Shown: piece by piece, positions 1 through 64,000 of the stretch | Layout of the letters: each line of letters opens with the position of its first letter | How positions within the stretch are numbered: the stretch's first letter is position 1 | Assembly: GCA_037157565.1 (NCBI GenBank) | Contig: JAZHRO010000062.1 | Location: 4,960,001-5,024,000 of the forward strand | Reading direction: 5' to 3' | Source: Thalassia testudinum | Taxonomy: Eukaryota; Streptophyta; Magnoliopsida; Alismatales; Hydrocharitaceae | Length of the DNA stretch: 64,000 nt | The notes under the pieces: model-generated | Databases searched by the model: none | What the model saw: only the letters and a program-made list of their open reading frames with translations | Told to the model about the DNA's origin: nothing | Position numbers and translations under genes: made by a program

Positions 1-45
1 TCCCTCCCAAAATCTCTCTATGGCCGACCAACCATCAAGACTAAT

Positions 46-2190
46 TGATAGTAACACCATCATTCGCTATAACTAACTTGAATTAGTTGAAATCAAGAGA
101 TAAATGCTCCTAAATGATTGCCTTAGGATAGCAATTCCACTCAGACCAGTTCTGAGAAGAGAGCAATAAAATAGGGCTAATTATGCAGTTTTAACATTAC
201 ATCACAAGTGCAGAGTAACCACAGGGTCACCAAGGGGTTAATCAAAGGTCAATTGAGCATTAAAGGCTAAAGAGTGGGTCCACACTAACAGAAATAGAGT
301 TTCACGCATTTCGAGAACCGAAACAGTACACAAAACCATAATTATCAGCCTCGCTTAAGTTGAAGAGGTTCTGGTCAAGATAAAATTCATCTAAACCTCC
401 TAAAATTTATAGAAAAATATTTTAAGAATTTTAGTACCTTTAGTTTGACCATCTGAACCTATTTTAACCTAGAATAGAGTTTCAGACGGGATTTCACCCT
501 AATTTGGGTTTTTGTGAAAATTACCCAGTTAAATGTGGTCAAAACTCAAATTCAAGTTCACCATTAGATTTCTTAGGTCTAGATTAGGTTAATATCAAAA
601 TTTGGGCCCAATCAGAATTCATCTTGACCTAGTTTGCAATTAAGCCTTGAAGATCTCTATTTCTTACCATCAACCCTCTAACTTTCGAATTATTTTTAGA
701 AAACCACGTATCTTTTGTCGTCTTTTTCATGAAACAACCCCTACTTCCTGAAGCTTCAAGGTTTCCTAAAATAGAAGTCAACGCGCACACAACCAACTTT
801 GACACAGGCAAATCCTCATAAATCTTCTCCAAATCCCACCAAATTTGGTGGGATTGGAGTTCAAACCATGAAGAATCATACAAATGCAATCCCAGACCCT
901 GATTTGGAGCAAGAAGCTCCAGCGAGATTCACGAAATTGTGGGGTTTCTTGATTAGAAATATCAACTCAATCACACGAATTCCCTAATTTAGAGCTCGGC
1001 TTGGAGCTCTATAAAGGTTCTTCTAAATCCAAGCTTCCTCCTTAGTCCAGTTTGGTCACAAATTCCCCTCTTCCTCTTCTTCTCTGGCCGCCTAAGCCAT
1101 GACTCTGGCGAGCTCCTCAACTCTCCTTCGTCGCCCTCTGCCACGTACAATAGGCAGAGAGAAAGTCTTCCCCGACTTCATCTGCTCCTCGCCGGTCAAA
1201 GCAGGGGTTGCCTCGACCCTTCTTCCTCGCCGCTCACCCCACTAGAGGCACCTTCGTTCTTGGCGCCGGCCAATCACAGTCGGCGCCGATTCCTCCCCTT
1301 TCGTCCATTAGAGTAGGTCTTCTCTCTCCCTCTTTCTCCTTAGATCAATCCTAAACCCTTAGATTCTTATTTCAACCGCTGTTCACCTCCCTTCCCCTCC
1401 GTCTTCCCTAGCACTGGCATAGCTCTGGCGAAGATGTGCAACTGCCACAGATCACCAATCCACTCACAACGACTCCCAAAACTTCTGCCTCACCTCCACC
1501 TTCAAAAGCCCTCTAATAATTTTAACTTCCACTCACTCCTTCGCTCCACCGAATGCCACATCTCACTCACATCCTCTTTGACAATGCACGACCACCACAC
1601 ACCTCCAATCAGTCTGCCACCACTGCTGTTACACTCCATGCAACTCAACGAAGCTTTTGAGTAAGGCTAATTGGGCCGAGAGGTTGTTTTCGTGAGTGCA
1701 GGTGCTCACCGGACGTCCATCTACTCCATCGCCTTCTCTGACTACGTCCGCTTCACTCTGGCCACCATCTGACAAGCAACTGTCTTCAACAGACCCAACT
1801 TCATTCCCTGAGGCTGCTTCCACACTCAATTGAATGGAAATGAAACAGTAGCCACAGCAATCACACCTCTAAACCATCAGCTGCGCCACGTAGAAGATGA
1901 CATGGGATTAGTCCCACATCGAAAATGTGAAGGCGTTCGAAGGCATATAAGAGTAATTTGTTGCCTTAGTTGTTTGCCTTGACACAGAGGGAATGAGGTC
2001 CTCGCCTCACGTGCCGCGCACACCTCGCCCACCACGCACGCCGGTGGACCTGGTCACTGTTCACGACCCGATTACTTGATACTGTTCACCTGATTAACCA
2101 TAACTGGGTCTGGAAGAGAGAGAAAGCAAGAAATCTGAGGAGGGTGGGGGGCGGTTTTACACTGTTCAACCTTGGGAAATGTGCCCATAT
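46..2190 (+). repeat. Athila-like LTR (plus orientation), family shared with the 55.5-61.0 kb LTR
   Basis: This stretch aligns by eye with the reverse complement of the LTR at 55484-60969. The block around 390-640 (ending in the motif CATCTTGACCTA) matches 60640-60390 read on the minus strand. The block around 2028-2075 (CTCGCCCACCAC, then GCACGCCGGTGG) matches minus-strand sequence just left of the Tekay insertion at 56331. A TATA-like CTATAAAG at 1009-1016, followed by a CT-rich leader, suggests the U3/R boundary. The left end is placed at TGATAG (46) because related LTRs here begin TGAT; this is a guess. The right end is not resolved. No convincing protein is encoded in this stretch. Confidence 0.6.
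1009..1016 (+). promoter_or_regulatory. TATA-like box of the Athila-like LTR
   Basis: CTATAAAG lies just before a CT-rich leader with many CTTCC runs, as expected for an LTR promoter. The related LTR has TATTTAAG at the equivalent place (minus strand, 60044-60037). Confidence 0.4.
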
Positions 2191-4850
2191 GCTCTATACT
2201 TAGCCATTTCTAAGGGTTGTGCTATGAAACCTTGTGCTAACGCTTACTTCTGAGTTTCTAAGGCCCTTTGCTTTGAGTACTTAAGGCGTTTGACATTGGT
2301 ACCTGACGTCTGATTATGGTTAATTTGAGTTATAGGGATATTTGATGCTTATGGCTATTTCTAAATAAGTGGTTCAAGATATTATTGAGAAATTGAATTG
2401 GCTGATTATATTGGGATATGTGCTTGATTGGTGGATATAATTAGTGATTCAAATCACCATTTTTAGAGTTTTTCTCATTCTTTTTATCCCAATAATTTTT
2501 TAGATATATTTGCTGTTATTGAACATCATTTTGAGTAAATTTCTATTATTAATTGAATATCTTATTGTGCTCATTGTTATTATTTACAATTAGTGCGTAA
2601 ATTCTATATTTGCTCCCTACAAGCAACCTTAGACTCATATTTCTATTTTCGAGCACTTATAAACTTTAAATGTTGTTGCGATATTTCATTACTACATTAC
2701 GACGCATTCATTTCCTAAAACGACGACTTTCGCTCGCAACACTAATCTCAACCCTCTAATTCTCCATCTATGGCGTATATTAAATCTCTATATGGCTTGC
2801 AACTCTAGGTTTCCATCTCTAACCACGCTTGCCTCATTTTTCCACCCTTAGATCCCAATCCCATGGCCTACTTTAAACTCTATATAACCACTTAATCTTA
2901 GACCTCTGTCTAATCCCATGGCCCACATTGATTTACACTATCTATAAAAAGGCTAGGACCCGACCACCTCATCTCATCTAATCTCTTCCTATATTTCTTC
3001 CTCCATCTCATCCTCTCCATGCTCCTCTCACCCAATCCTTAGGTTAGCTTAGGTTCTCTCCTTACCACCTCCATTAATGGTCGTCTCCTTAGAGTAGATC
3101 CCTCTACCTCACCTCCCTACCCATCCTCCTTTCTTCCCCATTCCTCCACGCCAAGGTGATCTCCTCACCCTCCTATCTCTGGCTCTCTCCTCCGCTTCTT
3201 TCAAATGATAACAACTTCTTGTGGACTATTGCTCTAGTATCTCTTCATCCTCATCTCCCTTTCTTTATTTTATTGTTCTTTCCATTTATTTTTCATAATT
3301 CTAATAGATAGTGTTTTTATTAATGAAGATGATTTATTCCTGACCTTCTCTTTCTTTTATATTTGATGTTAAACCCGTGATCTTATCCCTGATTCTCATT
3401 ACCCGAAAAAGACAAAAAAAAAAGTGACAGACTTGTGCAAATAAACCTGCCATTTTGCCTCCCTGTGTTTAACTTGGACTTACTCCAAAAATTCATTATT
3501 TTTGATAGCCTAGGATTACACTACAACGATTTCATCATTTTAAATGCGATTTTAGACTATATTAGAAGGCGTCGTTGCCAAGTAGGAAATGGAGCAAGTA
3601 TTTATTCATATGCATTTTCCTTGCTTTAATAAAGGTCTAACACATATTTGCCTTGTGTCTCTTTGTGTTGTGTAGTAAAGCCATGATAAAGCTACAACAA
3701 GAAAGGAGCAGTTGATTCCAGCTCTTGACTCAACATGGAAGACTGTAGGTAATACTCTCATCCCTTAGTTAGGTTTGTTTGCTAAATAAAAAAAGAGAAT
3801 CTTTTCTTGTCCAGTTAGGTTTTCATTTGAACCATAGGTTAGATTTGTTGTTTGCATTGTTAAAAAAAAAAACTCTCGTGGATGTGCTTTTGATCTATAT
3901 TTAGAAAACCACATTTCTAAAAAAACTTAGATTTAAAATGCAAATTTCAAAAATCAATTCTGAGAGTTCATGATCTCTAAAAATGACCAAATCTGATATG
4001 AACATGGATTTTGAAGTCAGGAACCACTACCTAAAATTTTGGGCTGAAATTCTTTGTGAAAAAAATTAAAAAATTCATGGACCACTTATGGGTCAAAGTT
4101 TTGATGGAACTTGAAAAATTCGTATTCCCAAAGTTTGTGCTATTTTTATACTCATCTATTTGACTTAAAATCACTTCCATTTGTCCAATCATCAAGTTAG
4201 AAATCACTGAAAAAAAGTATAAAAATTTTTTAGCAACACATCTAATTATTTTGGATTTCTTAGTGTGGAGAGGTATTTCTTGATTTTCTAACCTCGAAGC
4301 ATTAAAATTTAAAAAATAATTATTACATAGTCATAGAAAATTTTGAAATATATATTTCTGAATTCCTAACTGAGTGGTTCTTAGAAGCCATATCCTATAT
4401 TGTTTGTGCTGCACCATTCATTAAGAATAAAATTGACTTATTAAGTTTGGGCTTTGACTAGACACACATCACTTTTAGATCTTAAAGGAAAAATATCTTC
4501 ACGCGTGATTGTAAAACCTTGTATGCCACATAAAACCTTGTTTAAGTCCATAAAAATTGAAATTCTAAAAACTACCCTAACAAGACTTCAATTCTAAAAG
4601 ACATTCATTTTAAAAGTCTTGTTTGAAAATCCTTTAGTTGTGCACTATACACTTTTAATCGGATAATTAAGGGGCACAACCCATAAAATGCCCATCACAT
4701 CCCCAAGCACTTTCACAATGCCAAGCTTTAATTAAAAATATTCATTAGATGTTGGCCCTAAGGATTTCATGAATCTAAGCTTTGGGAACCTAAGTTAACG
4801 TGCATTGAATTGACTTATTCGCTTGGGGAAATCTTGGTGTCTATGGTTGT
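2191..4850. other. Unresolved non-coding stretch with an LTR-like promoter near 2.94 kb
   Basis: No gene is supported here. TATAAAAA at 2943-2950 is followed by a CT-rich leader (2970-3230), which looks like a second LTR promoter on the plus strand. At 3567 the string GGCGTCGTTGCC resembles an Athila primer-binding site (TGGCGCCGTTGCC) with CpG-decay substitutions, so the internal part of a plus-strand Athila-like element may begin there. The rest (3600-4850) is AT-rich and has no readable protein. Confidence 0.3.
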
Positions 4851-6660
4851 GGGGTCGCACCAAATGGTCGTAATTAGGGGGTACAAAGGAGCCTAGTACT
4901 AAGCTAGGCTGAACCTTCACTTTGATCCCCTCATATTCAATCTAGCCAAGGTGGGTAAGTTTAATTTTGTGTACTTTTAGCTTAGTCTTTTCAAAGTTTT
5001 AGGTCATTTGTAGGGTCACATTTTAGGGATAGGTCCTTGTGTGCTTATATTGTGTGGGCAAGGGTTTCTTTCCCTTGTTCTCTTTGCGTCCCTTCGCTTC
5101 TTCTAAACCATGAATTTTAATGTATACCTCTCTTATCCAACCCACCTCCAACATGATTTATATTCTAACCCAAGTAGACCTAATCCATAGTCTACTTGGG
5201 ATGAGCATTCTTCAAGTGGGGGATATACCTTAGATCCTAGGTACTTAGGGTATCCATCCTATCCCCAGGACCAACCCAATTCTTATCCCAATTTCACCCA
5301 ACCCACACCACCCTTCTATTGGGATAGCCCTACCCCTTCCACCCAAGGATATGATTTGAACCTTAGGCTCATTAGTGATAACTTCTCACAAGACCTCCTT
5401 GCAATGATTTTTCTTTGAGGTCTTCGTCCCTTGATAGCCAATCCCACAGGACCTACAATTTAGGAGGATACTAAGACCCCTACCCTTCTCAGGAAAATAA
5501 CCAAGATAGGTCTTTCGAATCTGAGGATCTCTCCTGCTTTACTTATGGATTAAAAGGGATGCTAGAAAAATGGAAATCAACTGACTCTAATTCATGTGAT
5601 GGAGACCTTGATTTAGTCAAAGAAAATGTAGAGCCAGAATTCCTTCAAAGTACAACTATGTTAGGTCACATTCCCAATCTTGTAAAGACTTCACCCACCA
5701 AGACCCAACCTCTTAATCAAACCTAAGGAAAACTCAATGATACCCAATCTATCCATGATCGTCTTCAATTGGAGATTTATAAACATGATAAAAAAATTAA
5801 TTGAAATGAAGGTTAGAATGATAAGGATATTCCAACAATTAGATGAGGAAGGCCAAAGAGAAATGAATTAAAATAGTAATTTTGTGGAATTTATGAAATA
5901 AGGCCTTACAGAGATTGATTGGACTACACCTGATTGTCTAAAACTGATTCAATCCACTATTAACGTTCTCTTTTCCCTAGAGTTGGAAAATAAATTTGAA
6001 AATGTCATTAAGGATCCTGTGGATCTTGATTTCGAGGTGGATGAGGAAAATTAGAATTCACACATGAATGCGGATCAATTTGAAACTGTTAAAAATGAAA
6101 TTGGGGTCGATGCCTCTGAACCCAACTTTGATCATAATGAGACAAAGCAACTAAGGGGAGAGATATCCATGATTAAGGATAGGAAGTCAGATTTTAATTT
6201 CAAAATTCTTTATTTTGAATCATTTTTAAACCCCATCACAACCTTAGAGGAGGACCAAGGGAAAGAATCTGAGTCTAATTCGGATGATAAGACCAAAATC
6301 AACCTTACCTTAAATTCAACCTAAGAAACTAAGCCTAATTTTCAAGAGGTTAAAGGTACTAAAAATCTTCTAAGATTTCATGAAGTTGTGGAGATAAACA
6401 AAGAAATCATGATTGAGGAAGCAAAAATGGATTGTCATTTAGAGAGAGATCTAATACTTGATTTTAGGGTCCCTGATAAAATTATGGATTCTTCTAAGGA
6501 CCCTATTGATTTCACAATCTTGCAACCTAAATATGAGTTGATTTATAAACATTTGGTGGATTGGATCTTTTAAGGGATACAAGATGATTGCTTGGCCTTC
6601 ATCTCCAGTGTTCGTCACTTTTGACTTGGGTTGCATTCATTTAAACCAAGGTCAACCTTG
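4850..6660 (+). pseudogene. Decayed retroelement-type coding remnant
   Basis: A plus-strand reading with many stops and frame changes. It holds a Pro/Tyr/Ser-rich segment near 5180-5350 (including PTPPFYWDSP) and a Glu/Asp/Lys-rich segment near 5930-6570. Two open pieces remain (6064-6324 and 6388-6573). The position downstream of a possible primer-binding site at 3567 and an Athila-like LTR suggests a gag-side product. I see no zinc knuckle, protease or polymerase motif, so the lineage is not proved by the protein. Confidence 0.35.
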
Positions 6661-6747
6661 CACACCTAAAGAACAAGAGATGAAAGAATGCAGGCATACA
6701 TGGTTGACCACTTGCACAATTCTCGTCCCTTAGGGTTAAGACTGCAC

Positions 6748-6928
6748 TACAATCTGGTTCAGATCTATGGACCATTAATTTTGAACTCTTATTGACATAA
6801 GCGACATCAACAATCATAATAAAGCACTGTTGTCAGGTTTTTATCCCAGGTAACGGTGCAACAAATATGATGATCGAACAATCGTGTTGCAATGAAAACA
6901 GTGCTTTAAGTGTCGTTATTGTAGTATA
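6748..6928. mobile_element. Candidate small inverted-repeat element (CACTA-type MITE)
   Basis: The segment begins CACTACAAT and ends ATTGTAGTA. It has an internal inverted pair built on AAAGCACTGTT (6824-6834) and AACAGTGCTTT (6899-6909). The 181-bp size and ends fit a small non-autonomous DNA element. No clean 3-bp target duplication was found, so this is tentative. Confidence 0.3.
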
Positions 6929-6939
6929 TTTGTCACAAT

Positions 6940-7638
6940 GCAAACAAATATCGCGTCATTTTATTTATTTATTTATTTTTTACTGGTTTATTCCAGGTCA
7001 TTCATTGGGAGGTAGTTATTAATATACATCACTCTTTATGTAAAAAAACTCTTTTATTCCAAAAATATCAATTTTATTTACAATATGAATCAATGAATCA
7101 AACAATAAATGAATTGGTTAATTATATATAAAGGAATCAATTAATTCTACCTACAATGCCTTAAGCATATTTACAACTAAACAGGCATTAAAAACTAATC
7201 AACACTATACTATGTTAATTATGTACAACTATCCTAAATAATACCTAAGTATAGGTATAAAAATTGCTACTAATATGTACTATATCAAATTACACTAACA
7301 CATACTAATATCTTTAGTAACATATACCATGTATATAGTAACATATATATGTGTTACTATAGCCTCAGTAAAATAACATAAGGCAAAAGAATTTGTTTTA
7401 CTAACATATTTACATATATATACAATGACGGATTCAACTGTCAATAAAGCCTTAAGGTTATTTGTATACGTATAAACCTCAAATAATCCTCCATTCTATT
7501 TATACTGTACGTATATACATATACATATACATATATACTATACATCTGTATACATTATTTACATATATTTTGTTTATCATATATATACATATCTATTATA
7601 TTATACTATACATATATGTATACCTATACTTTATACTG

Positions 7639-7677
<39 letters not shown>

Positions 7678-7800
7678 AATACACGTGCATACAACACACA
7701 CAGCTCATAATCCAAACACTTAGCTACATTTTCGAACCCTACTCCTCTTGTCTCTTCTTCCAACAACTTAGTTAAATTGAAGATCTCTCTCTTGCACTAC
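6940..7800. other. AT-rich spacer
   Basis: The stretch is AT-rich and has no supported gene. It is dominated by TATA/CATA runs and ends at the start of the Tekay LTR. Confidence 0.5.
7639..7677. repeat. Compound microsatellite (AT)n(AC)n
   Basis: About 11 AT units are followed directly by about 9 AC units. Confidence 0.9.
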
Positions 7801-7836
7801 ACTTAAGTGTTAAGACCCGTGCCATCAAAGCTCTTT

Positions 7837-8722
7837 TAAGACGTCTGGACACATTCCCAGACATTTGGAAATCAATTTTTGCGTGCGTACAACCGCGAGT
7901 CTGCGCATGTGCCGAACGCAGACTGAGCCCAGCCGCCCTCTTCTCTTTCTTCTTCCCTCGCAGACTTGCAGAGCCTTCCCCCCCACGCCTACAAATATCC
8001 CCTCCTCTCCCTCACGCCACCCCACATCCATCCATCCCCCTTCTTCCTTCAGCGAGGGCGAGAGCGAGGGCAGCGAGTTGCTGCCAAGTGCAGCGGCGGA
8101 GAGGAGAGGGGCGGCGAGAGAAGGGGAGAGAGGAGAGCGCACTAGTCGTGAGGGAGCTCGCCGGAGAGGCTCGAGGCCGGTCGGGCGTGCGTGAGGAGGA
8201 GCGTTGTGCGGGGGAGGTTTCCCCCGGTGCTGCTACAGCTAAAGCAGCGGACGAGCAGCTACGCGGCGCGGCTGCGCGTAGCAGGAAGAAGACGAAGGAG
8301 CTTGTGATTATGGGATTTTTCCCAGAATCAGATATCTGGATCTACATCCAGACGACACGGACGACGTCTGGAGGGAGCTCCAGACGACTGAGAGGTACAT
8401 ACTGCATCCTATGCTTCCTTTTGCGGATACGGCCATGCAGGCCGTTCCGCCGAAGCTCTGTTGCGTGCCGTGTTGAGAGATTTTGCGTGCGCGTGCAGGA
8501 TTCGCTTCGGGAAGGCGTGAGACACGCCCTCCCACGCGGTTCAAACGTCTGGGCGAGGCACCAGACGGCGGAGAACATCTCCAAACGTCCGGAGGGATAG
8601 TCGAAAGTTTGGAACTAGGTCCAGACGGTTCAACAGGATCCCTGGACGTCTGAGGAGCAACGCAGAGCGAGGTATGGATCTGGACCCCTTTTAAGACGTC
8701 TGGAAGGTGTTTCAAACGTCTG
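7837..8722. promoter_or_regulatory. Phased CAGACGTCTG dyad clusters in the Tekay 5' LTR
   Basis: Dyad centres lie at 7842.5 and 7862.5; 8333.5, 8353.5, 8365.5 and 8385.5; 8546.5, 8566.5, 8586.5, 8606.5 and 8626.5; 8697.5 and 8717.5. Gaps inside clusters are 20 or 12 bp. Several copies keep only one half-site (CAGAC or GTCTG). Confidence 0.8.
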
Positions 8723-9015
8723 ATTTGAGTCTGGATTGTCGTTTTTAACCCGTTTAGGGTCCCTTTGAGGTCCGATTTCCGCATTTAAGATTCCGTTCTT
8801 CTCCTTAAAGGTTCCTCTACTTGATTGAAATACTTTTATCCTGTTCTGAGTGGTTCCTTGTGGTTGATCCTTGTGCTAGGACCTTGTTCCATTGCAGATT
8901 TGGGGGTTGCGGAGGCACGCGGACCTGTCGATCGAGCCCCCATTACTCCCGATTTTTCAGGTAGAGTGGCTTCCCTTAGTTAATTACAAACATAAGTGCA
9001 TATCTGGAATAAATA

Positions 9016-9174
9016 ATAGATCCTAGGGTATGGCATGAATCCTAGGACCAAAAACACTAGATTGAATGATAGATCCTAGGGTATAGCATGAATCCTAGGA
9101 TCAGAAACACTAGATTGAATGATAGATCCTAGGGTATGGCATAAATCCTAGGACTAGAAACACTGGAACGATTG
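9016..9174 (+). repeat. 53-bp minisatellite, three units, in the Tekay LTR
   Basis: Units start at 9016, 9069 and 9122. Each reads ATAGATCCTAGGGTAT...GAATCCTAGGA and carries two CCTAGG palindromes. Diverged equivalents occur in the solo LTR at about 57525-57665. Confidence 0.85.
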
Positions 9175-9780
9175 TATTGAATGCTTGAATTGCAGTCTTG
9201 GATGAGTAGATAGAATAATAATAATTGCTTGTAATTGGATAGCAGCTGCCTGTGAAATGTAGGGTACTTTTGTTAGTAACTACGACATGTAATTCCTGTT
9301 GTTTGAAAATTAAATTCGAGCTGCTTGTATATAAATTGGAAAAGAAAGATTGAATGTTGGAAACACGTGTTATATGTGAATAAACCTGAAATGATGAAAC
9401 CTAGTATGGCTTGGCCTGAGAAACATGAGCATGAACCCTACGGGGAATTAGGAGTAGAGCTCATGGAAATAAATAGAATGGAACTGGAAATGTGAATGGG
9501 GAAGTGTGTTGTCTCTTGGGTACGTGGTACCAAGGGAAGCACATATTACCTGTTTAGTGCAGAGCGGAGCCAGCCGCCCTAGGGTTGGGACCCCAGGTTA
9601 GGACTGGCCACTCTGTACCGACTCTTTGGCCCTCGCGTACATAGTACCAGGGAGAGCTACTAGTGTAGCGAGAGAGCTAGCCACCCCACGGGGCCCGGGG
9701 TTCAGTTAGCCGTCCTACACCGACTTGTTAGGCCCACTGGGCAAACCAGGGTAGTCAGGCGAGGGTACGCGGACTGTAGA

Positions 9781-9846
9781 GGGGCAAGACCCCTGTTTGG
9801 TTACTGTGGAGGGGCTCGACCCTTGTTACTGAGAGGGCTATACCCT
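9781..9846 (+). repeat. Three tandem short hairpins in the Tekay LTR
   Basis: GGGG(CAAGA)CCCC, GGGG(CTCGA)CCC and AGGG(CTATA)CCCT lie at spacings of about 30 and 23 bp. The solo LTR has three at 58165-58230 with the same spacings and changed but still pairing stems. Confidence 0.7.
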
Positions 9847-10612
9847 ATACTGGTTCCGTGCTGTGCTTTGGGCGCACCTGTTGACAGAAACGACTGACCG
9901 CGTGCCAGTGCGGGGTAGCTACCCGTGCGTTTATCGCGCGTGCTGTAGTCGCCGTCTGTCAGCGACCTTGGAGTGGTTGACTAAGTGTAGGACCACCACG
10001 GGGGACTCTCCCGGCCAGGAGAACACGACGTGCTACTTCTACTCTTCGGAAAAGACTGCAATCAAAATCGTTCCACGAGGAACATTCGAGATCAAGAAAA
10101 AGACCTGATAAATAAACCAAGTAATGAAATAAATAATAATTAGTTGAATAAAGAAAGAGATTGAAAACAATAGCTACCTGTAAACCTTTACTGTTTATCT
10201 TAGTTAGCTGGTTGCCACTCTACTCAGCGTTTCGCTGACGTGTTGTACTTACAACCTTTTTTAGCTCCAGGTGTTGAGCAACTAGAGCCCACGGCTGTAG
10301 AGGGTGCTGGGCCCAGTAGAGCACAGTAGATGTACTTTTGTTGTACCTCATTTTCTGTAGTAGTGAGTATTTTGTTACACTTTTGTACTCTTGTTTTGTA
10401 ACTTCATATTCCTGTACCTGTTTAAAATTCTCTACTATTGTGGTGGTGTGTACTGTAGTAGTTACTTCTTTACTGTTGTACTTTTGTTACTGTTAGTTAT
10501 TTGCATGGTGAATGTGGTTTATTTTACTGCTTTTTCGTTACTTTCTCGTTGGACGACTGGGTCTTGGAATCAGTCGAGTCGATCCGATTCTCGTGTCCTG
10601 TAGGTATTCGGG

Positions 10613-12398
10613 ATCATGCATAGGGGTCACATTGTTGTTTACGCTTCGCAGCAACTGAAGCCCCATGAGCATAGCTACCCTACCCACGACTTGGAGCTGG
10701 CAGCTGTCGCCTTCGCGCTGAAGACTTGGAGCCACTACTTGTACGGTGAGACCTTTGAGATTTTCACATATCATAAGAGCCTCAGATACTTGTTTGATAA
10801 GAAGGAACTCAACATGAGACAGAGACGTTGTTTGGAGCTCCTGAAGGACATGACTACAGCATTTCCTACCACCCGGGGAAGGCCAACGTGGTGGCTGACG
10901 CCTTGAGCTGGAAGGCGCCTGCCCACTTTGCCAGTTTACAGGCGCAGAGTTGGAGCCTCATGGAGGAGATGGGCAGTTGGCTGCCCCTAGAGTTATTGAG
11001 GCACTATGGGGTAGTGACCGTAACACGACAAACGAGGCCAGAGCTGATAGACCGCATCATCACAGGATAGATGGCCGACCCGTACTTGCAGTCGTTGCGT
11101 GACAGCGCACAGTCAGGAGACCCTGGGGACTTCTCCTTTACAGACGAGGTGCTGCGCATGAGGGAACGTTTGTGCGTTCCCAGGGACGAGAGCTGTTGAG
11201 AGAGCTCCTGACTGAGGCACACGGTTCCAGGTTCACCATACATCTCGGAAACACTAAAATGTACCATGATCTGAGACGCGACTTTTGATGGAGGGGAATG
11301 AAGCGGGATGTAGGTGAATTCGTACAGCAGTGTTTAGTGTGCCAGCAAGTGAAGGCTGAGCATTATCATGGACATGGTGGTGGATTTGCCCGTTACCCAG
11401 CAAGGACACGACGTAGCCTGGGTAATCATAGACAGATTGACGAAGACGGCACGTTTTTTGCCGATCCGAGTCACCTTGGGACCAGCACAGTTGGCAGAGA
11501 GGTATATCCGCGACGTGGTACGTCTACACGAAGTTCCGTGGGAGATCGTATCTAATCAGGATACCCGTTTTACGTTCCAGTTTTGGGTTGAGTTTTAGCA
11601 GGCCTTGGGGACACGGTTGAGGTTCAGTACAGCATATCACCCCCAGACGGACGGACAGTCAGAGCGCACGATACAGACACTTGAGGATCTTTTGCACGCT
11701 TGTGTACTAGACTGGAGGGGCTCTTGGGAGGAGCGCCTGACCCTGGGGGAGTTTGCATATAATAACAGTCATCACTCGAGCATCGGCATGGCACCCTATG
11801 AGGCTCTATATGGATGGAGGTGTACGGTGCCCTTGAGTTGGGTTGAGGTGGGGACCAAGTGGGAGGTTGGCCCTAGGCGACTCCGCACTGTCAGGAGCAG
11901 ACGGAAGAGCTATGCAGATCGGAAATGCAGAGAGGTGCAGTTTGAGGTTGGGGATCACGTCTTCCTTTGCGTTTCGCCCATGAAGGGCCTGCAGCGGTTT
12001 GGGGCGAGAGGGAAGCTCGCGCTGAGGTTTGTGGGACCCTTTGAGGTCCCGGAGCTGGTTGGACCCATTGCTTACAGGCTTGCCCTTCCTCCCCAGCTTC
12101 TGGTGTGCACGACGTGTTCCACGTGTCCAACCTCAGGAAGTACGTCGTCGATCCCAGTCACATCCTGAGCCACGAGAGCGTCGAGGTGGGTGACGACCTG
12201 ACCTACCTTGAGTGGCCAGTACAGATTCTCGACAGAGCCATCCAGAGTCTGAGACGGAAGCAGGGTACCCTGGTGAAAGTCCTGTGGAGGAGCCAGCAGT
12301 ACGAGGAGGCTACCTGGGAGCCTGAGGTGGCGATGCTGGAGCAATACCTGGAGCTCTTTGAGGGTACATCTTCTCGGATCGGTTTCGGTCCTCTTTGA
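10613..12398 (+). pseudogene. Tekay pol fragment: RNase H, integrase, chromodomain
   Basis: The segment encodes the C-terminal half of a Ty3-gypsy polyprotein. RNase H begins at 10616 (SQQLKPHEHSYPTHDLEL) and shifts frame near 10850, where YHPGKANVVADALS continues. The integrase zinc-finger region (AHGSRF...CLVCQQVKAEH, about 11215-11365) crosses frames. The integrase core spans 11368-12090, with stop TAG at 11596-11598. The second catalytic aspartate appears changed (VSNQD where SDRD is usual), while the glutamate motif DGQSERTIQ is kept. A chromodomain in another frame (12105-12398; LVKVLWRSQQYEEATWEPE) would bind modified histones and direct integration. With several frameshifts, a stop and no gag or RT, it is dead. 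Confidence 0.9.
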
Positions 12399-12443
12399 GT
12401 TTGTTATGCGAAAGTTGTTCTTTTTCCGCACCCTAGTTAGCGC

Positions 12444-12463
12444 AAGTTTCGGGGACGAAACTT
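12444..12463 (+). other. Perfect 8-bp stem with GGGA tetraloop near the Tekay 3' LTR
   Basis: AAGTTTCG-GGGA-CGAAACTT: an 8-bp perfect stem closing a GNRA-type loop. It lies 46 bp after the chromodomain stop and 18 bp before the 3' LTR. Confidence 0.7.
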
Positions 12464-12481
12464 TCTTTGAGTTTGTTATGT

Positions 12482-12584
12482 TGTTAAGATCCATGCCATC
12501 AAAGCTCTTTTAAGACATCTGGAACTCGGGCCAGACGTCTGGACACACTCCCAGACGTCTGGAAATTAATTTTTGCATGCATCC
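12482..12584 (+). repeat. Left remnant of the Tekay 3' LTR
   Basis: Matches 7808-7892 of the 5' LTR but contains one more dyad period. Dyad centres at 12516.5, 12536.5 and 12556.5 replace the two in the 5' LTR. It breaks at GCATGCAT, where copia sequence begins. Confidence 0.85.
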
Positions 12585-13379
12585 TTTCTCAACTTTAGGG
12601 CTATAAAAATTATCAACTTTGTTGATTAATTTGTTAGAATTTTCCCTAAGACATGCGATTTCTTTTTCTATAAGATCCATCTTAGTCTTTAAATCAGAAA
12701 TTTCTAACTTTAGACTATTATTTTCCTCAATCAATTTAGTATTTTCATTGATTAAATTTTTATTTTCTAAAAGCAGGTTATTAGGACTAGAGCTACTTTC
12801 TAGGTCCCTAAGCTTTATTTCTAACCTATCATTTTCACTTCTAAGAAAACTAAGGTTCTTCTTCATGCTTTTGTTTTCTATTTTAAGTGATTTACTAATC
12901 TCGAATAATTCATTAAAAGCTTCTTGTAAATCAAAATTTACCTCGTCGTCGGAGTCGCTTCCGCTTTCACTGTTGCTATTGGTTCCTCTGGCCATGAAAC
13001 CAAAGCAAGCGATTTCTTCTTCTTCTTCTTCCTCCGAGCTTGTCTCCTCATGAGTGCCTTCCAACCTCCTCCATATCTCGTGGGCGGTGGTGCACTCTTG
13101 GATTTTCTCGAACTCTTCCGGACTCAACGCGCAATACAGGGCATTCATTGCCTTTGCGTTGAGTGAAAGCTCTCGAATCTGCTGCTGCGAGTATCCTCCA
13201 GCGGGTTGCTTCGGGATCTTGTATGGGGTTTCGCAACATCCCCATACCTCGAATTCAGTGGCTTGGAGCCACGTCTTCATCCTCAGCTTCCAGTAGCTGT
13301 AGTTGTTCCCGTCAAAGTAGGGCGGACGGGTTGTGGACTGCCCCTCAGAAATCCTGCTTGTGGAACAGCTTCCCTCCAT
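12585..13379 (-). pseudogene. Copia (SIRE-type) gag fragment
   Basis: The open frame starts with Met at 13379. It contains the copia gag opening PPYFDGNNYSYWKLRMKTWL, the NALYCALSPEEFEKI segment and EIWRRLEGTHEETS. It then jumps to an acidic stretch (SSEEEEEEE), SDSDDEVNFDLQEAFNELFE and a long coiled coil. In intact relatives a zinc-knuckle region and other sequence lie between these parts, so there is an in-frame internal deletion near 13040. The last about 20 residues come from read-through into Tekay LTR sequence. Gag would form the particle; this copy cannot. Confidence 0.85.
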
Positions 13380-13420
13380 GTGATCTTTCCGCGGATGTTA
13401 CTCCTGTCGGCGGAAAACCT

Positions 13421-13432
13421 GCTCTGATACCA
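13421..13432 (-). other. Copia primer-binding site (initiator tRNA-Met)
   Basis: The minus strand reads TGGTATCAGAGC, two bases inside the LTR end (CCTTCA-GT-TGG...). This is the standard plant copia PBS. Confidence 0.9.
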
Positions 13433-14105
13433 ACTGAAGGTTCCCTACCAGGAGGGGTGACGTAATAAAATTGCGGAAATAAAAATATAAAGCAATCTCA
13501 CAAAAATCGCAAAATGTACACAGGTATTTTTAGGTGGAAACCCAAACCGGGTGAAAACCACCACCTAACCCTCTCGAGTTAGGATTTTCCGATCAACCAA
13601 GTTGATCAAAATCCACTAAACGAATCACTTTGAACGAGGGTGATTCAACCTCAGTACAACCACGCTACAAGTACGAGGGTAGCGTTCCTCAACCCCTTCT
13701 CTCCACGAGAAGGATTTTGTCCCACGAAGGAGACGGGAATTCGCAAAGCGAATACCCAACCAAAATACAAAGATAAAATAAAACAACAGTCCTATAGAGC
13801 CAACAAAATTAAACCTAGCTTCTATAGGAAATAGGAAACTCCCCTTTGCAAGGAGTGCGTCGACGATGACGCGGTGCGTGTGCCACGCGATGGCGCTACG
13901 TCGCTCTCGTTATCAACGCCGGGAGAGCGGGTGCGCAACGGGAATGATGCTCTCAAGATGATGGAGCTTGAGCTTAGAGAGCAAGTGCTTCTTGGACACA
14001 AGAGAGTGGAAATACTTGATCTTAGTGTATCTTGGTCTCTCTAGGTGTATATCTTGTGTGTCTAAGTGTATCCAAGTGTGTTTTTGTGTTGCAAAGGCTC
14101 CCCTC

Positions 14106-14113
14106 TATTTATA
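14106..14113 (-). promoter_or_regulatory. TATA box of the copia LTR
   Basis: TATAAATA on the minus strand, in the context CCTCTATAAATAGAGGG. It is conserved in the second LTR at 52387-52394. Confidence 0.8.
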
Positions 14114-14224
14114 GAGGCCTTAGGAAGGTTTTGGAAGGCTTGGAAAAGCTTCCATAGCCGTTGGGTGCAAAGCCCAAGAGAATCAGGCCGAAATCAGGAC
14201 AATGATTGCATTTGACAGGGTTAT

Positions 14225-14780
14225 CAGACGTCTAACTCTGGCATCAGACGTCTGTAAGGCCACTTTAAGACGTCTGATTTCAAGGTCAGACGTCTGATTC
14301 TATGCGGGTTTCTCCCTGACTTGAATCAGATCTAAACAGGGTTTTTGTGCAAGTCCATCAGACGACATACAGGACGTCTGGCACTATGTCTGGACGTCTG
14401 GAAACCTACTTTTACTGTGGGAATTGATTTCCAAACGTTGCAACGGCTAGAAAATCTCTGAGAAGAGATTTTGGGTCAGCCGAGGCAAAACGGTCATTTA
14501 TCAGACGTCTGTAAAGTCCTATGGACGTCTGATAAGGCTCTAACGGTCATATTCTTGAGCGTCTTCTAAGCCAGCCAACGGTCCACTAACTGGACGTCTG
14601 GCAAAGTCATCAGACGTCTCCTAAGACGTCTGGTCTAAGGTCTGGACGTCTGATTTCATCAGACAGAACTAACTATGTCCAGCCTAACAGTTATCAGACG
14701 TCTGAAATAACAGTCAGACATCTTAAAATTCTTTATCAGACGTCTGATTTGGGAATTAGACGTCTGGAAGTGCTGTTTGA
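14225..14780. promoter_or_regulatory. Phased CAGACGTCTG dyad clusters in the copia LTR
   Basis: Centres at 14229.5, 14249.5, 14271.5 and 14291.5 (gaps 20, 22, 20) and at 14363.5, 14375.5 and 14395.5 (12, 20). Further sites follow to about 14765. The order of gaps mirrors the solo LTR at 51.7-52.3 kb. Confidence 0.85.
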
Positions 14781-15175
14781 ACCCTATATTGGTTTTCTAA
14801 GTATTCTACAGAAAACCTAAGTATCCTAGGGTTGTGCAGGTGTTCCTAGGACTACTTTTAGGGTACTTTGAGGCTCTTTAACATAATGTTCTAAGGAATC
14901 AAAAAGAGCAAGAAAATAAATATAAGAGATACATGAAAGGATAAAAAAGAATCTATCCTATTCTTCTTTTCTTCCATCTCCAATCTTTCGCTCCACGCGA
15001 ACCTCCTTTGTTTTCCGTCAAGCTCCTCCAATCCGTCCTGGATGCGAGCTCGAACTCCGTCTAAACACGTCCTCATTTGCAATTGACCTGAAATCTGGGA
15101 CTCAAATTGCAAATGTTAAATAACACGTGTTTTGTTATCATCAAAACAAATGATCGTGGTGCTCTAGCACCAACA

Positions 15176-15283
15176 ATTTATTTTAATGCTTTTTGGTTAC
15201 TTTCTCGTTGGACGACTGGGTCTTGGAATTAGTCGAGTCGGTCCAATTCTCGTTCCTATAGGGATTCAGGAACCGGGTCATCA
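15176..15283 (+). repeat. Right remnant of the Tekay 3' LTR
   Basis: TTTATTTTAATGC...TTGGACGACTGGGTCTTGG...GGAACCGGGTCA matches the last about 110 bp of the Tekay LTR (58897-59009). The final bases differ (CATCA instead of CGTTACA). Confidence 0.8.
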
Positions 15284-16980
15284 CTGTTCACTTTATCAAA
15301 AATTTGGTTCATTAATGGGTGAACCGACTTTTTCCTGGGATATACAGCACCCCATTAGGGTGAGACTAGACCACTACTAGACTCGGTTCTAATTTCATTA
15401 GTGTGCATTTTATTTAATTCAATTCAAGCCTAATATCAGGCCCACAATGGGCCACTACAGTGTATGGCCCTCGATCCATCACTGTCAAATATGCTCAGTA
15501 CATGCTCGTATCTAGAGAGGAGAGGGTATGGTGGTAAGGTGCACCCTACGCGGACGACTGAGGGGCCGTCGACGCAAAAACACTTTATATGGCATCATTC
15601 GCTCGATAACGCACGATGTGGCGCTAAGTTTAACGCCTCTCAAGCACTGAGCTTTGCTTTACTGTGTTCTAATTGCTCAACTTTGGCCCTCGAATTGAGG
15701 ACCACAATTAATTCTAAATTATAAATAAATTATATATTTACAAAGCCCTAATATAGGTCTACATAATTGTATAATTAATTTACAAAAATAATTTATATAT
15801 ATATATATTAAAATTAGTTAAAGTTAGGAAATTATGCACGGTAATTTCTTAATTAAAGTTTAAATTGATAACTTAATCATGAAATTAACGTTGTACAAAG
15901 TTAATTTATATAATAAACCATTTATTACTCATTTTTAATGTATTTTAGAGTCTTTATTTTAATTTATTTACAATTAATTAGACATTTTAGATAGATCTGT
16001 ACATATTTAAGTTATAAATACTGTAGTATAATACAAATATAGTATAAATAGGTCAAATATACTTAAAATTACTATATGTATAGGTACTGTATAAATTACT
16101 TCATTAATAACTTAATTTATTAATTTATTTTATTTTAAGTTAATAATAGACTTAATTAACTTAATTACCTACTGTAATTACATAATTAAATTATTTGACA
16201 AGTATGGTACAATATATAATACTTAGTTAAATATGTATATAGAGTATGAGATATAATTATATACATATACATAGGTTTTTATAATTACTTATGATAATAT
16301 ACATTTAAGTTAATATAAATTAATATATAATTATACATTAAAGTTATATATATAATAGATCATCTTAAATACTTAATTTAATATATATAATACATTTATA
16401 AGTTATTTATATACATTATTCACATATTTTACACTATCTACATATAACTTAGTATTAAATCATATTTACAAGTATACATACACTATACACATATAATAGC
16501 TTATTTATGTATTTTTAGGCATTTTTTGAATTTTATAGTTTTTATATATATAGTAGAGGTAGGAGATGACAGAAGAAGTTTCTTTTTGGTATTTTTTTTC
16601 AACTTCATTTTCTTTATTAAGTTACAAAGTATACTGAATTGTCGGCTGACATATTCTATCAAGTCGACGGTTTAGAATATTTTTAAACTCGACATATAAT
16701 TAAAAAAATGCTTGATCCTACTCAAGACACCTTTATTTTATTTTTTTTGTGATTTTTTTATGCATTTTATTTATATTACAATCTAACCCAATTTAGGCCT
16801 ACAAGAGTGTTTAAACATGGAACCTAAGGCTCTAAAATGGCTTAAGTGGCTAGGAAAGCAATGAAAACACTTAGATATCTCCAGTAAGCTATATGTAACA
16901 TGATTGATCATTAAAACACGAGTTTCCATTAACTTTAATCAAATTTACAACCTTGGACAGATTTTACAATAACATGCTGT
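15284..16980. other. AT-rich spacer
   Basis: No gene is supported. Positions 15720-16560 are extremely AT-rich with many TATATA runs. A short GC-richer segment (15440-15650) has no recognisable product. Confidence 0.45.
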
Positions 16981-16989
16981 TGACAATGA

Positions 16990-19455
16990 CCTCAACATAA
17001 ATTTACATGCCATTTAAGATCAGATTTAAGCTCAAACACATGTACACGAATGCTTGCCATATGAAGTTCTAACATTTTACAAACTTAGTAGCTCAAGTAA
17101 CATTTAAACCCAGCTTGAATTCCTTCAGAACTTCACCCAGTTCAGAGATATACTGTTGTTGCATTTACAATAGATCAACTACTATTGTAAGGTCAGTTCA
17201 GACCTCCAAAACCTATTCAATCAGACCTTCTCAGGTCTTAGTTGAATCAAAACAAAACATCTTCTCTTCTGAAAAACCTCATCTTCAAAAACCACTTGAA
17301 ATCAGGGTTTAATTCCCAAAGATAAACCCTAGATTAGACCAATCAGAGCAGCAATTGCTGCTATTGAATTTGCCCAGATCAGAGCATCCAATCCAAGGAA
17401 AGTCACTCTAAATCCATGGAAACACTCTCAGAAAGTCTGAAATCCGTTGAAATCCATTCACTTGTCCAAAGAACTCTCAGAGCCCTAGCTTAGACCATTC
17501 TCCTTGACATAGACAACAAAAGAGAGTGGATCAAACTAGATGTTTAAACCATTTGCACACGACTCAAAACCTTCATTCTGATTTATAAACCTCAATCAAA
17601 CTCCAAATATTAGATTCAAACTCTTGTAAATCAAGAATCAATGTCACCCACCTGGGTGTTTTGATGTAAGCTCACCAAGATGAGTTGCTCATCTAGGAAA
17701 CCTGCACACCATTGAGTGGTGTTTAGGTATCTAAAGTGATGCTTCAAATCTATTTAGGTCACAACAGGGGCTTCAAAACCATGCATCAAAATCTAAGCTC
17801 CTACTATCTGAGACAACGCACAAAAATAGTGAATCAAGTCGAAATTTGGGCGTAAGCACATTAAGCGAGTAAAATCAAATCTAAACAGCTTAAGCCCATC
17901 GCAATCAAACCAATTTCACATACAAAAACTCAATTTGGTCAATTAAACTTGATTAAAACTCAATTGTTCAAGAATTTCTCCAATTGGCTTCATTAATCAA
18001 ATCAAGCTCAATTCAAATCACAAAGAGGGTGATTATGATCTAATGGAGCGAATAAGATCACTCTTAAATGGAATAGAATGCACTGTGGATCTAGAAGCTA
18101 TAGAGCCTTAGGTCCGAAGTGGTTCTCACGGATAAAGTGAATTGCAGATTAAATTACAAAGGGAATCTGTGAACGTGGATGGTGATGGTGGAGTGAAGGG
18201 GAAGCTGTATGGATCAACATGGATAGATGGAAATGCCCTTTGATCAAAGAGATCGGATCGAGTGAAATTCACACTAACCTAATCTACTCCTATATCTAGC
18301 AATCAATCCACCAATTAACTATCTAATTTTACTCCTAACTAATCTACAGTATGCTAACTATCACTAAATCTAATCTAGAAAGCAAGAAAACCTAATCTAA
18401 GTGGAAAAATGAGACCTGTGGGTCTCCACCCGGTGGATGGAGAGGAAGAACTGAGGAAGGGGACTTCGGCAGAGAGGAAAGCTTGCTAGTGAAGGTCAAG
18501 TCGCCCTTAGGTGATATGTGGTCTTTAGTGGCAAGGAATGTCGAAGGAAAATGAAGTTCCACTGCCAAAGTAATGGAACGGGGCTATGTGAGGAGGAGAA
18601 CCAGAGTGGATGAAATGCTCAGCTCGAGAAAGTATGAGAGGAGCTGATAGCGCGCGCGAGGAGATGGGATGGTGCTTAAGTAGGTGCTAAGTGAATCACA
18701 TCACCGTGAGGTGAGATTAGGTGCAATTAGGTTTAACGGTGAGATGAAGGGAAGAGATGCATGGGAAGCTTCAAGTCAAAAGAGCGTCATTGGATCAGAT
18801 CTGAGGAGGGTGATAGATCATTGTGCAAAAGCATGGGAAGTTTGGATTGAGATCAGCCGTAGGATCAAGAGATCAAAGGATCGATGGCTGCTAAACGCCG
18901 TATTCTTCGGGTGCACAATGCACCTGCAGCATCAAGTATGCTGGGTGATTTGTAAGTCCCTTAAGGTCAAAATGATGTGATAATTGTAAGTGAACCCATT
19001 AGTGATAAGAAAGGTAACAACGCGATCCCTGAAATCTATCAAATGGGCCTCTGCGACTTTCAAAGAGGTCCTTGGGATTTTAAATGTAATAAAAATGTTA
19101 ATTCATGAGGACCTATATGTAATCTAACAAATGCAGGATCCTATTGATGTCCAAATGCCATGAAGTTTTTATTGAAGCTTGATTGAATATTTAAGAATAT
19201 GATTCCACTTTCAATTTGAATTTTTGAGCCCAAAGATGTGTTCAATTTACTGGATCATCGAATTACACTTAGAAATAAAATATCTCATTTTTTGACCTAA
19301 TTATGTGTTTTTAACATGAATTGAATGTTTTAAGTCATTTTCCTTAATTCTCACACTTAACTCATTTCTTGTGTTAATAATGTAGTGTCTAACCTAGTTT
19401 ATAGTTTAATTTAGACATTTTAGTTATGATAAACCACACCTTATCACCTATGATT
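16990..19455 (-). repeat. Probable LTR of an Athila-like element (minus orientation)
   Basis: Read on the minus strand from TGATAAGGTGTGG (about 19452), the layout resembles the other Athila-like LTRs: an AT-rich U3 with GACCT-type phrases, then a CT-rich stretch (18700-18400 read downward), then an ATTTAATCTGCAATTC-type tail. There is no direct alignment to the 46-2190 LTR that I can defend, and the boundaries are guesses. No gene is supported inside. Confidence 0.3.
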
Positions 19456-19479
19456 AGATCCCTCTTTTTATTTTGCTAT

Positions 19480-20060
19480 TGAATTGTTGATTTCTTCCTT
19501 ATAAGGTCTATACTCGGCTGATGGCAATAAACTTAGCGCTCCTGGGAGGCAACCTTGTATACTCTGTAGGTTATAAATAAACTCTCTTTTTCATATTTAA
19601 GCTAATCCGGATCCCTTACATCACTCAGGTGCTATCTTATTCACCTTTCACATGCATATTTTATACAATGAGGACATTATAAATCTTAGACATGGGAGGG
19701 TGGATATATCTATTTCTAAGTTGATTGTTATCTCTTATCAAATTTTCTATTTTGCTTATTATATGTAGAAAAAAAATGATGAGAAATAATAAAAATAATA
19801 AAAAATTTGTAAAAAGAAAATAAAAATTTATATTTTTAGAGTTTTGAGATAGGAAAATTTAAAAATTATGACTTTGACGATTTACTAGTCTTAAGAAACA
19901 TATAATCAGAATATTTTTCACTTAAACCCTTTAGGTTGCTTTTCGACTTGATTATCTCAAGTATTTACATAAATAAGGACTTGTTTCTTGAGTCCTTGAA
20001 TGAGGTTTTAAAAGTCGAAGTTTTAAGTCAAGGGAGTGATAAGTATCTGACTTATCATCC
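19480..20060 (+). mobile_element. Athila-type post-integrase (3') remnant
   Basis: GGCAATAAACTTAGCGCTCCTGGGAGGCAACC (19523-19554), then GAGGACATTATAAATCTTAGACATGGGAGGGTGG (about 19669-19702), then the inverted pair TGATAAG...CTTATCA (20038-20058). These match in order the region after integrase of the minus-strand Athila at 55080-54720. This fixes the lineage although no protein remains. Confidence 0.6.
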
Positions 20061-22330
20061 CAACCTTTAGTTTGAAAAGATCTAGAAAATTAAATAATCT
20101 GCACTAACACATAGTCCTAAATTAAGGTAGGAATCTAGCTAACGTTGTAAATATTACATTCATATCAGACATTCTATGCATTTGCATCTCTTTATATGAT
20201 TTTGCATATAATAATATTTTTGTGGACCCAATTGTGATATAATGTCTTTACCTTGTGAATGTAGGTCCGCAGGTAATAAATGGAGGATTAGAATCCAGAA
20301 GGCGGATGTAGGAAGAATCTAAATGATGTAATGAGAATCGAAGGAAATCCCTACAGAAAAGAAGAAAAAAAGAGGAGGAATTGAATTGCAAAGCAAAGAA
20401 GATAAGAGGAGGAAAAGAATCCATTTTTCCGACCCATAAACCTAAAATCCAAGCCAACCTAAGCCTATACCTCTGAGCCACAACCAAATACCTTTACCTA
20501 ATCCCTCATCTAATTGGATCCACAAATTTTCATCCCCTCCTCACCCACCTAAACTGTCAACGTACAGACCCTTTTACCCATAACGAAACTTTCCCCCTCA
20601 TTTCCGAGGGCATATGCCTCTTCCTCACATTTTTCTCACCACTCCATTTTTCTGACGCTAACCTTTCCCCATTTGATCTTCCAGCAACGTTCCCTCTCCC
20701 CTCCTCGTTTTTTCTTTCCCTAACAATTTCTTCGCCGCCTCCCACATCCACACACACCCCCCTCACCCCCCCCCCCCCCCACACCCCGCCCTCTCCTGTT
20801 TCCTCCAGCGTACACCTTTTCATTCCCACACCACCGAATCCCATCCACCACCCACTACGATTTACTTCTCTCCCCATTCCTCTCGATCACCACTCTTTCC
20901 CAGTCGGATTCCAAACAGCCAACAACTCTCTCTCCTCCCACTTTTTTTATCCCCATTTCCATTGTCATTTTATGAACGCTCTCTCTCCTGCTCCTCTTAC
21001 TCCGGCGATCTCCATTACAGCTCTCCACGACCTCTCTGCTGTCGACCTCTATTGACAACCCTAGCGTGGATAAAAACTTTTTCCCACCTTTCTTTCTCTC
21101 TAATTCTTTTTTATTTAAGTTTTTTGATACATGATTTTGAAAAACGTTGTGATTTGACGTTGATGCTATGCTTAACCTTAGTTATATCATTTAGTAGTAG
21201 AACTCTCTCATTTAAATGAAATGCATGTCATTATCTATTAACAATAAATTTTACTCTCTTTTTCTCTATATGTAAATCTTTACTTTTATTTTTATTTCCT
21301 ATCAGGATGGCATGTTCAATTTCATGTTACATAGCATGAATATAATTGTGTTGCCTTCATGTTAGATCGACCTACTCTTGCTATGCTTTACTTGTTAGGG
21401 AGATAAACTTTTAAATTTGATTGTGATTTTTCGTACAACAACATCGTTAATTTTATAAGGTGAAATCACATTATCATTTTTTAACATTATTGTCGAGGTG
21501 ATAATAGATTTTTATTTTCATACTACTATCCCTATTCATCCTCAACTTTGACGTGTTTGTTTCTTTGTCTCAAGTACATTGTCTCGAAGGAGTCTGAGTG
21601 ACATAGAGAAGCCCGACACAGTGGGGTGGAGATAAAGAGACGATGTCATCATCAACTTTTTTTTTTTTTTCTTCCTAGATCATAGGTTTTGAGTATTTGG
21701 GAATGCAATTTTATTAGGATTAATTCCAGGTTATTTGGCATGAAATAATTTTGGACTTAGACTTACTTTTTATTCTCTCTAGCCCTATCTTCCCAACTAG
21801 ATTTTTATTTCATGAATTAGATTAGCTAGACTAATTGTTTGCTTACGATATTTGAAAAAAAAAACAACACACAAAGATTCTTGTTAATAATAGCATATTT
21901 AGGAACACTCGTTCTAGGATCTCTACCTTTAGAATTTAATTTTTTTGTCAATGTATTGTACGGTAGAGAGATGGATTGAGGTACACATTTTTATCTTTAC
22001 GAACATTGCAGTTTAATTTGGACTTAATTTTAGACCATCAAAATTGTTTGAATTGGTTAAATAAGTGGACATCAATTGCATGCAACTGGTTAATTAAGTC
22101 CGATCGTAAAATTAATTCACAGTGTGCCTAAAGAAATTTTTATATATTTATGCATAAATTCTATATTTCATGTGATTGCGTACAAATTAGGCATCGCACT
22201 AAGGTTCAAAACCTTAAGTCTTTAGGCACTAATTTCTTTATTGGTGCCCACCTATTCCACTTTGAGTTGGTAATATCATCCTTTAATCTGGCTTCTTGGT
22301 AATTCAAGGAGGGGGACGCCCCTTAAAGGA
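20061..22330. other. Unresolved region, LTR-like, with CT-rich leader and poly-C
   Basis: No gene is supported. A CT-rich plus-strand stretch (20520-21010) contains a 15-base C run (20766-20780). The following AT-rich part leads to gag. By position between an Athila 3' remnant and an Athila gag this may be an LTR, but I could not align it to another copy. TTGGTGCCCACC at about 22239 could be a decayed primer-binding site. Confidence 0.3.
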
Positions 22331-22639
22331 ACGATGGGTAGTTAAGGGGCACCATGAAAGCATCGCCTCAAAGAAAGGGTTCACCCTACTTACATTTCAA
22401 ATTTCCATCCTTGAGATACCTTTTTGCAAGATTATTTGACGATATTAATCAAGTAAGGTGTAGGTTCAACTACGACACTCGTAGGTTTCTTTTAGGGTAT
22501 ATAATTGTTTTGATCACTTGCTTCCTAACAAGAAAGAAACAAAAAAAAAAGAATCAATCCTGCTTTGTGTTTGATTGTGCTCCTGGTGTATGCAAGGAAG
22601 GTCACTAAGACCTGCTTTATCCAACCCATTAGAAAGAGA

Positions 22640-24500
22640 ACCTGGGAGATGTCAGGCACTCTTCCCTCCCATCCTTTTGTTTCAATGGAGCACCAAGACA
22701 ACCGTAAGAACTTTGACCAAGCCATCTTTAACGAACAACTCATGAATAATTTTGATGTGCTCCAAAACCAATTGCAAACACTCATTGAAATCCAAAATCA
22801 ACCTCCTTCATCTGCTTTTTGGGATCATTATAATCCCACAAACCATATTCTAGAACCTTTTGTCCAAGCTCCACAGGTAGAAGGGAACTTTGAAACCAAA
22901 CCTACCACTATAACCCTTCTACCTCATTTTCGTGGGCATAATTCGAAGGATCAATTTCAACATCTAGAAGTGTTCCTTGCCATAAGTCAAACTATGAACT
23001 TTCAGAGCATGAGTAAGGATGCCTTGAGATTTAAACTGTTCCCTTTCTCCCTAAAGGATAAAGCTAGTCACTGGTTGAGAATAATAGGAAGGGCCATTAC
23101 CACATGGAATGATCTTCGAACAACCTTCCTTACCAAATTCTTCCCAATTGGCTAGACTAACGCCCTTAGGAGAGCTATCACAACCTTCTCCCTAGTCAGG
23201 GGAGCAACTTCATGATGCTTGGGAACAGTTCATGGACCTCCTTAGGAAATGCTCCTATCACAAGGTTCCCAAATGGCACTTAGTTCAGATTTTTTAACAA
23301 GGCCTTAGTGAAAATTTGCGAAAATGTGGATGTTGCCTGTGGTAGAAATTTCCTCAACAAAGATGAGGAGATTACGTGGAACCTGTTTGAGATCATGAGC
23401 GAGAATTCTCTTAATCACGCATCCATGAATGTCTTTGGTAGGATTAACCCCAAGGGAGGTGTGTATGAGATCTAGGACAATTCCTCCAAGGTTGATATGG
23501 ATATCATATGCTAGAAACTAGATAAAATTGACCATGTGTCAAAACAAGTTGCTGAAATCACAAAGAACCTAGGATCACACGCTCCTACACATTCCTTTGC
23601 AAATAGGGAATTTGTTTGCATCTTGAATGTGACTCAACCTCAAAGCCCATTCTCAAGAACCTTGTCTCTCCAACCATATTCTTTGGGGACTATGTCTCCC
23701 CAAAACTATACTTTAGGACCATCCAACAATTTGCTTTAGGATATCAATACCTTGCCCAGAATCCCTAAACTTCGCTCAACTCCGAGCATGAGGATGCCTA
23801 GTGGGTGCAAGGAACCACTCAAAACAATCCTTATTCCAATACGTGTAACCCGGGTTGGAGGAACCACCGAAACTTTTCCTGGAAAACCCAAGGGTAGGAT
23901 AGGCCACAACCAATCCAACCCAAATCGGCTTATGAGATTCAAAACCAAGTGGTTTCTATGCCCACCCAAACCCAATTGGAAATTCTTGTGCAAAATCAGA
24001 ACCAGCAAAGCCAAATAATGGCTCAAATGATGAACACAATGATGGCACAAATGCAATCAATGGCCAATCAGATTCAGCAATTGATAGACTCAAAGACTCA
24101 AAAAGGTCATCATAACAATAGGCAAATGGGAACCTTGCCATACCTACCCGTGCCCAACCCGAGGAACGTGCTTAACAAGGGAAACACGACACCTGGCTTC
24201 CACATGAACCCAAACCAACAACCACCCTTGATTTTAAACTGTCCTCCCCCAAATCCTAATGTGGCATCCACTTCTCAGCAGATGCATGATGTTCAAAACC
24301 CATAGTTCTCCAAAGTGGTAGGGTTGCTAAAGGGAGAGACACCTCAAATGGAAAGCCACCGATTATAGTTGAGGACTCAAAGTCTGATTCTGAGGAGGAG
24401 GTACATTGTGAACCATCCACTGAACCAAACCCTGAAGTAGCTGAATCTCATGTCCCCTTCCCTGACGCTTTGAAAAAGTGTCCTTAGAAAAAGATGGCCA
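22640..24500 (+). pseudogene. Athila-like gag pseudogene
   Basis: The best piece (22686-23155) holds the Ty3-gypsy gag core: PHFRGHNSKDQFQHLEVFL, LFPFSLKDKASHWL and TTWNDLRTTFLTKFFPIG. After a stop, readable but frame-broken phrases of the same domain follow (about 23160-23420; LLRKC-type, then RGTCLRS-type). A Gln/Met/Asn-rich segment follows (23949-24305; MAQMMNTMMAQMQSMANQIQ). An ending near 24435-24480 (SHVPFPDALKKC) resembles the gag-protease linker of Athila. At least four stops or shifts make it non-functional. Protease and polymerase are missing; host-like sequence begins at about 24.6 kb. Confidence 0.8.
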
Positions 24501-26239
24501 ATAATGAGGAACTTATGGTGTGGTTTCAAAACCCCACTCATCGTAATTGGTTACCCACTTGGTACTTAGTAGTTGTGGGACAACAATTTTAAGTTTTGAC
24601 TTATTGGCTTTCAATGACTAATAAAGTAAAGCATTATTTTTTAATAGGTGGAGGTAATGTTTGGATGTCAACGCATTTCCACCATCAATGTTGTTATCCC
24701 TTTGCCAAATGCATCATTGTAACCTTTTTCTATGGGATACTCCAAATTTTCTTGACCTTTGCGGGCTTTGCAGAATGATCTTAATAATACTTGTTATTTT
24801 CTTCCTTTGGTTGGATCTCTATATTCTTTGTTGTTGAATTTTTTCACTTTTGACCGATAATATATGCATTTTGAGGTTTTTAATTGCCCATCAGATCAAA
24901 TTCTTATTTTATTCTCTGAGTTAAAGGAGTCTTCTTAGGACTTTGTGAGTTGCATGATTCCAATTTCTTGTTCTCACCATGGCATCTATAAGGCATGCCT
25001 TTTATGAGTCATGTGATCTTGCCGGAAATCTCTATCCTAGTTAGCATTTTCTTTTTACAAAATCTTAAACCTTATGCTCTTCAATATTTTTAAGTATCAT
25101 GAATGAATCGATCAAATTAGCTACACATTTTGGGACTTTGTTTTAGGTCTAAGTATTGAAGTCAAGTTATAGCCACTTTTAGGCCATTTCTTTGAACAAA
25201 TAAATTTTGATGTTTCTTACCTTTAGAAGGTTTCAACTGTTACAGATACATGATTGAAAAGAGCGTCGATGTAGGTGATGGTTACCGACGACCAAGCTCT
25301 GACTGCTTGTCATGTAGCAAGCCAAGTTTGTGTTATATTAAAGGCTACCTTGATTCTGACTAAAACAAATCATGGTTTTGAGTGGATATCACCTGATAAA
25401 ACAGAAAGATTTACCTATAGGTACTAGGGAGCTTCTTAGCAGATATTCATACGTGTGATAATTTTTAGCTTCCTCATTCGTAGGGAAGTGACCTTTGGTT
25501 TTCACTTGTTATTTTTGTTTTTCTTTCAGGTCTTTATTTTATATGTATGATTCTTTGAATATGTAATGAAGAATCTTACATGACAGAAATCATTTTTCCA
25601 AATGAATAGTTGCCAAATAATTTAGCTTCTCAAGATTTATGGAGCATTTTCGTCCCAAGATATCCCCACTTATAGTAGCATCTAACCCTACTTGGTGCAT
25701 AAATATTGTATTACTCTCTGTAGAATATTGGTGCCCTTGTCTTATTTATAAGGAATATTAGTATCTTTTTAACTTATGATTTCTTCCCAAAGATTTAATA
25801 TCATTATTTATTTCATTGTCTCTCATTATCCATATTTACCAAATGAGTATTTATTCTGAACTAGAAGCTATGCGATGTTGTTGAGCTTCTAATTTTGAAG
25901 TTGTGAGAAGGATTCCATCACTCCATAGAAATTAACATTGCGGTGACAAAGAAGTGGGCGCCCTGTGAGATTCTCATGATCTTTGCATAGGTGGAGACTA
26001 CCTTGAAATGCTTCTTCAAGTTATACCTTTTGTGAAGGTAGTGACCTTGGATAGGTGATCTGGGTTGTAATTTGAGCATGTGTAATGCAAAAGTTGTTTT
26101 CGATCATTTCAGGTGTTCGCACCTGTTGCTCCAAAGCAAAAAGAATGATACACCACAAATATAGATTGTAATGGAATTTTAACCATTTGGGAATGGAAAA
26201 GAGATGCAAAAGATTGAAACAAACAGCCCTACACTATTT

Positions 26240-26435
26240 TGTAACACCCTAAAAAATAATTCCACATCGTAAATTCATGAAAATGAGTAGTGGGATATAA
26301 AAATTAAGAATTACTACTTGATAACTTAAACTTAAGCATTTTGGGTATTTGCTTGGGTCTATTAGGCATGTGCCTAACAAGTTGTCAAAGCCAGTTTTTC
26401 TCGATTAGACTCGAGTCTAAACTTGAGTCGTTACA
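26240..26435 (+). repeat. TRIM 5' LTR
   Basis: 196 bp, TGTAACACCC...GAGTCGTTACA, followed at once by the tRNA-Met primer-binding site. Confidence 0.85.
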
Positions 26436-26581
26436 AATGGTATCAGAACCAAACTCCCTGTAGTAGGAGGAAAAGGTCACCCTTGGGATGGCCAAAGAGT
26501 GACTCGAGTCGTTACAAATGCCATCAGAGCCAAAATCCCTTTAATGGGAGAAAAGGGCTGCCCTTGGGATGGCCAAAGAGT
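26425..26581 (+). repeat. 81-bp tandem duplication covering LTR end and primer-binding site
   Basis: GAGTCGTTACAAATGGTATCAG at 26425 recurs as GAGTCGTTACAAATGCCATCAG at 26506. The following CTTGGGATGGCCAAAGAGT is shared too. Confidence 0.85.
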
Positions 26582-26660
26582 GTGCCATGAAGCGGAGCCG
26601 CCACTACTACCAGGAGTATTGAACCTTGACGAGAACATTAGAATTTCAAGAGGGAGAGAT

Positions 26661-26844
26661 TGTAACACTCCCAAAAATGGTCCCACATTGTAAACTAATG
26701 AAAATAAGTGGTGGGATATAAGGATTGAGAATTATTGTTTGACAACTTGAGATTAAACATTTTGAGTGGTAACTTGGGTCCATTAGGCATTTACCCAATA
26801 AGTTGTCAAGGTTAATTTTTCTCAATTAGACTCGAGTCAGTACA
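26661..26844 (+). repeat. TRIM 3' LTR
   Basis: 184 bp, about 80 percent similar by eye to the 5' LTR. It shares TGGGATATA, CATTAGGCAT, AAGTTGTCAA and TTAGACTCGAGTC. Confidence 0.85.
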
Positions 26845-27079
26845 TGCTTATTATTGTTTCCTATGATTTGTAGTTAATGGTTAAGTTCTAAGAGTGCAAT
26901 ATATCTTGTTGATATCTTGCAGGATAGGTCTCTTCTAAATGCTTCTAATTTTCAATGCAAAATTCAACTCAATTAAAGTTTTAGTAATAGCTATAATTAA
27001 TGCAGGCAGTTGACTTTGCAGTTGTAGCTTCATACTTGTTGGAGACTATACCTCCATTAAGCGCATCACTAAAAGGTTG

Positions 27080-28490
27080 TAATTTGTCCTTTTATTTTCA
27101 AAGTGATAATGTATCTCTTTAGTTTTTTATGTTGCATGCATTTTGATTATGATGTCTAATTATCTCATGCATTCCATCTTGATGAAATACCTATAAACTT
27201 GGACAACCTAGAATTTTTCAGGTCCCATCTGTATGGTTCTGCTTGACTTTCTTGTTACGAGCTTTTTGCTCTATGCTAGCATGAGATAAAAGAGTATGTT
27301 TAGGTTGCAGCTTATGCCTATAGCTAGGTGCTAATTATTGTATAACTAGTCTTGTTTGCCCCATAACTCAGTTTCTGCATTCGAGTGTTAGCTAGACATG
27401 GAAATTGAATGGTGGTCAATACCAATTGTTAGACCTCTCAACTCAAGTTAATTTGTTTTTGAGTCTGATGCTTTTATGTATACATTCATGTTTTTCTAGA
27501 ATGTGACTATCATTGAATGTACTAGAAATTGTTCCTATACAAGTTTGCTCACATAATCTTTCCAAAACTTTGCTGGAAGTATTTCTCATTTTCTCTAGCT
27601 ATTAACAACAACTCATCATTTGCAAGAAAAAGATGAAGGCAAGTGCAAAGGCTTTGGGGGTAGCATTTCAATATCATTTTAATGATCAATGACAATCTAA
27701 TTTCCTTACATTTAATCAGGTTGACTGGATGGCAAAGTTGCATAGATGATTAGTGCATACCATCAAGCAACTCAGGACCAATTAAACCAGCCTTCGAAGG
27801 TTTCAGCAATTATGTATGTTGAAGATTTGTTAGGACAACATAACTAGCCACCTACACGTCTTAAGTTGAATCAAGTAGTTAAGAAGAACAAGTCCAAGTT
27901 GATTCAGCAGGTTGAATAGTTTAAAGTTCTATTGCAAAGAGAAAATCAGAGATTGTGTTCTGAATTTTTTTTTTCTATTGTTCTTTTTTGTAATTTCTTA
28001 ACAATAGTGTCATGAGTAGCTTATATTTAAATTTCAGTGAAAATGGTGTATTATGTCAAGTTATTGTATCCCAATTGTTCCCATGTTATACCAATCATAT
28101 CAGTATGTTTACATTTTATGGTGAATGTATATGATAAATTATATAAGTTTCTTGGTAAAATATAAAAAAAAAATGAGTATTTTTTGTCATGGAAAAGTGA
28201 TTATGTTATAATTCACAAATTGTGATGGAAGATATTTGATCACAGTTTTTAAACTATGAGCGAACATCTTTCATCACAACCTAAAAATTGTGACCAAACA
28301 TCTTTAGTCGCAGTTCTTTATCATGACTAAAAGCTCTCAACTACAGTCAAGGTGAAGGGGCTTTGCTCCTCATTTTAGGTGAACCTGTGACCAAATCTCT
28401 TCCACTATGCAACTATTGTCGACGTTAATTGGTGACAAATTTTAGACTTTTAGTGTGACCATAATCCTTTTTTTTTGTATTGTATGTAAA
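27080..28490. other. Unresolved region with exon-like and transposon-end-like fragments
   Basis: Positions 27720-27960 (plus strand) read in broken frames as VDWMAKLHR and RLKLNQVVKKNKSKLIQQVE, which looks coding but was not identified. Positions 28200-28480 hold repeated GTGACCAAA/CATCTTTAGTC phrases in both directions and a CCTTTTTTTTTGTATTG end, similar to the subterminal repeats and end of a CACTA-type transposon. I could not find a matching left end. Confidence 0.35.
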
Positions 28491-28917
28491 AACCCATTTC
28501 ATTAACATCCTTGTCTTCAATGCTCGTCACATCATAAAATCAAGCAAAGCATTATACACTCAGAGGGTATTGCCTAAAAAAAAACCTTTGACTAAACATT
28601 AAATATCACAAACTATCAGATCATACACTGGTTAAAAGTTTTATAATCTATCAAAAAAAATTCTCTAAGATTAACTTCCAAGCTACCGCAAGTATGCCAG
28701 AAAGATTTGCACATCATTGTGATTATATCACAATCTCATTGTTATTCATGTTACAACATCCCCGTTAAAATCTACAGACCAAAGAAGCAGTGAATCTTCA
28801 CATCAGCTCAAACTGAAATCCTGCCCAAGCCAGGATAAGGATCAGCAACTCACCACATCCGGCTGTGATATTGTCCAAAGAGTTTTGGCTTGAATGCAGG
28901 ATATGATTCAGCTTAAA

Positions 28918-31900
28918 CTACTCTAAGATCTCTTTCGGCCAAAATTTCTTCCACATTGAGATCTCCTCTTTCCCTTGTAATTTTCGGATTCCCCCATAGA
29001 ATCCATCAGTTTCATTTCCTTTTTCTCGGTGGTTCTTCCTACTAATAAATGTTTGTCTCCAACGTGAACCAGGTGCATAATGGTTGAACTCTAGCACCAC
29101 AATATCTGCAAGAATTTTTTTTTCCTGCGTCAGATCAGTTTCTGTACTTGGTTTCGAGGAATGGAGGGTGTAATTCTGTAAATGGCATATTGAAAGCAAT
29201 CATATCATACGAATGTAATGATATTGGCTTTTGTCATCATTAATATTTTCTTAACAAAATGCAAAGGAAATTAGACTGATCGAGGCCTTCAGAGAATCAA
29301 CAAATAAATCACCCAGAAATGTACACATGAGGTTTGATAACCCAGTTTCATCAGAAATAGATATACATCTGGGAGGAGGACAATGCTCCCAACAGGCACT
29401 AATATCTAGGTGTTACAAACTCTCTATCTCTCTCTTCCTCTTAGATTGGGTTTTTACCATTTGCCAAACAATTGGATCCTCCGTGCGACCTGACTTGTGA
29501 GGTGATTTTTCTACCCTCATCAGTTGCCCCTATCTCTTTGTCTGAGTTTATCGACGAAGAGAGTAGAACTAATTTTACTTCGTTCGTACCATACCCCTAA
29601 TGACTCCTAACTGTCCCATCATTGAGAAATAGCTACGAAGTCTATATTACTTTTTGGCCGGTAATTAGCCGTCGACTGCTTTCATGAATAAGTCAAGACC
29701 CATTCATTTAATGTGCTGTGCAGGTGGGTGGGGCCCCACTCATTTACTTGGCAAGCAATTGTTCAAGCAAGCAAGGCACTCATTTACCTGGCAATCATCG
29801 CTTGTTTGTTTTGGGGGAGAATATTCATGTAGCGCCTAAGTTTCCCTTGGCCTTCGGAAGTTGTCTGCCCAGGCATTTAATTATACGATGTAAGCATCGT
29901 CTTCCGTGAGTGATGGCCAATCACTGTAGATGGAATTTTATTGCTTTGTGCTGACGAAACGTACATTAATTGCTATAATTATGACCGAATCACGTCCCGA
30001 TAGTCCAGATGGATTACGTGGCCTGTCATTCGAATTGCGTTGTAATGATTTTGTGCATAGGGGCACAAAATGTGCCTGGTAATTATCCAGATTTAATAAC
30101 GTTGGAATCCGCGCATGGCCTCGATTATAAATAGGGGGTAGTTGGACAGTAAATGCCTTTACCCCACATCTTTGTTAGAAAAAAGAGGTAAACCCTAAGA
30201 AAGCGTGAGCACCATCACCCCCGAAGGAGCGATCTCACCGGAGAAGAGAAACATCCCTTTGCCGGAGCTTTTCGCTAAGAAGATGTTGGGCATCTCTGGG
30301 AAATGTGAGCCATCTTCCTCCATCCCCCATCTATCCAATGAGACACTCAGGTTGTATGCCTTTAAGTCTTCTTTGGGTAGTATACCTGCTATTTTGGGGC
30401 TTAGGAATGTTCAGTTCCAGGCGTCAAGGATGTTGACCCGCCTATGTTCTCTGACCGAGGGTGATTTTTTTGTCATTTGTAAATATGCTATTGAGAATAG
30501 CCTCAAGGTTCCTTTGAACCCTTTTTTGACGTATTTTCTTTCAAACTACCGTCTCACTCCTTCCCAACTCAGCCTCAACTATTGGTCGATTTTGAATATT
30601 TTTACTGTCCTTTACTTTCACTTAGGCATCCGCCCCCGCCTGGGTCTTTTCCACATACTTTTTGGATTGATGCCCCTGAAAGTGAAGAAGGACAAGTTGC
30701 CCTTTAGGACCTATATTCTATACAATAGGTAGGCTATGTATAGAATAACTGACTTATCGGATAGTTTAAAAGAGCAGGACTACCATTTTTTCCTTCTCCA
30801 TAATGTGGAGAAGTTGGAAGTCCCCAACTCTTAGCAGGGTCCACCTGATAAGGACCATCAGCCTGGCCCCCATGAGCTTGATCCGGATGCAAAGGACACT
30901 AAGAAAATAGTGGAATTTGGGTCGATAGCCTGCTCTGAGTTGAGGCGGTCGGACGTGCAGGCGGCTTTGACGTGGATGGCAGGCTCCTATCCCACGCCAT
31001 GTAAGTTACAGGGAGGTGGGTTCAACCCTTTTGATCGTTGTTCGTCGCTGATCGCTCGCCTGTGTTTTTGCAGTTTTTCAACTGTTCGCCAGGCCGAATA
31101 CCCTAAGACGTCGCTTAAGGGGCTCCCACGAGTCCAAGCAAGAGGCGATGAAGCATGAATCCTGGGGGACAAGAGAAAGCAACTAGCCCCCTCACCACCT
31201 GGAGGGCAAAAGGAAAGGGGGGAGGCCTCCAACACTTGAAGGAGATGCTCCTCTGATAGAAGAAGAGACGCACGAGCCCCGTACAGATCTCTAGTTCGGA
31301 AGAGGCGTGTTGCGAGGGAGCCATCCTCGCTTCGCCTTCTCGTTAGCCAGGTTTAGCGAAGGTTGGAGGTCTTCGTTGAATGGGACGATGGGGACCAGGC
31401 ATGATTTCCGCCTACTTTGTCTAGGGACCCCACCATGTTTGCCTACGTGGCTGAGCAGGCGGCCAAGGGGAAGAGCTTCGCGGTCAGTTTTGAGCCGCAA
31501 CAACCTACGACTGGAGCCCTTGGGGCTAGTGCCTCCGCTAGTTCCCAGGACGTGGGCAAGGCCATGGTTCTTGAGTAAGGGAGCGTCGATTCCGCCTACG
31601 TTGCTCTTCAGGCAACGTCCCCCGATCGGGATCTGGCCGTCGCTCTGCAGGCTGCTGCCTCTAGTGGCCCTTCGCCTACTCCCGAGAGTTCCTCGACGGC
31701 CCAGGCCCGAGGTGTCAACCTGCCCTGATCGACATGGAAAGGCAAGTGCTCCGATATCTTCAGGATGCCGCGACCTGGGCTAACCCTCCTAACGGGAGGG
31801 TTAATCTAAAGAATATTTTACTTCTACTAGGAGGGTTAATCTAAAGAATATTTTACTTCTACTACCTCCGGGTGGTAAGTCGCTTTCCTAAGTCAGTCCC

Positions 31901-34900
31901 CCCATAGTACCTTTTCCAACGTGTTTGAACACTTCCTGGCTCCATGACGAATGAATCCTTTGCTAAGCCCATCCCCGCCACCCCTAGCGAGGCAGCCGAC
32001 CTAGCTGCGAAATGGGTGGTTACTGCTAGGGCTAAGCAAAGGAATTTTGTCTGCCAATTGACGAATGCCAATACTGCCCACCAACTGGCTGAGAAGGTGG
32101 AAGAGGCTATCTAGAGGATGAATTCCTTTAGGGATCTCCCTTCACAGTTTCTCTAGGCCTGCAAGGAGGCAGAAGTCGCGAGGCGCGGGCTGAGGGAGGT
32201 CAAGAAGATGGCTGCCAAGTTAGATGACTCCCTTGGGAAGATCCACGAGAAAGATCTCGTGAAGATCAAAGAGCTCAATGACAAGCTCGAGGGCATTGCC
32301 ACCAACCTCTCCTGGCTAAAGGAGCAGGTGCTTAAGGTGTGCCACTCTTTTGCCCTCGAAGATTATGAGGGGTCCTTGGAAGAGGAACGTCTCCGCCTGA
32401 GCCAAGTGATGGATGATCTTGCTTGAACCCAGGAGGCGCAGGAGAAAGCGGAAGCGGAGGCCCTGGAGACCATGCGGGAGATGACTATAGCCCGCCAGCT
32501 TGTAGAGGAGGGGGCCAATCGGATCCGAGAGATGGAAAATGCCCCTGTACTTGAGAAGGATCTTGAAGCAGTAATCGAATTCTCTGCTCTCGACCCTTTC
32601 ATGCAAGCCAGTTGAGACCCTATCTCTACTGAGGTCGGTAAATATACACTGGTAGCGACCCAATCCATACTAGAGGGAGAACATACCTCGGTGCGGGAAC
32701 TCTACGGATGGTTAATCAATTGACTGAACGTCGAGTTTGTTCACCAGAAGGAGGTGGGTTTGACAGAGGACAAGGTCCCAATCTCTCCCCCCCCCCGGAG
32801 GTCTGACCGGGAGCCCAACCCCTGAAGAGGGGCCAGGTGAGGCTAGTCTTGCTGGATCCCTGCGTGCACCTAAAGAAGGGGATCAGCCTCCTAGCCACCA
32901 TAACCCTGGCATCAAGGTTGCCTCGACTCCACCAACTCCCAGGGTTGATCTTCCGGAGGACTCGCCATGACTTGCCAGCATGACCGTGTAGTTGGTTTTT
33001 TTTCCTTTCTTAAGTTTTCCCCTTCTTTTTTTTATGGGTCATTTGATGGGGAACGACCCTTGTAAATAGTGGTGTTGATATATTGCTGGCACATTATCCA
33101 TATAAAATGTGGAGAAATTTCTATACGTTGACACTTAGTTACAATATATCTTTAAGTTATCGGCGTGTCATTGGCACAGAATTGGCTTGCCACTAAGTGT
33201 TTGTAACTTATAGTAGTTGCCATCGTTGCACTTACATATCTTGTAAGGCCCTTCCCAATTAGCATCCAGCTTTTCGCCTGATTCAGTCGGTTGAGATGCC
33301 CCACTGCAATGCAACACTAAGTTACCTTATGCGAATTTCCTCTTCTTGACCCGCCTGATATGGGAGGTTGCTGTCTTCTCTTTGTAAACGTCTGCTGCCT
33401 TTGATGCTTCCTCCCTAACCTCGTCTACCAAGTCTAACACCATGCGTACATAGTCTTCGTTGGTGAGCGAGTCATACAACTGGGAACGGTATGTGGAGAG
33501 GAGTGTTTCTACTGGTAACCGAACCTCCATACCATATACCAAGCTGTAGGGCGTGTGACCAGTCATGGTCATCTAACTTGTGCGATACATCCAAAGCACA
33601 TCCGGTAGTTCATTTGCCCAATTTCCCTTTGCCGAATCCAACCGTCTTTTACGTGTGAAGATGATTGTCTGGTTGGACACTTCCTCTTGCCTGTTCTCTC
33701 TGTTGTGGGCGACGGACGTGAAACGTAGTCGAATGTCCCAACTCGCGCAAAAGTCCCCAAACTTCTTGAAAGCAAACTGCATGCCGTTATCAGTAACGAT
33801 GGCACTTGAGCATCCATATTGAGCGAGAATGTTTTTTCGGACAAATGTTACGACTGTACCCACTGTCAAGCTGGCCATGGCCGCTACCTCAATCAACTTC
33901 GAAAAGTAATCCACCGCTACTAGGATGAAATGCTTTTGAGTCAGTGATGACGGGAAGAGTTCGACAAAGTCCATTCCCCACTTTGCGAAGGGAATTGGAG
34001 ACGAAATAGGCACCATGTTTCCAGGCAGAAGATGATGGATTAGGGCAAATTTTTAGCATTTGTCGCATTTGCAAACAAATTCTCAACACTACCGCTTCAT
34101 CTAAGGCCAAAAGTAACCCGTCTGGAACAAGCAGGCTACTGGGGCTTTGTACCCTTCGTGATTACTGCAAATTCCCCCATAGGCCTCTTGGATTGCTTAA
34201 GATGCTTTTGTCGGGGTGAGGCAACATAGTAGAGGGACTAAATATCCCCTTTTATACAATTGCTCGCCTATTAACGTGTAGTGCAAGGCCTTCAGCCAGA
34301 AGGCCCTTGGGTGAGGTGCTTCTGGCTGCACCTCTCCTGTCTTCAGGAAGGTTTGTTATTGGAGTCATCCAAGAGACACCTGACTCGATTACCAATGCTT
34401 GCGGAGGGAGTACCGAGGGTTTACTTAGTGCCTGCAAGAGTATGTCATCCTCCTGTCTCTCATGAACGGCCGAAGCCAGGTAGGCTAAGGCATCTGCCAA
34501 TGAGTCATTGGATTTGGGTATCCGCTTGACTGTGTCTACCACAAAATTTAGCATCTCTTCCTTTATGCATTCCATGTAGAGGCTCATGTTGGGGTCCTTA
34601 GTCTGATACTCACCATTAATCTGGTTGGCCACCAGTTGTGAGTCTGTGTGGACCTCCAAGCACAAGGCTCCCAAGGAGTTGGCCACCCTGAGCTCGGCTA
34701 GTAAAGCCTCGTATTCCATCACGTTGTCGTAGGCGAGAAAGGCTAACTTGATGGCATACTTATGAGTAGTGCCGTTAAGAGCATTCAACGCGATTCCGAC
34801 ACCAACCCCTGCCATCATGGAGAATCCATCGACATATAATTTCCATGGTAGGGTGCTGGGAGGACTAGGACTTGTGAATTCCGCTACAAAATCTGTCAGG

Positions 34901-37900
34901 ACTTGGCCCTTAATGGACTTCCATGGCTGGTACTTTATATCAAATTCTGCCAACTCTATGGCCCACTTCATTTGCCTGGTTGACCTGGTTGGCTTATAAA
35001 GCATCTGGCGCAAGGGGGTAGTCTGTGAATACAACTATTGTGTAGGCTTGGAGGCATAGGCGGAGCTTTCTAGTGGATGTCACCAAGGCAAGGCCCAACT
35101 TCTCGATCACGGTATACTTTGCTTTTTCCCCTTGGTAAGTTATGCTTACGAAATACACCAATTGTTGTATGTTGTAAAGTTCACATAACAAGATAGCACT
35201 AATCGTCATCATCGAAGCCGCCAGATAAAGGAACAGGGTTTTTGCACCCATGGGGGCTGCGAGGATGGGAGGCTATCGAAGGGACTTCTTAACTTCTTTG
35301 AGGGCTTGCTGGCACTGAGGGGTCCAATGTGTGAGTGAATACCCTTTTCCTTTTTTGATGCATTCAAAAAAGGGGAAACATTTGTCAGAGAATCGAGACA
35401 AGAATCAACCTATGGTTGTGATCCTACCGACCAACAACTGTATTCCTTTTAGGTTTGTTTGGGGGGTCAAGACCATAATCGCCTGGATTTTATCAGGATT
35501 TGCCTCTATTCCCCAGTTGGAGACCATGAAACCTAGGAATTTCCCCGAAGCTACACCAATTGAGTACTTCTCAGGATTCAGGCAAAACCAGGTGGTTCTC
35601 AAAACTTGAAACACCTAGGTTCAATTCTCTAAGTGTTGGGAGAAGTTTAACCCTTTGACAAGCATGTCACCGATATACACCTCAAATGATTTTTCTATTA
35701 AATGGGAAAACACTAGATTTACAAGGCGCTGATAAGTAGCCCCAACGTTTTTCAAGCCAAATGGCATAACTTTATATTGTAACAGGCCCCTATCAGTTAC
35801 AAACAATGTGTAGGGTCGGTCGACAGGAGATAGATTTATCTGGTGATAACCATTGTAGGCATCAAGGAAGGACATGTAAGACTGCCTGCTGCAGGAATCC
35901 ACGAGGGCGTTGATCTTCAACGGGGGGAACTCGTCGTTTGGGCATGCGTCGTTTACATTTGTGAAGTCCATGCACATCCTCCACTTCCCGTTTGACTTCT
36001 TGACCATCGTGATATTAAATAGCCATTTTGGGTAGACGAACTCCTCGATGAAGCCTGTCTCTAGCAGTTTGTCTACTTCTGCAGTGGCCGCCTGTCATTG
36101 CTTAGCTGATTTATGACGCTAAGGTTGCTTGACTACCCGGGAGCCCGGTTGTATATTGAGATGGTGTTCAATTAGAGACGGGTCCACTCCCAACAGGTCA
36201 TTGGCTGACCAAGCGAAAATGTCTGTGTTGGCCCTTAGTAGCATAAGCAACTCGTAGACTTCTTTAGCAGATAGCTCAATTCCTACGTGAACCAATTTAT
36301 CAATTGTATCAGGATACAACTGAATAGCCATGGTTGAAGAACCAGGCTTCATCTCTTGCACAGGTGGCTGAGTAGGGAATTCATCCTCTCGCAAGGTGTG
36401 GACCAAATTCCTCTTCTTCCCCCGTTTGTAAGGCTTAGGGCGAATTCTCTCCATGGATAATTCCGACTCTACGCAAGGTGTAGAAGAGTATGCACTAGAA
36501 GTACGAGGAAGGGATTACCTGGAAGGCATGAGTCGTGAGGCAGCATATGATACTGTCAAAGGCCGCCGTCAGCCCCACCACTACAAAAGTGGCCATCCAA
36601 TTAAGGTGTTTGTCACCATCACATATTGATACCTGTAGGCTGATTTCCCTTTTGGACATCATTTAGTGGTTCCCGAACCCTACTACCGCATGGTTGACAG
36701 GGACAAGTGTTCCTCGTTGAGACCCAATTGCACGAGGATCTTAAGAAAGAGGATGTCCATGGTGCTACCCTCATCTACAAGGAGACGGGGTTGTTGATGC
36801 TCAGCTGGGAGGAGGGTTACTAGCAAAGGGTACGTGTAGACTGTCGAATTTGGTAAGGCGGAGAAGAGCCTTGGGGCAAGTTGCCTGACGAAGCTCCTTT
36901 CTCCCCATTGTAGAGTGGGATATGGCTACCAAGTGGCCCCGTAGGAGGGGCAGCCCCCAGCCCTCCCAGGGGTCCGCGCGTTGCGTTGACATCAAAGATT
37001 ACGCCTATCTGCCCTTCAACTGATCGTTGGGGTGACAGCGTCGGTCGGGGTAACAAGACCCCGATCGCTTGATTTTCCAGCCGCCCCATCTTGAGAGCCA
37101 CCATAACTTGGCAGTGATACTCTTCAAGCGGGAGTTCCAATGGGACCTTCTGCGGGGCCGCTTAGACCCTGGCCTTCATCTCCCCTTGCCCTGAAAGGGA
37201 TATCATGTGGACCCCCTGAACCTACTGGACATTTCCCGATAATAGTCTTCGAGAGCCTTTATGGGGCGTTTCCCCTTGTCTTGGCCCTCATTTCTCTTAA
37301 CAAAATTGTCCAGATTTCTGTGATGGATCTGAGACTCGATTAGATTACACAGGTCGCGGTAATCTTCCGTGTCATGCCCCTGGGCCTGATGGTATTCGCA
37401 GTAAGGCCCAGTCTCCGACTTCTTCTTAAGGGGCTTTGGCCAGGGAAGCAGGTCTTTATCTGTGGACCACACTTACGCCAACACGTCCACCTGATTCACA
37501 GCCAGCGGAGTGTATTCCTCGTAGGGATCTCGCTTGAGTTGACAGGAACCATTAAGCTGATTCCTGTTAAGCTGGTCTTTCAGATCTGAAAAGTTTCCCT
37601 TCCGTTTGTTGAGGCAGTGGCCATTCCTTACCGATATCGGTGCTACTTCGACTAGGATCCTCTTTGCCTCAGGGGAGGTACAGTCCTCGTAGAGTCCATC
37701 CACAACGACTCTGAGAGTGGAAGGAGTCATCCTGCTCGACGAACTTGGTGGCGCTGTCCCACAGCTCCGCCATGTCCTTTAAAGGGAAGTCGTCAATGTC
37801 GTACCAGAACCTCTGAGTCAGCAGTCTTGACTTGAAGTACTAGATAGCTATAGCATCGTAAAGACGCTTGCACTTAAAGTACTAAGTCTTGAATCGGTCC

Positions 37901-40900
37901 AGATAGAACTGGAAAGACTCAGCCTTCCTCTGTTGGATCTCCGAGAGCCTCTCAGGATTATCCCTGACTCGTTGTTGACCAACAAAATACTGGCAAAACT
38001 TGTCGGCCAACTCCTTGAAGCATGTGATTTGCCCCACCGGTAGTTCGATGAACCACTCGTAGGCCATCCTAAATAAGTAGGACGTGAATACCCGGCAAAG
38101 GACCATGTAGGGCATTCGTGGACTAGCATCATTTGCCAGTAGCTTCCTACGAAGATGTTCGCGTTCAACGTTCCATCGTATGGAGCCAAGACAAGCTGCT
38201 TGAACTTCTCGGGAAGAGAGGCGGTCATTACTTCTTCCAAGAAGGGGTACATGGGTACGTATGCCCGAGGCCTCATGCCTCTCATGGCTCAAGTGACTTG
38301 GCGGACGATCTCGAAAAGCAAGCTTCCACCACTGATCACCAAGGGATTAGCCCCCAACTGCTCGTCGAATTCCCGAGGAGGCACGAGGTAGGCCTTTGGG
38401 GGACCAGGAGGGACTTCACCCTTCTAACTACTAAGCTCACACTTCATTTTTTCAAGCTGTTTGCGCAGGCAGGCATTTTCTTCTTCCACAACGCGACGCC
38501 ACTTTAGCTAGTCGTCGATGGGGCTGGAACTTTGGGGTTCTTCTTGCCGAAACTCCGTCCAATCCCTCATCAACCGGATTTCCTGCAGTTGCTCTACCAC
38601 CATTTGCTGGTTAGGCCTTAAGGTCGCCAGTTTCGCATCGTACTCATTCTCCTTTGCTTGCAATGTCAAGGAGAGCATCCTTCGGAGGGCACTCATAACG
38701 GGGGGAACCCTAAGGCACGCTTGGTGGCCATACTTCCTCATCTTTACTCAGCTTGGAGGGCTACCGACGCTTCCTAGACACGAAAATGCTAGACTCTGCC
38801 GGTCCGAGCTTCTTTGAGTAAGCACTAGAAGTGTGACGCGTAAAGGGAGCTATAGCAAGAGGGATGAAGTCGAGAAACATAGTATTGTACGTTTCCCACA
38901 GATGGCACCAATTGATCCAGGCCCTTAGAATAGGAACCTCAAATCAACAAATAAATCATAGAGAAATACAAGCACGAGATTTGATAACTTAGTTCCACCA
39001 GAAATAGGTGTACGTCTAGGGGAGGATGATGCTCCCAATAGGCCCTGATATCTAGGTGTTATAGACTCTTTGTCACTCTCTTCCTCTCAAATTGCGCCCA
39101 AAACAAAAGCAAGTTTACCCGTGGTATTTATAGATTGGGGTTCCCTTGGTTCGCGAGTCTCTTTTCTGTTCCCATGATCTCGGGATCCTAACCGACAAGC
39201 TATCATGAGTCGATTCCGTACTTCATGCAATCTCCTTCCAATGGTGGTTCCAAGCATATCGGTTGATAATCTTCTAGAAAGACCCGCCATTCTGTCAGGC
39301 ATACCAATCCAAGTGAGAGGATTCGTCTTGGGGGATTGGGTTTTTACCATTTGCTAGGCAGCGGATCCTCCGTGCAACCTGACTTATGAGGTGATTTTTC
39401 TACCATCATCATAGACCAAGACCAGGAAACTTCTTTGATGATTGGAATGGAACAAGCAAGGAGTTGGCATAAGAGTGGGGATGCTAACTAAAAAGAATGA
39501 ACGGGAAGATGGACTGTAGAGAATTACAAGATCCAAAGGATTTATGATTGAGACTAACACTGAGGGTTGAGCAAATAGCCACTGTGAACATCAGTGAACT
39601 TTCACGAATATAGTAACCTAGGAAGAAAACAAATTGCTCATAGAAGGTCACAATAATACATTAGGTGATTGGTTATCGCTTAGAGAATATTCTCAGTAGA
39701 GAAAAATGCTAAAAAAAAGGTAACTACATGGCCTTTCTCCTTGGTTCCAACTAGGCATGTGTTAGAGCTCCAAGGCGGTATTGAAGCCACATAGGTCTAA
39801 GGTATGTGTTCTAAGAAACGTGGAACTCATTACGTTGTCCATGAATTGATCTTTAAGAAGGTCAAATATCGAAGGATACATAAGGCAATAGCAACATAGG
39901 GAAAGATGCTAACTGTTAGTTTAAAAGTACTCGTGCCAATTACTTTTTGAAAGCATGCATGTAATTAAGAGCAAATATCATGTTTCTGATAAAGCATGAA
40001 GGATAAGATTATCCATATGCTAAAAAATGAACAGTCTGTGCAAGATAACATTCCAGTATATGTCAAGCACACCAAAAGGGTTTCCTATTTTCTAAGCTGA
40101 ACTTTGATGTAAACTATCAAAATAGTATATAGGTACGCTATTAACACAGAAAATTTTAACATTGTCTTGTAGAATTTCTTGGCATCATTTGAATGTAATC
40201 CTGAAAGGACCTTCCCTAAATGGAAATGCAGGATATGGTCTGTGAATTGGCAGAAAGTAGTGAATTCAGTTTTCTTACCACTATCATGACAAAGACAACG
40301 AAGCTCATTTTGGTCGCAAGATGGCATATGGCCCACAACCGCATACCACCATCCTGTCAAACAAAATAGAATGAGAAAATGTTAAAGATTGAAACGAAGT
40401 AGTAAAATTTTGAACTGGACAATCGTTAGAGATGCTCCTACAGTGTGGACGCAACCAAATAAATACATTAGACTTCCCTGAAAGAAAGAGCAAGTTTATT
40501 GGCACCCAAATAGTGGTGCAACCAAGGAAAAAAAGGAATTTTGGGATAATTGGAAAACAGTGCACATACCATAAGGGAATTCTTTGTTCCTTCTCCATTG
40601 GATCTCGATATGATCACCAGGCTGTAAACTGTTCAAACAGTCAGAAACATGAAGCTCACTTGCAGGAGTATCAACAGGGGAAGCCCTGATCCTGCCCCAA
40701 GTCACTCCATCCTCAACCATTACAGTGCGCCTTCCATGTGGAGGATATCTGCAATTCAATACGTAAGACGTGGCATAAAGCAATATTAGACCAAATTCAT
40801 CTAGCAAAATGTAGCATGCCATGTCAACATTCCAAGAAGGGTTTCCCTTCAATTTCACTAGTCACTTTTGGCCGCAATTTTTTTTTCCCTTGCAGTGGCA

Positions 40901-42294
40901 CTGAAGTTCTATTAAGTTAAGTTTCTAGTTAAGTAACTATTTCCTACAAGATCTTTGTATGCATGAACCTGTTTTATCTTTAAGTTGTATTGATAATGGT
41001 AACAACTGAATATCTCAAAAAAAGAAAAAAAAGGGGGGGACTTTTGCTTAAGAAGACTGTAACCAGAGGTGGCTAAAACTAAATCCAATTATAGAATCAA
41101 CACTATACCTCGCAAAAAAAGTGTCTGTCCGTTTGTCATAACTAAGTTCAGCATCATAACACGATAACATGAACCCCACATGCCCATTCTGCAGTAAAAA
41201 CAAACTTTTTTACTCATCAGCACTTGTTCACTTGCACAAAATGATATTCAAATAAAGCAAAGAAAGACATGAAAGCTGTTCACATGGATTTTGCATAAAT
41301 GGGACTAAAGTATGCCACAAAGCTGTTTGCACTTACTAGAATATTGAAAAAAACTATTCAATCATACATGCCTTTTTTCCTCCGCTATTAACAAGTTGTA
41401 ACGAATTACGGAAAGACAAACCAAACACATTCTAAACAACCATGAAATATACTGATCAAGATACTGGACATAAGTAAAAAGATATCAAAATCGATTGCGT
41501 TTGCCAGGAAGTTTATAAAATCCAAGCGCAAAAACAAGGGATTGGGGTCCATGGATATATACCTCGCGGTTGTATACTTGGGCAGGGAACCAGAATCTGC
41601 CATCCTCCAGAGCCAAATACCGAGACATGATAGAATCAACAGGCAAAGGCTTCCTTGTCTCCTCCCTACCACCAGCGAAATCGCAGCATAGCCAAGAAAG
41701 AGGCCACGAACAAGAGAGCGAGAGCGATTCGATCCATCCTTTCCTCGTCCCTTCACTCAATGGATCATCACCGAGAGATTCCTTCCTCAAGGAGACATCA
41801 CACTGCCACTGCCGACGCGTGGCCTTCCCGACAACAACCCGTCCCCATCTCTCCCTCATGTGCCTCTCCCACAAGCGATCACTCCTGCACCAATCCCTCA
41901 TGGAGCGGCACACGAGCGCCATGTTGCACAACCCATCTGGGGAAAGCCTCCCCAGTATGTTCTCCAAGACCAGATCAGGCAAGTCCAGGGCTGACATCCC
42001 CCCCCCCTCCTCCTCCTCCCCCTCCTCCTCCACACTCTCCACTTTCAGCTGGTTGACCACCTTCTTCTTTATATAACACATATTGGAAAAAGCCCTTCTT
42101 GAGATGATGGCAGCTAATGAGAGGGTGTTGCCCTTCAGCCACTGAATGGAGCAGTGGTACAACTCCTTGCATAGTAACACAAAGACCAATCTCATCTCAC
42201 TTGCCAATGTGGGTAGGTGTTGCAAGGAGGGCAGGAGACTTGATATAAGCAGGAGGAGGAAGAGCAGAGCATAATAAACAAATGGGCAAAGCAT
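28918..42294 (-). CDS. F-box protein (Arabidopsis At2g26850/At2g32560-like), five exons
   Basis: Exons on the minus strand: 42294-41563, 41188-41109, 40748-40570, 40353-40279 and 29105-28918. All junctions are GT-AG and the phases join exactly, giving 417 codons and a TAG stop. Residues 1-30 are strongly hydrophobic ([16 protein letters not shown]). An acidic linker (88-96) precedes the F-box at about 101-146 ([20 protein letters not shown]), which would bind SKP1 in an SCF ubiquitin ligase. The C-terminal part keeps the family's marks: [53 protein letters not shown] and [11 protein letters not shown] chose Met at 42294 because the family starts with a short hydrophobic leader; an upstream in-frame Met exists at 42387. 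No defect is seen. Family naming is from memory; the substrate is unknown. Confidence 0.9.
29272..29276. repeat. Target-site duplication TAGAC (left)
   Basis: TAGAC precedes the LTR start TGATCGAGG. The same five bases follow the other LTR at 39412-39416. Confidence 0.9.
29277..29522 (-). repeat. 3' LTR of the Tat element (shortened)
   Basis: 246 bp, TGATCGAGGCC...CTACCCTCATCA. It lacks about 250 bp present in the middle of the other LTR, between CTTCCTCT and GGGTTTTTACC. Confidence 0.9.
30126..30134 (+). promoter_or_regulatory. TATA box of the antisense gene in the Tat element
   Basis: TATAAATAG on the plus strand, about 79 bases before the first codon of the antisense reading frame. This matches normal plant promoter geometry. 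Confidence 0.6.
30205..32969 (+). pseudogene. Antisense extra gene of the Tat element (gypsy-associated plant protein), decayed
   Basis: The plus-strand reading opens at 30205 with GTG (probably a mutated ATG; SerThrIleThrProGlu follows). It continues to TAG at 30730 through a domain typical of plant gypsy-associated proteins (Pfam Transposase_28-like: [32 protein letters not shown]). After two stops it reaches a plausible intron (31001 GTAAGT to 31073 TTTGCAG). A basic and proline-rich linker follows, then a long helical, coiled-coil part from about 31950 to 32590 ([33 protein letters not shown]), ending at TGA 32967-32969. A 35-bp tandem duplication (31797-31866) disrupts it. The function of this protein class is unknown. 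The gene is convergent with pol. Confidence 0.7.
31797..31866. repeat. 35-bp tandem duplication inside the antisense gene
   Basis: AGGGTTAATCTAAAGAATAT recurs 35 bp later with no change over the unit. It is therefore recent relative to the rest of the element. Confidence 0.85.
33140..38741 (-). pseudogene. Tat gag-pro-pol pseudogene
   Basis: Minus strand from Met at 38741. Gag: a coiled-coil start (38741-38508), [18 protein letters not shown], then [18 protein letters not shown] and FYLDRFKT at 37882. A knuckle-like [17 protein letters not shown] follows (37400s), with Cys changed to Tyr. RT (36007-35621) holds [27 protein letters not shown] and FGLKN. The catalytic box is YIGD instead of YVDD, with the first Asp replaced by Gly. 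RNase H and the second RNase H lie at 35250-34252. Integrase (34110-33140) keeps GMDFVE, VTDNG and EEVSNQTI, then the C-terminal DANWEGPYK. There are many stops and frame changes. It runs in the same sense as the host F-box gene. Confidence 0.9.
38893..38910 (-). other. Primer-binding site of the Tat element
   Basis: The minus strand reads TGGTGCCATCTGTGGGAA, two bases after the LTR end (GGATCA-AT-TGG). The form is usual for Tat elements; I do not assign the tRNA. Confidence 0.8.
38913..39411 (-). repeat. 5' LTR of the Tat element
   Basis: 499 bp, plus-strand TGATCCAGGCC...CTACCATCATCA. It is flanked outside by TAGAC and inside by the primer-binding site. Confidence 0.9.
39412..39416. repeat. 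Target-site duplication TAGAC (right)
   Basis: Identical to 29272-29276. Confidence 0.9.
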
Positions 42295-42990
42295 CGGATG
42301 GTGATGCGAGGGGGACGATATGCCCAGACAGAGGAGGGGAGGGGTCCAATGAGGTTTTTTTTCTTTTTTAAAGCTACCAACAAGCATAGAAAGCAGGATG
42401 GCTCATCGTAAACAAATCAAAAGCAAATCTCCAGGCAAATCTGCAATGGTGAGGGCTGTCCCCAAAAAGTGTGTTGTGGCTGATCAGTAAGTCGAATCCG
42501 ATCGATCAGAAAAGTGCTTCACAGCTCCGTGATGTCAAAAAGCACCGATACCCCGAAGCTTCTTCCCACCTCTGCAGATTAAACTAGGCAAAAAATAACA
42601 CTCCCCAGCAGCAGCAGAAGCAGCAAGAGGAACTCCTACCACCACTGTCATATTAACATGCAAGTGATGGTGGAGGAGTCCACCACAACAAGGGATTTGC
42701 CTAGGGATAATGGAACGGGAGGCCATCTCGTCCCCCTTCCTTGGCCATGGATCGATATTTAAGTGGAAGTGGGGTGGGGCTGCCGCACTTGTGGGTTGCT
42801 CAGAGTAGGTGCAACTAACAACCAAATTAGAATAATGGGCTTTTCTTTGGAAATAAAAAATAAAAAAGATTGGAAACGCCCTCACTTTCGGAGTTTGCCT
42901 GGAATATATATATATATATATATACAGAAAATGTATTCAGAGAGTGTAGCATTTAAAAATATCAAGAAAATTATTAATTTATGACCCAAT
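42295..42990 (-). promoter_or_regulatory. 5' leader and promoter region of the F-box gene
   Basis: About 700 bp with no supported gene. TTAAATAT on the minus strand near 42762-42755 is a possible TATA box, giving a leader of about 430 bases. A 351-bp open frame here (42885-42535) has no recognisable features and starts upstream of that box. An AT microsatellite sits at 42905-42924. Confidence 0.35.
42905..42924. repeat. AT microsatellite
   Basis: About ten AT units, upstream of the F-box gene. Confidence 0.9.
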
Positions 42991-45100
42991 AATCCTCTCT
43001 TTGTTGGATGAAAATGTTTGGTGTGATTTTAGTGGTTTTGATTTTAGTTTTTGTTAATTAATGGATTTTTATGATATTTTTATTGTTAATTTATTTTTTT
43101 ATCCCACACCAATCTTAAGTAGTTTGTTTCCAATAGCCTATATTTATTTTATAAGTACAATTTCATTACAACTCTAACAATTTATATTATCTATAATATA
43201 CATTAATTACAATATATCATAAATGACCACCTAATTTATTACTTAGGTTGTATTACAACATAATTTACTATGATAATGTTACATCTCGTGTATGTATTTA
43301 TTACAACTTACGTTGATCCAGTTACATTGTTAACGTTATTTGATTACACCTAAAATCAACTTATATTACAACAGATTATCTAAGGTACTACAATATTTTG
43401 TTGGTATTCTTTGTATACGTTACATCATTTTGTATCTATTAAATGAATTAATTTAATCAAAACCCACTATGACATATATTTATTGCATAATCCCAGTTAT
43501 ATTACAACTTTAAATATGTTGTATTATAAGTAATACATCATTAAATACAATAACAATGAATTCCCTAACGTCTAATTTCTAATTTTGTATTACAACTTTA
43601 TTTAATGTAATGATGTTACAACTCGATCATCCATTTGTTGCGATATACGTTTTTTCTATTACAACGATAAAGTTTATTTGTTACAATTATACTCAAATGT
43701 TATTACAAATTGTATACTATGTCATCACAATGCTTTTATTATGATTTTAATACATATCATACATTAAATTTAAGCACGAATTTACATATTATGTGTGATT
43801 AATATTATGAAAGTAATTATGTTTTCTTTCTATTTATAGTATATATTAATACTAATTGATTTGATTAGTTGCACTTTTTTATGAATTGATTTCATGAAGG
43901 TATGAAAGACTTTTTTTTTTAACATCCGTCGATCCACGTCGTTGCAAAATCATAAATGATTTTGTTGGTGGTGTTTCTACCATCTGCAAGATTAAGATCG
44001 AATGACCATTACGTAATTTTTTTTTAATATTTTTAAGCACAATATTTTCTACATAAGTCATATATATATATTTGTGTATAATATTTAAAATTTTGTATCC
44101 TTAATTTTCAAATTTTTACTTTAAAATATTACAAGTAAATATATTAGGTAAATTTTACCTAAGTTATAAACAAGAGAGCTTCGCACACTCTTTTCTCTTT
44201 CTATATAAATTTCTTTGTATTATGCTTATAATTTTTACAAATAAGCTAACTTTATAGCCATTGAGTTACATTTTTTTTTGTTAACAAAACCATCACCTTG
44301 ATTTTAGGATATGCACTTAAAATCACCCATTGTTTATGAAATTATCTATTCAAATTTATTAAATTATTCATGGATAATATGTTTATGGTATATTCTTATC
44401 ATTCAAAGGAGAAATAAAAAAACATGTCATGTGTATTATAATTATTCTTTTCACTTGTAATACAAGTTTGTGGTACATATATAAGTATTTTTTCACTTGT
44501 AACAAGTTATTGCACATCTTTTATAGTAAATATTTATAATGCATGTTCAACATATGCATTGGAAGTTAGTTTTTCACTTGTATTATAAGTTTTTGCACTA
44601 TGTTTACAGCAAATACAATGACATTGATCTCATACTATTTTGAAATACAACTTTATGGTTGTAATACAAGTTTAAAGCTAAGCACTAAATGTTTGCATTT
44701 CCCTACCCAAATGATAATGTTTACCATTGGCAGGAGGATAAATAGTTTACAAACCTAAGCAATAAATGTTTGTCTGTATTACAACTACGACACATTTCTA
44801 TTACAAATTAAATCGTACTTATTATTTCGATTCTCAATGTTACAATATGTTTACTATTTTATTGCAAAACACATAGCATTTGTTATAACTCACATGCTTA
44901 TAAATTACAAAAACATATTTATTCTATGTTACAATAATTGTTCTTTATTGTTGCAAGACTTTTTCATTAATTTAATATGTATTTCTTTCTTGTTTTGAAA
45001 GATGATATGGAGAGATTCTTCAAATCTTTATAATTTTTTGGGGAATATATAGCGTTTAAGTTTGTTAAGTAGTAATTTTCATAAATTATTTTTGTATTAC
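42990..45100. repeat. AT-rich stretch with many TTACAA/TTGTAA motifs
   Basis: No gene is supported. More than twenty copies of ATTACAA, GTTACAA or their complements are spread over the stretch. Examples are TTGTATTACAAC at 43247, TTACAACTTTA at 43503 and 43590, CTTGTAATACAAG near 44455 and GTTGTAATACAAG near 44658. Several are palindromic. No terminal repeats were found. Confidence 0.5.
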
Positions 45101-45872
45101 TAACAACATCATCATGTTACTAATTAATTCACCATATAATTATAAAATGTATGTTTGGATTTGATGCAACTACGTCTTACTTTTTATGAATACTTTATTA
45201 TTCAAATGATATGTGTAAATTTTTTTGTCAATTTTTATTGATATCGGTGTATTGTAAAACCACCTTTATTACTTTAGGTGGTATTAATTTTGATCATGTG
45301 ATTTTTATCTAATGATTTTCACATGGTACTCATTCAATAGTTTTTAGGCATTGTGCTCAGTGGATTGAACTCCTATAAATATATATATAATAGAAAAATG
45401 AAAAACACAAATCCATTTCAATTGGTCAATCCACACACCTCATATTTCTAAGAGACACGTGAGCTAGAATATGATGTGCGAATTGAGTTGAGGTTGAAAT
45501 GGTGTGCTGTGATACACATGATAGGGCTTAAAATTCCCACCGTTGCTATTGTTTAAAGGCACTATGGGTGCGACTTTCTCTTGTGTGTGGTGACGTATGC
45601 TACGTGGGGTTCCTATGCTCATTTATTAGTAAAGTTGTGGAGTGTTGCTTCTCTTATATTTATGTTTCTATTGTTTGAAATGGTGCGTGTATATCATGTT
45701 TGTATTGATAAAGCGCATGTGCTTTCACTTATGCTCCCACGCCATTGTTCACGATGAATGATGCTTCCCATGTGTGCTTTCACTTCTCCTCTTGCATTTT
45801 TCTCGAGGCTGAAGTTGTGACAGTGTGCTATATGCTTTCTGTTGTACATGGTGACATGCATATCATTGATGG
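45100..45872. other. Spacer, nothing recognised
   Basis: The first half is AT-rich and the rest is mixed. No gene, repeat end or conserved motif was recognised. Confidence 0.4.
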
Positions 45873-47179
45873 TGTAAGTGCACCTTAATCGTTTATTTTG
45901 ATGATAAAAAAATAATTTGTATTTAATAATTGTATTTTACTGTTTAGTTTACAGGACTAATGCAATTGGTTAAAGGCTTTTGGAAGGAGCTTAAGCTCAA
46001 GTCCATGGTAGATTGAAAGAGCTTGCTAAAGAAAAGAAGCATTAAAAGAGTATGGAGTTGGAACTTTAGACTTAAAGTTAGAAGACAAAAAGAATAGGAC
46101 TTAAATTTATTTAATGTAATTTGATGTATTCTTTTTATTACCCTTTTGTTTCTTAGAATGCTTGCAAAAGAGCCTGAAATAAGGTTAATACACTTAGTGA
46201 ATTGTTAGGACACCTAGGAAATCCAAGCCAAGCCTTAAAACACTCAACACAACAAAACACAAGTATAAGGTGTCGACCAAAACATTTATGCACCAACTGG
46301 CTCTTCAATAGCTAGTTGATTGGCTATCTCACTTGCCGATCGGCTCCTTAGTGAGGCTCTGATTGACTGTCGACCTCTAGTTGAATGTTAGCTGTTCTAA
46401 TGTTCAAAAAGTCTTGGAATTTGAACCCATTAAATACACTGTTGATTATGCTTGATTTCCTAAGAGACCTTTAGTTACTGGATGACCACCAAACAACCTG
46501 TCCTATATCAGGGCGTCAATTGATATTATAGCAGGCGTTGACTATTTCCCAAGAATTCCCAAGTCTAGGAACTCTGAACATAGAAACCCTCTGTAGCTAG
46601 CTGACCATGAGTCAATCAATCACTATAGTCCCAGCCGATCGACAATCAACCTGCCAATATAGGTCACCTATGGCTACCCTGACCTTTTGTAGGACATCGA
46701 CTTATTTCTGAGGTTGGTCAACCAACCCTGTACTAGCTAGGCGACCAGGTGCCAACTGGCTAGTACTATCTAACGAGTCTACATTGATTTCCAGAAATCT
46801 GTTGCAACCAATGTCAACCTTTAATGTTCCAACGACCATATCTTCATCCAACACCTATCTAAAGTGTTCCAAACCCCTCTATAAATATAGGAGGACACTC
46901 TTAAGCGTATATATAACAAGAGAAGAGAGTTGCACTAGTGAGCTACTACTTTCATTTATTTACACTTCAAAGTGAGATTGAGATTGTGATTTTGCCTATC
47001 TACACTCCACAATCGAGAGCATCGAAACATTACACATGCATGCCAATCTGCTTTAGTGTTAAGGAAGTAATCTCACACCTATAGGAGCTTATTTTGGCCT
47101 CTATAGGATATTTTATTCTTTGTTTTTATTGGCTATTCATATTGTGGATTTCCTTCTCCTTGTGAGGTAAAATACTCTT
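45873..47179 (+). repeat. Probable copia-like (SIRE-type) LTR, right end cut by a CACTA element
   Basis: TGTAAGTGCACCTT...TTTATTTTGATGATAA at the start resembles the start of the other SIRE-like LTRs here (TGTTGGTGCTAG...TTTTGATGATAACA). TATAAATA at 46880-46887 lies in the same CCTCTATAAATA context, and a leader and a CCTTGTGAGG tail follow. The region before the TATA box carries an array of short dyads (GTCGACC, GCCGATCGGC, GGTCAACC). No PBS or matching target duplication is seen. The sequence stops at CACTACAACAG (47180). Confidence 0.5.
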
Positions 47180-48119
47180 CACTACAACAGTACGCAGGTT
47201 TTGCGACAGTTCTAAATCATCACCAAAACTCTATAAACCATCACCAACGACCGTCAAAGTATATTGCGTTGCTGTTTTATTTTGACGACGGTTACAATCC
47301 CTTGTTGCCGCCTTCTGAGCACGCGGGGGCGAACATGGAAGTAGGATTTGACGACGGTTTTAAAACAAATAAATTACTAACGGTTAGTAATAAAACTATT
47401 GACAATTTTCTTAGTAGGAACCCAATTTACGTGCCAAAAAGTGGCATACTTTTAAGGACAATTTAATAACCGTTGCCAAATGACTGGTGAGATCTCGCGT
47501 TAATTACTGGGGGGCCAAAGGGGCCTATAGTGGTGGTTGTTAAACCGTCGCCTAACTTATTGCACAACGGTTATTATTGATAATCGTCACCAATAATGCT
47601 TTACTTTTTTTTAATGTAATTACACATAACAAATCAGAAATGCACGAAAATAATGTAAATTGTTCAACACATTCAATAGAAAGAAATTGTAAAATGAAAG
47701 TAATTTTTATATCACTACTAGAAAAAGCTCAATTTGCAATGATTTTTTAGGGACGATTTTATAATCGTTGCTAATTAAAAGAGTTAATGACTGCCATTAA
47801 AGACACCATGGTCTAAAGCGTCATCCCTCTCCACAAAACAAATTGTACTCACCGGGTCCTAGGATAAGTTTTAGTGACAGTTATTAATTAACTGTCGCTA
47901 AAGGTTCAGTTAGACTGGTGAAATATTCACTAAATGGCAGAGGGGAAATATATATCCGTCGCTAATGTCCATAAAAATGGGTGCCACCCTGGAAATTTAA
48001 GGCAGGAACCAATTGAATTAGTGACGGTTCTTTTTTTAAACTATCGCTAAGTGCGCCTTTCTAACTGTTAGTTGGCAACCATGTTTTTGAGAACTGTCGC
48101 TAAATCTAGACATTTTCCA

Positions 48120-48595
48120 AATCGTGTTCTCCTGTCCCCCTCCCCCTCCCCACAGCTGCTCTCCTCTCCTCCCTCCAGCTGCAAGCTCCCGTCTACAACA
48201 CGCCCGCCGAGCTCTCGTCCACACGACCACTGTCTTGCTCCATCATCGATCTTGTGTGAGAAAAAAGGTACGTCCCTTTGTCGCACCACCCCCTCCTTCC
48301 CGCTCGCTGCCCTCTCCTCGCAGCCCTCGTCGTCACTATTGCGCCATGTCGCCCCCTTCCTACCGCGCTACCGCATCCTCCTCCCCACGTCGTCATCCTG
48401 CACCATCCCTGTCCCCACGCTACCCCCTCCCATGCCACTATGCCACGCGCCACCCCCCTCACGTGCCACCGCGTTGCGTGCCCCCGCCCCGCGGTACCGC
48501 ACCACCCCCTCCCCGCGTGCCTGCACCCATCCCCATCTCTTCCCTCCCTGCAACCCCTCCCCCCTCTTTCCCCCAACGACTATTTTTTTTGTTAA
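48120..48595. repeat. C/T-rich low-complexity block in the CACTA 5' region
   Basis: GC-rich, pyrimidine-biased plus strand that stays open in several frames at once. This fits low complexity rather than a gene. Confidence 0.6.
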
Positions 48596-49080
48596 TTTAA
48601 TGTTAAATAAATTGAATGAAAGTATTTATGTGAATTAATTTAGCTTTTGAATTTAATTTTGTAAATGAAAAAATTGCATGTAATTTTTTTTAAAATTTAA
48701 ATTTGCATGTAAATTTATTTTTGGAAATTAAATTTACCTGTGAAATGAATTTTGTTAAATTTACATGTAATTGCTTGCAATTATTAACTTACTAGAAATG
48801 TTAATTTTATTTAATTTTATCAATTGCATGCATTTGACAAATGTTAATTGTAGGAGGTGTCTACATGTTTTGTTTACAATTTAAATTGTGTGTTGCTTGA
48901 TATAAACGTCGGGTGTGTCCACATTTTAAATTTTTTAATGTAATTTCTATCATCTTAAATGTGGGGTTGTGGACTGATTGCGCGTCGATTCGATGTGAAT
49001 CTGCATAGCAACTTGGGCGACTGGTCACGTGTGTGGGTGCTAGCATGGTAGGGTCGATGCTAGGCCTTAGCAAACGAATA

Positions 49081-49510
49081 AGATTTAGGGTTTAGAGTTA
49101 AGGGTTTTGGATTTTGGGTGTTGGGTTTAGGGTTTTGGATTTAGGGTTTTGTGTGTATTGTTTAGGGTTTTGGATTTAGGTTTTTGAGTTTAGGGTTTTG
49201 GATTTCGAGTTTAAGATTTAAATTTTGGGCTTAGTGTTTAGGGTTTTGGATTAAAATTTAGAGTTTGGTGTTTAGGGTTTAAGGGTTATGGTTTAGGATT
49301 TTTTTTTATGAAGTTTAGTTACAAAAATTTAATTTAAAACTTGAATTCAATTTAAATTTGGTGTTTAGGTTTTGAAGTTAGGGTTTTCAATTTAGATTTT
49401 TTAGGATTACGATTTTTGATTTATGTTTTTGATTTAGGGTTTTGGGTTTAGTTTGGTTTTGGCTTTTGGTTTTTGAGGTTAGGGTTTAATGTTTAGGGTT
49501 TAGGTATTTT
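49081..49510 (+). repeat. Degenerate telomere-like repeats (TTTAGGG and variants)
   Basis: At least nine exact TTTAGGG units alternate with TTTTGGA, TTTTGGG and similar heptamers, often as a 14-bp pair. The strand and unit are those of plant telomeres. Confidence 0.8.
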
Positions 49511-49818
49511 GTGCATAAAATTTTCATCTAACAATTTAATTCAAAAGTTAAAATTTTTATTGTCAGCCCTTAGTACCACACACACTTGCGTAAATTTAGA
49601 AGCACTTCATTACAAACAATATGAATTCTAATCCCTAGGTAACAGGTTGTGGGAGGGATATAATTGTGTCAAAATACTAGTCCATCGAGACTTATGATCA
49701 TTTTATGCAGACAATGCAAAGTAGGTATATACCTCACTTACATGCACGATACGTTATCTTTATAACATGTCATAATGTCGTCCTTAATTCAAAGAAGTTT
49801 TGAGCTAAGGGGGGTCTT

Positions 49819-50078
49819 TGAAGATTTGATCACAACTTAGGGTTACTTGTTACATGTAACTAGTGTGTAAAGAAATTTCGGATGCATTTTCTCACTCTTC
49901 TCTGATATACCAACTAATCTTAGCTTCGTTCCTGAAGTACCATTTAGTGGAAGCTATTGGAAACATAGTTAGGGTTAATCTTGGAGGTTATACTAGAGAA
50001 GTGAGGGGAGATGCTATCAAAATTTCTTCACACACTAGTTGCATGTAACAAGAAATGTTGTGATCAAATCTTCAGGGA
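49819..50078. repeat. Long foldback (arms about 115 bp, short loop)
   Basis: The left arm starts GAAGATTTGATCACAAC and runs through CTTGTTACATGTAACTAGTG. The right arm ends with the complement, CACTAGTTGCATGTAACAAG then GTTGTGATCAAATCTTC. Pairing continues inward with mismatches to about 49935/49960, leaving a short loop. Confidence 0.8.
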
Positions 50079-50173
50079 TGGGCTATCAAGTGAAAATCTT
50101 CTTTAAAATTCAAATACACTCTGCATATTCGTTCCTAACTTGCAGGTTGTTTGCAATAAAATTTTAGGTTATT

Positions 50174-51025
50174 ATGGATAAGTCTTGGATTGGTTTGAGA
50201 ATTTGGATAACCCTAACTATAACAATGGAGTGATCTCAATCCTGGATTAGGCCTTCCATGGAGATAGGAAACAATACAGACATGGAGAATTTTTAGAGAA
50301 AACATTATGTCCATGTAGGAAGTGTTTCAATGAATTCGTCCAGGATAAGAACACAATTCTAGAACATGTGAACAAGAAATGACATGAAGAAACTGGGTAT
50401 CCATCCTGAGCTACATGTCACCGAGGGAGAAGAAATGCCACTAGTAATGTACAGTCTACAACAAGGATAGAGGGATAAGATATTCCCTTTTTTGAAAGGA
50501 ATTCGACTCTCAAATGAGTTTTCTTCACAGCTCTCACGCTGTGTGAACGAAGTTCAGAAGAAGATCAGAGGATTGAAAAGTCACGATTCGCATGTTTACA
50601 TGCAGATTTTGTTTTCGTTAGCTAGTCGTGGAGTGTTGCTAGATCCAATGGTTGATCCATTCACGGAGATGAGTTGATTTTTTAAAGTCATTTGCTCGAA
50701 GACTTTGAACTGTAAAGTCTAGACTATTAGACTGATCAAACTGTAATTACACTCTGTAAAATGGAACAGAGTTTTTCCCTGGCTTTCTTCGACGTCATGG
50801 TGCATCTAACGATACATCTTGCAAATGAAGCAACAGTTGGTAGGCCTGTACAGTATAGATGGATGTATCCAGTTGAGCGATTACTGAAGAAGCTAAACAA
50901 GTACATTTTAAACAAAGCTAAGCCAGAGGGGTCAATCATCGAGGGTTACCTTTTAAAAGAATGCATAAACTTCTGTGCTATGTACATAAACAATGTCGAC
51001 AATAGGTTTAATAAACTAAAGGTTG
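50174..51025 (+). pseudogene. TNP2-type CACTA transposase remnant
   Basis: ATG at 50174 opens MDKSWIG. After an early stop come GEFLEKTLCPCRKCFNEF and ILEHVNKK, the Transposase-associated domain with its CPCRKC metal-binding core. Most of the catalytic middle is missing. From about 50495 the C-terminal part follows: LKSHDSHVYMQILF, then (50761-51025) SFSLAFFDVMVHLTIHL, RWMYPVERLLKKL and PEGSIIEGYLLKECINFC, which is the DUF4218 region found after the transposase core. Stops at 50375-50400 and 50673, and loss of the DDE part, make it inactive. Confidence 0.85.
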
Positions 51026-51050
51026 GTTTGCTTGCGAGAAAACAAGAAAG

Positions 51051-51076
51051 AGATAGAGAGATAGAGAGAGAGAGAG
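51051..51076. repeat. GA-rich microsatellite
   Basis: AGAGATAGAGAG-type run of about 26 bp. Confidence 0.8.
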
Positions 51077-51732
51077 TAGGGTTAGGAATTCTCTTCAAAT
51101 CACAACATTCATTTGCACAAAGTTAGAGCTATGTAAGAAACAACATCAACATTAGCATTTAGTATGTAACTTGAGTTTGTTTGCAAGTACAACAATAACT
51201 AAAAGCTTAAACAAAAGCAATATGAAACTAGGGTAAAGAGAGAGAGAGGAGAAGGCAAGGCGGCCACGATGGTGGAGGAGGGCTCCATCGGCGGCTTGAT
51301 AACTCTGGCAAGTGTGAAGTATGTGTTGGTGCTAGAGCACCACGATCATTTGTTTTGATGATAACAAAACACGTGTTATTTAACATTTGCAATTTGAGTC
51401 CTAGATTTCAGGTCGATTGCAAATGTAGACGTGTTTAGACGGAACTCGAGCTCGCATCCAGGACGGATTGGAGGAGCTTAATGAAGAACAGAGGAGGTTC
51501 GCGTGGAGCGACAGATTGAAGATAGAAGACAAGAAGAATATGATAGATTCTTTTTAATCATTTCTTGTATCTCTTGTCTTTATTTTCTTGCTCTTTTTAT
51601 TTTCCTTATAATATTATGTTAAAGAGCCTCAAAGTACCCTAACAGTAGTCCTAGGAACACCGGCACAACCCTAGGATACTTAGGTTTTCTGTAGAACACT
51701 TAGAAAACCAATATAGGGTTCAAACAGAGTTT

Positions 51733-52276
51733 CCAGACGTCTAATTCCAAAATCAGACGTCTGATAAAGTATTTTAAGACGTCTGACTGTTGTTTCAGAC
51801 GTCTGATAACTGTTAAGCTGGGCATAGTTAGTTCTGTCTGATGAAATCAGACGTCCAGACCTTAGACCAGACGTCTTAGGAGACGTCTGATGGAATTGCC
51901 AGACGTCCAATTAGTGGACCGTTGGCTGGCTTAGCAAACACACAAGGATATGACCGTTAGAGCCTTATCAGACGTCCATAGGACTTTCCAGACGTCTGAT
52001 AATTGACCGTTTTACCTCGGCTGACCCAAAATCTCTTCTCATAGATTTTCTAGCCGTTGCAACGTTTGGAAATCCATTCCCACAGAAAAAGTAGGTTTCC
52101 AGACGTCCAGACACAGTGACAGACGTCCTATATGTCGTCTGATGGACTTGCACTAGAACCCTGTTTAGATCTGATCCAAGTCAGGAAGAGACCCGCCCAA
52201 AATCAGACATCTGACCTTGGAATCAGACGTCTTAAAGTGAACTTCCAGACGTCTGATGATATAATTAGACGTCTGA
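51733..52276. promoter_or_regulatory. Phased CAGACGTCTG dyad array in the copia solo LTR
   Basis: Seventeen dyads, centres at 51738.5, 758.5, 780.5, 800.5; 852.5, 872.5, 884.5, 904.5; 973.5, 993.5; 52104.5, 124.5, 136.5; 208.5, 228.5, 250.5, 270.5. Gaps inside clusters are 20 (eight times), 22 (twice) or 12 (twice). The array lies upstream of the TATA box at 52387. Confidence 0.9.
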
Positions 52277-52386
52277 TAAGCCTGTCAGAACAATGATTGT
52301 TCCTGATTTCGGGCTGATTCTCTTGGGCTTTGTTCCCAACAGCTATAGAACCTTTCCTAAGCCTTCCAAAGCCTTCCTAAGGCCTC

Positions 52387-52394
52387 TATAAATA
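52387..52394 (+). promoter_or_regulatory. TATA box of the copia solo LTR
   Basis: TATAAATA in CCTCTATAAATAGAGGGG, identical to the copy at 14113-14106. Confidence 0.8.
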
Positions 52395-54021
52395 GAGGGG
52401 AACCTTTGCAACACAAATACACACCTAGACACACTAAGAGAAACACAAGACACACTTAAGCAACATAGTTCCACTCTCTTGTGTCCTAGCTAGCTCTTGC
52501 TCTCCAAGCTCAAGCTCCATTCCCTTGACAGCATCAGGCCTTCGCGCACCCACTCTCCCGCCGTTGTTCACTAGAGCGACATTGTGCCGTTGCGTGGCTC
52601 ACTCACCCGCGTCATCGTCGACGCACTCCTTGCAAAGGGGAGTTTCCTATTTCCTATAGAAGCTAGGTTTAAATTCCTTTGTTGGCTCTATAGGATTACT
52701 TGTTTTATTTTACCTTTGTCTTTTGGTTGGGTATTCGCTTTGCGAATTCCCGTCTCCTTCGTGGGACAAAATCCTTCTCGTGGAGAGAAGGGGTTGAGGA
52801 ACGCTACCCTCGTACTTGTAGCGTGGTTGTATTGAGGTCGAATCACCCTCGTTTTAAAGTGATTCGGTTAGTGGATTTTGATCAACTTGGTTGATCGGAA
52901 AATCCTAACTCGAGAGGGTTAGGTGGTGGTTTTCACCCGGTTTGGGTTTCCACCTAAAAATTCTTGTGTTCTTTGTGTGATTGTCTTTTTGTGTGATTGG
53001 TTTTCTGTGGTGAGATTGCTTTATATTTTATTTCCGCATTTATTACGTCACCCCCTCTTCGAAGGGAAAACCTACAGTATGCTTGGTGAAGCTGAGAAGG
53101 AGCTAGGAGTACGGTGGAAGGTGTGTGTGTATTCAATGCCTCCAATGGGGTGGTTGAAGTAAATAGAAGAAAAGGGCTTCCAAAAGCATCGCTGAAGGCC
53201 TCCGCCCACCGATCCATCGTAAGCGCGCATGCTTCTTCTCCCACGATCTGCGATCGCACTGTCGGACGGTCGAGAGTTGCATGGGCGCGTGCACTGAGGA
53301 TCGCGCATCATCTCGCCCGGCGCATCTGCGCACATCCGCTGCGCCGCGTGGCGCGATCCCTACCATCGGCTTCTGCATCAACGGCTGAATTTCGCTTGTG
53401 CACGCTCCTGCTGCCAATTGGATCCTGCCGCAACTCAAACCTGCATTCCTTGCTCGCGGGTAAGGAGCAGACCAACGCGTTGTGTGCGTTGCTTTGCACG
53501 AAAGCGAGGTCGAGCGTGGGGAGGCATCGAACATTGGACGGAAATCCAATGGTCAAGATCTGAGGCTACGGTCGCAAGGGTGCGCGGGTGAGGAGTTCGT
53601 GTGGGTGAGGGTCGTGACGATCGGACAGCTTAAAGTTGTTGAGCATGATGAAGCCGGGGGCGCGCTGCGGGTGAGGCACGTTGGATGCTTCCACGTGGCC
53701 ACCTGTGGGCCATTGATCCTTAAATCAACAGCCAAAACATCTTAGGCTAGTTGAGGGAGCTCTGGATGTCGGATTTGAGTGATTTCAAGTCCGTTAGACT
53801 CAATTCATCGATCTGAATCCATCCATGCAGTTCGATTGCTCATCTGAGGCATGTTTCATTGTGCGCTTGTACATATGGCCATTAAATATTGATTTATAAG
53901 CAATCTTAAATTGCAATGCATGCAGTGCTCTTATGCCCATCATGACATATTATTAGTGCGCATATATCCTCAAAACCAACCACAGTTGATGAAATTATCA
54001 TCATTGAATGTAGAGTTATCA

Positions 54022-54030
54022 TACCCCCAT
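54022..54030 (-). other. Polypurine tract of Athila element B
   Basis: The minus strand reads ATGGGGGTA immediately before the LTR start TGATAAC. The same string precedes the other Athila LTR at 60978-60970. Confidence 0.7.
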
Positions 54031-55080
54031 GCTCATCCCTTGCTAGTTCCTAGCAAGGTTTGTCCTAGCCGTTATTTCCATTCGGGATTAGGATTTTATT
54101 ACTTAGACATCTGTTGCTTATCAACGGGAGGAAATATACCGTGTTTGCCAAAATGCAAACCGCCCAAATCCTCGCTTTAAAGCATATATATATATTCATC
54201 TTTTCTCATTTTTTTTGAATTTTTGGAGTTGAGAGTGTGTCAGTAACTTTTTACGACTACCTAACCCACCCATAACTCGACAAAGACTCTAAGTGCTAAG
54301 CATCTTGGTGTGAATATTGTGATAGACTCACTCAATGGTAATTAGAACATACTTCGGGTTTCTACGCCCCTAGGTGACCGAAAAAGGCAGTGCTTGCCTG
54401 AAGGTGTATTTGTCCGATCGATAGCTTTCTCCCTACTTTTATTTTATTTAGGGTCAACACATGGGTGTTTCCAGTGTATATCTCCCCGGATTACTCTACT
54501 TCCCCGCTTCTTCCTTAGGTGTTTTTGACTTTTTGTACATTTAATGAGCTGGGTTCTGGACAATCGACTAATGGACTATTACCCACGACAACTTGCCAGC
54601 CATACCACACTAGAAGGTTCATTAGCTACCCAATTTATGTTAGAATCTTCGAGGAGTGGGTCAGTACGAAAATGTGTGCAGATGCTTAAACTAAAAGTCC
54701 CTCCGAGTCAGAGGACGGGTTGATAAGTCGTATGCTTATCACCCTACTTTATTGGCGAATTACAATAAATTAAGGTTGAGAGGATTTGAGGCTAAATCCA
54801 TATTTTAGTTAACACCAGGGCTGATTAAGCCTGACGACCTGAAAGGTCTAAGTGTCCAGGTTCTTCTCGTATTATTTCCCACGGTTGACAAGCTTCTAAT
54901 GAGTAAGTTCTCCTTCCTAAATTTTTATTTTAATTTATTTATTATATAATTCATGGGGATAATATAAACTTAGATAATGAGAATTACCACCCCCCCATGC
55001 TTAAGTTGGACAATGTCCTCATTTGGGTTGCCTCCCAAGAAGTGCTGAGTTTATTGCCTCCAGCTGGGCGAGGCTCTGTG
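54031..55080 (-). mobile_element. Athila element B, non-coding region between integrase and 3' LTR
   Basis: The minus strand carries GGCAATAAACTCAGCACTTC (55060s), GGGAGGCAACCC, a second G-run (GCATGGGGGGGTGG), the inverted pair TGATAAG...CTTATCA (about 54745-54725) and finally the polypurine tract. The same order is seen at 19.5-20.06 kb. No env-like coding is readable. Confidence 0.65.
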
Positions 55081-55478
55081 TCAACCCTCAATGAGAGTGA
55101 CAACTTCCTTTGGGGGAACCTGGGCAAGAAAATGTTTTAATCTCTAACCGTTTACTGTGAAGGTTTGCCCAATGTTAGGATCTGCAATTTCAACTACCCC
55201 ATTGGGAAAAGGTTTGACCACCTGATATGGTCCTGTCCACTTTGATCTCAAAAAGCCAGACTTGCTAGTTGGGCTCGAAGGTTTTCTTATGGATGTGTCT
55301 GTCGTGGACGATTTTCATCTTTTCTTTGTAAAGTCGACAGTTTTCATACGCGTCCCGACTGATTTTCTCGAGCTCAGAAAGTTGGAGTGTCCGCTGAGCT
55401 CCAACTAACTGAGAATCCATGTTGCACTGCTTAACAGCCCAGTAAGCCTGGTGTTCCAACTCGACCAGAAGGTGGAAA
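55081..55478 (-). pseudogene. C-terminal end of Athila integrase (element B)
   Basis: The minus strand reads HLLVELEHQAYWAVKQCN, then LQLSELEKISRDAYEN and HDRHIHKKTFEPN (open 55459-55265). After a frame change it continues SKWTGPYQVVKPFPNG and VEIADPNIGQTFTVNG, ending at TGA 55081-55083. This is the typical Athila integrase tail, which follows the catalytic core and contacts DNA. The core is not adjacent, because element A is inserted here. Confidence 0.85.
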
Positions 55479-55689
55479 GTAATTGAGTTTTGTTTCGCAA
55501 TTTAAGAAGATATGCATTGTAGTATACCGTGAAAAATGATTATCAAATATTACTTACTCAAAATTTAAAAACTTCCGAGGTCGAACCAAGGGAGCAATTC
55601 TGTACTTTAGAAGCAAAATCACAACTCTCAAAATTTACTTGAAAGATAATGTTCAATAATGCATTGTATATAGAGAGTAAAAAGAAATA

Positions 55690-56204
55690 AATCTTTTCTT
55701 TCTTCTTCTCTTCTCTCTTTCTTTTTCTTTGCTTTATCTCTTCCTTCTCTTCTTTCTCTATCTTTTCCTCTTTCAGACGTCTGATTCTTTGAATCAGATG
55801 CCTTAACTGCCTTTTACTACAGTCCCGAGCCTTCTTCTTCCTTCTCTTTGGCTTCTGTTGCTCTGTCTTTGGCTACTTCTCTCTTTCTTCTGCTTTCTTC
55901 TTTCTTCTCTTCCTCTGTGGTTGCCTCCTTGGCTTCTTCTTCTTCTCTCCTTGAGCTGCTGTGCCTTCTTCTTCTTCTTCAAGTCCTCTTCTGCGGCTTC
56001 TTCTTCCATGTCTTTCTGCGGCTAAGTTTTCAGCTCCTTCCTTAGCCTCTGCGGTCTCCTTCCTCTTTCTCTTCAAATCCTTCCTTCTCCTTCAGCTGCC
56101 CTTCTTCTCTTCCTCCACTTTCCCGCAGCTGCTTCCTCTTCCTCCTTCTTCCCTGCACAGCACAAAGAAGCAAAACCTACCTCCTACCCCCCCCCCCCCC
56201 CCCC
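55690..56204. repeat. Polypyrimidine low-complexity tract with 18-base C run
   Basis: Dominated by CTT/TTC on the plus strand. The Lys/Glu-rich minus-strand open frames are a product of this composition. One dyad pair (55778.5 and about 55799.5) lies within it. Confidence 0.75.
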
Positions 56205-56347
56205 GCGTCTCTCTCTCTCTATTTCGCTTTTGGGACACAGCTCTCCCAGAGCCTTCCTCGAGTAAACGGGTCGGGTATGCGTGCCCAGTACCAGGCCCAC
56301 CGGCGTGCGGTGGTGGGCGAGGAGTGCATGTGTTACGTACGCGTGCC

Positions 56348-57230
56348 CCAGACGTCTTTTAAGACGTCTGGGAGGTGGCCCAGACGTCGGACCAGACGTC
56401 TGGGATCGTTTCCAGACGTCTGGAAAATAGTTATTTTTCGCACGAGAGATTCGTCTGCGCGCCTGTGCGCGCAGACCCGCGATTCCTCTCTCTCTCTCTC
56501 TCTTTTTCCCTCTCTCTCTGCAGCTGCAGACCTGCCGCGCACTCTCTCCCTCCTCCTCGCGCGGCCTTAAAAGGCCACGCCTCCCCTCCTGTCGTCTCCA
56601 CCGTCCCCTTCCTCTTCTCCTTCCTGTGCGCGAGAGCGAGCGAGCGCGAGGGCGACAGCGGTGGCCGCAGTGAGCACGGAGGAGGTGCGGCGTGCGAGGG
56701 CGGAGCTCTGCCGTGAGGGCGAGCTCGTCGGAGCAGCTTGGCCGACCGGCGGAGGGCGCAGGGGGCGCGGAACGACGCGGAGAGGGACCTGCTGCAGTCT
56801 GAGCAGCAAGTGCGCAAGGTGCGACGCTGGCGGCGTCGCGAGCAGAGGTCGAGTGGTGCCCTGATTCTGGAAAAATTTCTAGAATCAGACGTCTGGGTTG
56901 ATAGCCAGACGGCGAGGGAGACGTCTGGAAGCTCATACAGACGTCTAAGAGGTGAGTATTCCGCTTTCTTCTTCCTTCCTGTCGACTGACCGTACTGAGG
57001 GAGGGAGTTGGATGTGCGCAGGCTAGGTGTTTCGCCATCCTTTGCGAATCAGACGTCTAGCTGTTGTACCAGACGGCGGAAGCGACCTCCAGACGTCCTT
57101 GGTTACCATCGGACGTCTTGGAGATAGGCCAGACGTCCCCGCAGACTTCTGGACGTCTGGGAAACCACGCTGAACAGGTAATTCTCTGATCCACTTTTTA
57201 AAACGTCTGGAAGAAGTTCCAGACGTCTGA
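56348..57230. promoter_or_regulatory. Phased CAGACGTCTG dyad array in the Tekay solo LTR
   Basis: Centres at 56353.5, 365.5, 385.5, 397.5, 417.5; 56890.5, 910.5, 922.5, 942.5; 57054.5, 074.5, 094.5, 114.5, 134.5, 154.5; 57204.5, 224.5. Gaps inside clusters are 20 (ten times) or 12 (three times). Confidence 0.9.
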
Positions 57231-58164
57231 TTTTGCACAGTATCGTCTTTTTCGACCCGTTTAGGGCCCGTTCAGGCTCCGTTTTCCGCGATTCGAGTTG
57301 CGTTCTTTTCAGAATTAATTCCTCTACCCGTCTACAGTAGCTATACACTATTTTGAGACACTCCTTGTGTTTGATCCTTGTGATAGGACCTCGTTCAGTT
57401 GCAGTCTTGGGAGTCGCGGAGGTACGCGGGATTCCCGATCACGCCCCCATTACTCCCGTTGTACCTGGTAGAGTGGCTTAAGTTTATTATTAAAATCTGT
57501 TAAAGTATGGAACCATAACTAGAATCTAGGACATTGCATGAATCCTAGGAATGAAAAATGTATGGAATGATAGCTCCTAGGTGATGCATGAATCCTAGGG
57601 CTGGAAAACTAGTTGTATGCTAGATCCTAGGATGTGGCATGAATCCTAGGATGGAAAACTAGTGGAATGTATAATACTGCAGTCTTGAAAAAATGGAAAG
57701 GAATATAAAGCTGCCTGTAAATTGAAATAACAACTGCCTATTATGAATAAAGAAACATGATTGAGATCATGGATTGTGAGAACGTGAAACTGGAAAGTGA
57801 AACATATGATGTTCTGAGATAAAGAGCTGGAACCCTACGGGGAATTAGGAGTGGTACTCCTGGAAAGAAAAAGGAATGGAATTGAGATGTAGTTTGTACT
57901 GTCTCTTGGGTACGCAGTACCAAGGGAAGTACCTGTACCTGTTTAGTGCAGAGTGGGGCCAGCCACCCTAGGGACCCGGGGTTAGGATTGGCCGCTCTGT
58001 ACCGACTTGCTGGCCCTCGTGTACGTAGTACCGAGGAGAGCTACTAGTGTTAGGAGAGTACTAGCTACCCCACGGGCCCCGGGGTTCTGCTAGTCTCCTT
58101 CACCGACTTGTTAGAACCACTAGGGCAAACCAGGGTAGTCAGGCGAGGGTGCGCAGACTGTGGA

Positions 58165-58230
58165 GGGGCAAGGCCCCGGTTTGGTTACTGTGGAGGGGTT
58201 GGACCCCTGTTACTGAGAGGGCTCTGCCCT
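58165..58230 (+). repeat. Three tandem short hairpins in the Tekay solo LTR
   Basis: GGGG(CAAGG)CCCC, GGGG(TTGGA)CCCC and AGGG(CTCTG)CCCT, at the same 30- and 23-bp spacings as 9781-9846. Confidence 0.7.
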
Positions 58231-60969
58231 GGTTCCGTGCTGTGCTTTGGGCGCACCCGTTAACGGAAACGACTGATCGCGTGCCAGTGCGGGTTAGCTA
58301 CCTGTGCGTTTATCGCGCGTGCCGTAGTCACCGCTACGTCTGTCAGTGACCTTGGGGTGGTTGACTGAGGGTAGGATCACCACGGGGGACTCTCCCGGCC
58401 AGGAGAGCACCACGTGCTACTTCTACTTTTGGAAAAGACTGCAATCAAGATCGTTCCCACGAGGAACATTCGAGATCAAGTAAAGGATCTGAGAAATAAA
58501 TGAAATAGTGAGAAAATTGAAAGATGTGAATAAAGGAAGTAATAGAACATAATAGCTACTGTACACTCTACTGTGGTCTTTAGTTAGTTTGCCACTCTAC
58601 TCAGCGTTTTGCTGACGTGTTACACTCGTTACCTTTTTCAGGACCAGGTGTTGAGCAGCCAGGGTCAGCGGCTGCAGAGGACGCTGGGCCGAGTAGGGTC
58701 CAGTAGAGTTACCACAGTCTTTTGTACCTCTTTTGTTTCTGTTATAGTGAGTAGTTCTTGTTTCCGCTGTACTTTCTTTACCTGCAGTTCATGTTATATG
58801 ATAAATGTTGTTCTACTGTTGTGGTGGTATCTACTATAGTAGTTTCTTTCCTTACTGCTGTACTTCCTGACTGTTAGTTATATTCATGCTGAATGTGGTT
58901 TATTTTACTGCTCTTTTGGTTACTTCCTCGTTGGACGACTAGGTCTTGGGATTAGTCGAGTCGGTCCGGTTCTCGTGTCTCGTAGGGACTCGGGAACCGG
59001 GTCGTTACAGCATGGGTAGTCGGGTCAGGCCAGGTCCGCGGAGGCATGGGTCGCGGATGAGACCGGGTCGGGTGAGTGGGACCACACCCCGTGGATCTGA
59101 GGTGATAAGGCAATGGCACTTTTTCAATTTAAGTGGTGCCTCCCTCTCGTCAGCTTCCAAGGTGGGACTAAATGTCCCACCTTCTTCTCGCGCGTGCCCA
59201 CAGCAGATGTCGTGCTTGATTGCAGCTGCAACTACGACCCTCGATACCAATTGAAGGCCTGGAGATGTTCGCGAAAGCTCTCCGCACGACCTGGGACTGT
59301 GCCCTGGAGTGGGCACAACCTGGAGAAGCTTGTAAGGTTGCTTCAAGCTTCCTTCTCAATGGTGGAGGGGCGACGAAACCTGAAATGCATGAAGACGGCC
59401 TCGTGGCCCTGTCAGATCATAGGAAAACCTTCGTCGTATCACCGCAATGGTGAGGCGAGGGTTGGCTGGCCGCGGGGCGGCCTAGGCATGGGTGCCTAGG
59501 TCGCACTATGGCCGTGAAGGTGGGTTAGGTCGGTGGAGGTGTGCAGTGTGTGTGGCGGTTGGTGAAGGTGCGGAGGATGATTAGTGAGTTGAGGTGGTGC
59601 TTAGGGACCGGTCAGCGAGGAGGGAGGTGGTCTGTGGTGGTGGAGGGAACTCGTCGGAGTGGTGGCCAGAGGTGAAGGGGATGATGGTGGTGGAGTGCAG
59701 CAGTGGTCATTTGAAGGAAATAAAGAGGGGAAAAGAATGTAGAGAGTGAGAGAGACTTATCTAGGGTATTTAGATCGAAGGGGGAAGACGGAGGGCGAGC
59801 GCGGGTGTCTGCCATCACCGGAGACGAAGACCCTGTGGTGAAGGAGCGGCGACGAGGAAGAAAAGCAGAGGGTGCGCTCTGGTACGGCGCGGCATGGAGG
59901 AACATGGCAGAGCGACGAGAAGATGGAGGGAGAGTCACCGGAAGTTGCGGGCAGTTGGCTGGAGTGAGGAGGAGATGAATTTGGGGGGCTTTCTCTGGCC
60001 AAATCAGCTTGAAGGAAGCAAAAGGATCTGAGCTTCCTTAAATAGGCGCGGGCAGAGCAAGATTCGCAAGGACGCGGTGAGAATACCATGCCGGAGGTAT
60101 GGCCGGAGGGAGAGCCATACCTCTCGAGCGTTTGCACGAGAGATATGGGACGTTTCAGAGCATGGGGAGCTGCCCGTGCGGTAGGGGGCGTCGCAGGGAA
60201 TTCCCCTTTTAGATCTTGGAGCAGCTCCCCATGAAATCAAGGAGAAAACCTCCGCACAAAGTCGCCGAAGGTATTGGTCCATGCTGCGATAGCAGAGGGA
60301 CCAAAATGAGGAAAGTGACGAGAAAGATGAGGGGGTCTTTGCAAAGGTTTTCAAAAGTTAAGGGCCAGAATGTAATTTGGTGGACTAAATTGCAAAGTAG
60401 GTCAAGATGACCTTCCCTTAGGTCCAAATTTTGGTATAAACCTAATTTGGACCTAAGGAATCCAATGGTTAAGTTGGATTTTAGGTTTGACCATGTTTGA
60501 CTTGGCATTTTGCATAAAAATCTAAATTAGGTCAAATATTGGGCATGGACCCCAATATAAGTCAAAACAGGTTCCGAAAGCCAAACTGAAGGTTCTAAAC
60601 CCTAGGGGATATTTTTCCATGAATTTTACAGGGTTTGATTGATTTTTATCTTTCCTGAAACCTTATGAATTTAAGTGGGAATGTTTTAGGGTTACAGAAT
60701 GTCATTTAATTTCTAAATTTCACAATAATCCTTTTTTGACTGAACCATCCTACTTTTTCTCTTATTAAGTCCAATTGACCTATGTCTAGACTCTTAGAAG
60801 TCCCGTTGATGCACTGCAATGGTAAAATTACAGTTTTACCCCTTCTTCATATTCTCATTTCAGATCAATAATCCCTTGAATTAGGCCTTCCTTTAAGTTA
60901 TGTAGGAGCTTTTGTTCACTTTATTAGGTCAAAATGTGCTAGTTAGGATTCATGATGAGGTTCTCATCA

Positions 60970-60978
60970 TACCCCCAT
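60970..60978 (-). other. Polypurine tract of Athila element A
   Basis: The minus strand reads ATGGGGGTA directly before the LTR start TGATGAG, identical to element B. Confidence 0.7.
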
Positions 60979-61600
60979 GCCTAGCTTTCGCTAGTTCCTT
61001 AGCAAAATTTTAAGGTTTTAACTTCTGTTCTAGGCCATGAATTCCTTTCACCAATTATGATAAGTGCTTTTTCTTCTTTAATTTGGCCAGAATGCTGACA
61101 ATGGGCCTAAAGGTACTCTAGTACCAACCAAGATCCGAACCTGTTCGGCTTTAGCCTCGATCCTCAACGAAAGTTTTTAAGGCCCGTAGGAACTACCAGA
61201 AGGTTTATTGGACTCCGTGGTTAAAGCACCCGTGCTTGAGACATTTTTAGCCTTGGTTTAGTTTGCAGTGTGTTTTGTAAGAGAGAGACAAAGGATTTAT
61301 TTGTTTGGAGAATTTTCTCTCTTTTCTTTTTAATTCTAGCTTCGGATTAGCTTCATAACACGGTCTGTATCAGATTCCTCGTCCCCATCATCAATCCTCA
61401 AAGGTCCCTGGTAATCGATGCTCCATGATAGCACCACCCATGGTAATTTCCAGAACCCTGGTTTTCGAGATTTTGAGATAATCCCGCCCATGGCATTCCG
61501 TGGCTGAATCCAAACCCTAGCAATTGACATTTCGTGATAATGTCATCCATGGTAGATGAACCAGCAAAGTGCTTACATGCCCCTGGTAGAATATGTAAAT
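60979..61600 (-). mobile_element. Athila element A, region between integrase and 3' LTR
   Basis: No env-like protein is readable. An open frame at 61530-61336 has no family resemblance that I recognise and overlaps degenerate tandem repeats, so I do not call it a gene. Confidence 0.5.
61406..61600. repeat. Degenerate tandem repeats (50-66 bp units)
   Basis: CCCTGG/CCCTAG starts lie at 61406, 61456, 61515 and 61581. The first three units also share a GATAAT-like box and a CCCATGG-like box. Confidence 0.6.
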
Positions 61601-64000
61601 ATCCTAAGAGACAAGCACCGAGGATACAATATGTTACGCATCTTCAAGTGACTCCCACCATCACTGATCATGGTCTTCGATTTCCTAAACCAAGAGAAGA
61701 TGTTTTACTTAACAAAGTCAATGACAGCCTTATGATCACATCTTCGGGTAGCGACTGCTTCGATCCATTTCGAGACATAATCAACTAAAACAAGTATGTA
61801 CTAAAAGCTGTTGGATGGTGGGAAGGGACCCATAAAATCGATGCCCTAAACATCGAAGATTTCAACAATCAAAATAGGATGGAGGGGCATCATGTCCTTT
61901 TTGGTCATAGTCCCTAATGTCTGGCAACGACAAGAAGTCTTAGCAAAGCTGTGTGCGTCCTTAAATAGGGAGGGCCAGTAAAATCCGGACTGCAAAACCT
62001 TTGCAGTCATTTTCTTCCCTGAAAAGTGGCCACCACAGGCTTGGTCGTGACAAAAGGATAACACACTTTGGACTTCTTCCTTAGGAATCACCTCCTAATG
62101 ATTTGGTCGGCACAGAGTCTAAACAGCATAGGATCATCCCAGAAATAGTGCTTGGCTTCAACCAAGAACTTATCCCATTGCTGTCTAGACTAGCCATGCA
62201 AAGTCTGTCCTACCACTAAATAGTTGACGAAGTCTGCATACCAGGGTAGCTTTCTTCCTTGCACAGCTAGAAGTTGTTCATTAGGAAAGGTCTCAGTTAA
62301 GGGTAATGGTGGTTCGATGTGGTCCGGGTGGAGTCTGGACAGGTGATCAGCTACAACGTTCTTGGATCTGGCTTTGTCGCGTATTTCCAGGTCAAATTCC
62401 TGCAAGAGTAGGATCCATCTAATAAGCCTGGGTTTAGTGTCCTTCTTGGTTAACAAATGCCAGATAGTCGAGTGGTTAGTATAAATTGTCACATGGGATC
62501 CTAGAAGATATGATTAGAACTTTTCTAATCCAAAGACTACTGCGAACAGTTCTTTTTCAGTGACAGTATAATTCCTTTGAGCCTCATCCAATGTCTTGCT
62601 CGCGTAGTAGATCACCACGGGTTTCTTTTCTCTTCCTTGTCCTAGGACAGCGCCGATGGTAAAATATGATGCATCGCACATAATCTCAAAGTCCTAGGAC
62701 CAGTCTAGGGGTTGTAATATAAGTGCAGTGGAGACCATTTCCCTGAGAGTGTTATAAGCCTTGATGCAATCAGGTGTCATATGAAAAAGGGCGTCTTTGG
62801 CTAGAAGGTCAATCAAGGGTTTAGAGAGTTTGGAGAAATCTTTAATGAACCTTCTATAGAAACCAACATGTCCTAGGAAAGATTGGATTTTCCGGATCGA
62901 ACTAGGAGGTGGAAGTTTGGAAATTAGATCAATCTTAGCTTGATCTACTTCAATGCCCCTATGCGAGATGATGTGACCGAGGAAAATCCCTTCCTGAACC
63001 ATGAAATGGCTCTTTTCCTACCTTAAAACCAGGTTGACCTCAATACATCGCTTCAAGATCTTCTCCAAGTTGCTAAGACAATGGTCGAATGAATTCCTGA
63101 ACACGAAGAAATTATCCATAAAGACTTCCAAGTATTCACCCACCATCTCTAAAAAGATGGCTAGCATGCAACGCTGAAAAGTAGCAGGTGCGTTGCATAA
63201 TCCGAATGGCATACGACAGAATGCGAATGTGCCATACGGACAAGTGAATGTGGTCTTCTCTTGATCTTTCGGTGCAATAGCAACTTGGTTGTTCCTGAAT
63301 ATCCATCCAGGAAGCAAAAATATTTCTGCCCTACCAATCGCTCGAGAATCCGGTCAATGAATGGCAAAGGGAAATGATCTTTCCTAGTGGCTTCATTAAG
63401 CTTCCTATAGTCGATGCACACCCGCCATGCAGTAGTGGTGCAGGTGGGGATGGATTCACCCTGATCATTGGTGACAACGGTGAGCCTGACTTTCTTGGAT
63501 ACCACTTGAGTAGGGCTCACCCAAGGGCTATCGAAAATTGGGTAAATGATATCAGCGTCAAGCCACTTGATTATCTCCTTTTTAATGATTTCTCGCATAT
63601 TTGGGTTCAATCGTCTCTGCATCTGGAGAGAAGGTCGAGCCACATCTTCCAAATAGATCTTGTGAGTGCAATAGGTGGGGCTAATTCCTCTCAAGTCGGA
63701 AATTGTCCATCCAATGGCTGCTCGATGTTCAAAGAGGGTTGCAGTCAACCTAAGCTCTTGTTCACTAGTTAAATGGGCATTGATAATCATAGGGAAGGTC
63801 TGGTCAGGTCCAAGGAAGACATACTTGAGATTATTGAGCAAAGGCTTCAGCTCGGGTGTAGGTGGGACAACATTCGACGGGTAAAGGAAAGGCAGGAGTT
63901 GATCAACATCAATCTCCTCAAATGGTGGTTGTAGAAGGTAATCAACTCTGCAAATGTCAATCTCCACAGGTTGGGATGGGTTAGGATAGTCATTGGCCGA
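61601..64000 (-). pseudogene. Athila-like pol pseudogene (element A), continues beyond the window
   Basis: Minus strand, from the window edge: a protease-RT linker, then RT with QRRLNPNMREIIKKEIIKWL, WRVCIDYRKLNEATRKDHF and FLDGYSG. A frame change near 63290 leads into EKTTFTCPYGTFAFCRMPFG. The catalytic box reads FMDN, the second Asp being replaced. After a stop come LGHIISHRGIEVD and FLGHVGFYRRFIKDFS. RNase H remnants follow ([27 protein letters not shown]). The integrase zinc finger is CHDQACGGHFSGKK...CRCQ (62091 down). The integrase core shows GIDFMGPF and ISDGG with stops, ending near 61600. The lineage is Athila by these phrases. It is non-functional. Confidence 0.9.

Follow-up and report, generated by a model that had tools for sequence, protein, structure and literature searches.

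How do the long terminal repeats (LTRs) of two retrotransposon superfamilies come to carry the same palindrome at the same spacing? The question is raised by the window, i.e. the whole 64,000-nucleotide stretch of Thalassia testudinum DNA analysed here. A preliminary description of it had claimed that a Ty3-gypsy and a Ty1-copia LTR share both a motif, of the CAGACGTCTG type, and a code of spacings of 12, 20 and 22 bp. Here, we show that dyads paired at 20 bp are indeed found in the LTRs of both superfamilies. The code itself has to be corrected: 20 bp remains, and 12 and 22 bp are mostly distances between units. The true unit is a double dyad, in which one 10-bp palindrome follows another at a distance of exactly 20 bp.

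The first carrier is a Tekay-type chromovirus solo LTR of 2680 bp (56331..59010, plus strand, TG...CA). Its limits come from a full-length alignment with the LTR of locus L020, and its ends were read together with the target-site duplication GCATG at its two edges (56326..56330 and 59011..59015). The interval given previously, 56348..57230, is the span of the array only. The relative at L020 is full-length, its LTR is 92% identical to that of the window, and it encodes, in this order, gag, protease, reverse transcriptase, RNase H, integrase and a C-terminal chromodomain (Chromo PF00385, E 1.2e-06). Hence, the element in the window is a chromovirus. Its clade is putatively Tekay, the name used in the preliminary description. 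Upon recounting, we find the same 17 sites resembling CAGACGTCTG with at most two mismatches, at 56349-57229 in the 5' third of the LTR, and their successive spacings are 12, 20, 12, 20, 473, 32, 20, 112, 20, 20, 20, 20, 12, 8, 50 and 20 bp. At this threshold the spacing of 20 bp occurs eight times and that of 12 bp three times; adding the three-mismatch site 56906 and the pair 57130/57150 raises these counts to ten and four. The ten and three reported earlier are right within the mismatch rule then used.

These sites form two blocks with about eight double dyads, one of them including a three-mismatch member. The head block (56349..56422, LTR 19-92) has five sites spaced by 12, 20, 12 and 20 bp, and the body block (56886..57229, LTR 556-899) has 12 sites with at most two mismatches, or 13 with 56906. 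Between them lies a putative TATA box, GGCCTTAAAAGGCC (56563..56576, plus strand, LTR 233-246), which aligns with TATAAA or TTATAAA in some relatives. The body block being downstream of this box, most Tekay sites would be transcribed. Between units of the body array there is also a candidate splice pair, GT..AG, whose donor side resembles AG|GTRAGT (56952-57021). Its GT is present in 13/13 aligned Tekay rows and its AG at the aligned acceptor column in 8/13; the pair might delimit a small leader intron within the LTR. Just downstream of the Tekay-type arrays we observed a second repeated palindrome, CCTAGG, in tandem repeats with periods of 50-53 bp inside Tekay-type LTRs (9012-9164 and 57536-57669).

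The second carrier is a Sirevirus-type Ty1-copia solo LTR of 1753 bp (51324..53076, plus strand), flanked by the target-site duplication GTATG (51319..51323 and 53077..53081). Its array (51734..52275, LTR 411-952) consists of 16 sites forming eight double dyads, with pairs at exactly 20 bp starting at LTR positions 411/431, 453/473, 525/545, 557/577, 646/666, 777/797, 881/901 and 923/943. About 110 bp past the array stands the TATA box CTATAAATAG (52386..52395, plus strand, LTR base 1063 of 1753). A box of the cTATAAATAg type near the middle of the LTR is thus present in this Ty1-copia element, and its CTATAAA is kept in 10/10 aligned copies. The window contains a second copy on the minus strand (13435..15175), a 5' LTR followed by the primer-binding site (PBS) and 88.5% identical to the first; its 16-site array (14225..14766) has identical spacings in reversed order. 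The 16-mer spanning the 5' LTR and the PBS, CA/ATTGG/TATCAGAGC, is matched 16/16 in L006 and L022 and 15/16 in the copy at 13435, which has GTTGG. Sirevirus LTRs are recognised by at least eight palindromic boxes of the repeated motif (RM) in the upper half of the LTR, and there are 16 here. The CGG-CCG signature of RM is lacking: with both families pooled, the outer dinucleotide of the half-sites is CA in 464/704 cases and CG in 29/704, and the others include AA (72), TG (56) and TA (42).

The Sirevirus-type copies that we examined are non-autonomous. Next to the LTR at 13435 is a truncated copia gag (12510..13397, minus strand; Retrotran_gag_2, E 7.3e-11), the last part of whose reading frame runs into the head of a Tekay LTR. 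Two insertions, L006 (560-5777) and L022/L030 (L022:7630 to L030:3315), have internal regions, 1534 and 1525 bp long, that are collinear and, for the most part, about 84% identical. The LTRs of the latter are about 98% identical. We found no pol in these two insertions with an interior of about 1.53 kb, where reading frames were listed for one: in L030 a truncated gag is the only frame of at least 150 amino acids ahead of the 3' LTR. The end blocks of the Sirevirus array in the window (51718-51807 and 52202-52291) are inverted copies of each other, matching at 39/40 site bases and 23/52 other bases, an arrangement that points either to an inverted duplication or to selection for mirror symmetry. 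Further upstream, 45867-47200 is a diverged Sirevirus-like LTR relic, whose first 270 bp are 66.5% identical to 51324-51584 and which has a TATA-like CTATAAATATAGG. From 45867 on, this relic shows no CAGACGTCTG array. Hence, the motif, or the factor that would read it, is not used by every such family in the genome.

Neither the motif nor its spacing is expected from the composition of this DNA. The core GACGTC occurs 55 times in the window for 5.08 expected, a count that 0/100 shuffles reach. Pairs of GACGTC exactly 20 bp apart number 21, whereas 5000 jittered placements give a mean of 1.1 and a maximum of 7. When all hexamers with at least three different letters are ranked for fixed spacing (two-letter words such as ATATAT, with 15 pairs at 6 bp, are excluded), the next-best words are overlapping pieces of the same motif with at most 15 pairs, and after these the count falls to 4. 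The 4.26-Gb genome contains the exact arrangement CAGACGTCTG-N10-CAGACGTCTG 22,560 times, and its reversed control not once. The enrichment implied by a spacing code is also borne out in the sampled clusters: among 191 nearest spacings of at most 60 bp, taken from 30 clusters of at least three sites without an anchor, 114 are exactly 20 bp, two are 19 and none is 18 or 21. Other spacings in this sample are 12 (17 times), 40 (13 times), 22 and 32 (12 times each).

Arrays are not confined to the two LTRs described above. In the window, one lies in a second, diverged Tekay-type LTR family (8329..8722), and three sites at 20-bp spacing (12512..12561) belong to the head of a further Tekay-type LTR, which matches 7808-7886. 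We compared the 54 arrays of at least four sites in the window and loci L005-L024 with reference LTRs. Forty-eight match a Tekay-type or the Sirevirus LTR, some weakly. The other six match poorly or not at all (L007_3893, L009_3065, L011_7233, L013_2122, L016_4911 and L016_5422); judged by eye, five of them have their spacings in the order seen in Tekay, and L013_2122 has too few sites for a judgement. Among these 54 arrays no third superfamily was shown to carry the motif. Five unselected 10-kb loci (L025-L029) contained arrays in one case (L027), with Tekay-like spacings. Elsewhere in the window we noted a degenerate TTTAGGG repeat, i.e. an interstitial telomere-like tract (49084-49301), and a reading frame with an F-box domain on the minus strand (41485-42402, E 2.5e-10). 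One Dof protein of 371 amino acids has its closest relatives, among 120 of 6335 matches listed, in monocots at about 50% identity; this single gene indicates a plant host that is probably a monocot.

If the sites matter to the elements, they should stand out from the bases between them, and they do. Conservation was scored among the other copies of each family, at sites defined on the window copy. In the Sirevirus family (nine other copies) sites score 0.957 and linker decamers 0.854 on average, and 0/382 shifts of the geometry reach the observed value. The eight sites outside the end blocks score 0.953, again reached by 0/382 shifts, though random linker draws go up to 0.958 (2000 draws). In the Tekay family (12 other copies) sites score 0.868 and linkers 0.691, with 0/200 shifts reaching the former; without the sites most used as anchors the value is 0.857. 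The Tekay figures concern 13 of 14 rows, leaving out L013, which is non-homologous past about LTR base 500; with this row included they are lower, 0.829 and 0.821. Spacings are conserved as well. Seven of the ten Tekay steps of 20 bp are unchanged in all 13 rows, and the remaining three are kept in 12, 10 and 9 of them. Two steps of 12 bp are kept in 12 and 13 of the 13 rows. Long gaps drift: that of 473 bp is kept in 1/13 rows, that of 112 bp in 5/13 and that of 50 bp in 9/13, so that the 20-bp step from 780 to 800, kept in 9/13, does no better than the latter. In the Sirevirus rows 74/80 units are exactly 30 bases long. The two LTRs of a single Sirevirus-type insertion tell another part of the story, for they differ at 3/160 site bases and 19/1565 other bases. 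No constraint on the sites is thus seen after insertion, and conservation would have been set among replicating elements.

These patterns bear on the origin of the arrays. They would be trivial if the arrays were simple tandem duplications or low-complexity sequence without function, and the output of Tandem Repeats Finder does include 20-bp periods, at 12513-12564 and 51753-51814. We nevertheless consider such an artefact hardly credible. The inner six linker bases of units in the same array have identities of 0.28 and 0.262, against 0.244 and 0.24 after shuffling; being no more alike than shuffled sequence, they indicate that tandem slippage did not lay down the 20-bp ruler. With all ten linker bases the identities are 0.304 against 0.255 in the Sirevirus array (p 0.04) and 0.364 against 0.256 in the Tekay array (p 0.0005), an excess that reflects common end bases. 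Neither the conservation of sites above linkers in both families nor the presence of one motif in two unrelated LTRs fits such an artefact, and AGACGTCT is the only 8-bp palindrome with at least three letters that occurs four times within 600 bp in 294 kb. Another possibility is that a short cassette of sites moved from one LTR to the other and then spread by duplication, in which case the likeness would be homology and not convergence. Opportunities for exchange exist, since nested insertions are common here and since both the window and L007 have Sirevirus copies that adjoin Tekay LTRs. Both families also have an AAGAC variant preceded by TTTT as well as GTCCA or GTCCG half-sites, but these variants fit a common reader as well as common descent. 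The preliminary description had named a recombination tract, for example of several hundred bp, as an explanation that would speak against its own reading. When the Sirevirus LTR is compared with four Tekay-type LTRs with sites masked, the six best matches of each comparison include no such tract; they are at most 32 bp long, and the best E is 0.046. Masked unit contexts have a mean identity of 0.268 between families, equal to background, and linkers one of 0.256. An in-register context score of 24/38, reached by 0/2000 shuffles, arose partly from neighbouring sites in the flanks and fell once these were masked. Unit order and long distances also differ between the families. The best masked pair of units matches at 16/28 positions (p 0.012 against shuffles), which leaves room for the copying of a very short piece; as an account of the arrays, however, shared descent of a cassette appears rather improbable to us.

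Two further explanations concern what the arrays do. Each unit is an inverted repeat, and the dyads might thus matter as RNA or cruciform structures, the stems of the array serving as templates for small RNAs, as has been proposed for the palindromes of maize Sireviruses in the part of the literature available to us (via PMC10760457). In fact, array RNA folds below dinucleotide shuffles, with z of -5.8 for the Tekay body and -9.7 for the Sirevirus array (0/100 shuffles each), and the mirrored end blocks of the latter would suit such a role. In 194 distinct deviating units, dyads pair with each other at 7.87 of 10 positions against 7.76 when shuffled (3/500 reach it), and outer linker bases are complementary above shuffled values (0.676 against 0.528 and 0.431 against 0.311), small excesses in statistics that ignore family structure. 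Yet stable folding is expected of palindromes anyway, and stems do not need an exact spacing of 20 bp. Compensatory changes are nearly absent. None was found among 27 dyad changes in the Sirevirus rows. In the Tekay rows there are 18/131. Eight of these fall at CpG positions; of the ten that remain, eight are due to the misaligned row L013 and two reflect a single event in L018. Covariation was rejected as a sign of hairpins on these grounds, with that one event remaining, and protein binding ranks above hairpins as the selected property. Structure is thus an unlikely target of selection, and small RNAs derived from hairpins may be a side effect.

Alternatively, one of the elements could encode a trans-acting protein that binds the arrays and lifts silencing, as VANC proteins do for VANDAL elements, and the second family would have learned to use it. 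The preliminary description had drawn this analogy, and the architecture is similar, with a short motif in many non-coding copies. VANC6 motifs are also found in AT9TSD1, a transposable element unrelated to VANDAL that responds to VANC6, according to the accessible part of one study (PMC5735166), and active sunflower Tekay elements are said, in what is available of another, to encode an additional open reading frame (ORF) for a protein resembling dsRNA-binding proteins (PMC12844716). In our data the analogy finds little support. If arrays were protected from methylation, their CpGs should deaminate less. In the Tekay family motif CpGs are deaminated in 19.3% of 270 cells, against 19.0% of 615 and 20.7% of 270 for the two sets of other CpGs. 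In the Sirevirus family, anchored sites included, the figures are 9.0% of 167 in the motif, 11.1% of 144 for other CpGs in the array span and 11.3% of 354 outside it. Between the 5' and 3' LTRs of one insertion 2/16 motif CpGs and 6/52 others have changed. Decay is somewhat lower in the Sirevirus motif, and three comparisons out of four show fewer CHG transitions inside the motif, but constraint would have these effects as well. By this deamination proxy, the germ-line methylation of integrated arrays seems to differ little from that of the sequence around them. This argues against a lasting protection of the VANC kind, though not against a short-lived one. Nor did we recognise an extra gene in the full-length Tekay L020 or in the gag-only Sirevirus-type copies examined. 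The three sense reading frames of L020 with matches are gag, pol and integrase-chromodomain only, the other eight of at least 120 amino acids (seven of them antisense) are without any Pfam match, and the two Sirevirus-type insertions have a 1.53-kb interior with a truncated gag where frames were listed. We thus regard an element-encoded anti-silencing protein as very improbable, slightly more so than the moved cassette.

The reading that we prefer, and think reasonably likely, is that the arrays are cis-regulatory and that through them both lineages exploit a single DNA-binding factor, probably a host protein. The unit would be a 30-bp composite site made of two CAGACGTCTG dyads, and since 20 bp is about two helical turns, two dimers or one tetramer would bind from almost the same side of the helix. 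In Tekay-type and Sirevirus-type LTRs alike, this unit would be read by one sequence-specific nuclear factor, most probably host-encoded, which would drive or gate the transcription of both. The two lineages may have reached the common site separately or by copying very short pieces, and would have it in common because both exploit that factor. From conservation against drifting linkers in two unrelated LTRs, and from the TATA-like neighbourhood of the arrays, we infer binding by a protein, its cooperativity, the host origin of the factor and activation as the outcome. Some observations complicate this picture. GACGTC is the C-box of bZIP proteins, but A/T flanks such as those found here are not known to be usual for it. 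The Sirevirus array lies upstream of CTATAAATAG, but the Tekay sites lie on both sides of the TATA-like box and most are downstream of the presumed start, so that the two arrays may differ in their job. Enhancer arrays can act from both sides of a start. The fact that array RNA folds far better than shuffles makes a structural role possible and counts against our preferred reading.

A bolder version is that one plant factor reads the composite code, that two superfamilies converged on it and that their bursts are coupled. We put this forward tentatively and think it rather less likely than not to be right in full. If it is, one switch would serve both Tekay chromoviruses and a non-autonomous Sirevirus family, and, with families competing for the host regulator, the code would recur in different lineages instead of other motifs. 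The 2010 description of Sirevirus arrays names no reader, as far as the available part of that paper goes (PMC2829016), and among the matches listed by our literature searches we found none. The common geometry in unrelated LTRs narrows the search, because a reader of both must recognise the 30-bp double dyad, and this is directly testable. Confirmation would mean that two superfamilies exploit one host switch, and could help to explain coordinated amplification in a 4-Gb genome.

Sharing of a motif between families of transposable elements, as such, has precedents in the palindromes of maize Helitrons and in the VANC6 motif of AT9TSD1. In maize, the Sirevirus palindrome CACCGGACNNNGTCCGGTG recurs in structured Helitron regions, where no other motif is as common (PMC10760457, in the part available). 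As here, one palindrome recurs across superfamilies of one genome; the maize case differs in that it involves Copia elements and Helitrons, and regions of predicted RNA structure, and that part mentions neither a fixed spacing nor a Ty3-gypsy LTR. The target motifs of VANDAL elements given in the accessible text, YAGTATTAY and AGTTGTMC, are not palindromes (PMC5735166). They resemble our arrays in being short motifs accumulated in non-coding parts and, in the case of VANC6, present in an unrelated element. They belong to DNA transposons with a VANC gene of their own, whereas CpG decay at our sites carries no clear sign of anti-silencing. LTR boxes of the Tnt1 type are repeated, sometimes palindromic activator boxes bound by host factors. 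They are similar to our arrays in being repeated within an LTR; to our knowledge, they occur in few copies in one family and have no fixed ruler common to superfamilies. Such stress-responsive boxes are also mentioned in the work on Sireviruses (PMC2829016).

The closest known system is that of the Sireviruses themselves. Bousios et al. described in 2010 palindromic RM arrays upstream of the TATA box in Sirevirus LTRs, with 8-32 boxes per element; most of those in the LTR start 200-400 bp into it, span 300-500 bp and precede a box of the cTATAAATAg type (PMC2829016). The 16 sites of our Ty1-copia partner at LTR 411-952, with the TATA box at 1063, fit this layout. Usier has the RM GTCGGACGTCCGAC (PMC2829016), which contains the GACGTC that we find and whose core GGACGTCC also occurs in variant half-sites seen here. 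The outer CGG/CCG of RM is CAG/CTG in our arrays; the signature is usual and not universal, Tnd-1 being without it (PMC2829016). Judging from the sequences, two CpG transitions, one per end, might have turned CGGACGTCCG into CAGACGTCTG, a path that the AA and TA half-sites do not fit. In the text available, RM is called specific to Sireviruses and absent from the classic Ty1-copia elements compared (PMC2829016). Here, RM-type boxes are not confined to Sireviruses, the carrier of the Tekay array being a Ty3-gypsy chromovirus. By analogy, the Tekay array would work like an RM array whose carrier is not a Sirevirus. Among the matches listed by our searches, titles on the CAGACGTCTG decamer and close forms did not deal with plant transposons, and none described such an array in a Ty3-gypsy LTR. 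The preliminary description knew of no account of this array. The palindromic arrays of Sireviruses were in fact known, and what is new is the fixed geometry of the unit, with boxes paired at exactly 20 bp, and its presence in the LTR of a Ty3-gypsy chromovirus, which the same box also fills.
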